NCBI GenBank assembly: GCA_029213165.1 | Contig: JARGNO010000029.1 | Location: forward strand, 1 to 40,517 | DNA from: Minwuia sp. | Lineage (GTDB): Bacteria > Pseudomonadota > Alphaproteobacteria > Minwuiales > Minwuiaceae | Direction: 5' to 3' | Length of the DNA: 40,517 nucleotides | In this document: positions 1 through 40,517 of the stretch, one piece after another | Position numbering within the stretch: position 1 is the first letter of the stretch | How the letters are laid out: every line of letters begins with the position of its first letter | Translations under genes and position numbers: made by a program | The notes under the pieces: generated by a model | The model's input: only the letters and a program-made list of their open reading frames with translations | Database searches by the model: none | Told to the model about the DNA's origin: nothing

Positions 1-1805
1 GGCAGATTGGCCGGGTCCTGTGCCTGCTTCGCCAGCTCGAACAGGTCGATGCCGCGATCAGTGCCGGTCACGGTGAAGCGACCATCGGCATATTCGATGT
101 CCACCTCCGCCGTTTCCAGGATCTGCGCCGCGATCTTGCGGCCCTTTTCCAGCGTCTTGTCGGCGGCCCCCAGGATGGACGCACCACCCACGGGGATCGA
201 CTTGGAGCCACCGGTGAAGCCCGGCGGCGTCAGGTCGGTATCGCCTTGCAGCACATGAATGTCGTCGGCGTCGATGCCGAACTTCTCCGACAGAATCTGC
301 TTGTAGGAAATGGTGTGGCCCTGACCGCTGTCCATGGCACCTGTCAGGATGCGCACCTTGCCTGCGTCGGCGTCGAAGACCAGCTTCGCCGGAATTCCGT
401 TGCCGCCACCGCAGCGCTCGACATAGGTGGCGAGACCTATGCCACGCAGCTTGCCCGCAGCCTCCGATTGCTTGCGCCGGGCGTCGAAACCGGCCCAGTC
501 GGCGGCCTTCATGGCGTCTTCCATGCAGGCGGTGAATTCGCCCGAGTCTATGACGTCGCCCAGCCCCATCGTGTGCGGCATCTCGGCCGGTGTGGGGAAG
601 TTGCGGCGGCGGATCTCGTCTGGGGTCAGCCCCATCTCCGTCGCCACCCGGTCCACCAGCCGCTCGATCATGTAGGCGGCCTCTGGCCGTCCGGCACCGC
701 GATAGGCGTCGGTCGGGACCGTGTTGGTCATGACGCCGAGTACGGAAACGCGGCAGAGCGGGATCTTGTAGAGACCGGTGTACATTCCCGCGCAGGCATC
801 GGTCGGGATAAAGGGACCGAAGTTGGCCAGATAGGCCCCCATTGCCGCGTAGGTGGTGGCCCTGATCGCCTGGAAATGACCGTCCTTGTCCATGGCCAGT
901 TCAGCGATGGTGACATTGTCGCGCCCGTGGCTGTCGGACAGGAATATCTCGGAGCGTTCGCCGGTCCAGCGTACGGGACGCTTCAGCCGCTTCGCCGCCC
1001 AGAGCGTCAGACAGGATTCCGGATAGAGGAAGGCCCGCGTGCCGAATCCGCCGCCGACATTGCCGGTCAGCATCCGCAGCTTCTCCATCGGGATCGACAG
1101 CATTCCCGACAGCATCTGCAGATGCATCGCCGGACCCTGGCTGGGGATGAAGACCGTGAAACGTTCCGTCGTCTCGTCATAGGCGACCGCGGCGGCGCGC
1201 GGCTCCATGGGGTTGGAGACCAGGCGGTTGTTGATCAGGCGGATCTGCGTCACCCGATCCGCCTTGTCGAAGGCGGCATCGACAGCGTCCTTGTCGCCCT
1301 TGCCATAGCGGAACACGACATTGTCGGGAATGTCGTCCCAGACCGGGTTCGCACCCGGCTGCGCCGCCTCGTAGGTGTCGGTCGCGACCGGCAGGTCGTC
1401 GATCTCCAGCTCGATCAGGTCGGCGGCATCGCGCGCCTGCGCCAGTGTCTCCGCGACGATGAACGCAACAGGCTCGCCCACGTGGCGCACCTTGTCGGTG
1501 GCCAGGATCGTGCGCGGCGGACGCGGATGATCGGTCCCGTCCTCGTTCTTGATGCCGGTCAGGCAGAGCAGGTTGCCCACCTTGTCGGCGGCAAGCTCGT
1601 CGCGGGTCAGCACCTCCACCACGCCAGGGGCCTGCCGCGCGGCGGAGACATCCAGACTGGTGATGGTGCCGTGCGCGACGGCGGAGCGGAAGACGAAGCC
1701 GCGCAGGGCGCCTTCGACCTGCGCATCGTCGGTGTACTTGCCCAGGCCCCGCAGCAGGTCCTGGTCTTCGGTTCTGAGGGCACGTGCGCCAACGCCAAAC
1801 TTCAT
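1..1805 (-). CDS. Xanthine dehydrogenase/CO dehydrogenase family molybdopterin-binding (large) subunit, form II, partial
   Basis: This is the large, Mo-cofactor-binding subunit of a xanthine-oxidase-family hydroxylase. The ATG is at 1805-1803 and the frame stays open for 601 codons to the left window edge, so the C-terminal part lies outside. Visible family signatures are a glycine-rich GGGFGTR motif near residues 251-257, the AYRGAGRPE motif at 367-375, and a Gln/Gly-rich pterin-binding stretch (DSGQGH) later on. AYRGAGR marks form-II CoxL-like proteins. True aerobic CO dehydrogenases (form I) carry AYxCSFR, so CO oxidation should not be assumed and the substrate is unknown. The medium (FAD) and small (2Fe-2S) subunits are not in the window and may lie to the left. 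The next gene upstream (SDR) ends 15 bp before this start, which suggests co-transcription. The family call is secure; the substrate is not. Confidence 0.93.
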   Translation of the reverse strand, partial: MKFGVGARALRTEDQDLLRGLGKYTDDAQVEGALRGFVFRSAVAHGTITSLDVSAARQAPGVVEVLTRDELAADKVGNLLCLTGIKNEDGTDHPRPPRTILATDKVRHVGEPVAFIVAETLAQARDAADLIELEIDDLPVATDTYEAAQPGANPVWDDIPDNVVFRYGKGDKDAVDAAFDKADRVTQIRLINNRLVSNPMEPRAAAVAYDETTERFTVFIPSQGPAMHLQMLSGMLSIPMEKLRMLTGNVGGGFGTRAFLYPESCLTLWAAKRLKRPVRWTGERSEIFLSDSHGRDNVTIAELAMDKDGHFQAIRATTYAAMGAYLANFGPFIPTDACAGMYTGLYKIPLCRVSVLGVMTNTVPTDAYRGAGRPEAAYMIERLVDRVATEMGLTPDEIRRRNFPTPAEMPHTMGLGDVIDSGEFTACMEDAMKAADWAGFDARRKQSEAAGKLRGIGLATYVERCGGGNGIPAKLVFDADAGKVRILTGAMDSGQGHTISYKQILSEKFGIDADDIHVLQGDTDLTPPGFTGGSKSIPVGGASILGAADKTLEKGRKIAAQILETAEVDIEYADGRFTVTGTDRGIDLFELAKQAQDPANL

Positions 1806-1820
1806 GTCAGGATCTCCGGA

Positions 1821-2603
1821 TCAAAAAAGGGTGTTTCGGTTCGCGTGACCGCAATCGACGGTCACGATGGTGCCGCTGATGTAGCTGGCACGGGCGGACG
1901 CCAGGAAGGCCACCGTATCGGCGACTTCGCGTGGCGTGCCGGCGCGGCCCAGCGGCAGGTTCTTCATCAGTTCTTCCCAGCGTTCCGCATCGCCCAGCTT
2001 GGCCTCCGCCGTGTCGCGGAAGCGGGCAATGATGCGGTCGGTCAGGATGGCACCGGGATTGACGCCGACCACGCGGATGTTGTCGGCGGAACTGGCTCCG
2101 CCCATGGCTTTCGTGAAGGCCATCAGGGATGCATTGCCCGTGGAACCGGCAATGTAGACAGCGTCCATCTTCTCCCCCGCCATGCCGATGACATTGACGA
2201 TGGTGCCGAAGCCGCGCGCCTTGAAGCGGGCATAGTAGTCGCGGGTCATGTTGATGAAGCCGAAGACCTTCAGGTCCCAGGCCTCCCGCCAGCGGTCCTC
2301 TGTCACCGCCTGCAGGTCGCCGCCGGGAATGGCCCCGGCATTGTTGATCAGGATGTCGGGTTCGGGGCAGTCCGCTGCGACCTTCGCCACGGAGGCCGGG
2401 TCGGACAGGTCTGCTGCCGTCGTGCCCACCTTGCAATGATAGGTCTGGGTCAGGATGTCGGCGGCATGTTTCAGGCGGCCCGGATCGACGGACACCAGGT
2501 GAACATGCGCTCCTTCCTGGGCAAAGACCTCCGCACAGGCAAAGCCTATCCCCCGCGAACCGCCCGTGATCAGAACGGTCTTCCCCTTCAGCGCCAGATC
2601 CAT
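1821..2603 (-). CDS. SDR-family protein lacking the catalytic Ser-Tyr-Lys triad
   Basis: This is a 260-residue short-chain dehydrogenase/reductase-fold protein. The start at 2603 is chosen because a GGGGAGAGG Shine-Dalgarno sequence lies about 7 nt upstream; the frame also opens further upstream without support. The cofactor loop TGGSRGIG is at residues 13-20 and a NNAG-type motif (INNAGAIPGG) is present, so NAD(P) binding is expected. The active site is unusual. Where classical SDRs have YxxxK followed by AFTK, this protein reads GSTGNASLMAFTK, so the Tyr and Lys positions are Gly and Asn. The serine expected 13 residues earlier is a glycine (NVIGMAG). A divergent SDR subgroup with a GNA-type segment at this site exists as far as I recall, so this is probably a family trait and not local decay. 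It lies 15 bp from the molybdoenzyme gene downstream and 78 bp from the threonine-synthase-like gene upstream. Confidence 0.88.
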   Translation of the reverse strand: MDLALKGKTVLITGGSRGIGFACAEVFAQEGAHVHLVSVDPGRLKHAADILTQTYHCKVGTTAADLSDPASVAKVAADCPEPDILINNAGAIPGGDLQAVTEDRWREAWDLKVFGFINMTRDYYARFKARGFGTIVNVIGMAGEKMDAVYIAGSTGNASLMAFTKAMGGASSADNIRVVGVNPGAILTDRIIARFRDTAEAKLGDAERWEELMKNLPLGRAGTPREVADTVAFLASARASYISGTIVTVDCGHANRNTLF

Positions 2604-2681
2604 GAAACAGCCTCTCCCCGTGTGTTCCCCATCAGCAGAACATGTTAGCCCGCCGCCGCGCAATCTCATATGGGGTATGTT

Positions 2682-3896
2682 TCAGGCGCTGGCTATGGCG
2701 TCCCAGTCGATGGCATCCAGGTTGAGGGAACGGCGGACGGGCGGCATGGGATACTTCAACGGCGTGCCGCAGTTGAACAGGACCGTATGCGCCTGCGGGT
2801 CGAGGCGACCGTCGCTGACCGCGCATTGCCATGCAGCCAGTGTGGCGGCCCCTTCCGGACCCAGCAGGACACCGTCATCACGCGCGGCATCTGCCTGGGC
2901 CGCCATGATCGCGTCGTCATCGACGGCGATGGCGAAGCCGCCGCTGTCGCGTACCGCACGCAGGATCAGGAAGTCACCCACCGCCTGTGGCACGCGAATG
3001 CCGCTGGCGACCGTGGCCGCGTTCTCCCAGCGCGTCGCGTGCTCCGTCCCCTCCTGCCAGGCGCGAACGATGGGCGCGCAGCCGGTGGCCTGCACGGCGA
3101 TCATCTTCGGCCGCTTCGGGCCGATCCAGCCCATCGCCTCCAACTCGTCGAAGGCTTTCCACATGCCGATCAGGCCGGTGCCACCCCCGGTCGGATAGAG
3201 GATGGCGTCCGGCACGGTCCAGCCAAGCTGTTCGGCCAGTTCCAGTCCCATGGTCTTCTTGCCCTCGATCCGATACGGCTCCTTCAGGGTCGAGACGTCG
3301 AACCAGCCCATGCGTTCCTTGCCGTCACGGACGATCCCGCCGCACTGGTCGATCTGCCCGTTCACACGCCAGACCTTCGCACCCTGCAGCGCGATCTCGC
3401 GCACATTCACGTCCGGGGTTTCCTCCGGGCAGAAGACATGGACCTCCATGCCCGCAGCGCGCCCGTAGGCAGCCATTGCGGCACCGGCGTTGCCGTTGGT
3501 GGGGATGGCGAGGCGCGTCAGGCCGAAGCGCTTCGCCATGGAGACAGCCAATGCCATCCCGCGAGCCTTGAACGAGCCGGTGGGCAGGCGCCCCTCATCC
3601 TTGGTCCAGAGCCGCGCGGCGTTCAGTCGGGCGCCTGTGCGCACCAGCGGCAGCAAAGGTGTCGCGATCTCTCCCAGGCTGACACGGTGCGCGGGATCAT
3701 CTACAGGCAGCATCGCGGCATAACTCCACAGACCATCCGGCCCCAGTGTCTGCGCGTCCCGGTCCAGTTCACGCCGCATCCGCTCCAGGTCATAGCGGAC
3801 CAGCAGCGGTTTGCCCGCAGGGGACAGGTTGTGGACCGTGTTCGCGTCAAACCGCTCCCCCGTGGCGCTGCATTCCAGGTGCGTGACATAGCCCAT
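2682..3896 (-). CDS. Threonine synthase-like PLP-dependent enzyme
   Basis: This 404-residue fold-type-II PLP enzyme resembles the threonine synthase branch that converts O-phosphohomoserine to threonine. It begins with the THLECSATGERF segment typical of this branch, has the PLP lysine in GSFKARG (Lys110 with this start), a phosphate/substrate loop PTNGNAGAA, and a glycine-rich PLP-phosphate loop PTGGGTGLIG. An ATG four codons upstream (3908) directly abuts its AGAGGG, so the ATG at 3896 is the better start. The protein is shorter than the housekeeping proteobacterial ThrC (about 460 residues) and resembles the plant/archaeal-like form, so it could be a paralogue acting on a related substrate. 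I therefore give no symbol. It is the first gene of a minus-strand run with the SDR and molybdoenzyme genes. The intergenic region to the divergent VOC gene is 161 bp. Confidence 0.85.
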   Translation of the reverse strand: MGYVTHLECSATGERFDANTVHNLSPAGKPLLVRYDLERMRRELDRDAQTLGPDGLWSYAAMLPVDDPAHRVSLGEIATPLLPLVRTGARLNAARLWTKDEGRLPTGSFKARGMALAVSMAKRFGLTRLAIPTNGNAGAAMAAYGRAAGMEVHVFCPEETPDVNVREIALQGAKVWRVNGQIDQCGGIVRDGKERMGWFDVSTLKEPYRIEGKKTMGLELAEQLGWTVPDAILYPTGGGTGLIGMWKAFDELEAMGWIGPKRPKMIAVQATGCAPIVRAWQEGTEHATRWENAATVASGIRVPQAVGDFLILRAVRDSGGFAIAVDDDAIMAAQADAARDDGVLLGPEGAATLAAWQCAVSDGRLDPQAHTVLFNCGTPLKYPMPPVRRSLNLDAIDWDAIASA

Positions 3897-4001
3897 GGTG
3901 GTTCCCATCCCTCTGACGTGGCTGACAGACGGCTTCTCCGCGCCGCTTGCCGCAATCGTGCACTGGTGCGTCCTGCGGTCAAGCGAGCGGGCTTTCAGCC
4001 A

Positions 4002-4030
4002 TTGCCGCCAGATAATGTTCTGTTTATGTT
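4002..4030 (+). promoter_or_regulatory. Candidate sigma-70-type promoter for the VOC gene
   Basis: TTGCCG (4002-4007) and TATGTT (4025-4030) are separated by 17 bp and sit about 28 bp before the ATG at 4058. The spacing is ideal but both boxes are imperfect. The site lies in the 161-bp divergent region, which shows nothing else I can name. Confidence 0.35.
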
Positions 4031-4057
4031 CCAGTTGTCAGGGATAGGAGAAAGATC

Positions 4058-4408
4058 ATGTCGGCAAGCAACCAGGTGGCCATCAATTACGTCGAGTTCA
4101 ACGTGTCCGACATGGCCCGGACGAAGGCATTCTACGCCGCCGCCTTCGGTTGGACATTCACGGACTATGGCGACAGCTATTGCGAGTTCACCGATGGCAG
4201 CATGAAGGGCGGGTTTGCCGTTGGTGGTACCGTGACGGTTGGTGGGCCGCTGATCGTGCTCTACAGCGATGATCTGAAGGTTGTCGCGAAACAGGTGATA
4301 GACGCTGGCGGAACCATCGTGAAACCGGAGTTCGCCTTCCCCGGCGGCCGGCGGTTCCAGTTCACCGACCCGGATGGCTATGAACTCGCGGTCTGGTGCT
4401 CTGACTGA
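4058..4408 (+). CDS. VOC family protein (glyoxalase/bleomycin-resistance fold)
   Basis: This 116-residue single-domain protein has the vicinal-oxygen-chelate pattern: it opens with INYVEFNVSDMARTKAFY, continues with AFGWTFTDYGD, and closes with [20 protein letters not shown]. This is the betaalphabetabetabeta repeat pair of glyoxalase-like proteins. Small members of this kind are mostly uncharacterised; several are annotated as lactoylglutathione-lyase-like. The conserved final acidic metal ligand is plausibly the Glu in GYELAVW, but the first His ligand is replaced (NYVEF), so metal binding is uncertain. The start is supported by TAGGAGA 8 nt upstream of the ATG. The 3' end overlaps the oppositely oriented DUF1801 gene by 31 bp (4378-4408). 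Confidence 0.88.
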   Translation: MSASNQVAINYVEFNVSDMARTKAFYAAAFGWTFTDYGDSYCEFTDGSMKGGFAVGGTVTVGGPLIVLYSDDLKVVAKQVIDAGGTIVKPEFAFPGGRRFQFTDPDGYELAVWCSD

Positions 4409-4839
4409 CCGGCCTTCAGTGTCTTCGCCGGTTTCAGGTGATAGGTCAGCGCGTGCCGGATGGGCAGGCGCAGCAGCTCGCGGGGCAGGGGAGCACCTGG
4501 ATCGAGCAGGATCGCGCGATTGCCGTCGAACCGCATGTCCTTGCCGGGACCGCTGCGGAAGTCGCGGATGACGCTGGTCTGGCAATGAAAGAACAGCGCC
4601 AGATGCGCGCCCGCGCGGTCGGTGCCAAGACGGATGGTCGTGCCGACACGTGGGCGCGCAGGCAACCAGGACGGCTGGCCCCATTTCAGCGTTTCCTGAA
4701 GGGGGCCGACGCGCGGATCATCCTCCGCCGTCTCCAGGATGAGGCGGCGCAGGTCGTGCAGTGGCTGGTGAAAGGCGTCAGGAAAGGCGTCGAAGGCGGC
4801 GCGGACACCTGGATCGGTGATGTCCGCGCGTGCCGTCAT
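4378..4839 (-). CDS. DUF1801 domain-containing protein
   Basis: This 153-residue protein carries the YdhG-like DUF1801 fold, recognisable from the N-terminal helix with [12 protein letters not shown], the [12 protein letters not shown] core and the later TTIRLGTD...[11 protein letters not shown] strands. No enzymatic activity is established for the family. Its ATG overlaps the stop codon of rlmN by 4 bp (ATGA, 4836-4839), so it is probably translated by coupling as the last gene of the IalB - rlmN - DUF1801 unit. Its 3' end runs 31 bp into the convergent VOC gene. Confidence 0.85.
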
Positions 4840-6002
4840 CGGGCTGCGGCGGTTCCGGTCTTCTCCCGGCGGCCGCGTTCGCTCTCTGTCTTCAACTGAC
4901 CGCAGGCGGCCATGATGTCCCGCCCGCGCGGCATCCGTACGGGGCTGGAGTAACCCGCATCATTGACGATCTCCGCGAACCTGCGGATCGCCTTCGGGCT
5001 GGAACAGGAATAGGCGACGCCGGGCCATGGGTTGAAGGGGATCAGGTTCACCTTGGCAGGAATGCCGCTGATCAGCCGGACCAGTTCACGGGCCTCCGCA
5101 GGACTGTCGTTGATGCCGTCCAGCATCACGTATTCGAAGGTGATGCGCCGGGCATTGTTGGCCGCCGGGTAGTCGCGGCAGGCCTGGATCAGTTCCTTCA
5201 GCGGATGCTTGCGGTTGATCGGCACCAGCACGTCGCGCAGTTCGTCGTTCACGGCGTGCAGGGAGACGGCAAGGTTGACCTGCAGGTCTTCACCACAGCG
5301 TTTCATCATCGGTACGACACCGGAGGTCGAGAGCGTGATCCGCCGCTTGGAAATGGCGATCCCGCGCTCGTCCATGACAATCTTCAGCGCCTTTGAAACA
5401 TTGTCGTAGTTCAGCAGCGGCTCCCCCATCCCCATCATGACGATGTTGGAGAGCTGGCGGTTGCCATCGCGGGGGCTGGGCCATTCGGCCAGTGTGTCAC
5501 GGGCAATCATGACCTGCCCGACGATCTCCCCCGGTGTCAGGTTGCGCACCAGTTTCTGGGTGCCGGTGTGGCAGAAACTGCAGGTCAGGGTGCAGCCGAC
5601 CTGACTGGAGACGCAGAGCGCGCCACGATCCGCCTCCGGAATATGCACCGCCTCCGCCTCATGCCCGTCAGGGAAGCGCATCAGCCACTTTCGGGTGCCA
5701 TCGTTGGACTGCTGCGCCACGCTGATGTCGGGGCGACCGACAACGAAGCGGTCGGCCAGATCGGCGCGCCAGACCTTGGAGATGGAGGTCATGGCGTCGA
5801 AGTCGCGCGCGCCACGTTCGTAGATCCAGTGGAACAGCTGTCCGGCCCGCATCTTCACCTTGTCCGGACGTTCCCCCGCATCCAGCAGGGCGTCGGCCAT
5901 TTCCTGCCGGTCGAGGCCGATCAGGTTGACGCGTCCATCGAAGCCGGCCGCAAGGGGGCGGTCGGTTGCGCGCACTTCCGGCTGGATGGCGAGATCGGTC
6001 AC
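4836..6002 (-). CDS. rlmN: Dual-specificity 23S rRNA/tRNA adenine-C2 methyltransferase RlmN
   Basis: RlmN is a radical-SAM enzyme that methylates C2 of A2503 in 23S rRNA and of A37 in some tRNAs. In this 388-residue protein the CxxxCxxC cluster motif reads CTLTCSFC with cysteines 137, 141 and 144. The C-terminal [12 protein letters not shown] segment holds the second catalytic cysteine (Cys367), which forms the methyl-protein intermediate. The motifs [12 protein letters not shown] and [11 protein letters not shown] are also typical. The start codon is GTG (6002-6000); it overlaps the stop of the upstream IalB-type gene in GTGA, and the stop of rlmN overlaps the next ATG. Length and motifs match an active enzyme. 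Cfr-type resistance paralogues are unlikely given the standard RlmN N-terminal domain. Confidence 0.97.
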
Positions 6003-6526
6003 GGGCAGGCCTTGTCTATGGCGTTCATGGCGGCGGTGAAGCCGAGCAGGGAATAGGTGTCGGTGGTCTTGGTGCCGCGCTTGGAGAATCCGGTGATCAC
6101 CATGTCCAGCCCGGCCTTCATGGCGGAAACCATCTGGCTGTCATCGCGCGGGTCCAGGGACCAGGCGCGTTCGCCATCCGTCTGCATGCCGATCTCGGTG
6201 GTGCCGATCCTGGCCACGGCTTCCCGCTTCGGGGCGAAGGGATAGCCGACGATCATGCTGATCTCGTTCTCCACGCCATCCGTCGGGCGGTGGGCGACGT
6301 TGAACCTGATTGCGCCACGGGTCACGCCCTTGGGCAGGGTTGTCTTGGGCGAGGACGTGACAAAGCAGATCTGCTGCTCGCCATCGCGATAGATCCAGGC
6401 CGACCAGTCGCGGAAGTCACCGATCTTCTGCGGTGCGGCCTGGGCATGGGCATCGCCGGGCAATACGCCGGAGAATGCGACCAGTGCGGCAAGCAGCGCC
6501 GCGGATATGAGGCTGTTCCTGAGCAT
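5999..6526 (-). CDS. Invasion-associated locus B (IalB) family periplasmic protein
   Basis: The 175-residue product starts with [20 protein letters not shown], a Sec signal peptide with probable cleavage near DAHAQA. The mature part has the IalB-family hallmarks: [24 protein letters not shown], a middle strand [23 protein letters not shown] and a C-terminal [19 protein letters not shown]. The two cysteines (ICF and near-terminal KAC) probably form a disulfide. The frame remains open upstream to 6760, but only the ATG at 6526 places the signal peptide at the N terminus; its ribosome-binding site is weak. IalB proteins are widespread in Alphaproteobacteria and are named after Bartonella invasion protein B. 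In free-living species the role is unknown, so nothing here implies pathogenicity. Overlaps rlmN by 4 bp. Confidence 0.85.
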
Positions 6527-6705
6527 TTGCGGAACATAGATGGGGAATGCGGCAATTTCCAGACGCACGCGGCATCGGAATGTGTCTTTGCGACAGGTTC
6601 TTCCCTGCCATGCGGTTAAGGATGATTGACGCATGCTGATGGGGGAGGTGAAGTCTGCCCTGCAAGATGAGCGCGGGCGTGCGGTTCGCGAACGGGGGGA
6701 AAGCA

Positions 6706-7320
6706 ATGCCTGCAGCAGAGTTCCATTTCGATTTCGGCAGTCCGAACGCCTATCTGGCACATTGTGTCCTTCCGGCGATCACTGAACGCACCGGCGTATC
6801 GGTCACTTACGTGCCGGTCCTGCTGGGCGGCCTGTTCAAGCTGACCGGCAACAAGTCACCCATGGAATGGAACAAGGGTGTGCTGAACAAGAGTGAGTAC
6901 GGGCAACTGGAGATGCGCCGCTTCATCCATCGCCACAAGCTCGACCGCTTCTCGATGAACCCGCATTTTCCGGTCAACACGGTTGCCATCATGCGTGGCG
7001 CACTGGTCGCGCAGCGCGATGGTTCCGGTCCGGCCTACATCGACGCCGTGTTTCGCGCGATGTGGGAGGATGGGCAGAAGATGGACGATCCTGCTGTGAT
7101 CGTTGCGGCCCTGGACAAGGCAGGCCTTGATGGCGCCGCGATTGCCGCCGCCACTCAGGAGCAGCCGATCAAGGACCAGTTGATCGCCAATACCAAGGCC
7201 TCGGTTGATCGCGGCAATTTCGGCAGTCCAACCTTTTTCGCCGGTTCCGAGATGTATTTCGGCAAGGACCGACTGCCGGATTTCGAGGAAGAGATTGTCC
7301 GGCAGCGTGACGCTGCGTGA
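6706..7320 (+). CDS. 2-hydroxychromene-2-carboxylate isomerase-like protein (DsbA/GST-kappa fold)
   Basis: This 204-residue protein of the HCCA isomerase/GST-kappa family begins with FHFDFGSPNAYLAHCVLP. The Ser-Pro in FGSPNAY occupies the glutathione-activating position. It ends with the family segment GNFGSPTFFAGSEMYFGKDRLPDFEEEI, which includes the cis-proline loop. Known members isomerise 2-hydroxychromene-2-carboxylate during naphthalene degradation or act as glutathione-dependent oxidoreductases. No aromatic-degradation genes lie nearby, so the substrate is unknown. The ATG at 6706 is chosen over the upstream in-frame ATG at 6667 because AACGGGGGGAAA lies directly before it and the conserved N terminus starts there. 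The stop overlaps the next start (GTGA, 7317-7320). Confidence 0.88.
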   Translation: MPAAEFHFDFGSPNAYLAHCVLPAITERTGVSVTYVPVLLGGLFKLTGNKSPMEWNKGVLNKSEYGQLEMRRFIHRHKLDRFSMNPHFPVNTVAIMRGALVAQRDGSGPAYIDAVFRAMWEDGQKMDDPAVIVAALDKAGLDGAAIAAATQEQPIKDQLIANTKASVDRGNFGSPTFFAGSEMYFGKDRLPDFEEEIVRQRDAA

Positions 7321-8540
7321 GTGAGCCTGGCCAGCAGAGCTATCAGAGACGACCGGCGGCAGCGCTTGGCGCGACCCTGATCCTGCAGATCGTTGCGGCG
7401 GCGATGTTCAGTGCAACCGCTGTGGTTGCCCCGGCGCTGCCACCGGAACTGGGGCTGGATGAATCCGGGCTTGGCATCTTCGGCGCCCTGACCTTCGCCG
7501 GGGCCATGTTTGGTACATCAGTCGCCGCCTTTCTGCTGACCCGGCATGGACCCGTGCGGCTGATCCAGGCCGGGGTGCTGCTCTCCAGTCTGGCGCTGGC
7601 GGTGCTGTTCGCCGGGGTGCCGGCGCTGGCGCTGCTGGCGGCTGTGTTCATCGGTATCGGCTACGGGCCCAATGCCCCCGGTGGCTCCTACCTGCTGTCC
7701 CGTCACACGCACCCGGCCCGGCGCAGCCTGATCTTCTCCGTCAAGCAGTCCGGCGTGCCGGCAGGTGGCGCGCTTGTCGGCGTCCTGATTCCACTTGTCG
7801 AGGCGGAACATGGCTGGCAGGCCGCCTTGTCGGTCATCATCGGCATCGGGTTCGTTACCGCCGTGCTGGCCCAGCCCTGGCGCGCGCGGCTGGATCCTGA
7901 TGTCATCGCCAGTGCGCCCGCCCGTGTCCCGATGCGCCTGGCGGACGTGATCCCGCTTGCCGTGGTCCGGGGACACCCGATGCTGGTCAGGATTGCCCTG
8001 ATGTCCTTCACCTACGGCGCGGCCCAGATGATCCTGGGAACCTTTCTGGTGATATTTCTGGCGGAACAGGCGGCCATGTCCCTGGTCGCGGCAGGCGCGG
8101 CCTTCTCCGCCATGCAGATCAGCAGTTTCACCATCCGCATGATCGCGGGCTGGCTCAATGACCGGCTGGGGCAATCGCGTCTTATCCTGGCCAGTTTCGG
8201 TATCGTGACGGCGGTGTCAGTCACCTTGCTTGCCACGGTCGATGCCGAAACACCCTATTGGCTGGTGCTGGTTCTCGCCGCGTTCTGCGGCGCAGGTGCT
8301 GCCGGCTGGAACGGAGTCTACCTGGCCGAGGTCGCACGTCAGGTGCCGGAGCATCAGATTGCGTCGGCCACGGCGGCGACGGTGTTCTTCACCTACTTCG
8401 GGCTGGTCGTGGGGCCTGCCGCATTCAGCCTGTTGCTGGCGTTCAGCAGCTATGCCCTGGCCTTCGGCGGCCTTGCAGTGCTGGTCCTGATCGGGGGGCT
8501 GATCATCCTGATACCGCCACGACCGGCGGGGCCGGCCTGA
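7317..8540 (+). CDS. MFS transporter
   Basis: This 407-residue inner-membrane protein has about 12 hydrophobic segments. The first is LGATLILQIVAAAMFSATAVVAPALP; others include LALLAAVFIGIGYGPNAPGG and the C-terminal ALAFGGLAVLVLIGGLIILIPP. A central cytoplasmic loop near residues 190-215 separates the two six-helix halves, and basic residues follow TM2 (LLTRHGPVR), as in the major facilitator superfamily. The start is GTG, overlapping the upstream isomerase stop, so the two are likely translated together and may act on the same compound. The transported substrate cannot be read from the sequence. The gene converges on the M23 peptidase gene with only 10 bp between them and no visible intrinsic terminator. 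Confidence 0.9.
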   Translation: MSEPGQQSYQRRPAAALGATLILQIVAAAMFSATAVVAPALPPELGLDESGLGIFGALTFAGAMFGTSVAAFLLTRHGPVRLIQAGVLLSSLALAVLFAGVPALALLAAVFIGIGYGPNAPGGSYLLSRHTHPARRSLIFSVKQSGVPAGGALVGVLIPLVEAEHGWQAALSVIIGIGFVTAVLAQPWRARLDPDVIASAPARVPMRLADVIPLAVVRGHPMLVRIALMSFTYGAAQMILGTFLVIFLAEQAAMSLVAAGAAFSAMQISSFTIRMIAGWLNDRLGQSRLILASFGIVTAVSVTLLATVDAETPYWLVLVLAAFCGAGAAGWNGVYLAEVARQVPEHQIASATAATVFFTYFGLVVGPAAFSLLLAFSSYALAFGGLAVLVLIGGLIILIPPRPAGPA

Positions 8541-8550
8541 CCCCGGAGCC

Positions 8551-9873
8551 TCAATGCAGCGTGACCGAGACCCCGCGCCGGTCATGCAGGGCGCCATTGC
8601 GGATCATCTGCACCTCCGCACGATAGGTGCCGGGCTGAAATCCGTCGGGGGGCGTGCGCCGACCCCCGAAGGCAAAATACTGGGCCTGGTCCTTCGGGTG
8701 CGGGTTGAGGGTCTGGGAGAAGACGCGGTTGCCGTCGGGGCCGGTGATGCTGATGCTCATGACATCGCCCTGGCGAATGCCGAAGACATAGTACCATGCC
8801 ACCAGCGCCTGACCGTTGCGGTCGAGCTGGGAAGGAGAGAATTCGCCGCTCGCCGCCTGATCCGGCGTCAACTGCCTGTCGACCATGCCGAGATCGAGAA
8901 TGCCACCGGGCTGATAGGCGACCTGCTGGCCGCTGGCTGCATCCCAGAGCGGACGGTAGTCGCCACCACAGGCCACCTGCGGATCAAGACCGCGAAAGGG
9001 ATCCACTTTCTGGCCATCCTTGCGCACGCTCAGGTGAACATGCGGGAACTGGGCCTTGCCGGACATGCCGATCAGGCCAAGCTGGTCTCCCGCCTGCACG
9101 ATCTGGCCCTTGCGGACAGAGACAGAACCTTTCTGCAGATGGCAGTACTGGGTTTCCCAGCCATCCTCATGCGTCAGCACGACCGCATTTCCGCATTCCC
9201 GGCCATCGACCGCCCCTTCCGGCAGGGTCTTCACATTCACATCCGCCATGCCATCACGCAGCGCACGTACCACGCCGCCGCGGGCGGCGATCACCGGGAC
9301 GCCGTCACGCATGGCCTTCAGGTTGGGGGGGCGGAAATCGGTGCCGCTGTGCCCCTGATAACTCAGGTGTCCGCACATGAAGTCCTGCGCTGCCGGGCCG
9401 GGGTCCACGTCCATGTATTGCTGGATGAAACAGTTCCGTCCCAGATCGCAGGCAACAGGACTGGTCAGACTGAACGGGGCCGATTGCGCCGTCTGCCGTG
9501 CGAGTTCCAGTTTCGGCTGAGATTCAGGGGGCTGTCCCAGGACAACGGGCATTGGCGCTGCCGGGCGCTCCACGAACTGGGCAACGGTCAGTGTGGAGGA
9601 TTCAGGGGGGCTGTATGGTTCAGTCGGTGCAGGCGCGGTCGGAAGAGGCGCAGTCGCGGGCGCTGATTGCTCCCGCGTGACGGCAGGCGCGGCCGTCTCC
9701 GGCTCCGCATTGCCGGACGCGGGGGTGTCAGTGGCAGTCGCTGGGGCATCCTGTGATGCCGCGATCATCGGGCTGGCAGTCGGCGGATCGTCGCTGAACC
9801 GGTCCACGAACATCAGGACCGTGATGACCAGCAGGACAGCAGTAACGGCGACCAGGCCCCAGCGCAGCATCAA
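8551..9873 (-). CDS. M23 family metallopeptidase, membrane-anchored
   Basis: This 440-residue envelope protein has an N-terminal hydrophobic anchor (residues 4-23), then a Pro/Ala/Thr-rich linker to about residue 135, then a LytM/peptidase-M23 domain (about 165-295). Zinc ligands are in place: His175 and Asp179 in GHSGTDFR, and HVH at 278-280 with catalytic His278/His280. His245 (QYCHL) is also conserved, so the enzyme should be an active endopeptidase on peptidoglycan cross-links. Cysteines at 142, 148, 167, 227 and 244 may form periplasmic disulfides. After the M23 domain comes a beta-rich C-terminal region of about 130 residues whose function I do not recognise. It follows ptsN after 35 bp and may be the last gene of that unit. 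Confidence 0.93.
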   Translation of the reverse strand: MMLRWGLVAVTAVLLVITVLMFVDRFSDDPPTASPMIAASQDAPATATDTPASGNAEPETAAPAVTREQSAPATAPLPTAPAPTEPYSPPESSTLTVAQFVERPAAPMPVVLGQPPESQPKLELARQTAQSAPFSLTSPVACDLGRNCFIQQYMDVDPGPAAQDFMCGHLSYQGHSGTDFRPPNLKAMRDGVPVIAARGGVVRALRDGMADVNVKTLPEGAVDGRECGNAVVLTHEDGWETQYCHLQKGSVSVRKGQIVQAGDQLGLIGMSGKAQFPHVHLSVRKDGQKVDPFRGLDPQVACGGDYRPLWDAASGQQVAYQPGGILDLGMVDRQLTPDQAASGEFSPSQLDRNGQALVAWYYVFGIRQGDVMSISITGPDGNRVFSQTLNPHPKDQAQYFAFGGRRTPPDGFQPGTYRAEVQMIRNGALHDRRGVSVTLH

Positions 9874-9910
9874 TTGGCTCCCAAGTCAGGTTGGCCTGCC
9901 ACGGTTTCGG

Positions 9911-10375
9911 TCAGGCGGCCTCCGACGCCGAACCCGTGGTCAGAAGCGCGTAGAGCGCATCATCACTCCGCGCGCCGCGCAGCTTGTCGCGCATGTCCCG
10001 GTCACGCAGCAGGCGCGAAATCCGCGACAGGGCCTTCAGGTGATCGGCACCGGCGGACTGTGGCGCCAGCAGCAGGAAGACCAGATCAACGGGGCGACCA
10101 TCCAGCGAATCGAAATCGACCGGCTGTTTCAGCAGTGCGAACACGCCGCTCAGACCGTTCAGATCGGCGATCCTGCCGTGTGGAATGGCCACGCCCTCGC
10201 CGACACCGGTGCTGCCCAGCCGTTCACGCTCCAGCAGGACATCGAAGACCACACGTTCGTGCAGTCCCACCTGTGCCGCAGCAATCCGGGCCAGTTCCTG
10301 CAACACCTGCTTCTTGCTTCCGGCTTTCAGGCCGAAGACAACGGATGCCGGGTTCAGGAGGTCATGAATTTCCAA
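9911..10375 (-). CDS. ptsN: PTS IIA-like nitrogen-regulatory protein PtsN (EIIA-Ntr)
   Basis: This is the EIIA-Ntr phosphocarrier of the nitrogen PTS, which takes phosphate from PtsO and regulates K+ transport and sigma-54-linked processes. The phospho-accepting histidine is in GVAIPHGRI (His66 with this start). The N terminus EIHDLLNPASVV and the segment LGSTGVGEGVAIPH are diagnostic. No ATG or GTG fits the family N terminus. The likely start is TTG at 10375, giving 154 residues, the usual length. The frame is open further upstream, but that part overlaps hpf and has no family similarity. It sits in the standard rpoN - hpf - ptsN order, 61 bp after hpf. Confidence 0.92.
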   Translation of the reverse strand: MEIHDLLNPASVVFGLKAGSKKQVLQELARIAAAQVGLHERVVFDVLLERERLGSTGVGEGVAIPHGRIADLNGLSGVFALLKQPVDFDSLDGRPVDLVFLLLAPQSAGADHLKALSRISRLLRDRDMRDKLRGARSDDALYALLTTGSASEAA

Positions 10376-10436
10376 TGCTGCACCTGTTTCGTTTCTTGGT
10401 CCGGACGGCAGATCACCCCTCGCGGGGTACCGCGGA

Positions 10437-11021
10437 TCAGGCCTGGGCCGGATCGATCCAGCCGATATGTCCATCGCTACGGCGATAGACGACATTCAGT
10501 CGGTCGTTGCCCAGGTTCCTGAACATCAATGCCGACTGGTTGGCAAGGTCCAGCCGCATCACCGCATCACTTACCGTGCAGGAAGGCACACTGGCCGTCG
10601 TCTCCGCAATGATCACGGGATGCGCGTCTGCACCGCCCGTATCCACATCGTCGGTCTCGGTCTCATCGCTGGCGAGGGTGTAATCCTGTGCCATCAGATT
10701 GGCAAGGCCATCCTGCTTCTGGCGGGCGTGATGATCCTTCAGGCGACGCTTGTAGCGACGCAGCTGCTTCTCGATCCGTTCCGCCGCCAGGTCGAAAGCA
10801 CCATGTGCGTCGCCGTCGCTGCCATGGCTCTTCAGGAAGATGTCGTGCCCGATGTGTACGGCACAGTCGGCCTGGATCATCTGGCCATTGCGGGAGAAGG
10901 TGATGGACCCATCGATGCCATCGCCGAAATACTTGCCTACCGCATCCACGATCCTGTCCTCGGCGCGCTGCCTCAGCGCATCGCCCAGATCGATCTGCTT
11001 GCCTTCAATGGTGATTTTCAT
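10437..11021 (-). CDS. hpf: Ribosome hibernation-promoting factor, long form
   Basis: This 194-residue long-form HPF (sigma-54 modulation protein) binds the 30S decoding region and dimerises ribosomes into inactive 100S particles during stasis. The N-terminal betaalphabetabetabetaalpha domain is visible in MKITIEGKQIDLGDALRQRA and the basic helix EKQLRRYKRRLKDH. A variable acidic linker (about 118-140) leads to the C-terminal dimerisation domain, ending ALMFRNLGNDRLNVVYRRSDGHIGWIDP. The start at 11021 agrees with the family. It lies between rpoN and ptsN as in most Proteobacteria and has its own good promoter candidate at 11085-11113. Confidence 0.96.
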   Translation of the reverse strand: MKITIEGKQIDLGDALRQRAEDRIVDAVGKYFGDGIDGSITFSRNGQMIQADCAVHIGHDIFLKSHGSDGDAHGAFDLAAERIEKQLRRYKRRLKDHHARQKQDGLANLMAQDYTLASDETETDDVDTGGADAHPVIIAETTASVPSCTVSDAVMRLDLANQSALMFRNLGNDRLNVVYRRSDGHIGWIDPAQA

Positions 11022-11084
11022 GATGCCTCTTGTTTACCGCCAAAGCGACGCCCCGAAACCCGGCGGTGCCGCAAAGCGGCGCGG

Positions 11085-11113
11085 ACCATAGGTAGGCCCC
11101 CAATCCGAGTCAA
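11085..11113 (-). promoter_or_regulatory. Candidate sigma-70 promoter of hpf-ptsN
   Basis: Read on the minus strand, TTGACT (11113-11108) and TATGGT (11090-11085) are 17 bp apart, which is a good housekeeping promoter match. Transcription would start near 11078, leaving a leader of about 57 nt with a short GCCGC-TTT-GCGGC hairpin before the hpf ATG. It lies in the 144-bp space after rpoN, so hpf need not rely on rpoN read-through. Confidence 0.55.
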
Positions 11114-11165
11114 CCCGCTGAGACCCGGTCCCGTTGGGACATTCCGCGACCGGAACCCTGGCCTC

Positions 11166-12731
11166 TCAACGGGCCATCGACATCTGCAGCCGTTTCTGAC
11201 GTCGTCTTTGCACTGACGACGGAATACGCAGGGCTTCGCGGTATTTTGCGACCGTCCGGCGTGCAATGTCGATTCCTTCTTCCTTCAGGATCTCCACGAT
11301 CCGGTCATCGGACAGGATCTTCTTGGGGTCTTCCTCCCCGATCAGGTCCCGGATCCGCATGCGCACGGATTCGGCGGAATGAGAATCTCCGCCACGGTTC
11401 GATGGAATCGCCGCAGTGAAGAAGTACTTCATCTCGAAGATCCCGCGCGGCGTCCCGATGTACTTGTTGGCCGTGACGCGACTGACGGTGCTTTCGTGCA
11501 TGCCGATGGCGTCGGCGATGGTCTTCAGGTTCAGCGGGCGCAGATACTGCACGCCCAGGGCGAAGAACCCGTCCTGCTGGCGAACCAGTTCGGTTGCGAC
11601 CTTCATGATCGTGTTGGCCCGCTGGTCCAGGGATTTCACCAGCCAGTTGGCCGTGTTCAGGCATTCGCTCAGATAGGTCTTGTCCTCGGCCTTCTTGGTG
11701 GTGCGGCTGACCTCCGCATAGTAGCGGTTGTTCACCAGCACGCGCGGCAGGGTCTCGCTGTTCAGTTCGATGGACCAGCCGCCGTCCGGTTTCTGGCGCA
11801 GCAGGACATCGGGGACTGCAGTCTGCGAATCATCATGGTCGAAACTGCTGCCCGGTCGTGGGTCCAGTCTGCGGATCTCGTTGACCATTTCCGCCAGGTC
11901 TTCCTCATCGACCTCGCATTCCCGCATCAGTGCCGGATAGTCCTGCCGTCCAAGCAGTTCCAGCCGGGCGACCAGCTTCGCCATGGCAGGATCATAGCGA
12001 TCCTGTTCGATCAGTTGCAGCGCCAGGCATTCGGAGAGGTTTCGCGCGCCGATTCCAGTGGGCTCGAAGCCCTGCACGACCTGCAGCATGTCCTCCACGA
12101 CCGCGTTCTCGCAGCCAAGGCGTTCCGCCATCTCCGCGATGTCTTCCCGGAAATAGCCATCCGGGTCGATGGAATCGATGATCGCAGAACCCACCATCCG
12201 CTGAACATCGTCATCGACGGCCAGACCAAGCTGGGTCATCAGCGAATCCCGCATGCTGATTTCCTCGCCCAGCGTATTCTCCAGGCTCAGGTCCATGTCC
12301 TCGAAACGTGACGAGCCGCCGGAACCCATCTGCCCCAGGCTGCCGCCGGTTTCCCCGGAATCGCCGCCCGGACCCATCGTCTCGCCCATGCGGTCGGCGA
12401 CACTGTCCTCTCCGCTGACGCTCTCGCGATCGGTATCGAAAGCCTGGTCGGCTTCCGCGCCACCACCATTCTCCGCCGTGATCGACATTTCCGGCACAAC
12501 CTCGTCGCCGAAGCCGTCGTCGTTGCTTTCGGCGCGGGCCTCCGGTTCCGGCTGATCCGGTCGGTCGTCCTTCTCCCGCTCTTCAAGCAGCGGATTGCGT
12601 TCCAGTTCCTGCTCGACAAAGGAGGTCAGCTCGATGTTGTTCAGCTGCAGCAGCTTGATGGCCTGCTGCAGTTGTGGGGTCATGACCAGATTCTGGCTTT
12701 GCCGAAGCTCCAGGCGGGGTCCAATGGCCAT
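11166..12731 (-). CDS. rpoN: RNA polymerase sigma-54 factor RpoN
   Basis: This 521-residue sigma-54 recognises -24/-12 promoters and needs AAA+ activators. Region I is the Gln/Leu-rich start (RLELRQSQNLVMTPQLQQAI). It is followed by a long acidic region II (about 55-150, rich in Asp, Glu and Gly), the core-binding domain, a helix-turn-helix (ESTVSRVTANKYI), and the RpoN box ARRTVAKYRE at 490-499 near the C terminus. The start at 12731 gives the standard MAIGPRLELRQS N terminus with AGGG upstream; the longer reading frame to 12788 overlaps lptB and is not needed. It is 10 bp downstream of lptB and so may be part of the lpt transcript. Confidence 0.98.
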   Translation of the reverse strand: MAIGPRLELRQSQNLVMTPQLQQAIKLLQLNNIELTSFVEQELERNPLLEEREKDDRPDQPEPEARAESNDDGFGDEVVPEMSITAENGGGAEADQAFDTDRESVSGEDSVADRMGETMGPGGDSGETGGSLGQMGSGGSSRFEDMDLSLENTLGEEISMRDSLMTQLGLAVDDDVQRMVGSAIIDSIDPDGYFREDIAEMAERLGCENAVVEDMLQVVQGFEPTGIGARNLSECLALQLIEQDRYDPAMAKLVARLELLGRQDYPALMRECEVDEEDLAEMVNEIRRLDPRPGSSFDHDDSQTAVPDVLLRQKPDGGWSIELNSETLPRVLVNNRYYAEVSRTTKKAEDKTYLSECLNTANWLVKSLDQRANTIMKVATELVRQQDGFFALGVQYLRPLNLKTIADAIGMHESTVSRVTANKYIGTPRGIFEMKYFFTAAIPSNRGGDSHSAESVRMRIRDLIGEEDPKKILSDDRIVEILKEEGIDIARRTVAKYREALRIPSSVQRRRQKRLQMSMAR

Positions 12732-12741
12732 GCTGCGCGCC

Positions 12742-13527
12742 CTACATCCGGAAACGTTCGCCGAGATACACCCGGCGCACGTCGTCATGGTTCACGATAT
12801 CGTCGGGCGAGCCCTCCATCAGCACCCGCCCGTCATGCAGGATGTAGGCACGGTCGATCAGGTCCAGGGTCTCGCGGACATTGTGATCGGTGATCAGCAC
12901 CCCCAGGCCCCGATCCTTCAGATGAAAGACAAGATCGCGAATCTCGCCGACCGCTATCGGGTCGATGCCGGCCAGCGGCTCATCCAGCAGCATGAAGGAC
13001 GGGCGACTGGCCAGTGCCCGTGCGATCTCCACGCGCCGCCGCTCACCGCCCGAGAGGGCCATTGCGGAGGCGCGACGCAGGTGGGTCAGGGAGAACTCGG
13101 CCAGCAGATCCTCCAGCATCTGCTCCCGCATCTCCCGCTCGCTCTCCGCGACTTCCAGCACGGCACGGATGTTCTGTTCGACAGTCATGCCACGGAAGAT
13201 CGAGGCTTCCTGCGGCAGGTAACCGACACCCAGCCTGGCACGCCGGTACATCGGCAGGCTGGTGATGTCATGGCCGTCCAGCATGATCTGACCGAAGTCC
13301 GCCTTGATCAGCCCGGTGATGATGTAGAAGCACGTGGTCTTGCCTGCGCCGTTGGGGCCAAGCAGGCCGACGGCCTCCCCGCGCTGAACCGCAAGCGATA
13401 CGTCACGCAGCACGGGGCGCTTCTTGTAGCGCTTGCCGAGCTTCCGTGCGGAAAGGCCGGAATTCTCGTGCACCAGGCGCGGGGTGGGTCCATCCGCGGG
13501 TTCGGTCCTGTCGGTCACATCCGTCAT
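12742..13527 (-). CDS. lptB: LPS export ABC transporter ATP-binding protein LptB
   Basis: LptB is the cytoplasmic ATPase of the LptB2FGC complex that extracts lipopolysaccharide from the inner membrane. All ABC motifs are intact in the 261 residues: Walker A GPNGAGKT (57-64), signature LSGGE (158-162), Walker B FMLLDEP (178-184) and the switch His215 in ITDHN. The first 25 or so residues (Thr/Asp/Pro-rich) are an N-terminal extension of the kind common in Alphaproteobacteria. The start overlaps the lptA stop (ATGA, 13524-13527). LptF and LptG are not in the window. Confidence 0.97.
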   Translation of the reverse strand: MTDVTDRTEPADGPTPRLVHENSGLSARKLGKRYKKRPVLRDVSLAVQRGEAVGLLGPNGAGKTTCFYIITGLIKADFGQIMLDGHDITSLPMYRRARLGVGYLPQEASIFRGMTVEQNIRAVLEVAESEREMREQMLEDLLAEFSLTHLRRASAMALSGGERRRVEIARALASRPSFMLLDEPLAGIDPIAVGEIRDLVFHLKDRGLGVLITDHNVRETLDLIDRAYILHDGRVLMEGSPDDIVNHDDVRRVYLGERFRM

Positions 13528-14078
13528 TCGGTGGCATCCGAGCGCTGGGGCTGGAAGATGCCCTTCACCCGGCCTGTTCCCGGTGCCCCGTCCAGCCGTG
13601 TGACCCCGGTTTCCAGGTTCATGACCAGTCGCTGGCCCGCCAGCACGTTGCGGTTCTGGAACAGGCGCACGCCACCCTCCAGGACGATGGTGGCGCTGTC
13701 GATGTCATAGACACCGTGATCGCCGGTGGCGCTTTCCTTCTCCGTCGAGACCCGAACGTTGCCCTTGGCCTCCAGACGCGAGATCCGTCCGCCGACCGCT
13801 GCACCGTCACTGCTGTCGCCGCCTTCGCGATAGCTGACATGCAGCTCATCGGTCTTCAGGTTCATGCGCCCCTGCTGTGCATCGACATTGCCGATGAATA
13901 CAGCAAGCTGCCTGTCGCGATAGACCTCCAGATTGTCCGCCTGGATCTCGATGGGGGCGTCAGGATCACCGCCCAGCCCCTCCTGTGCGCCGACAGGTGA
14001 GAGCATGGCCATGACCAGCACCAGGGGCGCCAGGAAGCCCGGCAGACGCGATTCCCGGAACCTTGACAGCCAGTGCAT
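13524..14078 (-). CDS. lptA: LPS transport periplasmic protein LptA
   Basis: LptA forms the periplasmic bridge of the Lpt system. The 184-residue protein has a signal peptide (hydrophobic residues about 14-30, cleavage near VGAQ), then an OstA/LptA beta-jellyroll seen in PIEIQADNLEVYRDRQLAVFIGNV, the tract MNLKTDELHVSY, and the repeated pattern RISRLEAKGNVRVSTEKESATGD. It starts within the lptC stop (TGATG) and its stop overlaps the lptB start, so lptC, lptA and lptB form one coupled unit. Confidence 0.94.
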   Translation of the reverse strand: MHWLSRFRESRLPGFLAPLVLVMAMLSPVGAQEGLGGDPDAPIEIQADNLEVYRDRQLAVFIGNVDAQQGRMNLKTDELHVSYREGGDSSDGAAVGGRISRLEAKGNVRVSTEKESATGDHGVYDIDSATIVLEGGVRLFQNRNVLAGQRLVMNLETGVTRLDGAPGTGRVKGIFQPQRSDATE

Positions 14079-14749
14079 CAGAGACCCCCCGCACCGGTTT
14101 CGATCACCAGCGTGACACCACCCCTGAAACGGATGGTCTCGCCGTTGCCCGCGACTTCGAAACGGTCTGCCGTGATACGTCCGAATGGCCCATGACCGGA
14201 GACCGGGTCACCGCCGGTGATGCGTCCCTGCCCAAGTTCGAACGTTGCATTGGAACTGTGCAGTTCATTGCCGCTGTCCGTGAACAGGGCGACATTGCCA
14301 TTCAGCACCAGTCGCTGTGCCTCCCGATCATAATTGCCCTTCAGGGCCGACAGGGAGAACCATGCACCGTCGTCGGTCGTGGTGTCCCCGGAGATATTGG
14401 TCAGATGCACCAGTTCCGGTGACTCGGCATCCTGCACAACCTGGTCGGCGGTGATGTTGATGGCATGGGCACCCCCACTGATGAAACGCGCGTTCGACAT
14501 GGTGGAGGTCGGTGCACCGACATCGACATCAGCGAAATCGATCGGCAGGTCTCCACTGCGTTCCGCGAACTGCGGCCAGGCCAGCAGGGCAACCACCAGC
14601 AGGGCCGAAACACCCAGCAGTGCAAACTTGATACGGTTGACCAGCGGATTGCGGCGCGCCTCTCCGGTGGAAACGCGGTCGGAGCGGGGCCGGGCGTTCC
14701 AGCGCCGACCGATGTCCTTCGCGTCTTCGGGGGTGTCGGTGCCGGTCAT
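14078..14749 (-). CDS. lptC: LPS export ABC transporter periplasmic protein LptC
   Basis: This 223-residue bitopic inner-membrane protein receives LPS from LptB2FG and passes it to LptA. A basic cytoplasmic N terminus (residues 1-39) precedes one transmembrane helix (about 40-58, FALLGVSALLVVALLAW). The rest is a periplasmic LptC/OstA-like beta domain: FISGGAHAINITADQVVQ, LNGNVALFTDSGNEL, then FEVAGNGETIRFRGGVTLVI. The cytoplasmic tail is longer than in E. coli LptC, as is usual in Alphaproteobacteria. The start overlaps the kdsD stop by 4 bp. Confidence 0.94.
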   Translation of the reverse strand: MTGTDTPEDAKDIGRRWNARPRSDRVSTGEARRNPLVNRIKFALLGVSALLVVALLAWPQFAERSGDLPIDFADVDVGAPTSTMSNARFISGGAHAINITADQVVQDAESPELVHLTNISGDTTTDDGAWFSLSALKGNYDREAQRLVLNGNVALFTDSGNELHSSNATFELGQGRITGGDPVSGHGPFGRITADRFEVAGNGETIRFRGGVTLVIETGAGGL

Positions 14750-15744
14750 GCGACACCCGCACGCAGGCAGTCGTGAATGTGCAGCAGCCCGACAGGGCGC
14801 TGCGCGTCATCAAGCACGAACAGGCTCGTGACCTTGTTCTCATGCATGATGCCGACGCCTTCGGAGGCCAGCGCCGTTGCCCGGATCGTCCGTGGGCTGC
14901 GCGTCATCGCGTCATCGACGGACCGGTTCAGCAGGTCCGGGCGCTTCATGCCGCGTCGCAGGTCGCCGTCGGTGATGACACCTGCCAGCCGCCCATCCGC
15001 ATCGGTAATGGCGATGCAGCCGAGGCTCTTGGCCGTCATCTCGATCAGCGCCTCGGACATCAACGTGCCGCTGGGTGCGACAGGCAGTTCCGTGCCTTCA
15101 TGCATGATATCGGCGACGGTGACGAGGCGACGACCGAGCTTGCCACCCGGATGCAGGCGCCCGAAGTCGCGTGCCGTGAAGTTGCGTCTTTCCAGCAGGG
15201 CCACCGCCAGCGCGTCGCCAAGTGCCAGCATCATCGTCGTGGATGTTGTCGGGGCCAGGACATGCGGACATGCCTCCGCCGCGTCCGGGAGCAGCAGGCA
15301 GACATCCGCGGCGGAACCCAGCGTCGAGGGCATGCGGCCGACCATGGCGATCACGGGTACCATGTTGCGGCGCGCGAATTCGAGTATGTCGCCAAGCTCG
15401 TTGGTCTCGCCGGAATTGCTCAACCCGATCAGCGCATCCTTTTCCGTGATCATGCCCAGGTCGCCGTGACTGGCCTCCCCCGGATGCACGAAATAGGCGG
15501 GGGTGCCGGTCGACGCCATGGTTGCCGCAATCTTGCGCGCCACATGACCGCTCTTGCCCATGCCGGTCAGGATAACCCGGCCCTGGACCTTCAGCAGGCA
15601 GTCCACCGCGGCCACAAAGCTTTCGTCGAGACCGGCGGCGAGGGCCATAAGCGCCTTCGCCTCCATCTCGATGACCTGGCGTCCCGTCGCGATGTCATCG
15701 CCGGTCCTGGTATCGCCTGCCGGTGCTCGGGCTTCGTCAGCCAT
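14746..15744 (-). CDS. kdsD: D-arabinose 5-phosphate isomerase (KdsD/KpsF family)
   Basis: This enzyme interconverts ribulose 5-phosphate and arabinose 5-phosphate, the first committed step of Kdo synthesis for the LPS core. The 332 residues comprise a SIS sugar-isomerase domain (GMGKSGHVARKIAATMASTG, VHPGEASHGDLGMI, ALIGLSNSGETNEL) and two C-terminal CBS domains (from about residue 210, with GVITDGDLRRGM in the first). It is the first gene of the coupled kdsD - lptC - lptA - lptB unit, so one transcript links Kdo supply with LPS export. The ATG at 15744 has only a weak ribosome-binding site. It begins 178 bp downstream of rnd. Confidence 0.95.
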   Translation of the reverse strand: MADEARAPAGDTRTGDDIATGRQVIEMEAKALMALAAGLDESFVAAVDCLLKVQGRVILTGMGKSGHVARKIAATMASTGTPAYFVHPGEASHGDLGMITEKDALIGLSNSGETNELGDILEFARRNMVPVIAMVGRMPSTLGSAADVCLLLPDAAEACPHVLAPTTSTTMMLALGDALAVALLERRNFTARDFGRLHPGGKLGRRLVTVADIMHEGTELPVAPSGTLMSEALIEMTAKSLGCIAITDADGRLAGVITDGDLRRGMKRPDLLNRSVDDAMTRSPRTIRATALASEGVGIMHENKVTSLFVLDDAQRPVGLLHIHDCLRAGVA

Positions 15745-15822
15745 GGGTCGTCAGGGCCTCGCCTGTCTGGTTTCAGCTTGGCGCCCGCGAGTCGACGGGC
15801 TGTCCGCAACAAGATTCATGCC

Positions 15823-15851
15823 AATATGGGTGATGTGCCGCGGCCACGCAA
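15823..15851 (-). promoter_or_regulatory. Candidate promoter for kdsD-lptCAB
   Basis: On the minus strand TTGCGT (15851-15846) and CATATT (15828-15823) are 17 bp apart, about 80 bp before the kdsD ATG in the 178-bp gap after rnd. The boxes are imperfect. Nothing else recognisable lies in this gap. Confidence 0.35.
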
Positions 15852-15922
15852 CATGAGACCACGCATTCGTGCAGAAAGCCTTTACGGCGCAAGGCAGATT
15901 CCCGAACGGACGCCAGGCCCGA

Positions 15923-16537
15923 TCATGAATGGGCAAAGATGTCCGTCTCCGGCCAGCCCACCAGATCCAGCTCGGCCCGCATCGGCAGGAAGTCGAAGCA
16001 GGCCTGTGCCATGTGGGTCCGGCCTTCCCGCGCGATACGCACATCCAGTTCCGCCTGCAGGCTGTGCAGATACAGCACGTCGGATGCAGCATAGGCCATC
16101 TGTGCCTCCGTCAGATCCTCCGCGCCCCAGTCGGAAGACTGCTGCTGCTTGGAAATGTCCACGTCCAGCAACTCCCGGCACAGGTCACGCAGGCTGTGGC
16201 GGTCCGTGTAGGTGCGGCACAGGCGGCTGGCGATCTTGGTGCAATAGACCGGGCTGGTCCGTGCACCCAGACCGTTGCGCAGGGCCGCAATGTCGAAGCG
16301 TGCGAAGTGGAACAGTTTCAGGACCGCATCATCCTCCAGCATCCGCGTCAGGTTCGGCGCCGGTGCACCGCCGGGGCGGATCTTCACCAGGTGCGCGTCT
16401 CCATCGCCTGCCGAGAGCTGAACCAGACAGAGCCGGTCGCGGTGCGGGTTCAGGCCCATGGTTTCCGTGTCGATGGCGACGGTCTGACCGAGGTCAACCG
16501 TGTCCGGCAGGTCATCGCGATGAAAGTGGATGGTCAT
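15923..16537 (-). CDS. rnd: Ribonuclease D-type 3'-5' exonuclease (short form)
   Basis: This 204-residue DEDDy exonuclease has only the catalytic domain and lacks the HRDC domains of E. coli RNase D. The motifs are complete: Exo I as AIDTETMGL (Asp23, Glu25), Exo II as LFHFARFDIAALRNGL, and Exo III as QMAYAASDVLYLHSL with the YxxxD pair. It probably trims 3' ends of structured RNAs. Short RNase D proteins beside kdsD and lptC are a common alphaproteobacterial arrangement. AAGGAG lies 9 nt before the ATG at 16537, and an 11-bp inverted repeat stands just upstream of it. Confidence 0.92.
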   Translation of the reverse strand: MTIHFHRDDLPDTVDLGQTVAIDTETMGLNPHRDRLCLVQLSAGDGDAHLVKIRPGGAPAPNLTRMLEDDAVLKLFHFARFDIAALRNGLGARTSPVYCTKIASRLCRTYTDRHSLRDLCRELLDVDISKQQQSSDWGAEDLTEAQMAYAASDVLYLHSLQAELDVRIAREGRTHMAQACFDFLPMRAELDLVGWPETDIFAHS

Positions 16538-16557
16538 TGGTGCGGGCTCCTTCAGGC

Positions 16558-16594
16558 GTTGCCCGACCGCATATCACAGGGCGGGTTGGGCAAC
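16558..16594. repeat. 11-bp inverted repeat in the rnd leader / divergent region
   Basis: GTTGCCCGACC (16558-16568) and GGTTGGGCAAC (16584-16594) are complementary over 11 bp with one G-T wobble and enclose 15 bases. In the rnd transcript the hairpin would end a few bases before the AAGGAG ribosome-binding site. In the DNA it lies between the divergent rnd and NDUFA9-like genes, so an operator role is equally possible. No T-tract follows, so it is not an intrinsic terminator. Confidence 0.5.
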
Positions 16595-16705
16595 CAACCG
16601 TGACGTCGCGACGTATCGCATCGTTGCCATCGGTGCAGCGGCAGGATAGAGCAGTGCATCAGTGTCGGGGCAGGTGATCCCCGACGGATCGGGAGGTCTT
16701 TTCGG

Positions 16706-17668
16706 ATGCAGGGCATGCACGTCACGGTCTTCGGTGGGTCCGGTTTCATCGGTCGTCACCTGGTGCGCCGCCTGGCGCGGGCTGGCGCGGTTGTCACGGT
16801 TGCCGTTCGTGATCCTGAAGCCGCGATTTTCCTGAAGCCGATGGGTGATGTCGGGCAGGTCACGCCGCTGTATGCCAATATCCGCAAGCCTGCTTCGGTG
16901 GCCCGGGCGATCGAAGGGGCCGATGCGGTGGTCAACCTGGTGGGTGTGCTGCACCAGTCGGACCAGACCTTTTCCGCCACGCATGCCATCGGCGCGCGCA
17001 ATGTGGCGCAGGCGGCGGCGGAGGCCGGTATCACCAATTTCGTTCAGCTCTCCGCGATTGGCGCGGATGCGGAGTCAGGTGCGCTCTACGCCCGGACCAA
17101 GGCAGCAGGTGAGGCGGCGGTTCGCGAGAATGTTCCGACGGCCGTCATCCTGCGCCCCTCGGTCGTGTTCGGGCCGGAAGATGACCTGATGAACCGTTTC
17201 GGTGCCATGTCCCGTATTGCCCCGGCATTGCCGCTGGTCGGCGGCGGACACACCCGGTTCCAGCCGGTCTTTGTCGGTGACGTGGCCGATGCGATCATGG
17301 CGGCGCTGGTGCGCGAGGATGTGCAGGGCAAGACCTTCGAGCTTGGCGGACCGCGGGTCATGACCTTCCGCGAGATTCTGGAGTTCGTGCTGCAGCAGAC
17401 CGGGCGCAAGGCGCTGCTGCTGCCGATCCCGTTCGAGGTCGCGAAGGTCATGGGCGCGGTGCTTCAGGTCCTGCCCGCGCCGCCGCTGACCCTGGATCAC
17501 GTGCGCCTGCTGCAGCAGGACTGCGTGGTCGGAGAGGGCGCGTCCGGTTTCGCGGATCTCGGCATTACCGACCTGGAAACGGTCGAGGCGGTCGTTCCGG
17601 CGTATCTGGCCCGCTTCCGCAAGCCCGGTCGGGAGCCAGGCGGAGCGGCTGACCGGGTCACGGACTGA
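16706..17668 (+). CDS. NDUFA9-like (complex I subunit family) atypical extended SDR
   Basis: This 320-residue NAD(P)-binding protein is of the family annotated as complex I NDUFA9 subunit. The dinucleotide motif VFGGSGFIGRHLVRRLA is at residues 7-23. GALYARTKAAGEAAVR supplies a YxxxK pair (Tyr with Lys four residues on), followed by ILRPSVVFGPEDDLMNRF and FQPVFVGDVADAI. In mitochondria the homologue is an accessory complex I subunit binding NADPH; in bacteria the role is not settled (quinone biosynthesis or respiratory assembly have been proposed). GGGAGG lies 9 nt before the ATG. rfbC follows after 17 bp, so it may head the rhamnose operon. Confidence 0.9.
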   Translation: MQGMHVTVFGGSGFIGRHLVRRLARAGAVVTVAVRDPEAAIFLKPMGDVGQVTPLYANIRKPASVARAIEGADAVVNLVGVLHQSDQTFSATHAIGARNVAQAAAEAGITNFVQLSAIGADAESGALYARTKAAGEAAVRENVPTAVILRPSVVFGPEDDLMNRFGAMSRIAPALPLVGGGHTRFQPVFVGDVADAIMAALVREDVQGKTFELGGPRVMTFREILEFVLQQTGRKALLLPIPFEVAKVMGAVLQVLPAPPLTLDHVRLLQQDCVVGEGASGFADLGITDLETVEAVVPAYLARFRKPGREPGGAADRVTD

Positions 17669-17685
17669 CTGCTCCGGTCAGGCCC

Positions 17686-18234
17686 ATGCGGATAGAGCCA
17701 ACCTCTATTTCGGACGTCCTGCAGCTCTGGCCTGACCGTCACGGCGACGACCGTGGCTTCTTCTCCGAGACCTGGAATGCCGGAGCACTTTCGGCGCTGG
17801 GTCATGACTGGCGTTTCGTGCAGGACAATCATGTCCGCAATGGCGCGCGCGGCACCTTGCGCGGTCTGCACCTGCAACTGCCACCGAATGCCCAGGGAAA
17901 GCTGATCCGCTGCCTGCGCGGCGCGATCCTGGATGTGGCCGTTGACGTGCGTCGCGGGTCGCCGACATTCGGTCAGCACGTCGCCGTGGAACTGACGGAA
18001 AGTGACTGGAACCAGCTCTGGGTGCCCGCCGGGTTCGCGCATGGCTACTGCACCCTGACCGATGCGGCCGAAGTCATCTACAAGGTGACCGCGCCCTATG
18101 ATCCGTCGGCTGAGCGGGGCATCGCCTTCGATGATCCTGCGCTGGGTATCGACTGGCCGGTGGACAGACAATCCGCCCGGGTTTCGGACAAGGATCTGGT
18201 GCTGCCGACACTCGCTGGGTTCGGAGGGGTCTGA
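17686..18234 (+). CDS. rfbC: dTDP-4-dehydrorhamnose 3,5-epimerase
   Basis: RfbC epimerises dTDP-4-keto-6-deoxyglucose at C3 and C5, the third step of dTDP-L-rhamnose synthesis. The 182-residue cupin shows the family sequence DDRGFFSETWN, then RGTLRGLHLQ with the catalytic base His62, the GKLIRCLRGAILDVAVD strand with Lys72, and Tyr132/Tyr138 in EVIYKVTAPYDPSAE, the latter matching the catalytic acid position. Length is standard. rfbB starts 3 bp after its stop. Confidence 0.97.
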   Translation: MRIEPTSISDVLQLWPDRHGDDRGFFSETWNAGALSALGHDWRFVQDNHVRNGARGTLRGLHLQLPPNAQGKLIRCLRGAILDVAVDVRRGSPTFGQHVAVELTESDWNQLWVPAGFAHGYCTLTDAAEVIYKVTAPYDPSAERGIAFDDPALGIDWPVDRQSARVSDKDLVLPTLAGFGGV

Positions 18235-18237
18235 GAG

Positions 18238-19278
18238 ATGCGCATTCTGGTCACCGGCGGCTGCGGTTTCATCGGTTCGGCGCTTGTGCGGCGGCTTGTT
18301 CAGGATGGCGTCGAGGTGCTGAACGTCGATTGCCTGACCTACGCCGGGCGGCCCGAGAACGTGGAGGATGTTGCAGCAGCCGCGAACTACCGGTTCCTGC
18401 AGGCGGATATCTGCGACATGCCTGCAATGGCTGCCGCATTCCGGGATTTCCGGCCCGATGCCGTGATGCACCTGGCGGCGGAAAGCCATGTGGACCGGTC
18501 AATCGATGGTCCCTCCGCCTTCATCCGCACGAATGTGACCGGCACCGGTGTGATGCTGGAGGCGGCGCTGGGATACTGGCGCGAGCTGTCCGGTGTTCAG
18601 CAGGAAAGTTTCCGTTTCCTGCATGTCTCGACCGACGAGGTCTATGGCAGTCTCGCCGAAGGTGCCTGGTTCAGGGAGGGCGATGCCTATAGCCCCAACT
18701 CCCCCTATGCCGCGTCGAAGGCCGGTTCCGACCACCTGGTCAGGGCGTTCGGCGTGACCTATGGCCTGCCGGTACTGGTGACCAATTGCGGCAACAACTA
18801 CGGACCGTTCCAGTTCCCGGAGAAGCTGATCCCGCTGATGATCCTGAATGCCCTGGATGGGCGCCCGCTGCCGGTCTACGGCAAGGGCGACAACGTGCGG
18901 GACTGGATTCACGTGGATGACCATGTGGCGGCGCTGCTCGCTGTTCTGGCGCGAGGCAGGACCGGGGAGACCTATCTGGTCGGGGCACGGGGGGAGCAGC
19001 AGAACCTGGACATCGTACGCCATATCTGCGCGCGGCTGGACGCGCTGGTGCCGACATCCCCGCATGTGCCGCACTTCGGCCTGGTCACGCGGGTCAGCGA
19101 CAGGCCCGGTCACGATCAGCGCTATGCCATCGACCCGACCCGCATGGAGCAGGAGATCGGTTGGAAGCCGCGCATGAGCTTCGAGACCGGTCTGGAGGAC
19201 ACCATTCGCTGGTACATGGACCGGCGTGCCTGGCTTGCGCGGGTGCATGACCGGGACAGGCTGGGTGGGCAATCGTGA
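18238..19278 (+). CDS. rfbB: dTDP-glucose 4,6-dehydratase
   Basis: RfbB converts dTDP-glucose to dTDP-4-keto-6-deoxyglucose. The 346-residue extended SDR has VTGGCGFIGSALVRRL (NAD site, residues 5-20), the dehydratase signature VSTDEVYGS with Thr132-Asp133-Glu134, and SPYAASKAGSDHLV with Tyr157 and Lys161. Later segments NNYGPFQFPEKLIP and VYGKGDNVRDWIHVDDH are characteristic. The stop overlaps the GTG start of rfbD by 4 bp. Confidence 0.98.
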   Translation: MRILVTGGCGFIGSALVRRLVQDGVEVLNVDCLTYAGRPENVEDVAAAANYRFLQADICDMPAMAAAFRDFRPDAVMHLAAESHVDRSIDGPSAFIRTNVTGTGVMLEAALGYWRELSGVQQESFRFLHVSTDEVYGSLAEGAWFREGDAYSPNSPYAASKAGSDHLVRAFGVTYGLPVLVTNCGNNYGPFQFPEKLIPLMILNALDGRPLPVYGKGDNVRDWIHVDDHVAALLAVLARGRTGETYLVGARGEQQNLDIVRHICARLDALVPTSPHVPHFGLVTRVSDRPGHDQRYAIDPTRMEQEIGWKPRMSFETGLEDTIRWYMDRRAWLARVHDRDRLGGQS

Positions 19279-20168
19279 GCATCCTGGTCCTGGGTGCTGG
19301 TGGTCAGGTAGGCGCAGCCCTGCGCTGGCGCGCCATGGCGCGTGGGCAAAGCGTCATCGGCCTGAAGCATGACGAGCTCGATATCACCATCGCGGATGCG
19401 GTACGCCGCACGGTCGCGGACATTCGACCGTCGATTGTCATCAATTGCGCGGCCCATACGGCTGTCGACAGGGCGGAAGAGGAGCCGGAGCGCGCCATGG
19501 CCATCAATGGGGAGGGGGCCGGCAATGTTGCCCTTTCCTGTGCGCTGGCGTCCGTTCCCCTGATCCATCTCTCGACGGACTATGTCTTCGACGGCAGCAA
19601 GACCGGTCCCTATCGGGAAGACGATCCGATAGCGCCAGCCACGGTCTATGGCCGCACCAAGCTGGCCGGTGAAAGGGCCGTCTTTGACGCCTGGGGCAAG
19701 CATGTGATCCTGCGGACATCCTGGGTCTTTGGTGCCATGGGCAGCAATTTCGTCAAGACGATGCTGCGGCTTGCCGCTTCCGGCCAATCCCCGCTGAAGG
19801 TGGTCGATGACCAGATTGGCGGCCCGACACCTGCCGACGCCATTGCAGACGCCTGTCTGGATATCACGACCCGTGTCCTGCAGGCTGATATCGTGCCGTG
19901 GGGCACCTATCATTTCGCGGGTGCGCCAACGGTGAGCTGGCACGGCTTCGCCCAGGCCATCCTTGCCCATTACCCGGACCTGGTGATCGCGCCCTGCACC
20001 ACGGAGGACTTTCCACGTCCGGCGCCGCGTCCTGCCAATTCCGTGCTCGACTGCGGTCGCATCCGTGCCGCCTTCGGTATCGGGCAGCCGGACTGGACGG
20101 TTCATCTGGCTCACCTCTTGCGTGATCTGGGGGAAATGCCGACGGAAAGCGGGGAAGATGGATCATGA
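19275..20168 (+). CDS. rfbD: dTDP-4-dehydrorhamnose reductase
   Basis: RfbD carries out the last step, the reduction of dTDP-4-keto-L-rhamnose to dTDP-L-rhamnose. The 297 residues include [13 protein letters not shown] (cofactor site), [33 protein letters not shown], and [13 protein letters not shown] with Tyr125 and Lys129. The GTG start at 19275 lies in the GTGA overlap with rfbB, and its stop overlaps the rfbA start (ATGA). The C-terminal substrate segment [17 protein letters not shown] fits the family. Confidence 0.97.
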
Positions 20169-21046
20169 AGGGAATTGTGCTTGCCGGAGGTGCCGGAACG
20201 AGACTGCACCCGATGACCCGGGTGGTCTCGAAGCAGTTGCTGCCGGTCTATGACAAGCCGATGGTCTATTATCCGCTGGCAACGCTGATGCTGGCGGGAA
20301 TCCGCGATATCATGCTGATCTCGACGCCGGAGGACCTGCCACGGTTCGAACAGTTGCTGGGCGATGGCCGGGACTGGGGCGTGCGCATTTCCTATGCCGA
20401 GCAGTCAGCGCCACGGGGGATTGCGGAGGCACTGATCATCGCCGAGGACTTCGTGGCCGGTGATCACTGTGCCCTAGTTCTGGGCGATAACATCTTCTAT
20501 GGCCGTGGCTTCTCCGGCATGTTGCGTGACGCCGCCGATTTCGACGATGGCGCTGTGGTCTTCGCCTACCAGGTTGTCGACCCGGAGCGGTATGGCGTGG
20601 TCAGTTTCGACGCGGACCGTCGTGCCGTCGACATCGTCGAGAAACCCGCGGTTCCGCCGTCGTCCTTTGCGGTCACGGGGCTTTACTTCTATGACCGGAA
20701 TGCTGCCGACGTGGCCCGGTCCATCGCGCCTTCAGGGCGTGGCGAGCTGGAGATCACCGATGTGAACCGGCATTATCTCGAACGTGGCAAGCTGCGTGTC
20801 GAGACCCTGGGTCGCGGCTTTGCCTGGCTCGATACCGGAACACCCGGCAGCCTGCTGGAAGCGGCCGAGTTCATCCATGCGGTCGAGAAGCGTCAGGGGC
20901 TGAAGATCTCGGCGCCGGAAGAGATCGCCTGGCGAAGGGGCTGGATTGGCGATGACGTGCTGCGTAGGCTTGCCGAAGCAATGAAAGGCAACGACTACGG
21001 CAGCTATCTGATGCGGTTGCTGGAGCATGACCACCGGGGAGGGTGA
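20165..21046 (+). CDS. rfbA: Glucose-1-phosphate thymidylyltransferase
   Basis: RfbA makes dTDP-glucose from dTTP and glucose 1-phosphate, the first step of the rhamnose pathway. The 293-residue nucleotidyltransferase starts with [16 protein letters not shown] and [18 protein letters not shown]. The Mg-binding Asp is in [11 protein letters not shown], and [16 protein letters not shown] is the conserved C-terminal signature. Together with rfbC, rfbB and rfbD it gives a complete dTDP-L-rhamnose pathway for O-antigen or exopolysaccharide. No glycosyltransferase that would use the sugar is in the window. Confidence 0.98.
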
Positions 21047-21047
21047 C

Positions 21048-21809
21048 ATGACGATCCGCCTGTATGCGATGACCTGCGGCTGGCTGGAGATGAGTCTCAA
21101 GGCTATGCTGGCCGGGGCGGAGGGGCGGATCCGCGTGCCCGTGCCCTGTTACCTGATCGAGCATCCGAAGGGGCGCGTGCTCTTCGACAGCGGCTTGAAC
21201 CTGCAGGTCCAGACTGACCCGTTTGCCCGACTGGGAAAGGTCGCGAAGTACTACGCCATTTCCTTCGAGAAGGGCACCGACATTGCTGCGCGTCTGAATG
21301 CGATGGGGATCGGTGTGGAGGACATCGACTATCTGGTGAACTCCCACCTGCACTTCGATCATGCGGGTGGCAATGACGCGCTGCCTGACTGCCGGATGGT
21401 GGTGCAGCGTCGGGAATGGGAAGCGGCGAATGATCCCGATATTGCCGCGAAGGTCGGGTTCATGAAGCAGGATTTCGATCATGGACACGACCTGGTCCTG
21501 CCCGATGGGGAGCATGATATCTTCGGTGACGGGGCGGTGGTCTGTATCCCGACCTATGGGCACACGCCGGGTCACCAATCGTTGAAGGTGCAACTGCCCG
21601 ACGGTGATATCGTTCTGACCGGCGACGCCTGCTATCTGCGGCGCACGCTGGAGGAGATGCGCCTGCCGATGATCCTGCACGACGCCGAAGAGATGAGGCA
21701 GAGCCTGGAAAAACTGAAGGAACTGCAGCGGCGCGGCGCACGCATCTTCTATGGCCACGATCCCGAGTTCTGGGCAGGCGTTCCGCAAGCCCCCGCGCAA
21801 GTCCAATGA
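21048..21809 (+). CDS. N-acyl homoserine lactonase-family metallo-beta-lactamase-fold hydrolase
   Basis: This 253-residue metallo-beta-lactamase-fold protein is of the AHL-lactonase (AiiA-like) type. The dinuclear zinc ligands are all present: HLHFDH with His100, His102, Asp104 and His105, His172 in YGHTPGHQS, Asp193 in TGDACYL, and His237 in FYGHDPEF. The N-terminal PVPCYLIEHPKGRVLFDSGLN is typical. The start at 21048 follows GGGGAGGG and lies one base after the rfbA stop, so the gene is part of the rfb transcript. Family members hydrolyse the lactone ring of AHL signals, but many cleave other lactones. No luxI or luxR gene is nearby, so the substrate is open. Confidence 0.88.
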   Translation: MTIRLYAMTCGWLEMSLKAMLAGAEGRIRVPVPCYLIEHPKGRVLFDSGLNLQVQTDPFARLGKVAKYYAISFEKGTDIAARLNAMGIGVEDIDYLVNSHLHFDHAGGNDALPDCRMVVQRREWEAANDPDIAAKVGFMKQDFDHGHDLVLPDGEHDIFGDGAVVCIPTYGHTPGHQSLKVQLPDGDIVLTGDACYLRRTLEEMRLPMILHDAEEMRQSLEKLKELQRRGARIFYGHDPEFWAGVPQAPAQVQ

Positions 21810-21880
21810 TCCATGATGCCCGACCCGATGGGACCGATCATTCATGAAGTGTTAGCTATCCGCCGGTATCTGATTGGCGC

Positions 21881-24070
21881 ATGGGCGATGTGCACGCGAT
21901 CAAGCCGGACCCGCTGGGACGGCAGGTGATGGATCGGACCCTCTTTGAGGCGTTCGCGCATCTTGAGTCGCCTGTCGCGGTGACCCATGGCGTGCCAGGC
22001 GGAACGCCGACATTGGTTACCAGCAGCAGGACCTTTGATGATCTCGTGCCTGCTGCGGTCAACCCGATATCGCTTCTGGGAGATCTGGGCGATCTTGCGC
22101 CCCGGCCGCTGGCCTTGCAGCCGGGCTGGACGGCCAGCGGCTCGCCTCTGCCGGGGGGCGGGGTGCTTTGGCAATGCCGCCAGGAAGCGGGTGATGATGG
22201 TATCGAGCAGGCGATTGCGCGGATGCTGTCCGGCGCATCAGCCGATCATCTTGGCATCATCTATTTCGGGCCTGACCGGCGCGCCAAGTCCTGGTCACCG
22301 GGGATGCAGGCCTTCTTCCCTGATACGGATGTGTTTCCCGTACCGAACGGCACCATCGAGGAGCAGATCGAAACGATCCTGGAGCATGACCTGATTCCAG
22401 GCGCGCAAGGCCATGAGGATGCGCTGCGCCAGAACCTGCTCATGGGATTCGACACACCCCAGAAGCCGCTGGTGGACATGACGGCGTCCGGACTCTGGTC
22501 GATTTCCGTGACCTGCATCCTGCCGAATGGCGGGCGCCTGCATGTCATGGGTGACGTCTCGGACTTCAAGCGGCGCGAGGAACAGCTCAAGACATACATG
22601 TCCAACGTCGATGGCATCCTGTTCTGTCGCCGGCGTCAGGGCAGCGACCGCGTTCAGATATGGGGACGGCGTGCCCGCCGACTGGGTGGCGAGATAGAGG
22701 GCAACGTCCAGCGGATCAGGCCGGAGGACTGGTTTCATGCCTTCGATCCGGAATCCCGCCAGCCCTACATCGATACGATGACCCGCCACAGGCAGACACT
22801 GGAACCCTATACGATCGAGTTTGGCGCGACGGATACCTCGACCGGGGAGCATTTCTGGATTCGCGAAGAAGGCTGGACGACCGAGGACCGCTTCGGCGTG
22901 ATCTATCATGACAGTGTGCTGATCGACATCACCGAACAGCAGCAAGCGCTGGCCAATCACGAGATCAGCGAAGAACGCTTCCGCGCCTTCGCCGAGCTGG
23001 CATCGGACTGGTACTTCGAGATTGATGCCGAGATGCGCTTCACCTACGTTTCGGAGCGCTACGAGGAGATGTTCGAGATCAGTCGCGATACCATCATGGG
23101 TCGCAACTGGTTCGAAGTCGTCGGGGCAGACAATCCCCGCCTGGAGCGACAGGCCACGGTTGCCTGGGCGCGCATGCGGAAGCTCTGGGAGGAGCGGAAA
23201 CCGATCGAGCGGATCCACACACCCGTCAGGATGGGTGACGCCCGTCGCTTCGTGGAAATTTCCTCGGCGCCGGTCTTCGGGCCTGATGGCACGTTCAGCG
23301 GCTACCGTGGCGTCGGTCGTGACATCACGGACATGGTGGAAGCCCGCGAACAGGCCATCGAGGCACTCCGGCATGCCGAGGAAGCCAGCCGCGCCAAATC
23401 GGCCTTCGTTGCCAACATGAGCCACGAACTTCGGACGCCCCTGAATGCGATCATCGGTTTCTCGACGGTGATGAAGGGGGAAATTCTCGGACCGATGCAG
23501 AATGAACGTTATCTTGGCTATGTCAGTGACATTGCCGCCAGTGGCGAACATCTGCTCAGTCTCGTGAACGATGTGCTCGACATTTCACGTGTCGAAGCCA
23601 ACAAGATGGAGATCACGCCTGAAACGATCGAGCTGGACGGTGAGCTCGAGAGGCTGGTGGAACTCTTCCGTGACCAGCTCGCGGAACGCGATTTCCATCT
23701 GATGCCGGGTGGTCCGGGTGTTGTCCATGCTGACAGGCGGGCCTTTCGCCAGATGGTGATGAACCTGCTTTCCAATGCCATCAAGTTCAGCCGCAAGGGT
23801 GACATGGTCTCGCTGGAAGTTGGCAGGACCGTTTCAGGCGAGACATTCATTGCCGTTGAGGACGCTGGTCGCGGAATCCGTTCGGAAGAACTCGCCAAGG
23901 TCATGGAACCCTTCGGCCGGGCAGGCGATGTCGATGTGACACCGGGCACGGGCCTCGGTTTGCCGCTGACGCGGCAGTTGGCCGAACTGCACGGCGGGCG
24001 CCTGGAACTGGCCAGCACCTATGGCAAGGGAACCACGGTCAGCATCATCCTCCCGGACAAGCCGGGCTGA
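21881..24070 (+). CDS. Soluble PAS-domain sensor histidine kinase
   Basis: This 729-residue hybrid-free kinase has no predicted transmembrane segment, so it should sense a cytoplasmic signal. The N-terminal 100 residues are unrecognised. Three PAS-like units follow (about 105-230, 235-355 and 366-490); the last (FRAFAELASDWYFEIDAEMRF ... GVGRDITDMVEAREQA) is the clearest. The kinase core is intact: H-box SHELRTPLN with His515, N-box NLLSNAIKFS with Asn632, G1 EDAGRGI and G2 GTGLGLPLT. No receiver domain is fused, and no response regulator lies within the window, so the partner is unknown. The start has a weak ribosome-binding site; an in-frame ATG at 21929 after GGCAGG is an alternative. The 71-bp gap after the lactonase shows no terminator. 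Confidence 0.92.
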   Translation: MGDVHAIKPDPLGRQVMDRTLFEAFAHLESPVAVTHGVPGGTPTLVTSSRTFDDLVPAAVNPISLLGDLGDLAPRPLALQPGWTASGSPLPGGGVLWQCRQEAGDDGIEQAIARMLSGASADHLGIIYFGPDRRAKSWSPGMQAFFPDTDVFPVPNGTIEEQIETILEHDLIPGAQGHEDALRQNLLMGFDTPQKPLVDMTASGLWSISVTCILPNGGRLHVMGDVSDFKRREEQLKTYMSNVDGILFCRRRQGSDRVQIWGRRARRLGGEIEGNVQRIRPEDWFHAFDPESRQPYIDTMTRHRQTLEPYTIEFGATDTSTGEHFWIREEGWTTEDRFGVIYHDSVLIDITEQQQALANHEISEERFRAFAELASDWYFEIDAEMRFTYVSERYEEMFEISRDTIMGRNWFEVVGADNPRLERQATVAWARMRKLWEERKPIERIHTPVRMGDARRFVEISSAPVFGPDGTFSGYRGVGRDITDMVEAREQAIEALRHAEEASRAKSAFVANMSHELRTPLNAIIGFSTVMKGEILGPMQNERYLGYVSDIAASGEHLLSLVNDVLDISRVEANKMEITPETIELDGELERLVELFRDQLAERDFHLMPGGPGVVHADRRAFRQMVMNLLSNAIKFSRKGDMVSLEVGRTVSGETFIAVEDAGRGIRSEELAKVMEPFGRAGDVDVTPGTGLGLPLTRQLAELHGGRLELASTYGKGTTVSIILPDKPG

Positions 24071-24082
24071 CCGCGACCGCCC

Positions 24083-25057
24083 TTACATGTAGAGGGCGCG
24101 CTGGTCTTCCATGCCCTTGTACAGGTCGGCGACGAACTCACCGTATCCGTTGAACAATTGGGTCGGCACCCGTTTGCCGCCAGTGCCGAGCACTTCCTCG
24201 GTCGCCTGGCTCCAGCGCGGGTGATCCACCTTCGGGTTCACGTTCGCCCAGAAGCCGTACTCCCGCGCGTTGATCTCCTCCCAGAAGCTGGTCGGCTGCT
24301 CGTCGGTAAAGGTGATGCGGACAATCGACTTGATCGACTTGAAACCGTACTTCCAGGGCAGGGCCAGACGCAGGGGCGCACCCATCTGCTTCGGAAGCGG
24401 CTTGCCATAGGCACCCGTCACCAGGAACGGCAATTCATTGCGGGCCTCGGCCAGGGTCACGGCCTCGACATAGGGCCACGGATACCAGCGCTGGCGCTGG
24501 CCACTGGCGACATCCTTGTCCAGGAAGGTCTCGAAACGGACGTAGCGGGCGTTGCCGGTCGGCTCGGCCAGGTCGACCAGTTTCTGCAGTGGAATGCCAC
24601 TCCAGGGCGCAATCATGGACCAGGCTTCGACACAGCGGTGACGGTAGACACGTTCCTCCACGCCCAGACGCCGGATCAGCGCATCAATGTCCCAGGTCTT
24701 TGCCTGCTTCACCATGCCGTCGATGGTGACGGTCCAGGGGCGGACCTTCAGATCCTGCGCATCGCGATAGATCCGTTTGTGGGAGCCGAATTCGTAGAAG
24801 TTGTTGTAGGTCAGGTTCACGTCTTCTTCGGTGATATCGCGTTCGACGCGGTATCGCAGGTTCGGCGCTGCCGGATACATGTCGGCGGTGGGGATCAGTT
24901 CGTCCTCGGCCTGTGCCTGACCGGACAGTCCCAGGGCGGACAGGCCAATGGCACCCAGTCCCATCCCCTTCAGCAACGCGCGGCGGTTCAGGAAAACGTT
25001 CTCCGGCGTTGCGGCGCTTTCGGGAAGTTCCCAGCCTCGTCTGTTGCGAATGAGCAT
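24083..25057 (-). CDS. msrP: Protein-methionine-sulfoxide reductase catalytic subunit MsrP
   Basis: MsrP (YedY) is the periplasmic Mo-molybdopterin enzyme that repairs oxidised methionines in envelope proteins. The 324-residue protein has a Tat signal: NRRALLKGMGLGAIGLSALG with Arg25-Arg26, cleavage near AQAED. The molybdenum-ligating cysteine is Cys142 in YRHRCVEAWSM. TNFxxW-type sulfite-oxidase-fold segments and the typical end, NGYGEFVADLYKGMEDQRALYM, support the call. The start at 25057 is fixed by AGGAGG six bases upstream. The usual partner, the haem membrane protein MsrQ, is not next to it: downstream lies the convergent kinase gene, upstream a hydratase gene 73 bp away. Confidence 0.96.
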   Translation of the reverse strand: MLIRNRRGWELPESAATPENVFLNRRALLKGMGLGAIGLSALGLSGQAQAEDELIPTADMYPAAPNLRYRVERDITEEDVNLTYNNFYEFGSHKRIYRDAQDLKVRPWTVTIDGMVKQAKTWDIDALIRRLGVEERVYRHRCVEAWSMIAPWSGIPLQKLVDLAEPTGNARYVRFETFLDKDVASGQRQRWYPWPYVEAVTLAEARNELPFLVTGAYGKPLPKQMGAPLRLALPWKYGFKSIKSIVRITFTDEQPTSFWEEINAREYGFWANVNPKVDHPRWSQATEEVLGTGGKRVPTQLFNGYGEFVADLYKGMEDQRALYM

Positions 25058-25130
25058 GCCTGACCTCCTGCGTCCATGAACCTGCCTCCAATAAGGCGGT
25101 TCCGGGTGCGATCCGCAAATCAAGCGAACG

Positions 25131-25925
25131 TTATTCCAGCGTCAACTCGATACTGCCGAGGGGGCCGAAGTCAGCCTTCAGGTGCTGCCCCTTCTTCGCG
25201 TCATAGACGACAATCGTCGTACCTGTCGAAATCCGGTCGCCGGCCTTCAGTCCGTCGCGGGCGTAGACGGCGCGGACGTTGGCCAGCCATGTCAGCGCAT
25301 TGATGGGGTGATCCATGACATTGATGCCCTGACCTTCACGCACCAGTTCGCCATCGGCGTAGAGGTGCACAGCCATCTCGGCGAGGTCGATGTCCTGCCA
25401 GTTGCTGACCGGCGCGCCATGCACCCAGGCTCCGTGGCTGCCGTTGTCGGCGATGATCTGCACAGGGCCGATGGTGGTCCAGTCCTGGAAGCGGCTGTCG
25501 ACGATCTCGATTGCCGGGAAGGCGGCTGCGACCGCGTCGCCGACCGAGCCGGGATCATAGGGTGCGGCGGCTGCGGGCAGGTCCTCCCCCATCAGGAAGC
25601 CCACCTCCGCCTCGATCACCGTCATGAAGAAATCACCGGTGTCAAAGGTCGCAGGAGAAGCCTTGGAGGTATTCTCGAAAATCCCGCCGAAGAAGGGCTC
25701 GTGAACCCCGATCTGGCGCTGTGCGGTCTCGTTGGTACAACCGATCTTCCAGCCGATCTGGCGCCCGCCGCCCTGCGCAGAGATAGCCTTGCGAACGGCT
25801 GGCTGAACCGCGTAGGCCCCTTCGATATCCTCCGGCATGGCATCAGGGGGCAGCACGGGAATCCGTGCACGATTGGCGCGCGCCTGCATCAGAATTTCTG
25901 CCACCCGCGCCGCCTGTGTCGTCAT
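25131..25925 (-). CDS. 2-keto-4-pentenoate hydratase-family protein (FAH-like)
   Basis: This 264-residue enzyme belongs to the MhpD/2-oxopent-4-enoate hydratase branch of the fumarylacetoacetate-hydrolase superfamily. Family marks are GWKIGCTNETAQRQIGVHEPFFG, VIEAEVGFLMGEDLP (the two acidic metal ligands Glu-x-Glu), FPAIEIVDSRFQDW (third acidic ligand) and the C-terminal LKAGDRISTGTTIVVYDAKKGQ. Known members hydrate dienols from aromatic meta-cleavage, but no such pathway is visible here. The ATG at 25925 overlaps the stop of the EF-G-like gene (TGATG). The frame stays open upstream inside that gene, without functional support. Confidence 0.87.
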   Translation of the reverse strand: MTTQAARVAEILMQARANRARIPVLPPDAMPEDIEGAYAVQPAVRKAISAQGGGRQIGWKIGCTNETAQRQIGVHEPFFGGIFENTSKASPATFDTGDFFMTVIEAEVGFLMGEDLPAAAAPYDPGSVGDAVAAAFPAIEIVDSRFQDWTTIGPVQIIADNGSHGAWVHGAPVSNWQDIDLAEMAVHLYADGELVREGQGINVMDHPINALTWLANVRAVYARDGLKAGDRISTGTTIVVYDAKKGQHLKADFGPLGSIELTLE

Positions 25926-27937
25926 CACCCTGCTCCGATTGCCTGTTCCGCCGCCCTGCCGGAGAGTTCCTGCAGGCGGTCGAACTGGAAGGTGAAGGTG
26001 CCGACACCCTGGGTCAAGGAGCGTATTTCGATGATCAGATCCGCCATCTCCGCCTGCGGCATCTGGGCGGATACCTGGTCCCATCCGGCCCATCCGGGAC
26101 GAGCGTCATAGCCAAGCAACTGGCCGCGTCGGGTGCTGACCATGTTGTTGATGGCCGCCGTATGGCTGTTCGGCACCATGATCTCGACCTGCATCACGGG
26201 TTCCAGCAGCACCGGGTCACAGGCAGGCAAGCCCTCTGCCATTGCAGACCGTCCGGCAGTCTTGAAGGCCATTTCGGAGCTGTCGACCTGGTGATGCTTG
26301 CCGTCGGTCAGGGTCACGGCGATATCGACGACGGGAAAGCCGAGTGGTCCTTTCTGCAGACATTCGGCCACGCCTGCCTCGACGGCGGGAATGTACTGCT
26401 TCGGGACCACTCCGCCGCTGATGCTGTCATCGAAGTGAAAGCCGGAACCGCGGGGAAGCGGGCGAATGTCGAGCGTGACATCGCCGAACTGGCCATGTCC
26501 GCCGGACTGCTTGCGGTGCCGTGCCTGCTGCGTCACGGATTTCCGGATTGTCTCACGGTAGGGAACGGCGGGTGGCGCGGTTTCCACGGAAATGCCATAG
26601 CGGCCCTGCAACCGGTCCACCGCCACCTTGAGGTGCATGTCGCCCTGGCCCCAGAGCAACATCTGGTGCGTTGCGGGATCATGATCGACGATCAGGCCCG
26701 GATCTTCCTCCTGCAATCGCGTGAGGGCGCCGGACAGCTTCACCTCGTCATTGCGATTGGCGACAGTGATCGCGGTCGCGAATACCGGTGCGAAAGAAGG
26801 TGCCTTGCGCAGCGCCGGGGCCGTGCCGGATGCCAGCACATCGCCCGTCCCGACGGCTTCCATCCGGCCAAAGACCGCGATCTGGCCAGCGGAGACACTG
26901 TCGGCGCGCGTGGTTGTCATGCCGACGGTTCGTGACAGGCTGCCTACTCTCTCACCGCTCAGCGTATCGCCTTCCCGCACCGTGCCGGACCAGATGCGTG
27001 CCAGGGACAGCTTGCCGCCATGCTGGGTCTGCCAGGTCTTCAGCACCTGCGCCACGGCTTCCGGTGCTGCCGGATCGGCACCTGCGCGCAGCGCTGCGGC
27101 GGTGTGCGAGGGGACCTCGTGGCGGATTGCCTTCAACAGTCGGCGCACGCCATTGTCATGCTCCGCCGCGCCAAGCAGGACAGATACGATCCGACCCTCC
27201 TGCAGGTTCTCGGTCAGGTCCTTGAAGACTTCGGCCTTCTCCGGCTCGATATCCTCCAGCAGTTCCTCCATCAGGTGATCATCGAAGTCGGCGAGTTGTT
27301 CCAGCATGGCGAAACGCGCCTCGCCCTGCAGCTCGATCTGGTCGGCGCTGGCCTCCACCTGTTCCGAGGGCGCGCCTTCGCGATAGAGGTAGGTCCGGTT
27401 CTGGGCCAGATCGACGTAGCCAACGACAGTCTCGTCGCGTGTCAGAGGCAGATGCCGCAGGATCAGGGATCTCTCGGACACGTCCTGCAGGGCATCGATG
27501 ACCGGCTGAACCGCGCCCGACGCCCTGTCGACCTTGTTGACGAAGATGAAGCGCGGGATGTCGAGGTCGTCGAGCAGTTTCAGCCAGGGCAGCAGGGTCG
27601 GCGCCTTCGCGGGGTCGGCTTCACAGACCACCACGGCGGCATCGACCCCGATCAGTGCATGTGCGGCCTCCTGCACGAATTCGATGGAGCCGGGGCAGTC
27701 GATGAAGGTGATCTCCTCATCCAGATAACGGGTGGTGGCGGCATTGCACTCGACGCTCATCTGCCGGGCCCGGGCTTCCGGTACGCTGTCGCCTACCGTG
27801 CTTCCGTCCTTCACCGTGCCTTTTCGGTCGATCGAGCCGGTAACGTGAAGCAGGCTTTCCAGCAGGGAAGTCTTGCCGCTGAGGTAGGGGCCGATCAATG
27901 CCACGTTGCGAGGGCCCTGGGGCCGTGCGTCTGCCAT
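25925..27937 (-). CDS. Elongation factor G-like translational GTPase (EF-G paralogue)
   Basis: This 670-residue GTPase has EF-G architecture (G domain, domains II to V) but diverges from FusA. The P-loop is GPYLSGKTS (residues 16-24) in place of AHVDAGKTT. The G3 motif reads IDCPGSIEF (Asp80, Ser84) where canonical translational GTPases have DTPGHVDF, so the catalytic histidine is a serine. NKVD (G4) is present. Domain IV carries YRETIRKSVTQQARHRKQSGGHGQFGDV, and GYDARPGWAGWDQVSAQMPQAEM resembles the domain V region. This matches a widespread alphaproteobacterial EF-G-like family of unknown role. The start at 27937 has GGGAGAG before ACGAAG; the longer frame to 28036 lacks a ribosome-binding site. 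Confidence 0.93.
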   Translation of the reverse strand: MADARPQGPRNVALIGPYLSGKTSLLESLLHVTGSIDRKGTVKDGSTVGDSVPEARARQMSVECNAATTRYLDEEITFIDCPGSIEFVQEAAHALIGVDAAVVVCEADPAKAPTLLPWLKLLDDLDIPRFIFVNKVDRASGAVQPVIDALQDVSERSLILRHLPLTRDETVVGYVDLAQNRTYLYREGAPSEQVEASADQIELQGEARFAMLEQLADFDDHLMEELLEDIEPEKAEVFKDLTENLQEGRIVSVLLGAAEHDNGVRRLLKAIRHEVPSHTAAALRAGADPAAPEAVAQVLKTWQTQHGGKLSLARIWSGTVREGDTLSGERVGSLSRTVGMTTTRADSVSAGQIAVFGRMEAVGTGDVLASGTAPALRKAPSFAPVFATAITVANRNDEVKLSGALTRLQEEDPGLIVDHDPATHQMLLWGQGDMHLKVAVDRLQGRYGISVETAPPAVPYRETIRKSVTQQARHRKQSGGHGQFGDVTLDIRPLPRGSGFHFDDSISGGVVPKQYIPAVEAGVAECLQKGPLGFPVVDIAVTLTDGKHHQVDSSEMAFKTAGRSAMAEGLPACDPVLLEPVMQVEIMVPNSHTAAINNMVSTRRGQLLGYDARPGWAGWDQVSAQMPQAEMADLIIEIRSLTQGVGTFTFQFDRLQELSGRAAEQAIGAG

Positions 27938-28051
27938 CTTCGTCTCTCCCGTTCCGGTTTCTCCGTCCGTAGGCTTTTGCAATCGTCCCGCCGCGACCAG
28001 GTTTCCGCAAGGGCAATCTGAGAAGAGGCGACTCATCAGCAGGCTTTGCAG

Positions 28052-28079
28052 TTGTGTCGATTCCCTGTGCCGCTTACAT
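28052..28079 (+). promoter_or_regulatory. Candidate promoter upstream of the glycine riboswitch
   Basis: TTGTGT (28052-28057) and TTACAT (28074-28079) are 16 bp apart and would start transcription about 15 bp before the first aptamer. The match is moderate. The remainder of the divergent spacer (27938-28050) shows no other clear element. Confidence 0.4.
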
Positions 28080-28100
28080 TGGCGGTGTCCGATTGAACCC

Positions 28101-28303
28101 AGCGGGAGAGATCAGTCCTTTGTCTGGAAACAGGCGCGGGATGGACGCCGAAGGAGCAACCGCCCCGGAAACTCTCAGGCAAACGGACCGCTGGGTGACG
28201 GCACTCTGGAAAGCGGAGCAGGCCTGCGGGTCCGCTCTCACCGAAGGGGTACGACCGGCAGCAAGCCGCTGGTCCAGTCTCTCAGGTCCCACGACAGAGG
28301 GGG
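28101..28303 (+). ncRNA. Tandem glycine riboswitch (gcvT motif)
   Basis: Two adjacent glycine aptamers lie in the gcvT leader. Aptamer 1 (about 28101-28191) shows GGGAGAGA, GCCGAAGGAGCAA and ACTCTCAGGCAAACGGAC. Aptamer 2 (about 28202-28303) shows CGAAGGGG, CTCTCAGGTCCC and the closing GACAGAGG. These are the conserved CGAAGG and CUCUCAGG-type cores of RF00504. A short linker (about 10 nt) separates them, as in cooperative tandem switches. In most bacteria glycine binding turns on the glycine-cleavage genes, which is what follows here. A hairpin at 28312-28333 is the probable expression platform. Confidence 0.95.
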
Positions 28304-28311
28304 CGCGCCGA

Positions 28312-28333
28312 CCATGACCCTGCCGGGTCATGG
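28312..28333 (+). promoter_or_regulatory. Perfect 9-bp hairpin, probable expression platform of the glycine riboswitch
   Basis: CCATGACCC (28312-28320), a TGCC loop and GGGTCATGG (28325-28333) form an uninterrupted 9-bp stem between aptamer 2 and gcvT. No T-tract follows (the next bases are CGAGGTGCG), so classical intrinsic termination is unlikely. The gcvT ribosome-binding site (GAGGGAG) starts about 20 nt further on and is not inside the stem. It may stabilise the leader, halt polymerase or compete with the 3' end of aptamer 2. Confidence 0.6.
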
Positions 28334-28366
28334 CGAGGTGCGAACCCGAGTCCGAGGGAGCCTGCA

Positions 28367-29482
28367 ATGAGTGCCGACAGCGATACCGACCAGACGATAC
28401 TGAAGACTCCGCTGAACGACCTGCACCGCCAGCTCGGCGGGCGCATGGTGCCATTTGCGGGCTATGACATGCCGGTCCAGTTCGAAGGCATCATGGCCGA
28501 GCACACGCACACGCGTGCCGCCGCCGGCCTGTTCGATGTCTCGCACATGGGGCAGGTGCGGCTGGTGGGTGACGGTGCCGACGCGGCGCTGGAGCGGTTG
28601 ATCCCGAGCAACGTGAAGGAACTGAAGCCGGGCAAGCAGCGCTACAGCCTGTTCCTGAATGATGCCGGTGGCATTCTCGATGATCTGATGATCACACGGC
28701 GAGATGATGACCTGCTGCTGGTTGTCAACGCGGCCTGCAAGGACGCCGACATTGCCCATCTCACGGCAGCGATGCCTGCCGGTATTGCGGTGGTGCCGAT
28801 GCCGGAGCGGGCCCTGCTCGCCCTGCAGGGGCCGGAGGCAGTGGCTGTTCTGGAAACCCTGGTGCCGGGTGTTTCCGGTCTCAGTTTCATGACGGCCGGC
28901 GGTTTCGACTGGAATGGCGCGGACCTCTGGATCTCGCGTTCCGGCTACACGGGCGAGGACGGTTGCGAGATATCGGTGCCTGAAGGCAAGGCCGTTGCGC
29001 TGGCCGAGGCCCTGCTGGCCGACCCGCGGGTCCGGTCCATCGGGCTTGGCGCGCGGGATTCCCTGCGGCTGGAGGCCGGGCTGTGTCTCTATGGTCATGA
29101 CATCGACACCACCACCTCCCCGGTCGAGGCCAACCTGCAGTGGGCGATGCAGAAGCGGCGTCGCGAAGCAGGCGACTTTCCGGGCGGGGAGCGCATCCTG
29201 CGCGAACTGGCGGAGGGACCGGCGCGCCGCCGCGTCGGGCTGAAGCCCGAAGGCCGCGCGCCCATCCGCGAGGGCGCGGGCATCCTCGATGCCGACGGCA
29301 GAACGGTCGGCACCATCACATCCGGCGGCTTTGGCCCCAGCGTCGGCGGCCCTGTCGCCATGGGCTATGTCGAGGCCGGACTGGCCGAACCCGGTACCGC
29401 ACTTTTCGCGGAGCAGCGGGGCAAGTCGTTCCCGCTGCAGGTCGCGACACTTCCGTTCTCACCACACAACTACAAACGCTGA
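28367..29482 (+). CDS. gcvT: Glycine cleavage system aminomethyltransferase (T protein)
   Basis: GcvT transfers the aminomethyl carbon from lipoylated GcvH to tetrahydrofolate, releasing ammonia. The 371-residue protein has LKTPLNDLHRQLGGRMVPFAGYDMPVQ, GLFDVSHMGQVRL, SGYTGEDGCEISVP and GLGARDSLRLEAGLCLYGHDID, all folate-binding-fold signatures of this family. GAGGGAG lies about 7 nt before the ATG. It is the first gene of gcvT-H-PA-PB, under the tandem glycine riboswitch; gcvH begins 47 bp after its stop. Confidence 0.97.
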   Translation: MSADSDTDQTILKTPLNDLHRQLGGRMVPFAGYDMPVQFEGIMAEHTHTRAAAGLFDVSHMGQVRLVGDGADAALERLIPSNVKELKPGKQRYSLFLNDAGGILDDLMITRRDDDLLLVVNAACKDADIAHLTAAMPAGIAVVPMPERALLALQGPEAVAVLETLVPGVSGLSFMTAGGFDWNGADLWISRSGYTGEDGCEISVPEGKAVALAEALLADPRVRSIGLGARDSLRLEAGLCLYGHDIDTTTSPVEANLQWAMQKRRREAGDFPGGERILRELAEGPARRRVGLKPEGRAPIREGAGILDADGRTVGTITSGGFGPSVGGPVAMGYVEAGLAEPGTALFAEQRGKSFPLQVATLPFSPHNYKR

Positions 29483-29529
29483 AACCCGACAGGAACCGAA
29501 CCCGTCACATGCCGCGCAGGAGGGCATCG

Positions 29530-29907
29530 ATGTCAGATCGCAAATACACCAAGGACCACGAATGGATCGATGTTTCCGGTGGGGAGGCCACCATCGGGAT
29601 CAGTGACTACGCGCAGGACCAGCTCGGCGATGTGGTCTATGTCGACCTGCCGGACGTGGGCCAGCAGGTGGAGAAGGGGGCGGAGGCCGCCGTCATCGAA
29701 TCCGTGAAGGCGGCGAGTGAGGTCTATGCCCCCGCAACAGGCGAGGTCACCGCGCGCAACGACGCGCTGGATGACAATCCGGCGCTGGTGAACGAGAGCG
29801 CGGAAGGGGATGGCTGGTTCTACCGCATGAAGCTGTCGAACATGTCCGATCTGGACGGTCTGATGGACGCGGAAGCCTATGCCGCCTATCTGGAGGCGCT
29901 GGACTGA
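29530..29907 (+). CDS. gcvH: Glycine cleavage system H protein
   Basis: GcvH is the 125-residue lipoyl carrier that shuttles the aminomethyl group from the P protein to the T protein and then to the L protein. The lipoylated lysine is Lys60 in [13 protein letters not shown]. The N terminus [20 protein letters not shown] and [15 protein letters not shown] are standard. AGGAGG lies about 6 bases before the ATG. The frame stays open far upstream inside gcvT in another phase, which is not coding. The stop TGA overlaps the gcvPA ATG (TGATG). Confidence 0.97.
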
Positions 29908-31253
29908 TGCGTTATCTTCCGCAGACGCCCGATGACCGGGCCGCGATGCTGTCGGCCATCGGTGTCGGCAATATCGATGAGCTGTTCCGCGATGTGCCTG
30001 CCGCCGTGCTCAACGCGCCCATCGACAGCCTGCCGGACCACCAGGGCGAGATGGCGGTGGAACGCCATTTCCAGGGCTTCGCGCGGGAGAACCTGAGTCC
30101 GGCCAGCGCGCCGTGCTTCATCGGTGCCGGCGCCTATCACCACCATGTTCCGGCGACCGTGGATCACCTGATCCAGCGGTCGGAGTTCCTGACCTCCTAC
30201 ACGCCCTATCAGCCGGAGATCAGCCAGGGGACGCTGCAGTACCTGTTCGAGTTCCAGACCCAGGTCGCGCTGCTGACCGGCATGGATGTCGCCAATGCGT
30301 CCATGTACGACGGGGCGACCGCCACGTCGGAAGCGGTGCTGATGGCGCATCGGATCACCAAGCGGAAGAAGTCGGTCATTTCCGGTCGCCTGCACCCGCA
30401 CTACCGGGAGACAACCGAGACCCTGCTGCGGTTCACACCCTACGATCTCGAGATCCGTGATCCGGTCATCGGCGGTCAGGGCGGCCTGGCGGAGGCCATC
30501 GACAAGGATACCGCATGTGTCGTCGTCCAGAACCCGGACGTGTTCGGCGAGTTCAAGGACCTCACCGGTCTGGCAGAGGCCTGTCACGCGCAGGGTGCGC
30601 TGCTGATCGTTGCCGTGACCGAGGTTGTTTCGCTCGGCCTCGTGAACCCGCCGGGTGCCATGGGGGCCGACATCGTGACGGCGGAGGGCCAGAGCCTCGG
30701 CGTGCCACTGTCCTTCGGTGGCCCGCATGTGGGTCTGTTTGCCTGTCGGCAGAAATACGTGCGCCAGATGCCGGGCCGTCTGGCGGGTGAAACCCTGGAT
30801 GCCGACGGTCGACGCGGCTACGTCCTGACCCTGAACGCGCGGGAACAGCATATCCGGCGGGAGAAGGCGACCAGCAACATCTGCACCAATGCCGGGCTCT
30901 GCGCGCTGGCGTTCTGCATTCATGTCACCCTGCTGGGCGAAGCCGGGATGACCGGTCTGGCGGAAGTCAATCACCGCACGGCGTCCCTGCTGGCAGAGCG
31001 GCTGACCGCCCTGCCGGGCATGAAACTGCTGACCCAGCGGTTCTTCAACGAGTTTGCCCTGGACATCGGGCGTCCCGCCGCGCCAGTCGTGGAGGCGCTG
31101 GCGGCGCTGGGCATCCTGGGGGGCGTTCCGGCATCGCGCCTGTTCCCGGGTGAGCCAACTCTGGAGAATGTCCTGATTCTCGCGGCCACGGAGACGGTGT
31201 CCGAGGCTGATATCGACCGGCTTGTCAGTGCATTGCAGGAGATTTCGGCATGA
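29907..31253 (+). CDS. gcvPA: Glycine dehydrogenase (decarboxylating) subunit 1
   Basis: This 448-residue alpha-type half of a split P protein resembles the N-terminal half of single-chain GcvP. It has [67 protein letters not shown] and [17 protein letters not shown], all conserved. It does not carry the PLP lysine, which is on the partner subunit. Organisms with the split form use an alpha2beta2 enzyme. Coupled by overlap to gcvH before it and gcvPB after it (ATGA, 31250-31253). Confidence 0.97.
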
Positions 31254-32761
31254 GCATCGAACGCGAGACCATCTCCGGCGCACGCGGTCTTGACCGTGAT
31301 GAACCGCTGAGCTTCGAGCAGGATGCGCCGGGCCGTACCGGTGTCGATCTGCCCCCGGCACCTGATGCGCCGGACCGGCTGGACGGTCTGCGCCGGCAAG
31401 GCGGCATTGGTCTGCCCGGGCTGGCTGAGCCGCAGGTGGTGCGCCACTTCGTGCGCCTCAGCCGCATGAACTACGCCATTGACTACGGGCTCTATCCGCT
31501 CGGGTCCTGCACCATGAAGCACAATCCGCGACTGAACGAGCGGCTGGCCCGCCTGCCGGGCATTGGCGATGTGCATCCGATGCAGCCACAGTCGACAACG
31601 CAGGGCGTGCTGCGGCTGATGTCGGAGCTGGCGCACTGGTTGACCGAACTGACTGGCATGGCGACCGTCGCCATGACACCCGGTGCGGGTGCGCAGGGGG
31701 AGATGTGCGGCATGATGGCGATCCGCGCGGCGCATGAGGCACGCGGCGAGCCGCGGAAGCGGGTGCTGGTGCCCGAGTCCGCACATGGCACCAATCCGGC
31801 CACGGCAGCGATCTGCGGCTATGCGGTGGACAGCATTCCCGCCACGGCGGACGGGCGCGTCGACATGGCAGCCTTCGAGGCCAAGCTGGGTCCGGATGTT
31901 GCGGGGCTGATGCTGACCAACCCCAATACCTGCGGACTGTTCGAGCGTGACATCATCCGCATCGCCGAACTGATCCATGGCATCGGTGGCTACTTCTATT
32001 GTGACGGTGCAAACTTCAACGCCATCGTCGGCAAGGTGCGGCCCGGCGACCTGGGCATCGACGCCATGCACATCAACCTGCACAAGACCTTCTCCACGCC
32101 GCATGGCGGCGGTGGTCCGGGTTCCGGTCCGGTGGTGTTCTCGGAGGCACTGGCCCCCTACGCGCCGCTGCCGAAGGTGGTGCAGCGCGACGGTCGCTAC
32201 GAACTGATCGAGCAGGAAGACGGCCCACGTGTCGGGCGCATGAAGGGCTTCCACGGCCAGTTCGGCATGTTCGTGCGGGCGCTGGCCTACATGCAGAGCC
32301 ATGGTCGCGACGGCCTGAAGCAGGTCGCCGAGGATGCGGTGCTGAATGCCAATTACGTCATGGAGAAGCTGAAGGACCTGTTGCCGCCCGCGTATCCCGG
32401 GCCGTGCATGCATGAAGTGCTGGTGTCGGATCGCGGGCTCGACGGCACCGGTGTCGAGACCATGGATCTGGCAAAGGCGCTGATCGACGAGGGGTATCAC
32501 CCGATGACGGTCTATTTCCCGCTGATCGTCCATGGCGCGATGCTGATCGAGCCGACGGAGACCGAGACACGCGAGACCCTGGACGGTTTCATCAAGGTCA
32601 TGCGCGGGCTGGTCGGACAGGCACGGGCGGGGCAGGAGACCGCCTACTTCAAGGCTGCACCCGTGATGACGCCGCGCCGACGGCTGGACGAGACACTTGC
32701 AGCCAGGAAGCCGGTCCTGCGCTGGGTGCCCGAAGCACCAGTCGCCGAAGCGGCCGAGTAG
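31250..32761 (+). CDS. gcvPB: Glycine dehydrogenase (decarboxylating) subunit 2
   Basis: This 503-residue beta-type half of the P protein holds the PLP lysine, Lys279 in [17 protein letters not shown]. Other marks are [48 protein letters not shown] and NPNTCGLFE. The enzyme decarboxylates glycine and transfers the aminomethyl residue to GcvH. The operon lacks the L protein (lpd), normally supplied from a shared copy elsewhere. The C-terminal 30 residues run past the usual end into an Arg/Ala/Glu-rich tail (VAEAAE). Confidence 0.97.
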
Positions 32762-32770
32762 GACGGGCGG

Positions 32771-33205
32771 ATGACCGGATTCGAGGTCGATCCGCGCCTG
32801 CTGGCGGACAGTGTCGAGGTCATGGATCTGCCACTCTGCGCCGTGCGCCTGGTGGATGACAGCCGATGGCCGTGGGTGCTGCTGATCCCGCGGCGTGATG
32901 GGGCGAAGGAGCTGTTTGACCTGGATGCCCCTGACCGCGCCTTGCTTGTCGAGGAAGCGGCAGGCGTGGCGCGCGCCCTGACGGGGGTCGGTCCCTGTGA
33001 CAAGACCAACGTCGCCACCCTCGGCAACATGGTGCCGCAGATGCACGTGCATGTGATCGCACGCCAGGTTGGCGATGCGGCATGGCCAGGACCGGTCTGG
33101 GGCATCGGCAAGCCAGTACCCTACAGTCGTGCCGAACGGGTATTGACTGCGGAAACCGTGCGCGTGCTGATTGAGACAGAATTCGTGACCGATGTGGCGG
33201 AATGA
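32771..33205 (+). CDS. HIT domain-containing protein
   Basis: This 144-residue histidine-triad-fold protein has MHVHVIAR with His92 and His94; the third triad position is Ile, so HxHxI replaces HxHxH. Other family segments are WVLLIPRRDGAKELFDL and NVATLGNMVPQMHVHVIAR, then AWPGPVWG. This HIT branch is common in Proteobacteria and usually described as a diadenosine-tetraphosphate-hydrolase-like protein, but activity is not established. It begins 9 bp after gcvPB, after a GGGCGG sequence, so it can be read from the gcv transcript. Confidence 0.88.
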   Translation: MTGFEVDPRLLADSVEVMDLPLCAVRLVDDSRWPWVLLIPRRDGAKELFDLDAPDRALLVEEAAGVARALTGVGPCDKTNVATLGNMVPQMHVHVIARQVGDAAWPGPVWGIGKPVPYSRAERVLTAETVRVLIETEFVTDVAE

Positions 33206-33223
33206 GACTCAGGAGAGACCGGA

Positions 33224-33613
33224 ATGGACTTCCCGACACTGAAATTGGGACGCAAACCCAACCAGTTCCTGATGGCGCCCGCCGGTCTGTGCCAAACGGC
33301 AACACCACATGCGGAGAGCCCCGTGTTCGGCGTCGCCGCCTCCGACCTCATGCAATTGCTTCTGGATCTGGCGCGGGGTGAGGATCGGGTCACGATCGCG
33401 AATGTTTCCAAAGACGCGCTGGCTGCGAAACTTGTTGCAAGGTCAAGGGTCTTCCGGTTTCCGGATGTGATCGATGTCCAGGTTCTGCCGGTGGACTCAG
33501 GGAGCTCCACGCTGGCCGTATACTCCCGTGCGCGCTACGGATACCGGGACTTCGGCGTCAATCGTGCCCGGACCGAAGACTGGGTTGCCCGGCTGCGGCG
33601 CGACGCGATCTGA
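33224..33613 (+). CDS. DUF1499 domain-containing protein
   Basis: This 129-residue protein consists of one DUF1499 domain, visible as NQFLMAPAGLC at the start, AESPVFGVAASDL, RSRVFRFPDVIDVQVLP and the end STLAVYSRARYGYRDFGVN then RARTEDWVARL. No function is established for the family. There is no signal peptide. AGGAGAG lies before the ATG, 18 bp after the HIT gene, and it is probably the last gene of the gcv transcript. Confidence 0.88.
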   Translation: MDFPTLKLGRKPNQFLMAPAGLCQTATPHAESPVFGVAASDLMQLLLDLARGEDRVTIANVSKDALAAKLVARSRVFRFPDVIDVQVLPVDSGSSTLAVYSRARYGYRDFGVNRARTEDWVARLRRDAI

Positions 33614-33631
33614 CCGCAGGCACTTTTGGCC

Positions 33632-33647
33632 TGTGATCTGCATCACA
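33632..33647. promoter_or_regulatory. CRP/FNR-superfamily-type operator
   Basis: TGTGATCTGCATCACA has two perfect 6-bp arms (TGTGAT/ATCACA) with a 4-bp centre and fits the CRP consensus TGTGA-N6-TCACA exactly. It lies 89 bp before the ATG of the PAS_5 gene and 19 bp after the DUF1499 stop, a plausible activator position. A second palindrome, TTTACGTAAA (33715-33724), overlaps the AAAGGGGAG ribosome-binding region of the same gene. Confidence 0.65.
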
Positions 33648-33735
33648 TACCTAACAAGAGATTAACCGGACACGGATTCTGGCATTTCCCTTGCTCTTGC
33701 TCCTGCAAGTTACGTTTACGTAAAGGGGAGTTCAA

Positions 33736-34197
33736 ATGTCGGACGACATTCTCAGTCTCTTGGAGGCCTACTGGCAGAGCAAGTGCCGGGCTGATCGGCT
33801 TCCGACACGCCAGGATATCGATCCTGCCGAGATCAGGCGGCTGCTTGCCCATATCTCGTTGATTGATGTCGCGATGGACGGAGCGGGCTTTCGCTTTCGC
33901 CTCGTCGGGACCAAGGTCGTGCAGCAGCTTTCATATGACCCTACAGGTCAGGACGTGGCCGAAGGGCCGCAAACGGGCAAGGGATCACCATTCTGGAAAT
34001 TCCTGACAGCCGTCGCCACGGACCTGCAGCCAGGGTCGATCGAATTGCCCTATTTCGGCAACAACGTGTCGTTCGGCAGTATCCGGATAGTCGGATTTCC
34101 GCTTCTGGCCGATGGCGTGATCGACAAGGTACTGCTGGGCTTCAGCTTTGCCGGCGCCACGGAGATGCATGAACCGAAGCGGTGTATTAAACAGTAA
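33736..34197 (+). CDS. PAS_5-type PAS domain-containing protein
   Basis: This 153-residue protein is one PAS_5 (PF07310-like) domain, recognisable from LEAYWQSKCRADRLPTRQDIDPAEIRRLLAHISLIDV, then FRFRLVGTKVVQQLSYDPTGQDVAE and IRIVGFPLLADGVIDKVLLGFSF. Such stand-alone proteins are common in Rhodospirillales and similar groups; the ligand and partner are unknown. It carries no output domain. AAAGGGGAG lies 5 nt before the ATG. A CRP-type palindrome upstream suggests catabolite- or redox-type control. The gene is followed by a very AT-rich stretch that differs from the rest of the window. Confidence 0.85.
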   Translation: MSDDILSLLEAYWQSKCRADRLPTRQDIDPAEIRRLLAHISLIDVAMDGAGFRFRLVGTKVVQQLSYDPTGQDVAEGPQTGKGSPFWKFLTAVATDLQPGSIELPYFGNNVSFGSIRIVGFPLLADGVIDKVLLGFSFAGATEMHEPKRCIKQ

Positions 34198-34361
34198 TAA
34201 TATGTGATATAAAATATATACCATCGAAGAAGGATATTTATATTGACTTACGTGCCATGAGGATGAAATCATTCACATGGAAACAACGGCACGTAAATAC
34301 TCCGGTCATACAGCGACACCTGATGCGCCTGTACTGATCGCCACGGAATGGCCCACCGACC
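34198..34361 (+). promoter_or_regulatory. AT-rich upstream region of the cysG leader
   Basis: The first 50 bases after the PAS_5 stop are extremely AT-rich for this window (ATATGTGATATAAAATATA). TTGACT at 34243-34248 could be a -35 box; the bases 16-18 bp on (AAATCA/AATCAT) are a poor -10. The region probably holds the promoter of the cysG operon, but I cannot fix it. A 7-base arm CCACGGA (34341-34347) inside it recurs downstream of the aptamer. Confidence 0.4.
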
Positions 34362-34420
34362 TGACGGGCTCGCGGAATTTGATCGGGCAGCTTGCACCCG
34401 CGTTATCAAATGCTAAAGCG
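34362..34420 (+). ncRNA. SAM-II riboswitch (candidate, strong by motif)
   Basis: The order of conserved elements matches the SAM-II (metA, RF00521) aptamer. P1 is CGCGG (34371-34375) with CCGCG (34398-34402). The loop carries AATTTG and ends in CTTGCA (34391-34396). After P1 comes GTTATCAAATGCTAAAGCG with the invariant GCTAAA at 34412-34417. From memory the structurally known metX example has GATTTAACCG, TTGCA, CGTGATAAATG and GCTAAAAAGG in the same order and spacing. The aptamer folds as a pseudoknot that closes when SAM is bound. It sits about 126 nt before the cysG ATG in an operon ending in metZ, in keeping with SAM feedback on sulfur assimilation. SAM-V has a related core and is the alternative. 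Confidence 0.8.
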
Positions 34421-34463
34421 CCACGGAGCGAACTCCGTGGGCCCTTTCGAGGCACGGAGTTCG
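34421..34463 (+). promoter_or_regulatory. Alternative hairpins after the SAM-II aptamer (probable expression platform)
   Basis: Arm A CCACGGAG (34421-34428) pairs with CTCCGTGG (34433-34440) to give an 8-bp stem with a CGAA loop, followed by GCCCTTTCG. The same right arm, read as CGAACTCCGTG (34429-34439), is also perfectly complementary over 11 bp to arm C, CACGGAGTTCG (34453-34463). The two stems cannot coexist. The T-run is short (TTT), so termination may be Rho-assisted or the switch may act otherwise. The remainder of the leader to 34545 holds the ribosome-binding site GGGAGGGG. Confidence 0.65.
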
Positions 34464-34545
34464 GGACAATGATCCCAGCAAGTTCAGACAAGTTTGATGC
34501 CACGCAGAGTCGCTGGCTCCATCCTGCTTTGGGAGGGGCCTGACC

Positions 34546-35946
34546 ATGCAGGCATTTCCGATCTTCCTGAAACTCAAGGGCCGCACTGCGCTGCTGGTTG
34601 GCGGTGGTGACGCCGCCGCCGCGAAGCTGCGGCTGCTCATTGCCGCCGGATCGGATGTCCGCGTCGTGGCACGCGATGCTGACGACTGCGTCCGGGAACT
34701 GGTGGATGGCAGTCAGGTCTCCCTGATCGAGGACAGTTTCGATACGTCCCACCTCGTCGGCATCGTGGTGGCAATCATCGCCACGGAAGATGAGGCAGAG
34801 GATACGCGTGTGGCGGCCGCGGCGCGTGCGGCGGGCGTGACGGTCAATGTCGTTGACCGTCCGGCACTGTCGGATTTCACGATGCCCGCCATCGTCGACC
34901 GTGATCCCGTGACTGTCGCAATCTCCACTGGTGGTGCTGCGCCGGTGCTGGCGCGGCAGGTGCGCGGCGCGGTGGAAGCCGCATTGCCGGCGCAGCTTGG
35001 CGCGCTGGCCGGTTTCATGAACAGTTTCCGCAGCGCTGTGGCTGCCATCCGACAGACGCCGAAGGCGCGCCGGAAGTTCTGGGAGGGGTTTCTCTCCGGT
35101 CCGGTCGCCCGTGAAGTGCTGGACGGCAACGAGGGATCGGCGCGTCAGCACATGCTCGCCCTGGTCAATCAGGGTGAAGTGAATGATCCGGTTGGCCGGG
35201 TTGCCCTTGTCGGGGCGGGGCCGGGTGACCCGGAACTGCTGACACTGAAGGCGCATCGCCTGCTGAAGCAGGCAGACGTGATCGTGCATGACAAGCTGGT
35301 GGGCGAGGGGGTGCTGGAACTCGCGCGTCGTGATGCCCGGCTGGTCTATGTCGGCAAGTCGCGCGGGCATCACCATCGCACGCAGGACCAGATCAACGAC
35401 ATTCTGGTTGCGGAGGCGGAGGCCGGAAATCTGGTCGTTCGCCTGAAGGGTGGGGATCCCTTCGTCTTCGGTCGTGGCGGAGAGGAAGTCGAACACCTGC
35501 ATGCCCACGGGATAGAGGTCGAGGTGGTGCCTGGCATCACCGCGGCGGCGGGCTGCGCCGCATCTGCAGGCTTCCCGCTGACCCATCGCGGCAAGGCCAG
35601 CGCGGTGACCTTCCTTTCCGGGCAGGGCAAGGACGGCAAGCCGGATCTTGACTGGCGGGCGCTGGGGCAGGCGAACCACACGCTGGCCATCTACATGGGC
35701 ATCGACACCGCGCGCACCTCCGCCCGGGAACTCATCGCCCATGGCCGCGACCCGGGAACACCCGTTGCGGTCATCGAGAATGGCACGCTGCCGAGCCAGC
35801 GTGTCCTGCGGGGGCGACTGGATCAATTGCCCGAGCTGGTGAAACGGGAAGCGGTCGTGACCCCGGCCCTGCTGATCATCGGCGAGGTGACCGGCAAGAC
35901 AATTGACGCTGCGGCGGTTCAGGACCGCCTGGCGCTGGCACTCTGA
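34546..35946 (+). CDS. cysG: Siroheme synthase CysG (bifunctional)
   Basis: CysG makes siroheme, the cofactor of sulfite reductase, from uroporphyrinogen III. The 466-residue protein fuses a precorrin-2 dehydrogenase/ferrochelatase half (ALLVGGGDAAAAKLRLL near residue 15, then VDRPALSDFTMPAIVDRDPVTVAISTGG) to a SUMT methyltransferase half from about residue 223 (VALVGAGPGDPELLTLKAHRLL, GDPFVFGRGGEE, VPGITAAAGCAASAGFPLTHR, AIYMGI). Start preceded by GGGAGGGG. It is the first gene of the cys-met operon and lies under the SAM-II leader. Supplying siroheme from the same transcript as cysI is sensible. Confidence 0.97.
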   Translation: MQAFPIFLKLKGRTALLVGGGDAAAAKLRLLIAAGSDVRVVARDADDCVRELVDGSQVSLIEDSFDTSHLVGIVVAIIATEDEAEDTRVAAAARAAGVTVNVVDRPALSDFTMPAIVDRDPVTVAISTGGAAPVLARQVRGAVEAALPAQLGALAGFMNSFRSAVAAIRQTPKARRKFWEGFLSGPVAREVLDGNEGSARQHMLALVNQGEVNDPVGRVALVGAGPGDPELLTLKAHRLLKQADVIVHDKLVGEGVLELARRDARLVYVGKSRGHHHRTQDQINDILVAEAEAGNLVVRLKGGDPFVFGRGGEEVEHLHAHGIEVEVVPGITAAAGCAASAGFPLTHRGKASAVTFLSGQGKDGKPDLDWRALGQANHTLAIYMGIDTARTSARELIAHGRDPGTPVAVIENGTLPSQRVLRGRLDQLPELVKREAVVTPALLIIGEVTGKTIDAAAVQDRLALAL

Positions 35947-35965
35947 GACTCTGGAGATTCACGCA

Positions 35966-36253
35966 ATGGCACTCGAAATCATCACGGCAAACCGTCTCGG
36001 GGACGGTCTGGTGATCTTTCTGACGACAGACGGCTGGTCGGCACGGATCGACGCAGCCGCCGTATCGGAGACCAAGGATGAAACCGCGGCGCTGCTGGCG
36101 CGCGCGGAGGCCGACGCCGGCCTTGTTGTCGGTCCGTACGAGATCACGGTGGAACGGCAGGCGGATGGCAGCCTCCACCCGGTGAAGTACCGCGAGGCCC
36201 TGCGGACGCGCGGGCCGTCCGTTCGCACCGACCTTGGCTATCAGGCTGCCTGA
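35966..36253 (+). CDS. DUF2849 domain-containing protein
   Basis: This 95-residue protein (ITANRLGDGLVIFLTTDGWS ... GPYEITVERQADGSLHPVKYREALRTRGPSVR) matches DUF2849, a small alphaproteobacterial family almost always located between cysG and the sulfite/nitrite reductase gene. A role in sulfite reduction (for example electron transfer or reductase assembly) is inferred from context only. It has no cysteine, so it is not an iron-sulfur carrier. GGAG lies about 10 bases before the ATG at 35966; the frame also extends upstream into cysG without support. Confidence 0.88.
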   Translation: MALEIITANRLGDGLVIFLTTDGWSARIDAAAVSETKDETAALLARAEADAGLVVGPYEITVERQADGSLHPVKYREALRTRGPSVRTDLGYQAA

Positions 36254-36277
36254 GCGCAGCAAGCGGGAGAAACAGAC

Positions 36278-37933
36278 ATGTATGTCTATGACGAGCTTGA
36301 TCGTGGCCTGGTGAATGAACGGGTCGAGGAATTCCGGGACCAGGTCAACCGCCGCATTTCCGGCGAACTGACGGAGGAGCAGTTCAGGCCCCTTCGCCTG
36401 ATGAACGGCCTGTATCTGCAGTTGCACGCCTACATGCTGCGTGTTGCGGTGCCCTATGGTGTGCTCTCCAGCACCCAGATGCGGAAACTGGCGCGGATCG
36501 CACGTGTCTATGATCGCGGTTACGGCCATTTCACGACCCGCCAGAACATCCAGTTCAACTGGCCGAAGCTGGAAGAGACGCCGGATATCCTGGCGGAACT
36601 GGCCGAGGTCGAGATGCATGCCATCCAGACCTCCGGCAATTGCATCCGCAATACCACTGCGGACCAGTTTGCCGGGGCGGCTGCCGATGAACTGGAAGAC
36701 CCGCGTATCTGGTGCGAGATCATCCGCCAGTGGTCGACGTTCCACCCGGAGTTCACCTTCCTGCCGCGCAAGTTCAAGATCGCGGTGACCGGTGCCGTCA
36801 GCGACCGCGCCGCGATCAAGGTGCATGACATCGGCATAGTGCTGGTGCAGGGCACGGACGGGGAAGTCGGTTTCGAGATATGGGCCGGGGGCGGTCTGGG
36901 CCGCACGCCGATGATCGCGAAGAAGATTCGCGACTTCCTGCCGGCAACCGATCTGCTGAGCTATCTGGAGGCGATGCTGCGCGTCTACAACCGCTTCGGT
37001 CGGCGCGACAACAAGTACAAGGCGCGCATCAAGATCCTGGTGCACGAGATCGGGGCCGACGCCTATCGCGATGCGGTCGAGGCGGAGTGGGCGGATATCC
37101 GTGACGGTGCGCTGGCGCTGCCGGAGCAGGAGATCAGCCGTATCCGCGAGGCCTTCACACCACCTGCGTTCGAGGCGCTGGAGACGGCCTCCACAGCGTT
37201 CGAGGCGCGCAAGTTCGAGGATCGCGGCTTTGCCCGCTGGGTGGCCAGCAATGTCCGTCGCCACAAGGTGCCGGGCTATGCCATCGCCAACATCTCGCTG
37301 AAGCCTGCCGGGGGCATTCCCGGTGACGCGACGGCGGAACAGATGGACGCGGTCGCCGACTATGCAGACCGCTGGTCGTTTGGTGAGTTGCGGGTGGCGC
37401 ATGAGCAGAACCTGGTCCTGCCGCATGTCCGCCAGGAAGACCTATACGATCTCTGGCTGGCGCTTGGCTCGGTGGAACTGGATGCGCCGAACATCGGTAC
37501 GCTGGGCGACATCATCGCTTGCCCGGGCATGGACTACTGCAGTCTGGCCACGGCCCGTTCGATCCCGGTGGCGCAGCAGATCTCGGAGCGCTTTGCCGAT
37601 CTGGAGCGGCTGCACGACATCGGCTCGGTCAGCCTGAACATCTCCGGCTGCATCAATGCCTGCGGTCATCACCACGTGGGCAACATCGGCATCCTTGGCG
37701 TCGACAAGAAGGGTGAGGAATTCTACCAGGTCACCCTCGGCGGACAGGCCGACGAGAATGCTGCAATCGGCAAGATCATCGGTCCGGGCTTCGCCTCCGA
37801 CGCGATTGTCGATGCCATCGAAACCATCATCGAAACCTATCTGTCGGTGCGTCAGGACGGTGAGACCTTCATCGGCACCCTGAATCGCCTCGGCCAGACC
37901 CCATTCAAGGAGGCTCTCTATGGCACTGCTTAA
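36278..37933 (+). CDS. cysI: Ferredoxin-type sulfite (nitrite/sulfite) reductase
   Basis: This 551-residue siroheme-[4Fe-4S] reductase catalyses the six-electron reduction of sulfite to sulfide. The four cluster/siroheme cysteines are in CPGMDYC (Cys415, Cys421) and GCINACGHHHVG (Cys458, Cys462). Siroheme-anion-binding Arg/Lys segments include YGHFTTRQNIQFNW and TSGNCIRNTTADQ. The operon lacks the flavoprotein CysJ, so electrons probably come from ferredoxin or another donor. A nitrite reductase of the same family is possible from sequence alone, but the cysG-cysH-metZ setting favours sulfite. The DUF934 gene starts 14 bp before its stop, with its AAGGAGG inside cysI. Confidence 0.93.
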   Translation: MYVYDELDRGLVNERVEEFRDQVNRRISGELTEEQFRPLRLMNGLYLQLHAYMLRVAVPYGVLSSTQMRKLARIARVYDRGYGHFTTRQNIQFNWPKLEETPDILAELAEVEMHAIQTSGNCIRNTTADQFAGAAADELEDPRIWCEIIRQWSTFHPEFTFLPRKFKIAVTGAVSDRAAIKVHDIGIVLVQGTDGEVGFEIWAGGGLGRTPMIAKKIRDFLPATDLLSYLEAMLRVYNRFGRRDNKYKARIKILVHEIGADAYRDAVEAEWADIRDGALALPEQEISRIREAFTPPAFEALETASTAFEARKFEDRGFARWVASNVRRHKVPGYAIANISLKPAGGIPGDATAEQMDAVADYADRWSFGELRVAHEQNLVLPHVRQEDLYDLWLALGSVELDAPNIGTLGDIIACPGMDYCSLATARSIPVAQQISERFADLERLHDIGSVSLNISGCINACGHHHVGNIGILGVDKKGEEFYQVTLGGQADENAAIGKIIGPGFASDAIVDAIETIIETYLSVRQDGETFIGTLNRLGQTPFKEALYGTA

Positions 37934-38429
37934 GAACGGGCGACTGATCCAGGACCGCTGGACCACCGTCGAGAACCTGACCGATGCGCTGAAGCCCGGT
38001 GGCGTGCTGGTTCCGCTGGAACTCTGGCTGGCGGAGCGCGACACCCTGCGGGGCAAGAGTGCGGTGGGTGTCATCCTGCCGAACGATGCCGATCTGGACC
38101 TGCTGGCGGAAGACTACGACCGCATCGCGGCCATCGTCCTGACCTTCCCGTCGATGGTGGATGGCCGGGCCTTCTCCCAGGCTCGCCTGATTCGCGAACG
38201 CTTCGGCTTCGATGGGGAGATCCGCGCCCGCGGTCCGGTGATCGCCGACCAGTACCTGTATCTGCTGCGCTGCGGCGTCGATGCCGTTGAAGTGCCTGAA
38301 GATACCAATGTCGAAAGCTGGCTGCGGAATGCGCGACGGTTCTCCGCTGTCTATCAGCCCGCTGCTGACGACCGTATCCCGGCCTATCGCCGCCGCCACC
38401 TGGTGGCGGCCTCGGCCATCGCTTCCTGA
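37920..38429 (+). CDS. DUF934 domain-containing protein
   Basis: This 169-residue member of DUF934 is annotated in many genomes as an oxidoreductase probably involved in sulfite reduction. Conserved parts are GRLIQDRW, LVPLELWLAER, VGVILPNDADLDLLAEDYDRIAAIVLTFPSMVDGRAFSQARLIRERFGF and GEIRARGPVIADQYLYLLRCGVDAVEV. It lacks a recognisable cofactor site. AAGGAGG lies 6 nt before the ATG, 14 bp inside the cysI 3' end, so translation is coupled. Its fixed position between cysI and cysH in Proteobacteria links it to the pathway, but the biochemical role is unknown. Confidence 0.9.
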   Translation: MALLKNGRLIQDRWTTVENLTDALKPGGVLVPLELWLAERDTLRGKSAVGVILPNDADLDLLAEDYDRIAAIVLTFPSMVDGRAFSQARLIRERFGFDGEIRARGPVIADQYLYLLRCGVDAVEVPEDTNVESWLRNARRFSAVYQPAADDRIPAYRRRHLVAASAIAS

Positions 38430-38441
38430 GGAACTGCTGAC

Positions 38442-39188
38442 ATGTCGCTTCAGTCCCGCCAGCCCTTTCCCGATATCGAGCGTCTGATCCGGTCCTCGAA
38501 CCGCGCGTTCGAACTGAACGAGACCTGCGGTGAGATGCAGGGGATGGATCTGATCGCGGCGGCGCGTGACGCTTTCGGTGACAGGCTGACGCTGGTGTCA
38601 TCCTTCGGCACCGAAGCGGCGGTGCTGCTGCACATGGTGGCAGAGGTCGATCCGTCGATCACGGTGACCTTCGTCGATACGCGCCGTCTGTTCGGTGAGA
38701 CCCTGCGCTATCGCGACCAACTCGCCGCGCGCTTGGGACTGATGGACGTGCGCACCGTCGCGCCCGACCCGCGTCGCGTGAAGCAGCTCGATGCGGATCA
38801 GATGCTGTTCAACCGGGACACCAACCTGTGCTGTCACATCAGGAAGGTGGAACCGCTGGAGCGGGCCCTGAACGGCTTCGACGCCTGGATCACGGGCCGC
38901 AAGTCCTATCAGGCGGAGACCCGGCGGTACCTGCCTGCCGTGGAGGCTGTCGGAGGACGGGTGAAGTTCAATCCATTGGCGCGTTTCACACCTGATCGGA
39001 TCGACGGCTGGTTCAGGGACCACAATTTGCCGCGTCACCCGCTGGAGGCGGATGGTTTTCTTTCCGTTGGCTGTATGCCATGCACGGACAGGGTCAAGCC
39101 GGGCGAGGATCCGCGATCCGGGCGCTGGCGGGGTCAGGACAAGACAGAATGCGGCATCCATGAAGGTGTCGCAGGCGACGGTATCTGA
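38442..39188 (+). CDS. cysH: Assimilatory adenylyl-sulfate (APS) reductase
   Basis: This 248-residue protein reduces activated sulfate to sulfite. The paired cysteines Cys130-Cys131 (NLCCHIRKVEPL) and Cys211/Cys214 (VGCMPCTDRV) form the CC...CxxC [4Fe-4S] motif that distinguishes APS reductases from the cluster-free PAPS reductases of E. coli. The nucleophile is Cys237 in KTECGIHEG, and SSFGTEAAVLLHM is the nucleotide loop. APS use means APS kinase (cysC) is not needed; the ATP sulfurylase genes (cysDN) are not in this window. It begins 12 bp after the DUF934 gene and precedes a rhodanese gene by 14 bp. Confidence 0.96.
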   Translation: MSLQSRQPFPDIERLIRSSNRAFELNETCGEMQGMDLIAAARDAFGDRLTLVSSFGTEAAVLLHMVAEVDPSITVTFVDTRRLFGETLRYRDQLAARLGLMDVRTVAPDPRRVKQLDADQMLFNRDTNLCCHIRKVEPLERALNGFDAWITGRKSYQAETRRYLPAVEAVGGRVKFNPLARFTPDRIDGWFRDHNLPRHPLEADGFLSVGCMPCTDRVKPGEDPRSGRWRGQDKTECGIHEGVAGDGI

Positions 39189-39202
39189 GGGGCATCAGGA
39201 AT

Positions 39203-39625
39203 ATGAGTGAAGGATATGCGGGCGATCGCAGCCCGTCGGACACCTATGCTGCGTTGAAGGCAGAGACGGATGCGGTTCTGGTGGATGTGCGCACCGTGCC
39301 TGAGTGGCAGTTTGTCGGCGTACCGGATCTGGCGCCGGTGTCGAAGGAAGCCCTGTTTGTCGAATGGCAGGCCTATCCGGAGATGAAGATCAACGAGGGC
39401 TTCGCGGCTGCCGTTGAGGCGAAGGGTGTGGCCAAGGATCAGCCGGTCTATCTGCTCTGCCGTTCCGGCGTGCGGTCGAAGGCGGCGGCCAAGGCTCTGA
39501 CCGCTGCCGGCTTCCAGGCCTGCTACAACATCCTGGAGGGTTTCGAGGGCAATGCGGATGGCGACGCCCATCGCGGCAATCTTGGCGGCTGGAAACATGC
39601 CGGCCTGCCCTGGAGGCAGCAATGA
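39203..39625 (+). CDS. Rhodanese-like domain protein
   Basis: This 140-residue single rhodanese domain has the active-site loop CRSGVRS with Cys86, flanked by YLLCRSGVRSKAAAKAL and VLVDVRTVPEWQFVGVP. A persulfide on Cys86 is expected. The C-terminal AHRGNLGGWKHAGLPWRQ is typical of the small rhodaneses found in sulfur operons. The position between cysH and metZ suggests handling of sulfane sulfur or sulfide in assimilation, but the acceptor is unknown. It overlaps metZ by 4 bp (ATGA, 39622-39625). Confidence 0.93.
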   Translation: MSEGYAGDRSPSDTYAALKAETDAVLVDVRTVPEWQFVGVPDLAPVSKEALFVEWQAYPEMKINEGFAAAVEAKGVAKDQPVYLLCRSGVRSKAAAKALTAAGFQACYNILEGFEGNADGDAHRGNLGGWKHAGLPWRQQ

Positions 39626-40517
39626 CCGGCAATGTCGCCGACACGGCGGCGCAATGGGAACTGGAAACCCGCCTGGTGCGGGGCGGTCTTGACCGTTCCG
39701 CCAATGGAGAGACGAGTGAAGCACTGTTCCTGAACTCCGGCTTCGTCTACGAGACGGCGGCTGACGCCGAAGCACGCTTCAAGGGGGAGCAGGAAGGCTT
39801 CGTCTATTCCCGCTACGGCAATCCGACTGTCGCCATGTTCGAGGAACGGATGCGGCTGCTGGAGGGGGCGGAGGCCTGCTTTGCCACGGGTTCCGGCATG
39901 GCGGCGGTCTTCGCCGCGCTGATGTCGCAATTGAAGACCGGTGACCGGGTGGTGGCGTCCCGCGCGCTGTTCGGAAGCTGTCATCACATCCTGACACAGA
40001 TACTGCCGCGCTTCGGCATCGAGAGCGTGCTGGTTGAGGGGACGGACCTGAACGAATGGGCCGACGCGCTGAAGCCCGGTGCGGCGGTTGTCTTCCTCGA
40101 AACACCTGCCAACCCGACCCTCGACCTGATTGACCTGCGTGCCGTGTCCGATCTGGCCCACGCTGCGGGGGCGCGTGTGGTGGTGGACAATGTCTTCGCG
40201 ACGCCGGTGCTGCAGCGCCCGATGGATCATGGTGTCGATATCGTCGTCTACTCGGCGACGAAGCACATTGACGGGCAGGGCCGCGTGCTTGGCGGTGCGG
40301 TGCTGGGCAGCAAGGATTTCGTCGACAATACCCTGATGCCGTTCCTGCGCCATACCGGCCCGGCGCTCAGTCCGTTCAATGCCTGGGTGTTGTTGAAGGG
40401 GCTTGAGACGCTGACCCTGCGGGTGGAGCGCATGTGCGAGAACGCGGCAAAGGTGGCGGCGCATCTGTCGGCCCAGCCGGGCGTTTCGCGGGTGATCTGG
40501 CCTGGCGCGGATGACTT
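39622..40517 (+). CDS. metZ: O-succinylhomoserine sulfhydrylase, partial
   Basis: This gene runs off the right edge after 298 codons. The product is a Cys/Met-metabolism PLP enzyme that makes homocysteine from O-succinylhomoserine and sulfide. The N-terminal part QWELETRLVRGGLDRSANGETSEALFLNSGFVY, SRYGNPTVAMFEERM, CFATGSGMAAVFAAL, and the PLP lysine Lys214 in YSATKHIDGQGRVLGG are visible; this combination points to the metZ branch and less to metY or metB. It uses the sulfide produced by the preceding genes and would be a direct target of the SAM-II switch at the operon start. Confidence 0.95.
   Translation, partial: MTGNVADTAAQWELETRLVRGGLDRSANGETSEALFLNSGFVYETAADAEARFKGEQEGFVYSRYGNPTVAMFEERMRLLEGAEACFATGSGMAAVFAALMSQLKTGDRVVASRALFGSCHHILTQILPRFGIESVLVEGTDLNEWADALKPGAAVVFLETPANPTLDLIDLRAVSDLAHAAGARVVVDNVFATPVLQRPMDHGVDIVVYSATKHIDGQGRVLGGAVLGSKDFVDNTLMPFLRHTGPALSPFNAWVLLKGLETLTLRVERMCENAAKVAAHLSAQPGVSRVIWPGADD

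Follow-up and report, generated by a model that had tools for sequence, protein, structure and literature searches.

The cysG operon and its leader

Examination of the analysed stretch of DNA (the window, 40,517 nucleotides from Minwuia sp.) reveals seven closely spaced genes on the + strand, which run from cysG to metZ and form the siroheme, sulfite-reduction and metZ operon that had been described in the original prediction. The leader and the genes behind it comprise the following features:

34243..34272, + strand: candidate promoter, TTGACT-18-AATCAT (consensus scan, 3 found versus 0.5 expected)
34277..34543, + strand: longer open frame of 88 codons with the aptamer in frame, its ATG at +34 from TTGACT
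34350..34370, + strand: P0 hairpin, abutting the 5' side of P1, in which 34350-34353 pairs with 34367-34370 (covariation)
34371..34402, + strand: P1 of the SAM-II fold, CGCGG 34371-34375 with CCGCG 34398-34402, enclosing ATTTGAT and CAGCTTGC (RF00521 match; 100% paired)
34385..34422, + strand: P2 pseudoknot, GGGCAGC 34385-34391 with GCT 34412-34414 and GCGCC 34418-34422 (conservation)
34421..34440, + strand: P3 hairpin, CCACGGAG-CGAA-CTCCGTGG, its first two bases common to the pseudoknot (covariation)
34429..34439, + strand: strand b, CGAACTCCGTG, predicted anti-Shine-Dalgarno and alternative partner of 34453-34463 (11 bp perfect, z -2.74 versus shuffles)
34453..34463, + strand: strand a', CACGGAGTTCG, holding the Shine-Dalgarno GGAG at 34456-34459 (complementarity to b)
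34469..34543, + strand: small ORF of 24 codons, MIPASSDKFDATQSRWLHPALGGA, with a Shine-Dalgarno-led start 24 nt past the modelled element and its stop TGA two bases 5' of cysG
34546..35946, + strand: cysG, siroheme synthase, the first gene of the operon (NF007922, 574 bits)
35966..40515, + strand: the remaining operon (DUF2849, sulfite reductase, DUF934, cysH, rhodanese and metZ), running off the window

An AT-rich block lies upstream of the candidate promoter, and TTGACTT is found at the place of this promoter in all 7 Minwuia leaders. All seven also have an ATG at exactly +34 from TTGACT, from which the frame stays open across the aptamer as far as cysG; this spacing would fit a leaderless ORF (34277-34543), and it is possible that ribosomes cross the aptamer by way of this frame. 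An inverted repeat (TTACGTGCC...GGCACGTAA, window 34250-34296) surrounds the presumed transcription start and is only roughly kept between species; together with the upstream AT-rich block it could be an activator site. Elsewhere in the window (28093-28301), a pair of neighbouring glycine riboswitch aptamers (RF00504, 66.9 and 36.7 bits) precedes genes that by eye resemble glycine-cleavage genes. The genome also encodes, on another contig, a second, nearly full-length CysG-like protein that is 40% identical (L025, G000:C16:80305-81621).

The aptamer, its flanking helices and its distribution

The SAM-II core of the cysG leader spans 34371-34422, and the SAM-II layout letters that had been noticed here beforehand are all present at 34371-34420, where the pattern CGCGG-AATTTGATCGGGCAGCTTGCAC-CCGCG-TTATCAAATGCTAAAGCG has its one match in the window, with 0 expected from shuffles. 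With RF00521 (SAM_alpha), the match covers 34362-34436 and scores 30.6 bits (E 3.3e-5 over the 401 bases searched, 8.1e-5 over the whole genome). This falls short of the gathering score of 36 bits, which serves as a threshold for detection and does not describe structure. RF01726 (SAM-II long loop) likewise misses its threshold on this leader (23.5 bits, gathering 44), and RF01826 (SAM-V) gives no match in 34200-34600 up to E 10. The original prediction had staked the SAM-II assignment on a covariance-model hit above gathering, or else on compensatory changes in P1 and conservation of GCTAAA in related leaders. While the former did not materialize with either RF00521 or RF01826, the alignment of related leaders bore out the latter, with GCTAAA kept in 71 of 71 and two P1 pairs showing changes on both sides.

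P1 is paired in 100% of cells across the 70 distinct sequences. The P2 pseudoknot, an H-type arrangement in which the loop pairs with the GCUAAA 3' tail, is paired in 94.5% of cells as opposed to 16-41% when slid; its pairing rests on conservation only, the test for covariation having shown none because the letters of P2 are nearly invariant. AAA 34415-34417 occupies the position of the SAM pocket in this fold, and the pocket letters TT of ATTTGA (T30, T31) and CTTGC are, like GCTAAA, kept in 71/71 leaders. These letters belong to CAGCTTGC and GCTAAAGCG, the invariant core of the subtype, which presumably include the bases that contact SAM in the SAM-II structure. Given that the pocket bases are invariant, SAM is the likely ligand of the cysG-leader element.

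Beyond the core, the alignment reveals two further helices. P0 has two-sided changes in 4/4 pairs and is 97.5% paired (70 sequences), and this holds outside the window's family; P3, located 3' of GCUAAAGCG, is likewise 97.5% paired, with two-sided changes in 6 of its 8 pairs (70 sequences). Over all helices, 98.3% of cells are paired and 12 of 17 pairs have two-sided changes (70 distinct sequences), giving a covariation score of 0.374 versus 0.127 for shuffled alignments (0/500 reach 0.374) and at most 0.09 for slid ones. The covariation persists in the 37 outside sequences that are left after removal of the window's family. The CCACGGAG...CTCCGTGG hairpin was also considered as a terminator and rejected for want of a U-tract.

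A covariance model (R2) built from 37 sequences, all from outside the window's family, finds the element at 34350-34444 with 98.8 bits (E 9e-20), and no further hit in the window has an E under 0.5. Together these observations support the element being a SAM-II-type riboswitch of a divergent subtype, with P0 and P3 lying outside the Rfam consensus, so that the earlier call of a SAM-II aptamer holds in this modified form. Its placement at 34362-34420 was right but slightly short, as P0 begins at 34350 and P3 extends to 34440; it had not included these two helices, the anti-Shine-Dalgarno strand, the small ORF or the second, canonical SAM-II in the genome. The whole element with P0 and P3 covers 34350-34444, and the expression platform extends to about 34471.

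A second model (R1), made from ten subtype elements and covering P0, P1 and P3, has matches in 69 of 385 alphaproteobacterial genomes (E <= 0.001), and among 299 genomes drawn from the phylum its matches are confined to the same class; canonical SAM-II copies score no higher than 28 bits with it. By comparison, RF00521 reaches its cut-off at the element in one of the 20 subtype loci scanned (L112, 37.9 bits), and several of these loci have no Rfam match even at E <= 1. The P0/P3 subtype is widespread in alphaproteobacteria and under-detected; as it escapes the Rfam cut-off, alphaproteobacterial SAM regulons are under-annotated. The element lies 5' of cysG in 7/7 Minwuia genomes compared, of which RF00521 detects five (25.7-31.7 bits); inspection of the sequence and the dedicated model reveal those of G003 and G007. 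Order-level searches, the order being represented by 9 genomes, yielded no further members.

The subtype coexists with canonical SAM-II in several genomes. That of the window has a second, canonical SAM-II (49.7 bits) before a metY-type gene. G002, of the same family, has a canonical-type SAM-II before cysG and a P0/P3 copy before a gene resembling homocysteine methyltransferase. In G079 and G087, which belong to other families, two SAM-II elements occur in series before cysG, in the order canonical aptamer, terminator-like GC hairpin with a T run, and P0/P3 subtype:

L077:307-480 (G079): tandem SAM-II before cysG
L067, about 1280-1500, reverse strand (G087): tandem SAM-II before cysG

The genes behind R1 matches, some of them named by eye, are most often metZ/metY (17 ORFs) and cysG (11, seven of these from Minwuia), along with MetN-type ABC transporters, OsmC followed by metY, cysH, sulfite reductase, peroxiredoxin, metF, metX and a sulfate-binding-like protein. 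Scanning 84,980 species genomes for the exact pattern gave 64 sites, where the nearest recognised gene is metZ/metY at 21, cysG at 17 and cysH at 6, with other sulfur genes at most of the remainder. The cysG-type sites come from several families, including Thalassobaculum litoreum, Kiloniellaceae, BAL199, Minwuia and others. The targets reported for SAM_alpha are metY, metA, metX, hom, metC and metW (PMC4239095), and the literature searched held no paper with cysG as a SAM-II target, an absence there that is no proof of novelty. Thus, the earlier suggestion that cysG is an unusual context agrees with that literature, but with cysG nearest at 17 of 64 sites it is a recurrent context within the subtype itself. 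At two loci (L180:4304-4345, OY282363; and L098) the subtype has an unusual neighbour, a hemB-like gene about 160-180 bases on; at other loci hemB stands behind metY.

Leader ORFs and the proposed translational switch

In 66 of 73 leaders the best Shine-Dalgarno-led start codon lies 15-35 nt after P3 or the modelled element, compared with 20.7 +/- 4.2 in shuffled sequences. In the window this start opens the 24-codon ORF, the end of which is separated from the start of cysG by two bases (TGACCATG). All 7 Minwuia have the same small-ORF layout with differing peptides, the ORFs of the other species being 24-43 codons long, with 2 to 10 bases between their ends and cysG. The stop overlaps the cysG start (ATGA/GTGA) in the 19-25-codon ORFs of G318, G002 and five named or binned relatives, and at the remaining cysG loci examined the Shine-Dalgarno initiates cysG directly. 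The position of the ORF stop at cysG is moderately significant in a shuffle test with one member per group (~6e-4), the null for the overlap being a weak one, as a stop is built into ATGA/GTGA starts. Selection on the amino acids of the leader peptides was looked for and none was visible, which is what one would expect if it is translation itself, and not its product, that counts. The layout alone suggests that the small ORF might be translated and needed for cysG.

Strand b, which consists of the P3 loop and 3' strand, could pair with either P3 or a'. Over 71 leaders the b:a' duplex has a mean z of -1.14, with 19 below -2, and it includes an SD-like motif in 59 of 71 (a raw count). When GCGCC is locked in local folds, the predicted openness of the Shine-Dalgarno, the motifs being chosen by hand, is lower in 49 of 59 leaders, by a median of 26-fold. 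In the local fold of the window it drops from 0.25 to ~1e-6, versus 0.19 in a control where the bases just 3' of P3 were blocked instead. In the whole-leader fold of the window the openness is 0.002 in both the free and the bound state, and the free/bound ratios of whole-leader folds across leaders are mixed. As the switch is clear in the local fold only, it is a supported proposal rather than a demonstration; P3 overlaps the pseudoknot arm by two bases only.

The computed features are the conservation of the RNA with its helices, the location of the Shine-Dalgarno, the complementarity of b and a' and the ORF layout; from them we infer the ligand, switching, coupling and operon-wide effect as follows. 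Binding of SAM would stabilise the pseudoknot, whose 3' arm GCGCC would take the two basal bases of P3; the weakened P3 would then release its loop and 3' strand (b) to pair with a', hiding the Shine-Dalgarno. Without SAM, P3 would be complete and the Shine-Dalgarno accessible, allowing translation of the 24-codon leader ORF and, by translational coupling, of cysG. This coupling would carry along the siroheme, sulfite, APS-reduction and metZ operon, so that high SAM would turn the operon off; gene order is the one ground for extending riboswitch control to all seven genes. We consider it probable that the P0-P1-P2-P3 SAM-II subtype acts as a translational OFF switch for the coupled leader ORF and sulfur operon.

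Alternatively, the element could be a SAM-II riboswitch with a classical platform, in which cysG would be controlled by a terminator or by the pseudoknot itself, P3 serving only as a structural buttress. Six P3 pairs remain even with the first two bases in the pseudoknot, and canonical SAM-II acts via terminators or direct occlusion of the Shine-Dalgarno (PMC9373788, PMC2258182). However, no terminator was found within 34150-34600, and the Shine-Dalgarno is ~35 bases from the pseudoknot and complementary to the P3 loop and 3' strand, which makes this arrangement rather unlikely. It is more improbable still that the leader serves chiefly as a coding region, with an ORF of 88-113 codons, possibly leaderless, that is translated with the aptamer inside it, the latter for example slowing the ribosome, such that coupling to cysG becomes SAM-dependent. 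The frame from the ATG at +34, open to cysG in every Minwuia leader, and length differences in multiples of three point in this direction, but pN/pS is mostly 0.5-1.3 versus ~0.1 in cysG, arguing against amino-acid selection, and in the GC-rich DNA here open frames by chance are appreciable.

The same fold might also bind another ligand, such as SAH or some other sulfur metabolite, given that the subtype is a separate one that scores under the SAM_alpha cut-off and co-occurs with canonical SAM-II in the same genomes, sometimes in tandem. The SAM-II pocket bases are nevertheless invariant and tandem copies of a single SAM class are known (PMC9481103), and we regard a different ligand as very improbable.

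Leaders of genes other than cysG differ in the composition of the short ORF that follows the element. Among 36 gated short ORFs before non-cysG genes, 20 carry two or more cysteines among the final seven residues (shuffled sequences: mean 0.9, maximum 5), with examples such as MTPMRKSILCCCR and MTCCCP, several of them before MetN-type transporters. Loci with Cys-ended ORFs include the following:

L131, L132, L133, L138, L139, L144, L149, L152: Cys-ended short ORFs directly behind the subtype
L153, L154, L157, L159, L160, L161, L162: further Cys-ended short ORFs directly behind the subtype

These runs of Cys codons suggest that the SAM switch may feed a cysteine attenuator placed behind it in the non-cysG leaders, a combination of SAM switch and cysteine uORF of which the literature searched held no report. 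In light of the above, we tentatively propose, at somewhat less than an even chance, that the P0/P3 subtype is a separate, class-wide one that serves many alphaproteobacteria as their general SAM switch for sulfur assimilation. The direct output would be a Shine-Dalgarno located ~25 nt beyond P3, at which it is often a short leader ORF and not the gene that begins, the ORF being coupled to cysG in cysG operons and Cys-ended elsewhere, where SAM would gate a second, Cys-tRNA-dependent sensor. If the proposed control is true, SAM would act at the RNA level on more than the last methionine steps, governing as a unit the synthesis of siroheme, the reduction of sulfite and APS and the formation of homocysteine. 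With the Cys-rich leader ORFs behind the same switch, the idea that one transcript reads two sulfur signals in series would be open to test.

Comparison with known systems

The subtype shares with SAM-II/SAM_alpha (RF00521, RF01726) the P1 helix, the L1 ATTTGA, CAGCTTGC and the GCTAAA pseudoknot, as well as an occurrence in leaders of methionine and sulfur genes of alphaproteobacteria; it differs in having P0 abutting P1, P3 abutting the core and a nearly invariant CGCGG/CCGCG P1. Tandem SAM-II riboswitches have been described in 44 cases (PMC9481103), and G079 and G087, with a canonical SAM-II followed by the subtype, are comparable, whereas the window has the second element only; the tandem SAM-II section of that report names neither the P0/P3 subtype nor cysG.

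The SAM-II riboswitch of Sinorhizobium meliloti metA, which controls translation at a distance (PMC9373788), is likewise translational, comes from an alphaproteobacterium and has a start codon near the aptamer with the real gene start further down. There, however, the pseudoknot hides a Shine-Dalgarno situated inside the riboswitch, while the prediction for the window is a separate exchange between P3 and the anti-Shine-Dalgarno; in the window, moreover, a stop at cysG closes the small ORF. The B12 riboswitch of Mycobacterium tuberculosis ppe2 (PMC11260477) resembles the proposed arrangement in gating a translated uORF that the downstream gene needs for its own expression, through termination-reinitiation; there the aptamer binds cobalamin and the gating was shown experimentally, as against the inferred gating in the window. 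Finally, no riboswitch is described in front of uORFC-8-2, a cysteine attenuator before cysS in Rhodobacterales (PMC8632094), and the small ORF of the window has no cysteine run, but the short ORF and tandem Cys codons of this attenuator are like those of the 20 non-cysG leaders of the subtype.

Follow-up and report, generated by a model that had tools for sequence, protein, structure and literature searches.

On balance, the two hairpins at positions 34421-34463 of the Minwuia sp. window (the whole 40,517-nt stretch of DNA that was analysed) probably form the expression platform of a SAM-II-type riboswitch, one that carries an inserted hairpin, P3, after the 3' strand of P2 and would repress translation at high SAM. 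The hairpins sit in the leader of a sulfate-assimilation operon (cysG/sulfite reductase/PAPS reductase), directly behind a SAM-II-like aptamer. The pair looks like an expression platform since its third arm contains a Shine-Dalgarno sequence and since relatives conserve, in locus-specific form, the arm with two partners.

The inserted hairpin P3 lies on the forward strand and consists of arm 1 (CCACGGAG, 34421-34428), a CGAA loop (34429-34432), and arm 2 (CTCCGTGG, 34433-34440), joined by eight perfect pairs. The alternative hairpin (34429-34463, forward strand) pairs CGAACTCCGTG (34429-34439) with arm 3 (CACGGAGTTCG, 34453-34463) in eleven perfect pairs across a 13-nt loop. The Shine-Dalgarno GGAG (34456-34459, forward strand) is located within arm 3, 9 nt ahead of the ATG (34469-34471) of a short ORF; one of two exclusive helices thus holds the Shine-Dalgarno, as in a translational sequestration switch. 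The letters and coordinates of the arms agree exactly with an earlier note on this DNA, which had read one arm with two perfect partners as the signature of a switch. When 34403-34545 was shuffled with its dinucleotides preserved, an 8-bp hairpin together with an 11-bp alternative on a common arm was found in 0 of 5000, and any 8-bp hairpin with a loop of 3-8 nt in 60 of 5000. Twenty such 8-bp hairpins exist in the whole window on both strands, and the 11-bp alternative exists only at 34421-34463. No terminator-like site was found in 34190-34545 and no T run follows 34463; a terminator reading of the element was rejected, since there is no T-rich terminator there.

By its sequence, the architecture upstream of the hairpins is that of a SAM-II-like element. 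RF00521 (SAM-II) matches 34362-34436 with 30.6 bits (E 3.4e-5), below the Rfam gathering score of 36 bits, and RF01726 matches with 23.5 bits against a gathering score of 44. The element is therefore called SAM-II-like rather than an Rfam member; a search of the whole window at gathering scores reported only a tandem glycine riboswitch at 28093-28301. Those two glycine aptamers (66.9 + 36.7 bits) lie upstream of putative glycine-cleavage-type genes, as judged from reading the ORFs. P1 (34371-34402, forward strand), placed by the RF00521 alignment and 42 aligned loci, pairs CGCGG (34371-34375) with CCGCG (34398-34402), and its loop carries L1 UUUGA (34378-34382) and the 5' strand of P2. This 5' strand of the pseudoknot (34387-34395, GC-A-GCUUGC, forward strand) was assigned from the sequence and from homology with canonical SAM-II. 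The 3' strand (34412-34421, forward strand) consists of the pocket GCUAAAG followed by C, G, and C, and its last base, 34421, is common to arm 1; within it, the pseudoknot strand GCUAAA finds the matching CUUGC (34390-34395 / 34412-34417). Canonical SAM-II keeps the G and A of L1 UUUGA for the ligand-bound groove. Its contiguous P2 is taken here to be bases 15-16 with 50-51 in crystal-structure numbering, presumably equivalent to 34387-34388 with 34420-34421 in the window, where this lower part of P2 is possible as GC/GC. The aptamer loop GGGC (34385-34388, forward strand) can pair with the strand GCCC (34441-34444, forward strand) directly behind P3, called the clamp strand for its locus-specific complementarity to the loop; the last two loop bases are also those that can pair with 34420-34421 in the contiguous P2. 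The P1 core, UUUGA, CUUGC, and GCUAAAG are invariant in the 42 aligned loci, part of them being fixed by the search pattern, and SAM is the presumed ligand. A second SAM-II, canonical and above the Rfam cut-off with 49.7 bits, occurs elsewhere in the same genome (G000:C120:12416-12492, L244), so that ordinary and P3-type elements coexist.

The earlier note had also supposed that AAAG of GCTAAAG could extend the 8-bp stem against CTTT and so tie ligand binding to hairpin choice. The letters of the window allow this extension, but the relatives do not bear it out: among seven same-genus leaders inspected by eye, CTTT is present at that site in L001 (the leader of the window), L002, and L003 and absent from L004, L005, L007, and L008. 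With four of seven leaders lacking CTTT, the extension was rejected as a general link between ligand and hairpin. The links predicted from the conserved letters are different ones, namely base 34421 (here also 34422), which is common to P2 and the hairpin, and the loop 34385-34388 with 34441-34444.

The short ORF (34469-34543, forward strand, 24 codons, MIPASSDKFDATQSRWLHPALGGA) ends with its stop codon at 34541-34543, 2 nt before the start of cysG (34546-35946). The latter encodes a sirohaem synthase with the domains TP_methylase, NAD_binding_7, CysG_dimeriser, and Sirohm_synth_M, and is followed in the operon, all on the forward strand, by DUF2849 (35966-36253), a nitrite/sulfite reductase (36278-37933), DUF934 (37920-38429), and PAPS reductase (38442-39188). 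An ORF of 24-43 codons stands at the same place in 7/7 same-genus leaders (L001-L005, L007, L008), ending 2 nt (five leaders) or 10 nt (two leaders) before cysG. As the peptide is not conserved, the role of the short ORF is probably coupling. A conserved peptide, encoded either by the short ORF or by the in-frame stretch from ATG 34277, was considered and rejected: no coding constraint was seen, since a hand count of the substitutions between L001 and L002 found them distributed over the codon positions without an excess at the third. This ATG, upstream of the aptamer, shares its reading frame with the short ORF, and that frame is open through the aptamer (34277-34543); a similar 101-codon ORF runs through the aptamer in L004.

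A BLAST search with the leader found a match in 11 of 41 genomes, its own included. Furthermore, a pattern scan of the genome collection (GCAGCTTGC, 8-30 nt, GCTAAAGCGCC) returned at least 119 stretches, mostly from Alphaproteobacteria. Here, at least 134 pattern matches were reduced to 126 by a P1/L1 motif filter, to 119 that were non-redundant with enough flank, and to 103 with a P3 stem; 102 of those loci entered the permutation test described below, and the loop test comprised 89 unique pairs. A covariance model that comprises P1 and P3 and was trained on 42 selected loci (pattern or BLAST finds) matched 118 of 385 genomes of the class at E <=0.001, the weaker matches including ordinary SAM-II, and at least 83 matches of at least 50 bits were located in at least 67 of the 385. 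The predicted two-hairpin SAM-II design is widespread, standing before sulfur-assimilation genes in many Alphaproteobacteria. Among 20 P3-type leaders scanned, the P3-type element itself passed the Rfam gathering score in two (L177, L179), and a third match (L168) corresponds to an upstream terminator-type aptamer. In relatives, cysG, PAPS reductase, or a Cys/Met-metabolism PLP enzyme is situated directly behind the switch; in loci other than those with the Cys-ended leader peptides described below, the first ORF behind it can be the enzyme or transporter itself. In 18 loci (L011, L045, L077, L095, L109, L119, L143, L161, L168, L180, L200, L219, L224, L225, L227, L228, L235, L238), another SAM-II is located 117-233 nt upstream, with a run of at least four T between the two elements in 17/18 and, in most, a GC-rich stem before the T run; by the criterion applied, the downstream one of the two elements carries P3 in 10/18.

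Covariation of the arms in orthologous leaders, on which the earlier note had let its proposal depend, was observed for P3, and the pairing of arm 2 with the start region proved to be locus-specific. In P3, 96% of cells are paired and 4/8 pairs have changed on both sides; in P1, 100% of cells are paired, with a compensatory change in 2/5 pairs. When P1, P3, and three pairs between the loop and the strand behind P3 are taken together, 7/16 pairs change on both sides versus 3.5 in shuffles, 94.1% of cells are paired versus 88.4%, and the covariation score is 0.216 versus 0.109. In the loci compared, the part of the aptamer loop that immediately precedes AGCUUGC complements the strand adjoining the 3' end of P3, with examples such as GGGC/GCCC, GGAGC/GCUCC, GGGAGC/GUUCCC (L048), CCCGGC/GUCGGG (L159), and GAGGGGC/GCCCCUC (L011). 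The mean duplex energy of this pairing is -5.32 within loci against -4.07 for swapped strands (z -6.6 for 89 unique pairs among the matches listed, 0/500 permutations), although this and all following z values overstate independence, since related sequences share ancestry and the permutations leave that ancestry in. The same pairing gave z -7.5 for 50 unique pairs (0/1000 permutations) in new loci, found by the covariance model or BLAST and absent from the first set. Within the window's own group, defined by the post-P3 strand GCC, no clamp signal was obtained (z +1.7), since the strand hardly varies there.

The loop and 3' arm of P3 are likewise matched to the downstream start region (z -9.7 for 102 loci among the matches listed, 0/500 permutations). 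By group, and again among the matches listed, the values are z -7.5 for the group of the window (39 loci) and z -4.9 for the others (63), with 0/500 permutations each, and 53 new loci gave z -5.1 with no permutation as extreme. The one arm with two partners, which had been noticed in a single sequence, is thus conserved and locus-specific in relatives; examples are ACGTGCTCC / GGAGACACGT in L112, AATGCTCCG / CGGAGCATT in L117, and CGATCTCC / GGAGATCG in L119. Sequence comparison therefore points to three conserved locus-specific pairings, those of the inserted hairpin P3 itself, of the aptamer loop with the strand after P3, and of the P3 3' arm with the start region. With G-U counted, bases 16 and 50 are pairable in 169/171 elements with a P3-like stem and bases 15 and 51 in 160/171, most of these elements having been found by a pattern that fixes these bases and a few being upstream terminator-type ones. 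In at least five P3-type loci (L205, L208, L213, L223, L233), base 15 is unable to pair with 51. By eye, the pairing behind P3 is possible in L205, L208, L213, and L223, and L233 needs a bulge. This combination speaks for the clamp over a contiguous P2.

Folding with and without a constrained aptamer, a comparison proposed in the earlier note, gave an answer that depends on the length of the stretch: short stretches show the anticipated shift between P3 and arm 2 pairing, whereas the longer 34403-34543 keeps P3 at 1.00 with or without the contiguous P2, its Shine-Dalgarno and arm 3 pairing farther downstream. The short stretches, taken from 138 loci, began at GCUAAAG and ended a few bases beyond the start codon. 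There, P3 stood at 0.48 in the free fold, at 0.23 with the contiguous P2 imposed, and at 0.71 with the clamp and upper P2 imposed; the pairing of arm 2 with the start region amounted to 4.8, 7.2, and 3.0 bp, and Shine-Dalgarno access to 0.37, 0.32, and 0.48, respectively. Access was higher by >0.1 under the clamp than under the contiguous P2 in 64/138 loci and lower by >0.1 in 11/138. In the leader of the window, it was 0.16 free, 0.004 with the contiguous P2, and 0.10 when clamped. A single minimum free energy fold was set aside as evidence, since the 276-nt fold chooses arm 2 with arm 3 and the 141-nt fold chooses P3. As the longer fold keeps P3 and the 276-nt fold takes the alternative, the two hairpins appear to be near balance and the model is indecisive; the energy model allows a switch without proving it. 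The fold of 34403-34543 also contains a long-range pairing of the strand behind P3. By eye, this strand (34440-34448, GGCCCTTTC) could also pair with the cysG Shine-Dalgarno region (34533-34542, GGGAGGGGCC).

The assignment of these pairings to the two states, the off direction, and the coupling are proposed as follows. Without SAM, P3 (34421-34440) would form, held by the clamp between the aptamer loop (34385-34388) and 34441-34444. The 24-codon ORF would then have an open start region and, given that this ORF ends 2 nt before the cysG start, cysG would be translated by coupling. With SAM, P2 would close contiguously as in canonical SAM-II (34387-34388 with 34420-34421), taking the first base of P3 together with the loop bases of the clamp and thereby weakening P3. 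Released arm 2 (34429-34439) would pair with arm 3 (34453-34463) and hide the Shine-Dalgarno, shutting down the short ORF and, by coupling, the cysG operon. The bound P2 and the clamped P3 would be partly exclusive, since 34421 is common to P2 and arm 1 and the loop bases also form the clamp. The off direction was chosen in view of the sulfur-assimilation genes and of the tandem copies behind terminator-type SAM-II elements, which count because sensors of a common ligand should act in the same direction within a leader. PMC1273637 and PMC9373788, in their available text, interpret terminator-type SAM-II as an off switch, and in S. meliloti SAM-II lowers expression according to the corresponding part of PMC9373788.

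The covariation is compatible with either assignment of states, since P3, the clamp, and upper P2 make a good three-way junction that could bind SAM. The same parts may accordingly be arranged as a SAM-on switch, an unlikely direction, in which SAM would stabilize the junction of upper P2, P3, and the helix between the loop and the strand behind P3, so that arm 2 stays away from the start region and translation proceeds. In the absence of SAM, the start region would be covered by arm 2 together with the strand behind P3. In such a junction, P3 and the loop helix coexist naturally with an intact SAM pocket, and the pairing of arm 2 with the start region excludes P3; imposing it gives the highest Shine-Dalgarno access (0.48 versus 0.37 free), and the at least five loci with a broken 15-51 pair keep the pairing behind P3. 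However, the helix runs into the L1 G and A of UUUGA in some loci, the tandem copies stand behind terminator-type SAM-II elements, and activation by SAM of sulfur-assimilation genes (cysG, PAPS reductase, Cys/Met-metabolism PLP enzyme) would be self-amplifying.

Another explanation, improbable in light of the compared loci, needs no exchange of partners: the closed P2 and P3 beside the start region would block the ribosome by crowding, and the complementarity of arm 2 to arm 3 would be a by-product of Shine-Dalgarno-like P3 arms. GGAG does occur in the P3 5' arm of the window and several relatives, so that a likeness of arm 2 to an anti-Shine-Dalgarno is inevitable, and in many loci the element is closely followed by the start site. 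However, the complementarity extends into the P3 loop, outside the Shine-Dalgarno (CGAA/TTCG in the window; also L112, L117, L119), and is locus-specific beyond swapped start regions. A role of the hairpins in mRNA stability or processing, or a lack of function behind an aptamer that has lost SAM binding, is very improbable: the element does score below the Rfam gathering score with SAM binding as a prediction, and SAM-II pseudoknots have been proposed to stabilize mRNA in S. meliloti (available text of PMC9373788), but the aligned loci, whose letters the search pattern fixes in part, show no change at the pocket bases, and related genes are repeatedly preceded by the same design, which matches at 50 bits or more in at least 67/385 genomes of the class.

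In addition to the SAM-off switch favoured here, many relatives possess a Cys-ended leader peptide behind the switch, which suggests combined SAM and cysteine sensing. In 83 unique ORFs of 8-60 codons, Cys accounts for 170 of 1991 codons, compared with 84 and 44 of 1908 in the two remaining reading frames of this DNA and with 97 of 7673 in a set of 27 longer ORFs. A Cys-Cys pair exists in 33/83 short ORFs, and Cys is most frequent 3-5 codons ahead of the stop, as in MTGSVLRPVEPLVRSMMCCCRR and MTATRKTRLCCCR; short ORFs with Cys runs are situated just behind the P3-type element in L111, L122, L127, L129, L099, L138, L133, and others. In a crude scan of the 260 nt that follow the short ORF, 8/83 loci showed a terminator-like stem, so that transcription attenuation after it is not general by this measure. 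In L122, L127, L129, and L135, a conserved small ORF (AYVIEVGETQAGLV...RFATPGAAELAAR) follows the Cys leader by ~75-90 nt, with a GC-rich stem ahead of it. The short ORF of the window contains zero Cys codons, and thus lacks the mark of a Cys-codon leader peptide attenuator. It is tentatively suggested that this SAM-II subtype often gates a Cys-ended leader peptide, in which case the leader would sense SAM through the RNA and charged Cys-tRNA through the ribosome, and the Minwuia leader would be a simplified, coupling-only form. In the available text of PMC8632094 (Brewer 2021), the cysS leader of Rhodobacterales contains a motif with two Cys codons, and this uORFC-8-2, a short ORF with tandem Cys codons, is read as ribosome-mediated attenuation. 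As described in that text, no riboswitch stands in front of it; it further differs from the window, whose short ORF is without a Cys codon.

Compared with the known systems, the element resembles SAM-II of metA (RF00521, SAM_alpha) in P1, L1 UUUGA, P2 CUUGC, and the GCUAAA pocket, and in its alphaproteobacterial position before sulfur amino acid genes. Beyond what the available text of PMC1273637 gives for RF00521, it has a covarying hairpin behind the P2 3' strand, a helix between the loop and the strand after that hairpin, and a downstream sequestering arm; by the same partial account, it also differs in its sulfate-assimilation genes and short coupled ORF, with 30.6 bits against a cut-off of 36. 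The S. meliloti metA/metZ SAM-II likewise precedes sulfur genes, and metA translation is controlled via a Shine-Dalgarno near P2 (Scheuer 2022, PMC9373788, in the available text). There, P2 itself hinders ribosome binding or a terminator forms, and this account, as far as available, is without an inserted hairpin or a choice between two hairpins. Terminators or a Shine-Dalgarno near P2 are the platforms in the available parts of both Corbino 2005 (PMC1273637) and Scheuer 2022 (PMC9373788). SAM-II long loops (RF01726), also a variant of SAM-II and a weak match here (23.5 bits, below the cut-off of 44), is listed for Bacteroidetes and marine sequences in the available text of Weinberg 2010 (PMC2864571). 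The available part of Leyn 2014 (PMC4239095) restricts SAM_alpha to Rhizobiales and Rhodobacterales, where it precedes methionine genes. A known leader with SAM sensors at the transcription and translation levels shares the presence of two SAM sensors per leader; in the loci related to the window, a P3-type SAM-II forms the second unit, and the window itself contains only one SAM-II-like aptamer. No description of a hairpin inserted behind SAM-II P2, or of a SAM-II-gated Cys leader, was found in the available text of the open-access literature, outside which most subscription papers fall.

SAM-II is the textbook small pseudoknot switch, and its expression platforms are little studied. The subtype described here, with a third helix, a loop clamp, and an arm that sequesters the start site, falls largely below the Rfam cut-off (2/20 leaders pass). 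Through it, many Alphaproteobacteria would have sulfate assimilation, and not methionine genes alone, under SAM control. Should the Cys-codon leaders prove functional, riboswitch and leader peptide would together constitute a natural two-input gate.
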